A DNA stretch of 13,836 bases from Halobacteria archaeon (GTDB lineage: Archaea; Halobacteriota; Methanoliparia; Methanoliparales; Methanoliparaceae). Location: contig DUJX01000134.1 in the NCBI GenBank assembly GCA_013329575.1, positions 1-13,836 of the forward strand, read 5' to 3'. Both the position numbers and the translations under genes were made by a program. A model generated the notes under the pieces. The model did not search any database and had not been told where the DNA came from. It saw only the letters and a program-made list of their open reading frames with translations. This document shows, one piece after another, positions 1-13,836 of this stretch. Positions within the stretch are counted from its first letter, which is position 1. Every line of letters begins with the position of its first letter.

Positions 1-1024
1 CTGGACAACAATCAACACAGATACCACAACCGGTACAGGCATCCTCATCCAGCAACCAGACCATCCCGTTGACTATCTTTAAGACCTTGCCTCGTACAGG
101 ACATGCAACAACACAATCACCGCATGCATGGCATTTTTCAGGATCTATTTTTCTCTGTTTGAGCGGAGGACGCTTATTTTTGCCCTCTCGTCTTTCTATA
201 GCCTCGCTCCACGGACCGACGATCCCTTTTTCAAAATCTTCGATATCTACTTTAATAGCATTTACCGGGCAGACGAGTTCGCATTTTCCACAATAGATGC
301 AATAATCGTTGAACTTTGCCTCGCCTATCTCACGATGATAATTTACCAGAAGATTTAGGCCTGCTGCATATGAAACATTCTCCCCTATCAAGATAGGTTC
401 CACTGTATCCCACATCTTTGTCTTAGCCGCAAAAGATATATTTTTAGTAGGACAAGCATCGATGCACGTTCCGCATCCAACACATAGTTCTTGGTCGATC
501 TTGATGCTTCCACGCACAGGTTTTTTGACGGATATAACCTTAACATCACAACAAGCTGCCTCGCATCGTGCACAGTATATGCATAACTCCTCATCCCGTC
601 TTACTAATCCGTCTTTGGTCTTAGTAATCCCACCTTTAGGTATTTCAAAGACCAATGAATCTCTCGGGCACGCATCCAGACATTTTAGACAACGCTCGCA
701 TTTATTAACAAAATCCGCTGCAAAATCTCCTGATATGGTGGATTTATATTTTATTCCATCTATATCTAGTTCCAACGCATCAAAAGGACAGATAGTAGTA
801 CAGGTTTTACAAAAGACACATTTATCCATGTCAATGACGATATCACTCTTCTTCTCCGCACCGACCGCTACCATGGATATGGCATCCTGTGGGCATGACA
901 TTGCACAACTTCCACATCCACTACATTTTGCAAAGTCCAATGTCAATCTTCTCGTATCCTCTGGAGATCTTCTCTCCCATGTGACTTTATCTTCAGAAGG
1001 TAATACAGAAATAATTATTTGCAT
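1..1024 (-). CDS. Polyferredoxin with eight [4Fe-4S] motifs, FwdF/FmdF-like (3' end beyond window)
   Basis: Seen: reverse-strand frame open for 341 codons from ATG at 1024-1022 to the window edge, with no stop, so the C-terminus is missing. A GGTGA Shine-Dalgarno lies 6-7 nt before the ATG. Eight CxxCxxCxxxC motifs begin at about residues 34, 69, 109, 148, 181, 242, 298 and 330; seven are followed by Pro, while the fourth ends Cys-Cys. There is no signal peptide or membrane segment, so it should be cytosolic. Family knowledge: long polyferredoxins with eight clusters include FwdF/FmdF, which wires electrons into formylmethanofuran dehydrogenase, and hydrogenase partners such as MvhB, EhaP and EhbK. 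The N-terminal layout and the CPFDALE sequence after the second motif fit FwdF best by recall. Inference: an electron-wire subunit of C1 metabolism. The partner genes would lie left of the window. The polyferredoxin call is near certain; the FwdF assignment is moderate. Confidence 0.8.
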   Translation of the reverse strand, partial: MQIIISVLPSEDKVTWERRSPEDTRRLTLDFAKCSGCGSCAMSCPQDAISMVAVGAEKKSDIVIDMDKCVFCKTCTTICPFDALELDIDGIKYKSTISGDFAADFVNKCERCLKCLDACPRDSLVFEIPKGGITKTKDGLVRRDEELCIYCARCEAACCDVKVISVKKPVRGSIKIDQELCVGCGTCIDACPTKNISFAAKTKMWDTVEPILIGENVSYAAGLNLLVNYHREIGEAKFNDYCIYCGKCELVCPVNAIKVDIEDFEKGIVGPWSEAIERREGKNKRPPLKQRKIDPEKCHACGDCVVACPVRGKVLKIVNGMVWLLDEDACTGCGICVDCCP

Positions 1025-1213
1025 ATCATTCACCAAATTTATACATAGGATTACTTACCTATTATTAAAAATTTGTGTTTAAATAGTTTTGTTATATTTT
1101 TCTTGTAATGTTTTTATGTGTTTGGCGTATATTATCGATTAATTAAGAAAGATTAGAGAGATTGGCATGATTTAGATAGGACGAATGATGAGAAACAAAA
1201 GTAGAGATTATTT
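1025..1213. promoter_or_regulatory. Divergent intergenic region between polyferredoxin and priS
   Basis: AT-rich 189-nt spacer from which transcription must leave in both directions. I see no ORF of credible length, no tRNA and no strong inverted repeat. Several TATA-like stretches occur (1078-1085; around 1091-1098; around 1124-1131), so the start site for priS cannot be fixed by eye. A ten-codon reading frame at 1185-1217 ends on the priS start. Confidence 0.6.
1078..1085 (-). promoter_or_regulatory. Candidate TATA box for the polyferredoxin gene
   Basis: On the minus strand this reads TATTTAAA, close to the archaeal TATA consensus, with an A-rich stretch upstream that could serve as a BRE. 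A start about 25 nt downstream would fall near 1053 and give a leader of roughly 30 nt containing the GGTGA ribosome binding site. The same bases read TTTAAATA on the plus strand, so use by priS is possible. Confidence 0.35.
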
Positions 1214-2428
1214 ATGAACAGAAGATCGGATATATATAGGATAAGAAGATTTAATGAGTATTATACAAACCTGTTTAAAAATAAAGACTTCTTGTTATGC
1301 CTTCCTTCATCATTTAATGAGAGAGAATGGGGTTTTATACCTATAAAACGTCAAACAATTGGTAATATGTGGAGGCATCTCTCTTTTCAGAGTTTAGAGG
1401 AGATAGAAAGCTTTTTTTTAAAAAATACTCCGCTTCATCTTTATTATTCATCTGCCTATTATGAACACCCCGATATTAAAAAAATGGATGAAAAAGGATG
1501 GAAAGGAGCGGATCTAATATTTGATATAGACATGGATATAAAAAACGATTCAGATTATAGAAAAATGCTTTTACTGGCAAAAGATGAGGTTGTAAAATTA
1601 TACGATATTTTAAGAGGCGATTTTGGATTAAATGATATCCAGATTGTTTTTTCCGGAGGAAGAGGATATCATATACACGTAAGAGACAAATCGGTATTAG
1701 GGTTAAAAAGTAGAGAGAGAAGAGAGATAATAGATTATCTTTCTGCAAGTTCTCTCGACATAGATAATATCTTGAAGAGGAGAGAGGTTGTTGGAGGAAC
1801 CTACGGCGCAGAAAAAGGATATTATTATGAGATGGTAGATTCGTCGTGGGGGGAGCGAGTATGGAGTAGGGTTACGGATTTTTTGGATGAGATAATAAAT
1901 ATGACCGAGGATGATGCAATAAAAAAGATCAGAGAGTTAAAAATTGGAAAAAGGGATAGTTTTGTAAAAGATTTAAGCAGAAAAGATGCGTTAGAGATAT
2001 ATCAAATGTTAAAAGGATCAAATATTGTTGAACTGATGAGAAGAGATAGAAAAATAACGACAGATAAATTTACTAAAAACTTAATGAGACGAGTTGTAGA
2101 GAACGAGTTAAATATGCTTCCTTTGAACAAAATAAATACAGATGAGCCTGTAACTACGGATATAAAGAGATTGATAAGGTTACCTGGATCATTACATGGT
2201 GGAACCAGTCTTCAAGTCAAACCAGTAGATAATATCGATGATTTTGACCCGTTAAACGATGCGATAGTCTTTTCAGAAGAGTATAAGAAGATTATCTCTA
2301 AAGTAGATATAGATATATCAATGAAAGATAATACATATAATATAAAAAAGGGTGAGAATAATGCTCCCGAATTTGTATGTTTATTCTTAATATGTAGAGG
2401 ACTCGCCTATTTAGAAGATGATAGGTAG
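1214..2428 (+). CDS. priS: DNA primase small (catalytic) subunit PriS
   Basis: 404 aa, slightly above the usual 330-400 aa of archaeal PriS. It makes primers at replication forks together with PriL, which is not in the window. Seen: the catalytic acidic pair in LIFDIDMD (Asp104, Asp106), the nucleotide-binding SGGRGYHIHV stretch at 147-156, a probable third catalytic Asp near 310, and LIRLPGSLHGG at 320-330. All are hallmarks of the archaeo-eukaryotic primase small subunit. The C-terminal PEFVCLFLICRG is also family-like. The ATG at 1214 is the first start after an in-frame stop at 1202, but no convincing Shine-Dalgarno precedes it; a ten-codon frame overlaps it as ATGA, so coupled initiation is possible. 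It heads the co-directional block, with gins51 71 nt downstream, the usual euryarchaeal neighbour. Many Arg are AGA/AGG and many Ile are ATA. Confidence 0.96.
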   Translation: MNRRSDIYRIRRFNEYYTNLFKNKDFLLCLPSSFNEREWGFIPIKRQTIGNMWRHLSFQSLEEIESFFLKNTPLHLYYSSAYYEHPDIKKMDEKGWKGADLIFDIDMDIKNDSDYRKMLLLAKDEVVKLYDILRGDFGLNDIQIVFSGGRGYHIHVRDKSVLGLKSRERREIIDYLSASSLDIDNILKRREVVGGTYGAEKGYYYEMVDSSWGERVWSRVTDFLDEIINMTEDDAIKKIRELKIGKRDSFVKDLSRKDALEIYQMLKGSNIVELMRRDRKITTDKFTKNLMRRVVENELNMLPLNKINTDEPVTTDIKRLIRLPGSLHGGTSLQVKPVDNIDDFDPLNDAIVFSEEYKKIISKVDIDISMKDNTYNIKKGENNAPEFVCLFLICRGLAYLEDDR

Positions 2429-2499
2429 ATAAAATGGTCGGTAAATAAAAAGGATTGCATCAGGCCGATGGCGTGATGTTTACAAACCGGAGATTTGCA

Positions 2500-3189
2500 A
2501 TGAAAGAGATGGATATAATTTTATTGAAAGACCTGCTTGATAAAGAAAGATCGAAACAAGCACTTCAACCAGTAGATAAAGATTTATATAAAGAGATAAA
2601 AGAATATTTCAATAGGTTGAGGCGACAGATTAACGAGATAGGCGATGCAAGTAAAAAAAAACTTTTTTTGATAGATGAGCTCAATAGCGCGGAAAAAATT
2701 TTTAATTTTTTTTTCGAGAAAAGATTAGGCAAGATAATTAATATAGCCACGAGACTAGCAAAAGGAACGGATAGCCGGCAGAGTGCCGAGATTCAGAGAT
2801 CCACGAGTAGCAATATAAAATATTCTGATACCATCGATAATTTAACTACGTATGAGGAGAAGATATTAGACTTGTTGATCGAGAGCATAAGATCCGCGCG
2901 AGAGATTATGTTAAATGACATATACAAAGATGAGGAAGAAGAGTCCTCTACTTTGATAGAAAATATTGAGAAAAAGAGTGATAAGATATATACTGGCAGA
3001 GTAGTTGATAAGAATAAATATAGAAATGTCATCGTGCGTGCAATTGAAGATATCCCAGGATTTGTAGATATCGATAGAAAAAAATATATAATACGTAGAG
3101 AAGATATCGTAGTCTTATCTGATAAAGTTGCAGATATGTTATTAAAAAAAAACTTGGTTGTTAAGATAAATGCAATTATAGAGGATTGA
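2500..3189 (+). CDS. Archaeal GINS complex subunit (Gins51/Gins15 type)
   Basis: 229 aa from the ATG at 2500. This start is preferred because GGAG at 2489-2492 sits 7 nt upstream and the protein then begins [16 protein letters not shown], as in the family; a TTG at 2455 and ATGs at 2476 and 2509 are in the same frame. Family knowledge: GINS joins MCM and Cdc45/GAN in the replicative helicase and also contacts primase. Seen: a helical A domain (about 1-140), an acidic linker (about 141-165) and a C-terminal B domain (about 172-225) with the [12 protein letters not shown] and REDIVVL segments. The A-then-B order defines the Gins51 class rather than Gins23. Adjacency to priS is the classic euryarchaeal arrangement. 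rpl44e follows after a few bases, so the replication pair probably shares a transcript with ribosomal genes. Confidence 0.88.
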
Positions 3190-3194
3190 TTAAA

Positions 3195-3473
3195 TTGAAG
3201 ATGCCTAAAAAGATAAATACATATTGTCCATATTGTAAAAAAAAGACAGAACATACCATAGAACGGGTTAAAAAAGGTTCCCAATCAGGCCTGAAATGGA
3301 TTAATAGACAAAAACGCAGACGGGGCGGTATAGGGAACATGGGTAAGTTTTCTAAGGTTCCGGGAGGAGACAAACCGACTAAACGAATCAACGTAAGGTA
3401 TAGATGCAACGAGTGTAAAAAAGCGCATCTCCGTAAGGGATTCAGAGTCTCCAAGTTTGAATTGGAAGAATAA
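3195..3473 (+). CDS. rpl44e: 50S ribosomal protein L44e
   Basis: 92 aa, matching the usual archaeal length of about 92-94. It is a zinc-binding large-subunit protein near the E site (eukaryotic eL42). Seen: CPYC at residues 11-14 and CNEC at 71-74 form the Cys4 zinc site; the basic middle contains [15 protein letters not shown] and [10 protein letters not shown]. The TTG at 3195 is chosen because it yields the family N-terminus [14 protein letters not shown] and has GAGG at 3181-3184 about 10 nt upstream. A TTG at 3186 and the ATG at 3201 are alternatives. It starts 5 nt after the GINS stop, and that stop region doubles as its ribosome binding site. Confidence 0.96.
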
Positions 3474-3524
3474 TCGATCATAGTATAAAAATAAAAAATA
3501 TTTTTGATAATGGAGGAATTATTG

Positions 3525-3713
3525 ATGAGGAGTAGAGAGAAGACAGTAAGAAGCAGATTCTTAAAGGTAAAATGTGGAGATTGCGAGAATGAACAGATCG
3601 TATTTGATAGAGCCACTACGACAGTTAAATGTGCTATCTGTGGAAGAACATTGGTAGAACCAACAGGAGGTAAAGCACGAATAACTGCAGAGATAAAGGA
3701 AGTTTTGGAGTGA
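3525..3713 (+). CDS. rps27e: 30S ribosomal protein S27e
   Basis: 62 aa, normal for archaeal S27e. It is a small zinc-ribbon protein of the small subunit (eS27). Seen: CGDC at 17-20 and CAIC at 36-39 form the Cys4 zinc site, followed by the family sequence [12 protein letters not shown]. The ATG at 3525 is chosen because GGAGG at 3512-3516 lies about 8 nt upstream and because the protein then starts [17 protein letters not shown]; a longer frame exists from 3504. L44e, S27e and aIF2-alpha adjacent in this order is a widely conserved archaeal cluster. The next gene begins 4 nt after the stop. Confidence 0.96.
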
Positions 3714-3717
3714 TCTT

Positions 3718-4509
3718 TTGGTGCTTAAAGATAAATGGCCTGAGGAAGGAGAACTAGTAGTAGGTGTAATCTCAAAAGTGGAGAACTTTGGGGCTTTTGT
3801 CGAATTAGACGAGTTCGGTAAGAAGAAAGGATTGATTCATATATCCGAGATAGCACCTGGTTGGATCAAGCATATAAGAGATCATGTAAAAGAGGGGCAA
3901 CGGGTAGTCTGTAAAGTTTTAGAGGTAGATCCTAGCAGAGGACGAATCGAGTTATCTTTAAAAGATGTCAACGAACACCAATCTAGAGAAAGGATGCAGA
4001 TTTGGAAGAACGAGCAAAAGGCTATAAAATGGCTCGAATTAATTGCAGAAAGATTAGAAAGAGACAAAAAAGAGTTTGTTGAAGAGATAGGACAGAAACT
4101 TTATGATCATTTCTCAGGAATATTTTATGCCTTTGATGAAGCGTTTGAGAAAGGAAAAAAGGCTTTTGACGGATTAGATATCGATGAAGAGATAATCGAT
4201 GAGATTTTGGTGACGGCACAGACAAACATCAAAAGTCCTTTGGTAAAAATCTCTGCATATGTAATGCTCCGCACTATCCATCCAGACGGGGTAGAGATAA
4301 TTAAAAAAGCGTTGAAGAGTGCAAAGAAAGTAACGCGACGGAAGGATATAATGCTTGATATCAAGTATATCGGTGCGCCGAGATATTCCATCGTAGTAGA
4401 GGCAGCAGATTATAAAAATGCTGAAAAAATTTTAAAGAAAGCTGCCGATAAAGCAATAGAGATCATCAAAAAGAACGATGGGGAAGGGACTATTATAGAG
4501 ACCCGATAA
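3718..4509 (+). CDS. eif2a: Translation initiation factor aIF2 subunit alpha
   Basis: 263 aa, within the usual archaeal range. It is the alpha subunit of the heterotrimeric aIF2 that carries initiator Met-tRNA to the small subunit. Seen: an S1/OB RNA-binding domain (about 10-83; GVISKVENFGAFVELDEF and SRGRIELSLKDV), a helical domain (about 84-172, with IWKNEQKAIKWLE) and a C-terminal alpha/beta domain (about 173-263, containing the IGAPRYSIVVEAADY segment) that contacts the gamma subunit. The start is TTG 3718 or GTG 3721; the preceding GGAGTGATC (3707-3715) resembles a Shine-Dalgarno and overlaps the S27e stop, so translation is probably coupled. nop10 follows after 55 nt, the usual neighbour. 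Confidence 0.96.
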   Translation: MVLKDKWPEEGELVVGVISKVENFGAFVELDEFGKKKGLIHISEIAPGWIKHIRDHVKEGQRVVCKVLEVDPSRGRIELSLKDVNEHQSRERMQIWKNEQKAIKWLELIAERLERDKKEFVEEIGQKLYDHFSGIFYAFDEAFEKGKKAFDGLDIDEEIIDEILVTAQTNIKSPLVKISAYVMLRTIHPDGVEIIKKALKSAKKVTRRKDIMLDIKYIGAPRYSIVVEAADYKNAEKILKKAADKAIEIIKKNDGEGTIIETR

Positions 4510-4564
4510 ACTATATCTTTATTAATAAAAACAAACTATTAATCATTCAATAAAAATATTAAAG

Positions 4565-4750
4565 ATGAGATCTAAACTCCGTAAATGTCCTGAGTGTGGC
4601 GGATATACTCTAAAAGAGGATTGTCCTATCTGCAGGAGAAAAACTTTCGATCCGATTCCAGCCAAGTTTTCTCCTGAGGATCCGTATGGGATATACAGAA
4701 GAAGATTGAGATATAAAGAGTATTATGGTGATAAGAATGGATGTAATTAA
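4565..4750 (+). CDS. nop10: H/ACA ribonucleoprotein protein Nop10
   Basis: 61 aa, typical for archaeal Nop10. It is a core protein of H/ACA guide RNPs, binding Cbf5 and helping position rRNA for pseudouridylation. Seen: an N-terminal zinc ribbon with C8, C11, C20 and C23, then the linear Cbf5-binding segment with PIPAKFSPEDPYGIYRR. The ATG at 4565 is the only sensible start; the Shine-Dalgarno is weak. The preceding 55 nt are very AT-rich with no clear structure. The 3' end overlaps the next gene by 14-26 nt, so the two are probably cotranslated. Confidence 0.95.
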   Translation: MRSKLRKCPECGGYTLKEDCPICRRKTFDPIPAKFSPEDPYGIYRRRLRYKEYYGDKNGCN

Positions 4751-5504
4751 AAAAGAGATAGAAAAAGTTGATTTAAAAGATCCTATTTATATAGAGGGAC
4801 TTCCTGGGGTAGGATACGTTGGAAAACTGGTCGTAGATCATTTGATCAAAGAATTGCATGCAAAAAAGATTATAGAAATTTATTCAAAGTATTTTCCTCC
4901 GCAGGTTTTAATTGATAGTAACTCGATAGCACACTTGGTCAAGAACGAGGTTTATGCATGGAAGAATGATCAAGGGGGTAATGACTTGTTGTTCCTCGCC
5001 GGAGATTTCCAGAGCGTATCTTCGGAGGGGCATTATGAACTAACCGACGCTTATTTAGATATAGCAGAAGAGTATAATGTAAAAAGAATATATACGATCG
5101 GAGGATACGGTGTTGGTTATATCCTTGAAAAACCATCTATAATATGTGCAGTAAACAACGAGAGTTTGTTGGATGAGTTAAAAAATTATAATGTCGAGTT
5201 TAAAGAGGAGGAACCTGGTGGAGGAATTGTCGGTGCTGCTGGGTTAATGCTCGGTTTAGGAGCACTGCGTGGTTTTGAAGGAATATGCCTTATGGGAGTC
5301 ACCTCTGGTTACCTCGTAGATCCGAAGAGCGCACAAGAGGTTATAAAGATACTCTGTCGCATACTCAATATCGAGGTAAGCTTAAAGGATTTAGAGAAGA
5401 GAGCGGAAGATATGGAAGAGATAATAAAGAAATTAAAAGAGGCAGAGTATACATCAAAAGGCGCTGTAAAGGGGAAAGACGAGTCTTTTGGATATTACAT
5501 ATAA
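4737..5504 (+). CDS. PAC2-family proteasome assembly chaperone (PbaA/PbaB-like)
   Basis: 255 aa from the ATG at 4737, chosen because GGTGAT (4727-4732) sits 4 nt upstream; an in-frame ATG at 4725 would add four residues. Seen: the PAC2 N-terminal signature IYIEGLPGVGYVGKLVVDHL (about 17-36), YFPPQVLID (52-60), a Rossmann-like core with TIGGYGVG (120-127), a glycine-rich GGGIVGAAGLMLGLGAL (161-177) and a Lys/Glu-rich helical tail (about 215-240). The last three residues, Tyr-Tyr-Ile, fit the hydrophobic-Tyr-X pattern that proteasome partners insert into alpha-ring pockets. Family knowledge: archaeal PbaA and PbaB relate to eukaryotic Pac1-Pac2. Inference: a proteasome assembly or activator factor. 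It ends the block; a 195-nt spacer follows. Confidence 0.88.
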   Translation: MDVIKKEIEKVDLKDPIYIEGLPGVGYVGKLVVDHLIKELHAKKIIEIYSKYFPPQVLIDSNSIAHLVKNEVYAWKNDQGGNDLLFLAGDFQSVSSEGHYELTDAYLDIAEEYNVKRIYTIGGYGVGYILEKPSIICAVNNESLLDELKNYNVEFKEEEPGGGIVGAAGLMLGLGALRGFEGICLMGVTSGYLVDPKSAQEVIKILCRILNIEVSLKDLEKRAEDMEEIIKKLKEAEYTSKGAVKGKDESFGYYI

Positions 5505-5583
5505 TGTATGTAAAACAAGTCTTGTATAGATTTTATACACATTAAAATTTTTAGATAGATCAGGATGTACACATAAAAATTAT

Positions 5584-5655
5584 CTGGTTTAGATATCTTT
5601 TATTGGGAAGAGGCTAAGAAATATAGAAGAATTATAAAAGATCTTCTTAAACCAG
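5584..5655. repeat. Long imperfect inverted repeat / hairpin
   Basis: The left arm CTGGTTTA (5584-5591) pairs perfectly with TAAACCAG (5648-5655). After a small asymmetric internal loop (5592-5594 against 5643-5647), ATCTTTTAT (5595-5603) pairs with ATAAAAGAT (5634-5642). This gives 17 base pairs around a 30-nt apical loop. It lies between the PAC2 stop and the kinase start. It could be an RNA hairpin in the 3' or 5' untranslated region, or a protein-binding palindrome; the right arm overlaps the best TATA candidate for the kinase gene. Confidence 0.6.
5632..5639 (+). promoter_or_regulatory. Candidate TATA box for isopentenyl phosphate kinase gene
   Basis: TTATAAAA preceded by purine-rich GAAGAA that could act as a BRE. 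Transcription from about 5663 would leave a leader of roughly 37 nt. It overlaps the right arm of the 5584-5655 inverted repeat, so a factor bound there could affect initiation. Confidence 0.35.
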
Positions 5656-5699
5656 GGTAGATTTTTGACAATATCCAAAATTACGAAGTGTAACCATCT

Positions 5700-6470
5700 A
5701 TGAAGACATTGTTGAAGATTGGCGGTAGTATATTGACAAAAGCGGATGGCGCAAAGGTCGTTGTATCATCGCTCAAACGCATCGCTAAAGAGATATCATC
5801 GGCATGGCAGGATTGTTATGTCGGAGGGATCAACAAACTTGTTCTGGTGCACGGTGCCGGTTATTGTGGCCATCCCGAGGCAGATAAATATAAACTTAAT
5901 GAAGGATTGACCGATACAAAAGGGATCTATGATACACATCGGGCGGTATCAAAGCTTAATAGCATATTCCTGGACATTCTGTCTGATGAGGGGCTTTCAG
6001 TAGTTCCTATCCATCCGTTGAACATGATCGCTGCGAATGATGGTAGAATAATTTATCTCGATCTTAATTGTATAGATAAAGCGTTGCGCAACGATATCCT
6101 TCCTGTGATTCATGGTGATGTGGTCTTTGATGATACGAGAGGATGCTGTATAGTCTCGGGCGACCAGATTATAAACTATCTGGCAAGGAGATTAGATGTT
6201 GATAAGGTAGGTTTAGCCACAAACGTAGACGGGGTCTATCTTAACGGCACATTTTTAGAGAAGATAAACAATGAGAACATACAGATGGTATTTAATCAAA
6301 AATACCTGCCTGGTAAGACGCATGACGTGACGGGTGGAATGCTGGGCAAGATAAAAGAGTTATGGGATCTGCCCGTCGAGAGTATTATATTCAATGGGCA
6401 AGTAGATGGAAATATACGGCAGTTTTTAGCCGGAGAAAACTTGAAAGGGACGGTTATACGTAGAATCTGA
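5700..6470 (+). CDS. Isopentenyl phosphate kinase (archaeal mevalonate pathway)
   Basis: 256 aa, normal for the family. It phosphorylates isopentenyl phosphate to isopentenyl diphosphate with ATP, the last step of the archaeal alternative mevalonate route to ether-lipid side chains; cytosolic. Seen: the amino acid kinase fold signature LLKIGGSILT (Lys6, Gly8, Gly9, Ser10), HGAGYCGHPEA (51-61) with the His of the GHP motif (His58) expected to bind substrate phosphate, HGDVVFD (138-144), SGDQI (153-157), ATNVDGVY (173-180) and TGGMLGKIKE (211-220). The GHP motif separates it from glutamate-5-kinase, aspartokinase and UMP kinase relatives. The usual family text reads HGAGSFGHP, so the Tyr-Cys here is a small variation. 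The Shine-Dalgarno before ATG 5700 is weak. Its base composition looks somewhat richer in GC than priS and gins51. Confidence 0.92.
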   Translation: MKTLLKIGGSILTKADGAKVVVSSLKRIAKEISSAWQDCYVGGINKLVLVHGAGYCGHPEADKYKLNEGLTDTKGIYDTHRAVSKLNSIFLDILSDEGLSVVPIHPLNMIAANDGRIIYLDLNCIDKALRNDILPVIHGDVVFDDTRGCCIVSGDQIINYLARRLDVDKVGLATNVDGVYLNGTFLEKINNENIQMVFNQKYLPGKTHDVTGGMLGKIKELWDLPVESIIFNGQVDGNIRQFLAGENLKGTVIRRI

Positions 6471-6593
6471 CGATTCTCACATTAGATTCTTTGATCTGTG
6501 ACTTTCAACCATAAGAATATGCAGATGGGGTTTATGCCTGTCGGGATTGAAAAACATCTGTTTTAAAATTAAATTAAAAAATGTCGTGTGAAG
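6471..6593. other. Intergenic region before the hexuloisomerase gene
   Basis: A 123-nt spacer that holds a degenerate copy of the hairpin module found between ilvN and ilvC (listed separately), followed by an AT-rich stretch (6561-6582) that ends just before the start codon. Confidence 0.6.
6487..6566 (+). repeat. Degenerate copy of the ilvC-leader hairpin module
   Basis: This 80-nt block begins TTCTTT like the modules at 11981 and 12123 and ends with GGATTGAAAAACAT (6544-6557) followed by CTGTTTTAA, almost matching the end of module 2 (12189-12212). Similarity is clear by eye from GCAG at 6521 through GGTTTA, CCT and the terminal stem, and weak before that. The terminal stem AAAACA (6551-6556) / TGTTTT (6559-6564) is kept; the upstream stems are largely lost. 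It ends 27 nt before the next start codon, comparable to the 19 nt before ilvC. Confidence 0.55.
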
Positions 6594-7139
6594 ATGAATA
6601 GGATATATAAAGAGTCTGTAAAAGTTATCACAGGAGTAATAAACGATACGGTCGAACAGATGAATACTAAAGAGGTTGAATACTTGGAAAGTGCTATATT
6701 AGACGCCTCAAAAGTTTTTTTAATGGGACTAGGCAGGTCCGGTCTGGTTGCTAAAGGTTTTGCTATGAGGCTTATGCATCTCGGTATAGATGCATACGTA
6801 GTGATGGAGACGATCACACCGGCTGCATCTAATAAAGACCTTCTAATCTTTATCTCTAGTTCTGGTGAGAAAGGATCATTGGTAGAGATTGCAAAGATAG
6901 CAAAAAAAGTGGATATGACAATTCTAACCATAACTTCAAACCCAAGCTCATCTCTCGGGGGATTGTCCAACAAAGTGGTATTCATTCCAAAAGTAGCAGA
7001 TTCATGTTCTTTGGCACCGCTTAACACTTTTTTTGAAGATACGGTTCAGGTCTTTACGGATGGTGTTATTGCGGATCTGATGGCTAAGATGGGTAAGAGT
7101 GAGTTGGATATGAAGAGAAGACATTCGATATTAGAATGA
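6594..7139 (+). CDS. hxlB: SIS-domain 6-phospho-3-hexuloisomerase
   Basis: 181 aa from the ATG at 6594; a GTG at 6588 is in frame, and neither has a strong ribosome binding site. It isomerises 3-hexulose-6-phosphate and fructose-6-phosphate; with 3-hexulose-6-phosphate synthase (not in the window) it runs the ribulose monophosphate route, which many archaea use in reverse to make ribulose-5-phosphate for nucleotides. Seen: the SIS fold motif MGLGRSGLVAKGFAMRLMHLG (44-64), SSSGEKGS at 88-95 for sugar-phosphate binding, the TFFEDT segment at 145-150 with the likely catalytic Glu, and a C-terminal KRRHSILE. The RLMHLG motif and the length match the stand-alone archaeal enzyme such as MJ1247 (by recall), not the HPS fusion. 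Other SIS sugar isomerases are less likely. Confidence 0.88.
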   Translation: MNRIYKESVKVITGVINDTVEQMNTKEVEYLESAILDASKVFLMGLGRSGLVAKGFAMRLMHLGIDAYVVMETITPAASNKDLLIFISSSGEKGSLVEIAKIAKKVDMTILTITSNPSSSLGGLSNKVVFIPKVADSCSLAPLNTFFEDTVQVFTDGVIADLMAKMGKSELDMKRRHSILE

Positions 7140-7144
7140 ACGAA

Positions 7145-7152
7145 TTTAAATA
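7145..7152 (+). promoter_or_regulatory. Candidate TATA box for the M42 aminopeptidase / branched-chain cluster
   Basis: TTTAAATA lies just after the hexuloisomerase stop. A transcript starting about 25 nt downstream (near 7177) would have a leader of about 43 nt that contains the GAGGG ribosome binding site. A second TATA-like run, TATAAAAA at 7191-7198, would give an essentially leaderless message and so fits less well. Confidence 0.35.
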
Positions 7153-7219
7153 CGAATATTTAATAAACCATAAAGATCAAAAAAATAGATTATAAAAAGT
7201 GATAAAAAGAGGGAAATAA

Positions 7220-8290
7220 ATGGAAAGAGTAAGAGAGACTCTAGAACAACTATCGAATGCCTGTGGTATATCAGGCAGAGAATGCGACATAAGGGAGATT
7301 TTGAGAAACGAGATAAAAGAATATGCCGATGATATAAGAGAAGATATATTAGGCAACCTTATCGCTGTTAAATATGGCAAGAAATCAAAAGAGAACAGAA
7401 AAAAAGTGATGTTAGCCGCTCATATGGATGAGATCGGCTTTATGGTAAAATTTATTGACGATAATGGATTTATAAGGTTTATTGGGATTGGTGGATGGTT
7501 TTATCCTTCTTTGTTAAATACGCGGGTCATACTACACGGATCAAATGGACCAGTAGAAGGAGTGATCGGATCTAAACCTCCACATATTCAATCAGAAGAT
7601 GATAGAAAGAAACAGATAAGATTAGAAGATTTGTTCATAGATATAGGTGCAAAAAATAAAGAAGAGGTTTATAACGTAGGGATACGGGAAGGGACGACTA
7701 TAACTATAGATGCATCGCTGAAAGATCTGTTAAACGATAGGGTAACCGGTAAGTCTTTCGATAATCGGGCTGGTCTGACCGCATTAATAGAGATAATGAA
7801 GAGAATAGACGATCCCGACTGTGATATATATGCAGTAGGAACCGTTCAGGAAGAGGTGGGCTTGAAAGGGGCAAAAACATCATCGTTTGAGATTGATCCG
7901 GATCTTGCACTTGCTATAGATACGACCATACCCCAAGACCACCCAGGTATCGATTCAAAACGGTCTATGATAGAGATAGATAAAGGACCAGTAATAACCA
8001 TAGCGGATGCTTCAGGAAGAGGGTTGATTACGCCTGAGAAGATAATAGATTGGCTTACTAATGTTGCCAAAGATAAAAATATACCATACCAGTTGGAAGT
8101 ATCCGAAGGGGGGACAACAGATGCCACTTCGATCCATTTATCGAGAGCAGGAATACCAACAGGTGTGGTAAGCATTCCTACAAGATATATTCATTCCCCA
8201 GTGGAAGTTCTCAGCCTAAAAGATATAGATAATACAGCCGAATTAATCGTTCAGGCACTAAAAGAGATAGATAAGGTGGATCTTCGATGA
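7220..8290 (+). CDS. M42-family metallo-aminopeptidase (TET/FrvX-like)
   Basis: 356 aa, the normal size. Family knowledge: M42 peptidases form dodecameric tetrahedral particles that trim peptides, for example after the proteasome; relatives are often misnamed endoglucanase. Seen: dinuclear metal ligands in the expected order, His68 (AAHMDEIG), Asp181 (SFDNRAG), Glu211-Glu212 (VQEEVG), Asp234 (AIDTT) and His325 (RYIHSPVEV). The insertion about 91-170 corresponds to the M42 beta-barrel dimerisation domain. No signal peptide. ATG 7220 has GAGGG about 6 nt upstream. The stop overlaps the next start as ATGA, so it is translationally coupled to the LeuA/CimA gene. Substrate preference cannot be told from sequence. 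Its place ahead of branched-chain amino acid genes is a chromosomal fact without an obvious metabolic reason. Confidence 0.93.
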   Translation: MERVRETLEQLSNACGISGRECDIREILRNEIKEYADDIREDILGNLIAVKYGKKSKENRKKVMLAAHMDEIGFMVKFIDDNGFIRFIGIGGWFYPSLLNTRVILHGSNGPVEGVIGSKPPHIQSEDDRKKQIRLEDLFIDIGAKNKEEVYNVGIREGTTITIDASLKDLLNDRVTGKSFDNRAGLTALIEIMKRIDDPDCDIYAVGTVQEEVGLKGAKTSSFEIDPDLALAIDTTIPQDHPGIDSKRSMIEIDKGPVITIADASGRGLITPEKIIDWLTNVAKDKNIPYQLEVSEGGTTDATSIHLSRAGIPTGVVSIPTRYIHSPVEVLSLKDIDNTAELIVQALKEIDKVDLR

Positions 8291-9756
8291 GTAAGATACT
8301 TTTTTTAGATACAACATTGAGAGATGGAGAACAGACACCAGGAGTCTCTCTGACAAAGGATAAAAAACTATCTATCGCAAGAGAGTTGGATGGTTTGGGT
8401 GTGAACATAATAGAGGCAGGTGCCGTAGCCGTCTCAGATGGAGAAAGATCTGCGATAAAAGATATAACAAAAGAGGGATTAAACGCAGAGATATGTACAT
8501 ATTCGAGGCCAATTAGATCGGATATAGATTATGCGCTGGATTGTAATGTTGATTCGATACATCTAGTCGTTCCTACGTCAGAACTGCATATGAGAAAGAT
8601 TGAGAAGAGTAGCGACGAAGTAGAAGAGATGACCATAGAATCTATAGACTATGCGAAAGATCACGGTCTGATAGTAGAGTTAAGCGGAGAAGACGCTTCA
8701 AGAGCCGATTTAGACAGTTTAATCAAATTATATAAAAAAGGGGAGGAACATAATGCAGATAGGGTATGCTTATGTGATACCGTAGGTATCCTGATCCCTG
8801 AAAAGACAGAAGAGATATTTTCAAGGATTAAGAAAGAGATATCTATACCGATAGCGATACACGCACATGACGATTTTGGATTGGCCACTGCAAATTCTAT
8901 AATTGCTTTAAGAAACGGAGCATCAGAAGTACACGTTGCAATGAACGGATTGGGAGAACGGGCAGGAAATACATGCCTGGAGGAGGTCTCGGCTGCATTA
9001 AAATTTTTATACAAAGAGGATATAGATATCAAGACAGAGGAGATATACAAGGTATCTCGAACTGTTTCTAAATTAACAGGGATTAATGTTCAGCCTAATA
9101 AAGCAATAGTTGGAGGTAATGCTTTTACACATGAAGCTGGTATCCATGTTCATGGTATTGCCAAAGATCCATCGACTTATGAACCGATAAAACCAGAATT
9201 GGTCGGACGGGAGAGAAGAATCGTTCTCGGAAAACATACCGGAAGGAAGTCTGTAGAGATTGCACTAAAAGGGTTTGGTATAGAATTTAACAAAGAAGAA
9301 CTAGAAGAGATATTCAACCGAGTCAAAGAGATAGGAGATAGAGGCAGGAGGATAACCGATGGCGATCTTCTAGCAATTGCTGAGAATGTTCTCGCATTAT
9401 CGAGCAAACAAAAAGTGAAACTTAAGGAATATAACGTAGTTACCGGAAATAAGATAAAATCTACGGCATCGGTGATCTTGGATATAGACGATAAAGAGCA
9501 TATAGAAGCAGACGTGGGTGTTGGACCGGTTGATGCCGCAATAAATGCATTAAGGAAGACTATATCAGAGATAACCGATATCTCGCTGGAAGAGTATCAC
9601 GTCGATGCGATAAGCGGTGGAACCGATGCCTTGGTCGACGTCTCTGTAAAACTATCCCGAAACGGAAAGAGTATCACCACAAGCGGGGTGGATGTGGATA
9701 TAATAAAAGCATCTATTGATGCCGTAATAGCAGGTGTAAATAGATTGGTGGAGTGA
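8287..9756 (+). CDS. Alpha-isopropylmalate/citramalate synthase family (LeuA/CimA); (R)-citramalate synthase favoured
   Basis: 489 aa. It condenses acetyl-CoA with a 2-oxo acid: 2-oxoisovalerate for LeuA (leucine), pyruvate for CimA (isoleucine via 2-oxobutyrate). Seen: [12 protein letters not shown] (8-19) with metal-binding Asp13, HAHDDFGLA (192-200) with metal-binding His192 and His194, NGLGERAGN (220-228), [11 protein letters not shown] (280-290), and a C-terminal allosteric LeuA dimer domain (about 365-489) with [14 protein letters not shown]. The length and many segments ([22 protein letters not shown], the C-terminal [11 protein letters not shown]) recall Methanocaldococcus CimA (MJ1392) more than LeuA, but this is from memory and homocitrate synthase AksA is a third relative. 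The start is the ATG in an ATGA overlap, with GGTGGATC 4-5 nt upstream. ilvB follows after 7 nt. The family is certain; the substrate is not. Confidence 0.85.
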
Positions 9757-9763
9757 TTGTGTC

Positions 9764-11467
9764 ATGCCTAAAAAAGAGAGAATGAAAGGAACAAAGATCG
9801 TAGTCGAATCACTGATGGATGAGGGGGTAGAATACATATTCGGTATTCCGGGTGGTTCTATAATACCACTATACGACGAATATTATGATTCAGATATAAA
9901 ACATATCCTTATGAGACATGAACAAGCGGCTGCTCATGCTGCAGATGGATATGCCAGATCTACTGGTAGAACCGGTGTATGCACCGCTACATCAGGCCCC
10001 GGTGCCACAAATCTTGTTACAGGAATTGCAACCGCATACATGGATTCCGTGCCAATGGTTGCCTTGACAGGGCAGGTACCGACTACGTCTATCGGTAACG
10101 ATGCGTTTCAAGAGGCAGATATTACAGGGATAACCCTCTCTATTACTAAACATAACTATCTCGTGAAGGATGTAAACGAGTTACAAAGGATCATAAAAGA
10201 GGCATTTTATATTGCTTCTACCGGAAGGCCCGGACCAGTATTGATAGATCTACCTAAAGATGTCCAAACCGGAGATGCAGAGTATAATCCCGAGACTACC
10301 GTAAATCTGAGAGGGTATAAACCGACTTACAAAGGGCATCCTGCCCAGATAAAAAAAGCTGCAGATATGATAATAGCCGCAGAAAGGCCTGTCATAATAG
10401 CCGGTGGTGGAGTAACGATATCTGGTGCAAATAAAGAACTTATAAATTTGGCAGAGTTGTTAAATATACCCGTTGCTACGACGATAATGGGTAAAGGCAC
10501 TTTTCCAGAGGACCACCTATTATCACTAGGTATATTGGGAATGCATGGTACTAAATATGCTAACTATTCTGTATCAGGTTCGGATCTTATTATTGCCATA
10601 GGTACACGATTTAGTGATAGGGTAACAGGAGATGTAAGTAGATTTGCATCCGATGCAAAGATAATCCATATAGATATAGATCCTGCCGAGATAGGAAAGA
10701 ATGTACGGGTAGATCTTCCCATCGTGGGAGATTCTAAGAATATCCTTAATTCATTGGTAAGTGTTTTAAAAACAAACATCAGCAAAGAGACAAAGTACAA
10801 AAACTGGCTTGATAAGGTAACTACATGGAAGAAAGAGTATCCATTATATTTTGATAAGAAAGCAGATACATTAAAGCCGCAATACGTCATAAAAAAGTTA
10901 TATGAGGCGACGAACGGGGATGCGATCATGGTTACAGAGGTGGGACAACACCAGATGTGGACTGCACAATACTATCTTTGTAAAAATCCTCGGCAGTTTA
11001 TATCATCTGGTGGACTTGGTACTATGGGATATGGTTTTCCTGCATCACTCGGAGTAAAAATGGGACTGCCGGATAGATTAGTATTTGATGTGGCAGGAGA
11101 CGGAAGTTTTCAGATGAATTGCCAGGAACTCGCCACAGCCGTTCAAAACAATATCGATGTTAAGGTTGCAATAATAAATAACGGCTATCTGGGTATGGTA
11201 AGACAATGGCAAGAATTATTTTATAATAGAAGATACTCAAATACGAGACTCGGATATCTGCCAGATTTTGTAAAATTTGCAGAATCATATAATGCAAAAG
11301 GTATAAGAGTTACAAAGAAGAGTGAAGTTGAGGATGCAATAAAAGAGGCAGTTAAGCACGATGGCCCCGTTTTGATAGATTTTAGAGTGGAAGAGGAAGA
11401 AAATGTGTTTCCTATGGTCCCTGCAGGTGCGCCTCTAACAAACATACTCGAGGTTGATAAGATATGA
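9764..11467 (+). CDS. ilvB: Acetolactate synthase large (catalytic) subunit
   Basis: 567 aa, normal. This ThDP- and FAD-dependent enzyme makes 2-acetolactate from two pyruvates (valine/leucine) or 2-aceto-2-hydroxybutyrate from pyruvate and 2-oxobutyrate (isoleucine). Seen: an N-terminal Pyr domain with FGIPGGSI (26-33) and the cofactor-activating Glu53 in [15 protein letters not shown]; the [12 protein letters not shown] stretch (76-87); a central FAD domain about 190-345; and a C-terminal ThDP/Mg motif running from GDGSF (445-449) to [12 protein letters not shown] (472-483). These N-terminal and C-terminal residues distinguish a working AHAS from other ThDP enzymes. ATG 9764 has GTGAT about 6 nt upstream; ATG 9782 is a second possibility and would start [11 protein letters not shown], more like many homologues. 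It overlaps ilvN by ATGA. Confidence 0.96.
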
Positions 11468-11970
11468 AACATGTCTTGGCAGCATTGGTAGAGAATAAGC
11501 CGGGTACCCTTGCAAGGATACTTAATCTGTTTAGACGACGGGGGTTTAATATAGAGAGTGCTGCTGTTGGAGAAACGGATGATCCTGAGATATCACGGCT
11601 GACTATTGTGGTTAATGGGGACAACAATGTGGTTGAACAGGTAATAAAGCAGCTAAATAAGCTTATTGAGGTAATAAAAGTCAGTAATTTATCACAAGAT
11701 ACGATGGTGGGCAGAGAACTGGCAATAATAAAAGTAGCTGTAGATAAAGAGACGATGGGTGAAATAATCGGTTTATCAGAGATATTTAGGGCAAAGATAA
11801 TAGATGTATCTATGAAATCTTTGGTAATAGAGATAACAGGCGATGAGGATAAGGTAAATGCGTTCGTAGACGTTATGCGGCGGTTTGGTATCAAAGAAAT
11901 GGCACGGACTGGGTTAGTTGCTCTTGCGAGAGGACCAAAAGCGACGAAAGTGGAAAAAGAGGAGGTATAA
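11464..11970 (+). CDS. ilvN: Acetolactate synthase small (regulatory) subunit
   Basis: 168 aa, the usual archaeal/bacterial IlvN/IlvH size. It activates IlvB and passes on feedback inhibition, normally by valine. Seen: an N-terminal ACT domain (about 2-77) with [15 protein letters not shown] (9-23), the segment that binds the amino acid effector, and [12 protein letters not shown] (25-36); a C-terminal ALS_ss_C domain (about 84-157). The acidic/basic tail [10 protein letters not shown] is short. The ATG lies in a 4-nt ATGA overlap with ilvB, with GAGGTTGAT 5 nt upstream, so the subunits are probably made in fixed ratio. It is followed by the 321-nt hairpin-rich gap before ilvC. Confidence 0.96.
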
Positions 11971-11980
11971 AAAACAGATG

Positions 11981-12070
11981 TTCTTTACTCCCGTCCTGCA
12001 CAATGCAGGACTGCTATTACGCAGTATAACCGTAGGCTATACAGGATTAAAAAACTTGTGGGTTTTTAAA
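11981..12070 (+). repeat. Hairpin module, copy 1 (90 nt)
   Basis: In order: lead TTCTTTACTC; stem GTCCTGCA (11993-12000) / TGCAGGAC (12004-12011), a perfect 8-bp stem with loop CAA; stem ACTGC (12010-12014) / GCAGT (12021-12025) with loop TATTAC; stem GTATAACC (12024-12031) / GGCTATAC (12035-12042) with one A-C mismatch and loop GTA; then AGGATTAAAAAAC and the terminal stem AAAAAC (12050-12055) / GTTTTT (12062-12067). Adjacent stems share their edge bases, so not all form at full length together. The first 34 nt match copy 2 at 30 positions. Confidence 0.75.
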
Positions 12071-12078
12071 ATAGATGT

Positions 12079-12121
12079 TTCACGAATCTTCAATTCGTGG
12101 ACCATAAACCCTCGGTTTGTG
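12079..12121 (+). other. Two extra hairpins in the spacer between modules
   Basis: CACGAAT (12081-12087) pairs with ATTCGTG (12093-12099) around loop CTTCA and extends by a T-G and a T-A pair to 12079-12101. CATAAACC (12103-12110) pairs with GGTTTGTG (12114-12121) around loop CTC with one T-G pair. Neither stem has a counterpart in the other modules. Confidence 0.65.
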
Positions 12122-12122
12122 A

Positions 12123-12212
12123 TTCTTTACTCACGTCCTCTACAAGGCAGGACTGCGATCCCACGCAGTGTAGGTTTAATCCTACACAGGATTAAAAAAC
12201 ATTTGTTTTTAA
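12123..12212 (+). repeat. Hairpin module, copy 2 (90 nt), with two competing stems
   Basis: Same layout as copy 1. Lead TTCTTTACTC; a shortened stem GTCCT (12135-12139) / AGGAC (12149-12153); stem ACTGCG (12152-12157) / CGCAGT (12164-12169); stem GTGTAGG (12168-12174) / CCTACAC (12181-12187) with loop TTTAAT; terminal stem AAAAACA (12195-12201) / TGTTTTT (12204-12210). A second perfect 9-bp stem, TTTAATCCT (12175-12183) / AGGATTAAA (12188-12196), uses bases of both the preceding and the following stems and so excludes them. Confidence 0.75.
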
Positions 12213-12272
12213 GGACTGCTATTACGCAGTGTAGCCATAGGCTACAATAGATTTTAAAAACATTTTGTTTTC
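12213..12272 (+). repeat. Hairpin module, partial copy 3
   Basis: It lacks the TTCTTTACTC lead and first stem. It begins with an 18-nt sequence identical to 12008-12025 (GGACTGCTATTACGCAGT at 12213-12230), continues with the perfect stem TGTAGCC (12230-12236) / GGCTACA (12240-12246) around loop ATA, and ends in AAAACA (12257-12262) / TGTTTT (12266-12271), immediately before the ilvC ribosome binding site. Confidence 0.7.
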
Positions 12273-12278
12273 AAAAAT

Positions 12279-12284
12279 GGAGGT
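12279..12284 (+). promoter_or_regulatory. Ribosome binding site that fixes the ilvC start
   Basis: GGAGGT, 7 nt before ATG 12292. It lies inside a longer frame that could begin at TTG 12265 or ATG 12277, and it decides for 12292. The flanking sequence GTTTTCAAAA(A)TGG occurs on both sides of it (12267-12280 and 12283-12295). Confidence 0.8.
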
Positions 12285-12291
12285 TTTCAAA

Positions 12292-13278
12292 ATGGCTAAG
12301 ATATACTATGATAAAGATGTGAAATTAGATGTATTAAAGGGAAAGAAGATTGCCGTAATAGGCTATGGAAGTCAAGGAAGGCATCAAGCATTGAACATGA
12401 AAGATTCTGGATTTGACGTAATTATTGGTCAAAGAGAGGGAAAATCTGCTGATGATGCAAGAAAAGATGGGTTTGAGGTAGTATCAGCTGTAGATGCTGC
12501 AAAAAAGGGAGATTTAATAATTCTCACCGTACCAGATGAGCTGCATGAGTCGATCTATAACGAGATAAAAAGCAATATTACAGAGGGAAAGGCGCTCGGT
12601 GTATGTCACGGATTCAGTATTCTTTACGGATTGATAAACCCGCCAGAAAATATAGATGTAGTAATGATTGCACCAAAGGCGCCTGGACCGACTGTTAGAA
12701 GTACTTATGTTGGCGGATCGGGCGTTCCATCTGCCATTGCCGTGTATCAAGATTATACTGGCAAGGCTTTACAAAAAGCGTTGGCATGGGGTCATGCTAT
12801 CGGTTCTGGACGAGTAGGTATAATAGAAACAACGTTTGCAGAAGAGGTTGAGACGGATCTTTTTGGAGAGATCACAGTCTTATGTGGTGGAGTAGCGGAA
12901 CTGATCAAAGCAGGATTCGAAACGCTTGTAGATGCAGGATATCAACCAGAGATCGCTTATTTTGAATGTTGTAACGAACTTAAGCTGATCGTAGACCTGA
13001 TATACAACGGCGGGCTCGAGAATATGTGGTATTCTGTCAGTAATACTGCCGAGTACGGGGGCAGGATATACGGAAAAGAGATCATCGATGATTCAGTAAA
13101 AGAGAACATGAGAGATATGATCGATTTTATAAGAAGCGGACGGTACGGACGTGACGTAATATTAGAACAGAGAACAAATATGAACCAACTAAAGAGATAC
13201 AGGGAACTTGAAAAGGATGAGCTAATAGAGGTAGTAGGTAAAAAATTAAGGGGTATGATGAAGAGAGGAAAGGAATAA
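12292..13278 (+). CDS. ilvC: Ketol-acid reductoisomerase (class I)
   Basis: 328 aa, the class I (short) length. It converts 2-acetolactate or 2-aceto-2-hydroxybutyrate to the dihydroxy acid with Mg2+ and NAD(P)H. Seen: a Rossmann domain with GYGSQGRHQALNMKDSG (24-40), a specificity loop around 45-58 (GQREGKSADDARKD), then the all-helical domain with metal/substrate residues Asp189 and Glu193 (ETDLFGE), Glu225 and Glu229 (YFECCNELKLIVDLIYNGG), and the SVSNTAEYG stretch (248-256) with the substrate-binding Ser. Some usual positions differ: HGFSILYG instead of the common HGFNIHFG, and APKAPGPTVRSTY instead of APKGPGHTVR. Those point to a divergent clade rather than an inactive enzyme. The start is ATG 12292. 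It is separated from ilvN by the hairpin array; rpl15e follows after 3 nt. Confidence 0.95.
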   Translation: MAKIYYDKDVKLDVLKGKKIAVIGYGSQGRHQALNMKDSGFDVIIGQREGKSADDARKDGFEVVSAVDAAKKGDLIILTVPDELHESIYNEIKSNITEGKALGVCHGFSILYGLINPPENIDVVMIAPKAPGPTVRSTYVGGSGVPSAIAVYQDYTGKALQKALAWGHAIGSGRVGIIETTFAEEVETDLFGEITVLCGGVAELIKAGFETLVDAGYQPEIAYFECCNELKLIVDLIYNGGLENMWYSVSNTAEYGGRIYGKEIIDDSVKENMRDMIDFIRSGRYGRDVILEQRTNMNQLKRYRELEKDELIEVVGKKLRGMMKRGKE

Positions 13279-13281
13279 ACG

Positions 13282-13836
13282 ATGTCGAGATCGATGTATA
13301 GTTATGTAAGCAGTGCATGGAACAAGCCGAAAGATACCTATGTCAAAGATGTCCAGTGGGTAAGACTTCAAAAATGGAGAAGGGAGCCTGCTGTAGTAGC
13401 AATAGAGCACCCCACGCGGATAGATAGGGCAAGGTCTCTCGGTTATAAAGCAAAACAGGGTATCGTCGTTGCGCGAGTTAGGGTTAGACGTGGTGGTCTC
13501 GGAAAATCAAGATTTTATCGTCGTAGAAGGACGAAGAGGATGGGGGTTAATAAGAAGACGATGGGTAAGAGTATCCAGAGAATTGCCGAGGAAAGAGCCG
13601 CACGGAAATTCCCTAATCTAGAAGTGTTAAATAGTTACTGGGTTGGAGACGATGGGTTATCCAAATGGTATGAGGTTATTATGGTAGATCCGAACCATCC
13701 TGTAATAGAATCAGATAAAAATTTGAATTGGATCTGTACACCTAAAAATAATAGGCGAGTATTTCGAGGAAAGACAAGCGCGGGTAAGAAAGGAAGAGGG
13801 TTGTCAAAAAGGGGTGTAGGCACAGAGAAAATAAGA
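13282..13836 (+). CDS. rpl15e: 50S ribosomal protein L15e (3' end beyond window)
   Basis: 185 codons from ATG 13282 to the window edge with no stop; archaeal L15e is about 190-195 aa, so only a few residues are missing. It is a basic large-subunit protein (eL15). Seen: [37 protein letters not shown] split across 27-47, the Arg/Lys-rich [22 protein letters not shown] region (about 67-88), [23 protein letters not shown] (about 100-122) and a C-terminal [17 protein letters not shown] at 13271-13274 lies 7 nt before the start within the end of ilvC, and only 3 nt separate the two genes, so it probably rides on the ilvC transcript. Confidence 0.95.

Follow-up and report, generated by a model that had tools for sequence, protein, structure and literature searches.

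An array between ilvN and ilvC of a Methanoliparia archaeon as a probable compound of mobile hairpin DNA elements

Introduction

Short hairpin elements that carry no gene, such as the GC clusters of mitochondria and the palindromes of Rickettsia, move in ways that are unsettled or unknown. REP/BIME elements, which are moved by RAYT, are short dispersed hairpins and often occur in pairs. According to one paper, the GC42 cluster of yeast mitochondria is a palindrome of 42 nt flanked by AG or ACT repeats, the GC clusters merge and shuffle into compounds, a 48-nt cluster lies in the var (rps3) gene, and the mechanism of their amplification is unsettled (PMC4478555). Rickettsia palindromic elements (RPE) are described as palindromic repeats inserted in frame in unrelated genes, where they give rise to extra peptides (PMC10969869).

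Here we describe an array of hairpins between ilvN and ilvC in the window, i.e., the whole stretch of 13,836 nt that was analysed, and assign a probability of about 0.8 to the reading that mobile hairpin DNA elements of Methanoliparia have combined to form this array. The elements are dispersed, they are absent between ilvN and ilvC in relatives, they carry target repeats, and they are found nested in one another and inserted in frame in genes. Their mobility is read from sequence comparison, not from movement observed directly. A sequence-only reading of the window had proposed that the array sets separate expression of ilvC and had named a mobile palindromic repeat as the alternative; dispersed copies, empty sites in relatives and target duplications speak for the alternative. 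A search of open-licence papers on Methanoliparum and Methanoliparia, PMC6703427 included, revealed no account of these elements.

Host and comparison genomes

The window genome (G000) is an assembly of 1.24 Mb in 162 contigs. Its ilvC is 90% identical to that of Ca. Methanoliparum thermophilum NM1a and 79% identical to those of three Methanolliviera genomes, and the host is an oil-seep archaeon of the Methanoliparia, probably another species of Methanoliparum. We compared it with Ca. M. thermophilum (G001), a member of the same genus, and with three Methanolliviera genomes (G002-G004). Together with G000, these are referred to below as the five family genomes; they are 75-91% complete, so that the absence of a gene from any of them is soft.

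The array and its units

The gap between ilvN (acetolactate synthase small subunit, 11464..11970; NCBIfam TIGR00119, 211 bits) and ilvC (ketol-acid reductoisomerase, 12292..13278; NCBIfam PRK05479, 473 bits) is 321 nt long and is occupied by three related units; both genes and all features given below for the gap are on the + strand. An array of repeated hairpin modules had been noticed here from the letters alone, and it is confirmed by three repeat pairs of 37 nt (11981/12123, 86%), 65 nt (12007/12212, 75%) and 29 nt (12037/12182, 83%) and by the folding of the 292-nt array (-94.7 kcal/mol, z -7.5), which none of 200 shuffles equalled. Perfect hairpins (arm of 7 or more, loop of 3-6) number 13 in the 13.8-kb window, four of them in this 0.3-kb gap, while 20 shuffled windows contained a mean of 3.6 and a maximum of 7 per entire window. 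No named RNA family had been recognised from the letters, and the window gave no match at the Rfam gathering score among the 4227 families searched.

Unit 1 (11969..12071) consists of an outer stem formed by its ends and two 19-nt hairpins within, and is matched at 11968-12066 with 94.7 bits by the covariance model R1, the training set of which included unit 1 and part of unit 2. Its first hairpin, GTCCTGCA-CAA-TGCAGGAC (11993..12011, 8 bp, 3-nt loop), was found by the perfect-hairpin scan, and its second, GTATAACC-GTA-GGCTATAC (12024..12042, one mismatch), by folding. Unit 2 (12068..12212; R1 match 12110-12211, 74.2 bits) is split by a nested double hairpin of 43 nt (12080..12122), which reads T + CACGAATCTTCAATTCGTG + GAC + CATAAACCCTCGGTTTGTG + A with 7/8 pairs in each hairpin, and which has the 2-nt target repeat TT on its left (12078..12079) and on its right (12123..12124). 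Folding gave two internal hairpins of unit 2, at 12135..12153 and at 12168..12187 (GTGTAGG..CCTACAC). Unit 3 (12213..12272) is partial, comprising the inner part and the right end, an arrangement that recurs in the window genome at L009 and, tandemly repeated, at L011. When the nested element and one TT were removed in silico, the arm of unit 2 was restored, and units 1 and 2 became identical at 80 of 102 aligned positions.

The outline drawn from the letters alone stood in part. Units 1 and 2 do match at 30 of their 34 starting positions, the identity of units 1 and 3 over 18 nt holds (19 identical nt were found), and there are indeed two full units and one partial one. The array begins at the ilvN stop, near 11969, and not at 11981; the unit measures about 100 nt with inverted-repeat ends instead of 90 nt; and what had been taken for a spacer before unit 2 is the left end of that unit (12068-12079) followed by the nested element (12080-12122). 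A weak remnant of the big, ~100-nt element (...GGGATTGAAAAACATCTGTTTT) was also seen elsewhere in the window, at 6477-6566, between an amino-acid-kinase gene and an SIS gene (R1 E 0.19; blastn 23 nt, E 0.66).

The ilvN-ilvC site in relatives

Between ilvN and ilvC, Ca. M. thermophilum has 3 nt and each of the three Methanolliviera genomes 28 nt, vs. 321 nt in the window, and the array is absent from this gap in all four relatives (G001-G004). In the window, GGAGG lies upstream of ilvC (12279..12283). An ilvC leader resembling TGGAGGTTTT also occurs in Methanolliviera, with GGAG at an equal distance from ilvC, and the GGAGG and leader of the window therefore most likely antedate the insertion. 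The similar leader in Methanolliviera led us to give up the idea of a decayed 25-bp target repeat at the window. Downstream of ilvC in Methanolliviera, one genome has a copy of the small, 43-nt element and another has the site empty.

The big element and its dispersal

The ends of a big-element unit pair (GTTCTTYACTCC with GGAGTGAAGAAC), and a TGC..GCA stretch lies between its two inner hairpins, each of ~19 nt. In the alignment A2, of which the rows were hand-picked, the terminal inverted repeats form a 12-bp stem (columns 15-26/82-93) with 83% of cells paired. Six single copies were folded: L022, L010 and L013 join their ends across the inner hairpins, unit 1 of the window does so more weakly, and L015 and L016 favour separate hairpins over joined ends. 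Covariation among eight rows was weak (0.153 vs. 0.125 in shuffles, of which 17/500 were as high).

The search of the genome by BLASTN and the covariance model showed that the modules are not confined to ilvN-ilvC. Blastn against the window genome returned 23 matches with an E of 1 or less, including the window itself and chance-level ones, and R1, built from eight copies of which two were from the window, gave 20 places at E 0.01 or better, with two overlapping pairs (C67, C80) counted apart. In the family search, with a cutoff of E 0.1, R1 matched seven places in G001 and none in G002-G004. The motif GTTCTTYAMTC discriminates poorly, with 21 matches in G000 and 13 in G001, yet 20 in the unrelated G026.

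At L011:670-806 (C67 of G000), the inner modules of the big element stand in tandem with a period of 63 nt, indicating that units grow by local duplication too. A further hairpin module, GCAGGAACC..GGTTCTGC with GGAGGT alongside, was seen in several copies in G001 (L083-L093) and on C109 of G000 (L094).

Target duplications and empty sites of the big element

Target repeats of 25 bp are longer than usual for most insertion sequences. The flanks of ten copies of the big element were examined for direct repeats: an exact repeat of 25 bp was found at two (L012 and L016) and a 9-nt match at one, while the other seven had no flanking repeat scoring 9 or more; no long target repeat was found at the window copy in this test. 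In 247 kb of G000 sequence (some loci represented twice), once repeats inside elements and in coding stretches were set aside, L012 and L016 were the only element-flanking repeat pairs, and 400 kb of G001 gave no long repeat flanking an element.

Five sites of the big element were looked up in relatives. The target of L012 is present once in G001, and its junction is unfilled in two Methanolliviera genomes; the target of L016, which itself lies at a contig end, is likewise present once in G001. The L013 site is empty in G001, with no clear long repeat; the L009 site contains a small hairpin in G001; and at L014, G001 also has hairpins between both flanks, the site thus being filled. On reading the L012 and L016 targets in G001, we found that the stop of the upstream gene overlaps the start region of the downstream gene. 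A 25-bp duplication at overlapping junctions means that each gene retains its own copy of the joint, and its occurrence at two such junctions suggests a way for the big element to enter a compact operon and leave both genes intact.

The small double-hairpin element

The clue to a second, smaller element was the stretch of 41 nt that separates units 1 and 2 of the window, with its two 8-bp hairpins (7/8 paired) and 3-nt loops. This small element, which forms a family in its own right, is 43 nt long (46 nt in the spacer-4 form) and consists of two 19-nt hairpins, the arms of which, e.g., CACAAATC/GATTTGTG, are AT-rich. The five family genomes contain the motif CACRAATC-loop-GATTYGTG at 2, 23, 10, 5, and 7 places, respectively, and the other 26 of the 31 archaeal genomes searched do not contain it; loops of 1-5 nt were allowed, and all places listed have a 3-nt loop. 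On reading the 24 motif places fetched from G001-G004, 23 have a second hairpin 2-6 nt away, often of different sequence.

A 400-kb sample of G001, chosen by position, contains 12 strict double hairpins, of which 11 have a spacer of 3, and a 206.5-kb sample of G000 contains two; six of the 20 contigs in the G000 sample had been selected because of their big elements or other matches. The two found in 924 kb of unrelated contigs have spacers of 0 and 9, outside the range of 2-6. For perfect hairpins (8-9 bp, 3-nt loop), the count in G001 exceeds that of shuffles (35 vs. 7.6 in 400 kb); no excess was seen in the G000 sample (6 in 220 kb; control 34 in 924 kb). Twenty-six hand-chosen copies align free of internal gaps, with both-side changes at 11 of 16 pairs vs. 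3.7 in shuffles; most rows of this alignment (A3) come from a scan that demanded pairing, so that the percentage paired arises partly by construction.

The boundaries are sharp. Of the copies with a spacer of 3, 23/28 fit the form (XY) T [41 nt] A (XY), compared with a maximum of 15 and a mean of 9.4 in 500 partner shuffles; 16 offset pairs were tried in this test. The nested copy of the window (12078-12124) follows the same form as TT T[41]A TT. Because some copies share flanks through sitting in copies of one compound, spacer-3 look-alikes were grouped by shared flank words, and the repeat was then present in a member of 15 of 19 groups and in all members of 14. Copies with a spacer of 4, ten of the 12 being from Methanolliviera, fit (XY) NN [42 nt] NN (XY) in 8/12 cases (shuffle maximum 7) and in 6/9 groups. 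The nine copies with a spacer of 6 gave no repeat signal (best 4, shuffles up to 6); spacers of 2 and 5 occur in four copies each. The 2-nt repeat is missing at the valS copies and at one of the two tmk copies described below. A 3-nt target repeat, read at one time from a few genes, was replaced by the 2-nt repeat that the shift test favoured. With these boundaries and the 2-nt repeat, the net gain per insertion is 45 nt, or 48 nt. Longer arrays were seen in Methanolliviera (L202, L203, L219), with four or more 19-nt hairpins and spacers of mostly 4-6 nt.

Insertions of the small element in genes

In the regions fetched for the exact motif, seven of 24 places lie within open frames, one of these frames being only 105 aa. 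In the 400-kb sample of G001, three of 12 double hairpins lie within genes, namely those of tmk, the archaellum ATPase FlaI, and a methanogen-type thymidylate synthase. Orthologs were compared for five insertions in four genes (tmk, cofE, iorA, and valS), FlaI and thymidylate synthase being left out, and all five insertions kept the frame; their hosts are sister species of the window organism. The cofE gene has gained 45 nt in G001 and is insertion-free in G000 and G002-G004; tmk has gained 45 nt twice in G001 and is insertion-free in G000. A gain of 45 nt in iorA of G001 is missing from two Methanolliviera genomes, the alignment of the third stopping there, and no iorA ortholog was found in G000. 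The valS gene has gained 48 nt in G002 and G004 and is insertion-free in G003. In G000, valS (L246) carries another, distinct pair of small hairpins at the position of this 48-nt element, likewise in frame; the two may have arrived there independently.

Both inserts are also present in a tmk that is 99% identical and is attributed by one source to Ca. Methanoliparum sp. LAM-1; the protein cluster to which it belongs has a longest contig of 1.25 Mb. Of the 120 listed hits, 13 were aligned, and among the others of these, P0004 has a 16-residue insert absent from its near twin P0002, and P0009 and P0010 have a similar peptide at a third site. The AlphaFold model of the tmk with both inserts has a mean pLDDT of 83; most of the kinase is over 90, the first insert is mostly below 50, and the second falls in blocks of 73 and 62. 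We read both inserts as predicted loops on a normal kinase fold. One register per strand is open in 19 and 22 of the 26 small-element copies, and the open-frame total is weakly above that of structure-keeping shuffles on equal rows (60 vs. 50.5; 22/500 as high).

Candidate mobilisers and alternative explanations

No mobilising enzyme was found in these genomes. Y1 transposase domains (RAYT-type, Y1_Tnp) gave 0, 0, 0, 1, and 2 matches in G000-G004, reverse transcriptase domains 0, 0, 0, 1, and 0, and Cas1 2, 0, 1, 1, and 2, in genomes that are 75-91% complete; none of the three is present in all five genomes, and all were rejected as mobilisers. In G003, a DDE_Tnp_4 transposase gene has two double hairpins inside its open frame (L208/L293), and partial matches suggest shortened derivatives of this insertion sequence in G002-G004. 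As a mobiliser it was rejected, for no related ends were seen and the inverted-repeat search found no ends for L293. A viral source was rejected as well: two viral pattern scans gave one hit and none, and the single hit, inside an open frame of a phage-like contig and with its second end not seen, is read as chance.

The strongest alternative is that the elements are classical MITEs, i.e., internally deleted derivatives of a DNA transposon moved in trans by a DDE transposase. The big element is small, has inverted-repeat ends and shows target repeats at two places, and a DDE transposase gene is present in G000 and G003. The one insertion sequence inspected (L293 of G003), however, has no end sequence resembling the elements, and the 43-nt element is wholly made of two hairpins whose arm sequences vary among copies while the pairing is kept, unlike the fixed ends of a transposon. 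We regard this explanation as possible yet doubtful.

Spread through an RNA copy, in which a hairpin RNA is reverse-transcribed or ligated into DNA, appears less probable still. PMC2800124 and PMC4478555 discuss a route of this kind for hairpin elements of mitochondria, and it would suit both the paired changes that preserve structure and the merging and nesting of the elements; against it, only one of the five genomes has a reverse transcriptase domain, and a constant 2-nt repeat better fits a staggered cut in DNA.

It is very improbable that the array is a regulatory RNA or a processing element that uncouples the expression of ilvC from that of ilvBN. It fills the gap, it is strongly structured (z -7.5) and it contains T-rich stretches, all of which would be in keeping with such a role, but it has no Rfam match and related copies occupy about 20 places in the genome. 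The conservation test of a separate ilvC expression module failed, since none of the four relatives with ilvN-ilvC synteny has the array, and the regulatory reading is thus not supported by conservation as judged from these genomes. The dispersal of the element and its absence from this site in all four were our grounds for discarding a regulatory RNA that serves ilvC alone. The array is expected to be a tolerated passenger rather than an evolved switch, and a putative side effect on ilvC expression is possible.

Misassembly of, or local slippage in, a genome recovered from a metagenome hardly merits belief. One might cite for it the 162 contigs of the window genome and the 25-bp case at a contig end; against it, the small hairpin is present in five assemblies, LAM-1 is listed with a tmk that has both inserts, and the empty sites agree with the target repeats.

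A model for the array as a compound of mobile elements

On our preferred reading of a compound of mobile hairpin elements, a ~100-nt element would have inserted at the ilvN-ilvC junction, on the simplest account once the lineage had separated from that of Ca. M. thermophilum. The big element would then have acquired the second unit and the partial third unit, and the 43-nt double hairpin would subsequently have struck the second unit. We infer that the small element is inserted in DNA form where the two strands are cut 2 nt apart; filling in of this stagger would leave the 2-nt repeat, and a candidate enzyme acting in trans would carry out the insertion. A net length of 45 nt (48 nt in Methanolliviera) would allow it to settle in genes with the frame unshifted. 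The big element would duplicate ~25 bp at least sometimes, leaving each gene of a tight junction its copy of the joint.

Tentatively, and at odds that we would put below even, one may go further: a gene-less hairpin DNA of 43 nt would spread in the genomes of archaea, with a 2-nt target repeat at its insertions and with a net length adjusted to a multiple of three, and would in this way have placed loops of 15-16 residues in core enzymes again and again. It would represent a class of minimal mobile elements that emerged separately in mitochondria and in archaea, and it would be moved by general host repair or endonuclease activity, not by a dedicated transposase. What appears to be an archaeal family has sharply defined ends, a 2-nt repeat that is nearly constant, close relatives in which sites are empty, and in-frame insertions in tmk, cofE, iorA, and valS, and it makes the movement mode of hairpin insertions and their effect on proteins testable.

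Comparison with known systems

The big element resembles a MITE in being short and in its inverted-repeat ends; a 25-bp target repeat flanks two of the ten copies examined and not the window copy, and the one insertion sequence inspected did not show itself to be a parent transposon. REP/BIME elements and their RAYT differ in that no Y1 domain was found in G000, G001, or G002, and in that copies of the small element lie inside genes and have target repeats. The small element is like the RPE in lying in frame within conserved genes (tmk twice, cofE, iorA, and valS); compared by description only, the RPE are of ~150 bp and belong to Rickettsia, whereas the small element measures 43-46 nt, has a 2-nt target repeat and is archaeal.

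Like the GC42 cluster, the small element is short (43 nt, or 46 nt with a spacer of 4), forms hairpins, is flanked by 2-nt repeats, enters compounds and has copies within genes, a likeness for which no shared sequence is claimed. It differs from the GC clusters in residing in an archaeal chromosome, in its arms, which are rich in AT and not in GC, in its hairpins of mostly 8 bp with a 3-nt loop, and in having hit several conserved genes. By these comparisons, the small element belongs to neither the GC clusters nor the RPE, from which it differs in size, sequence context or host, and it appears to work most like the GC42 cluster of yeast mitochondria.
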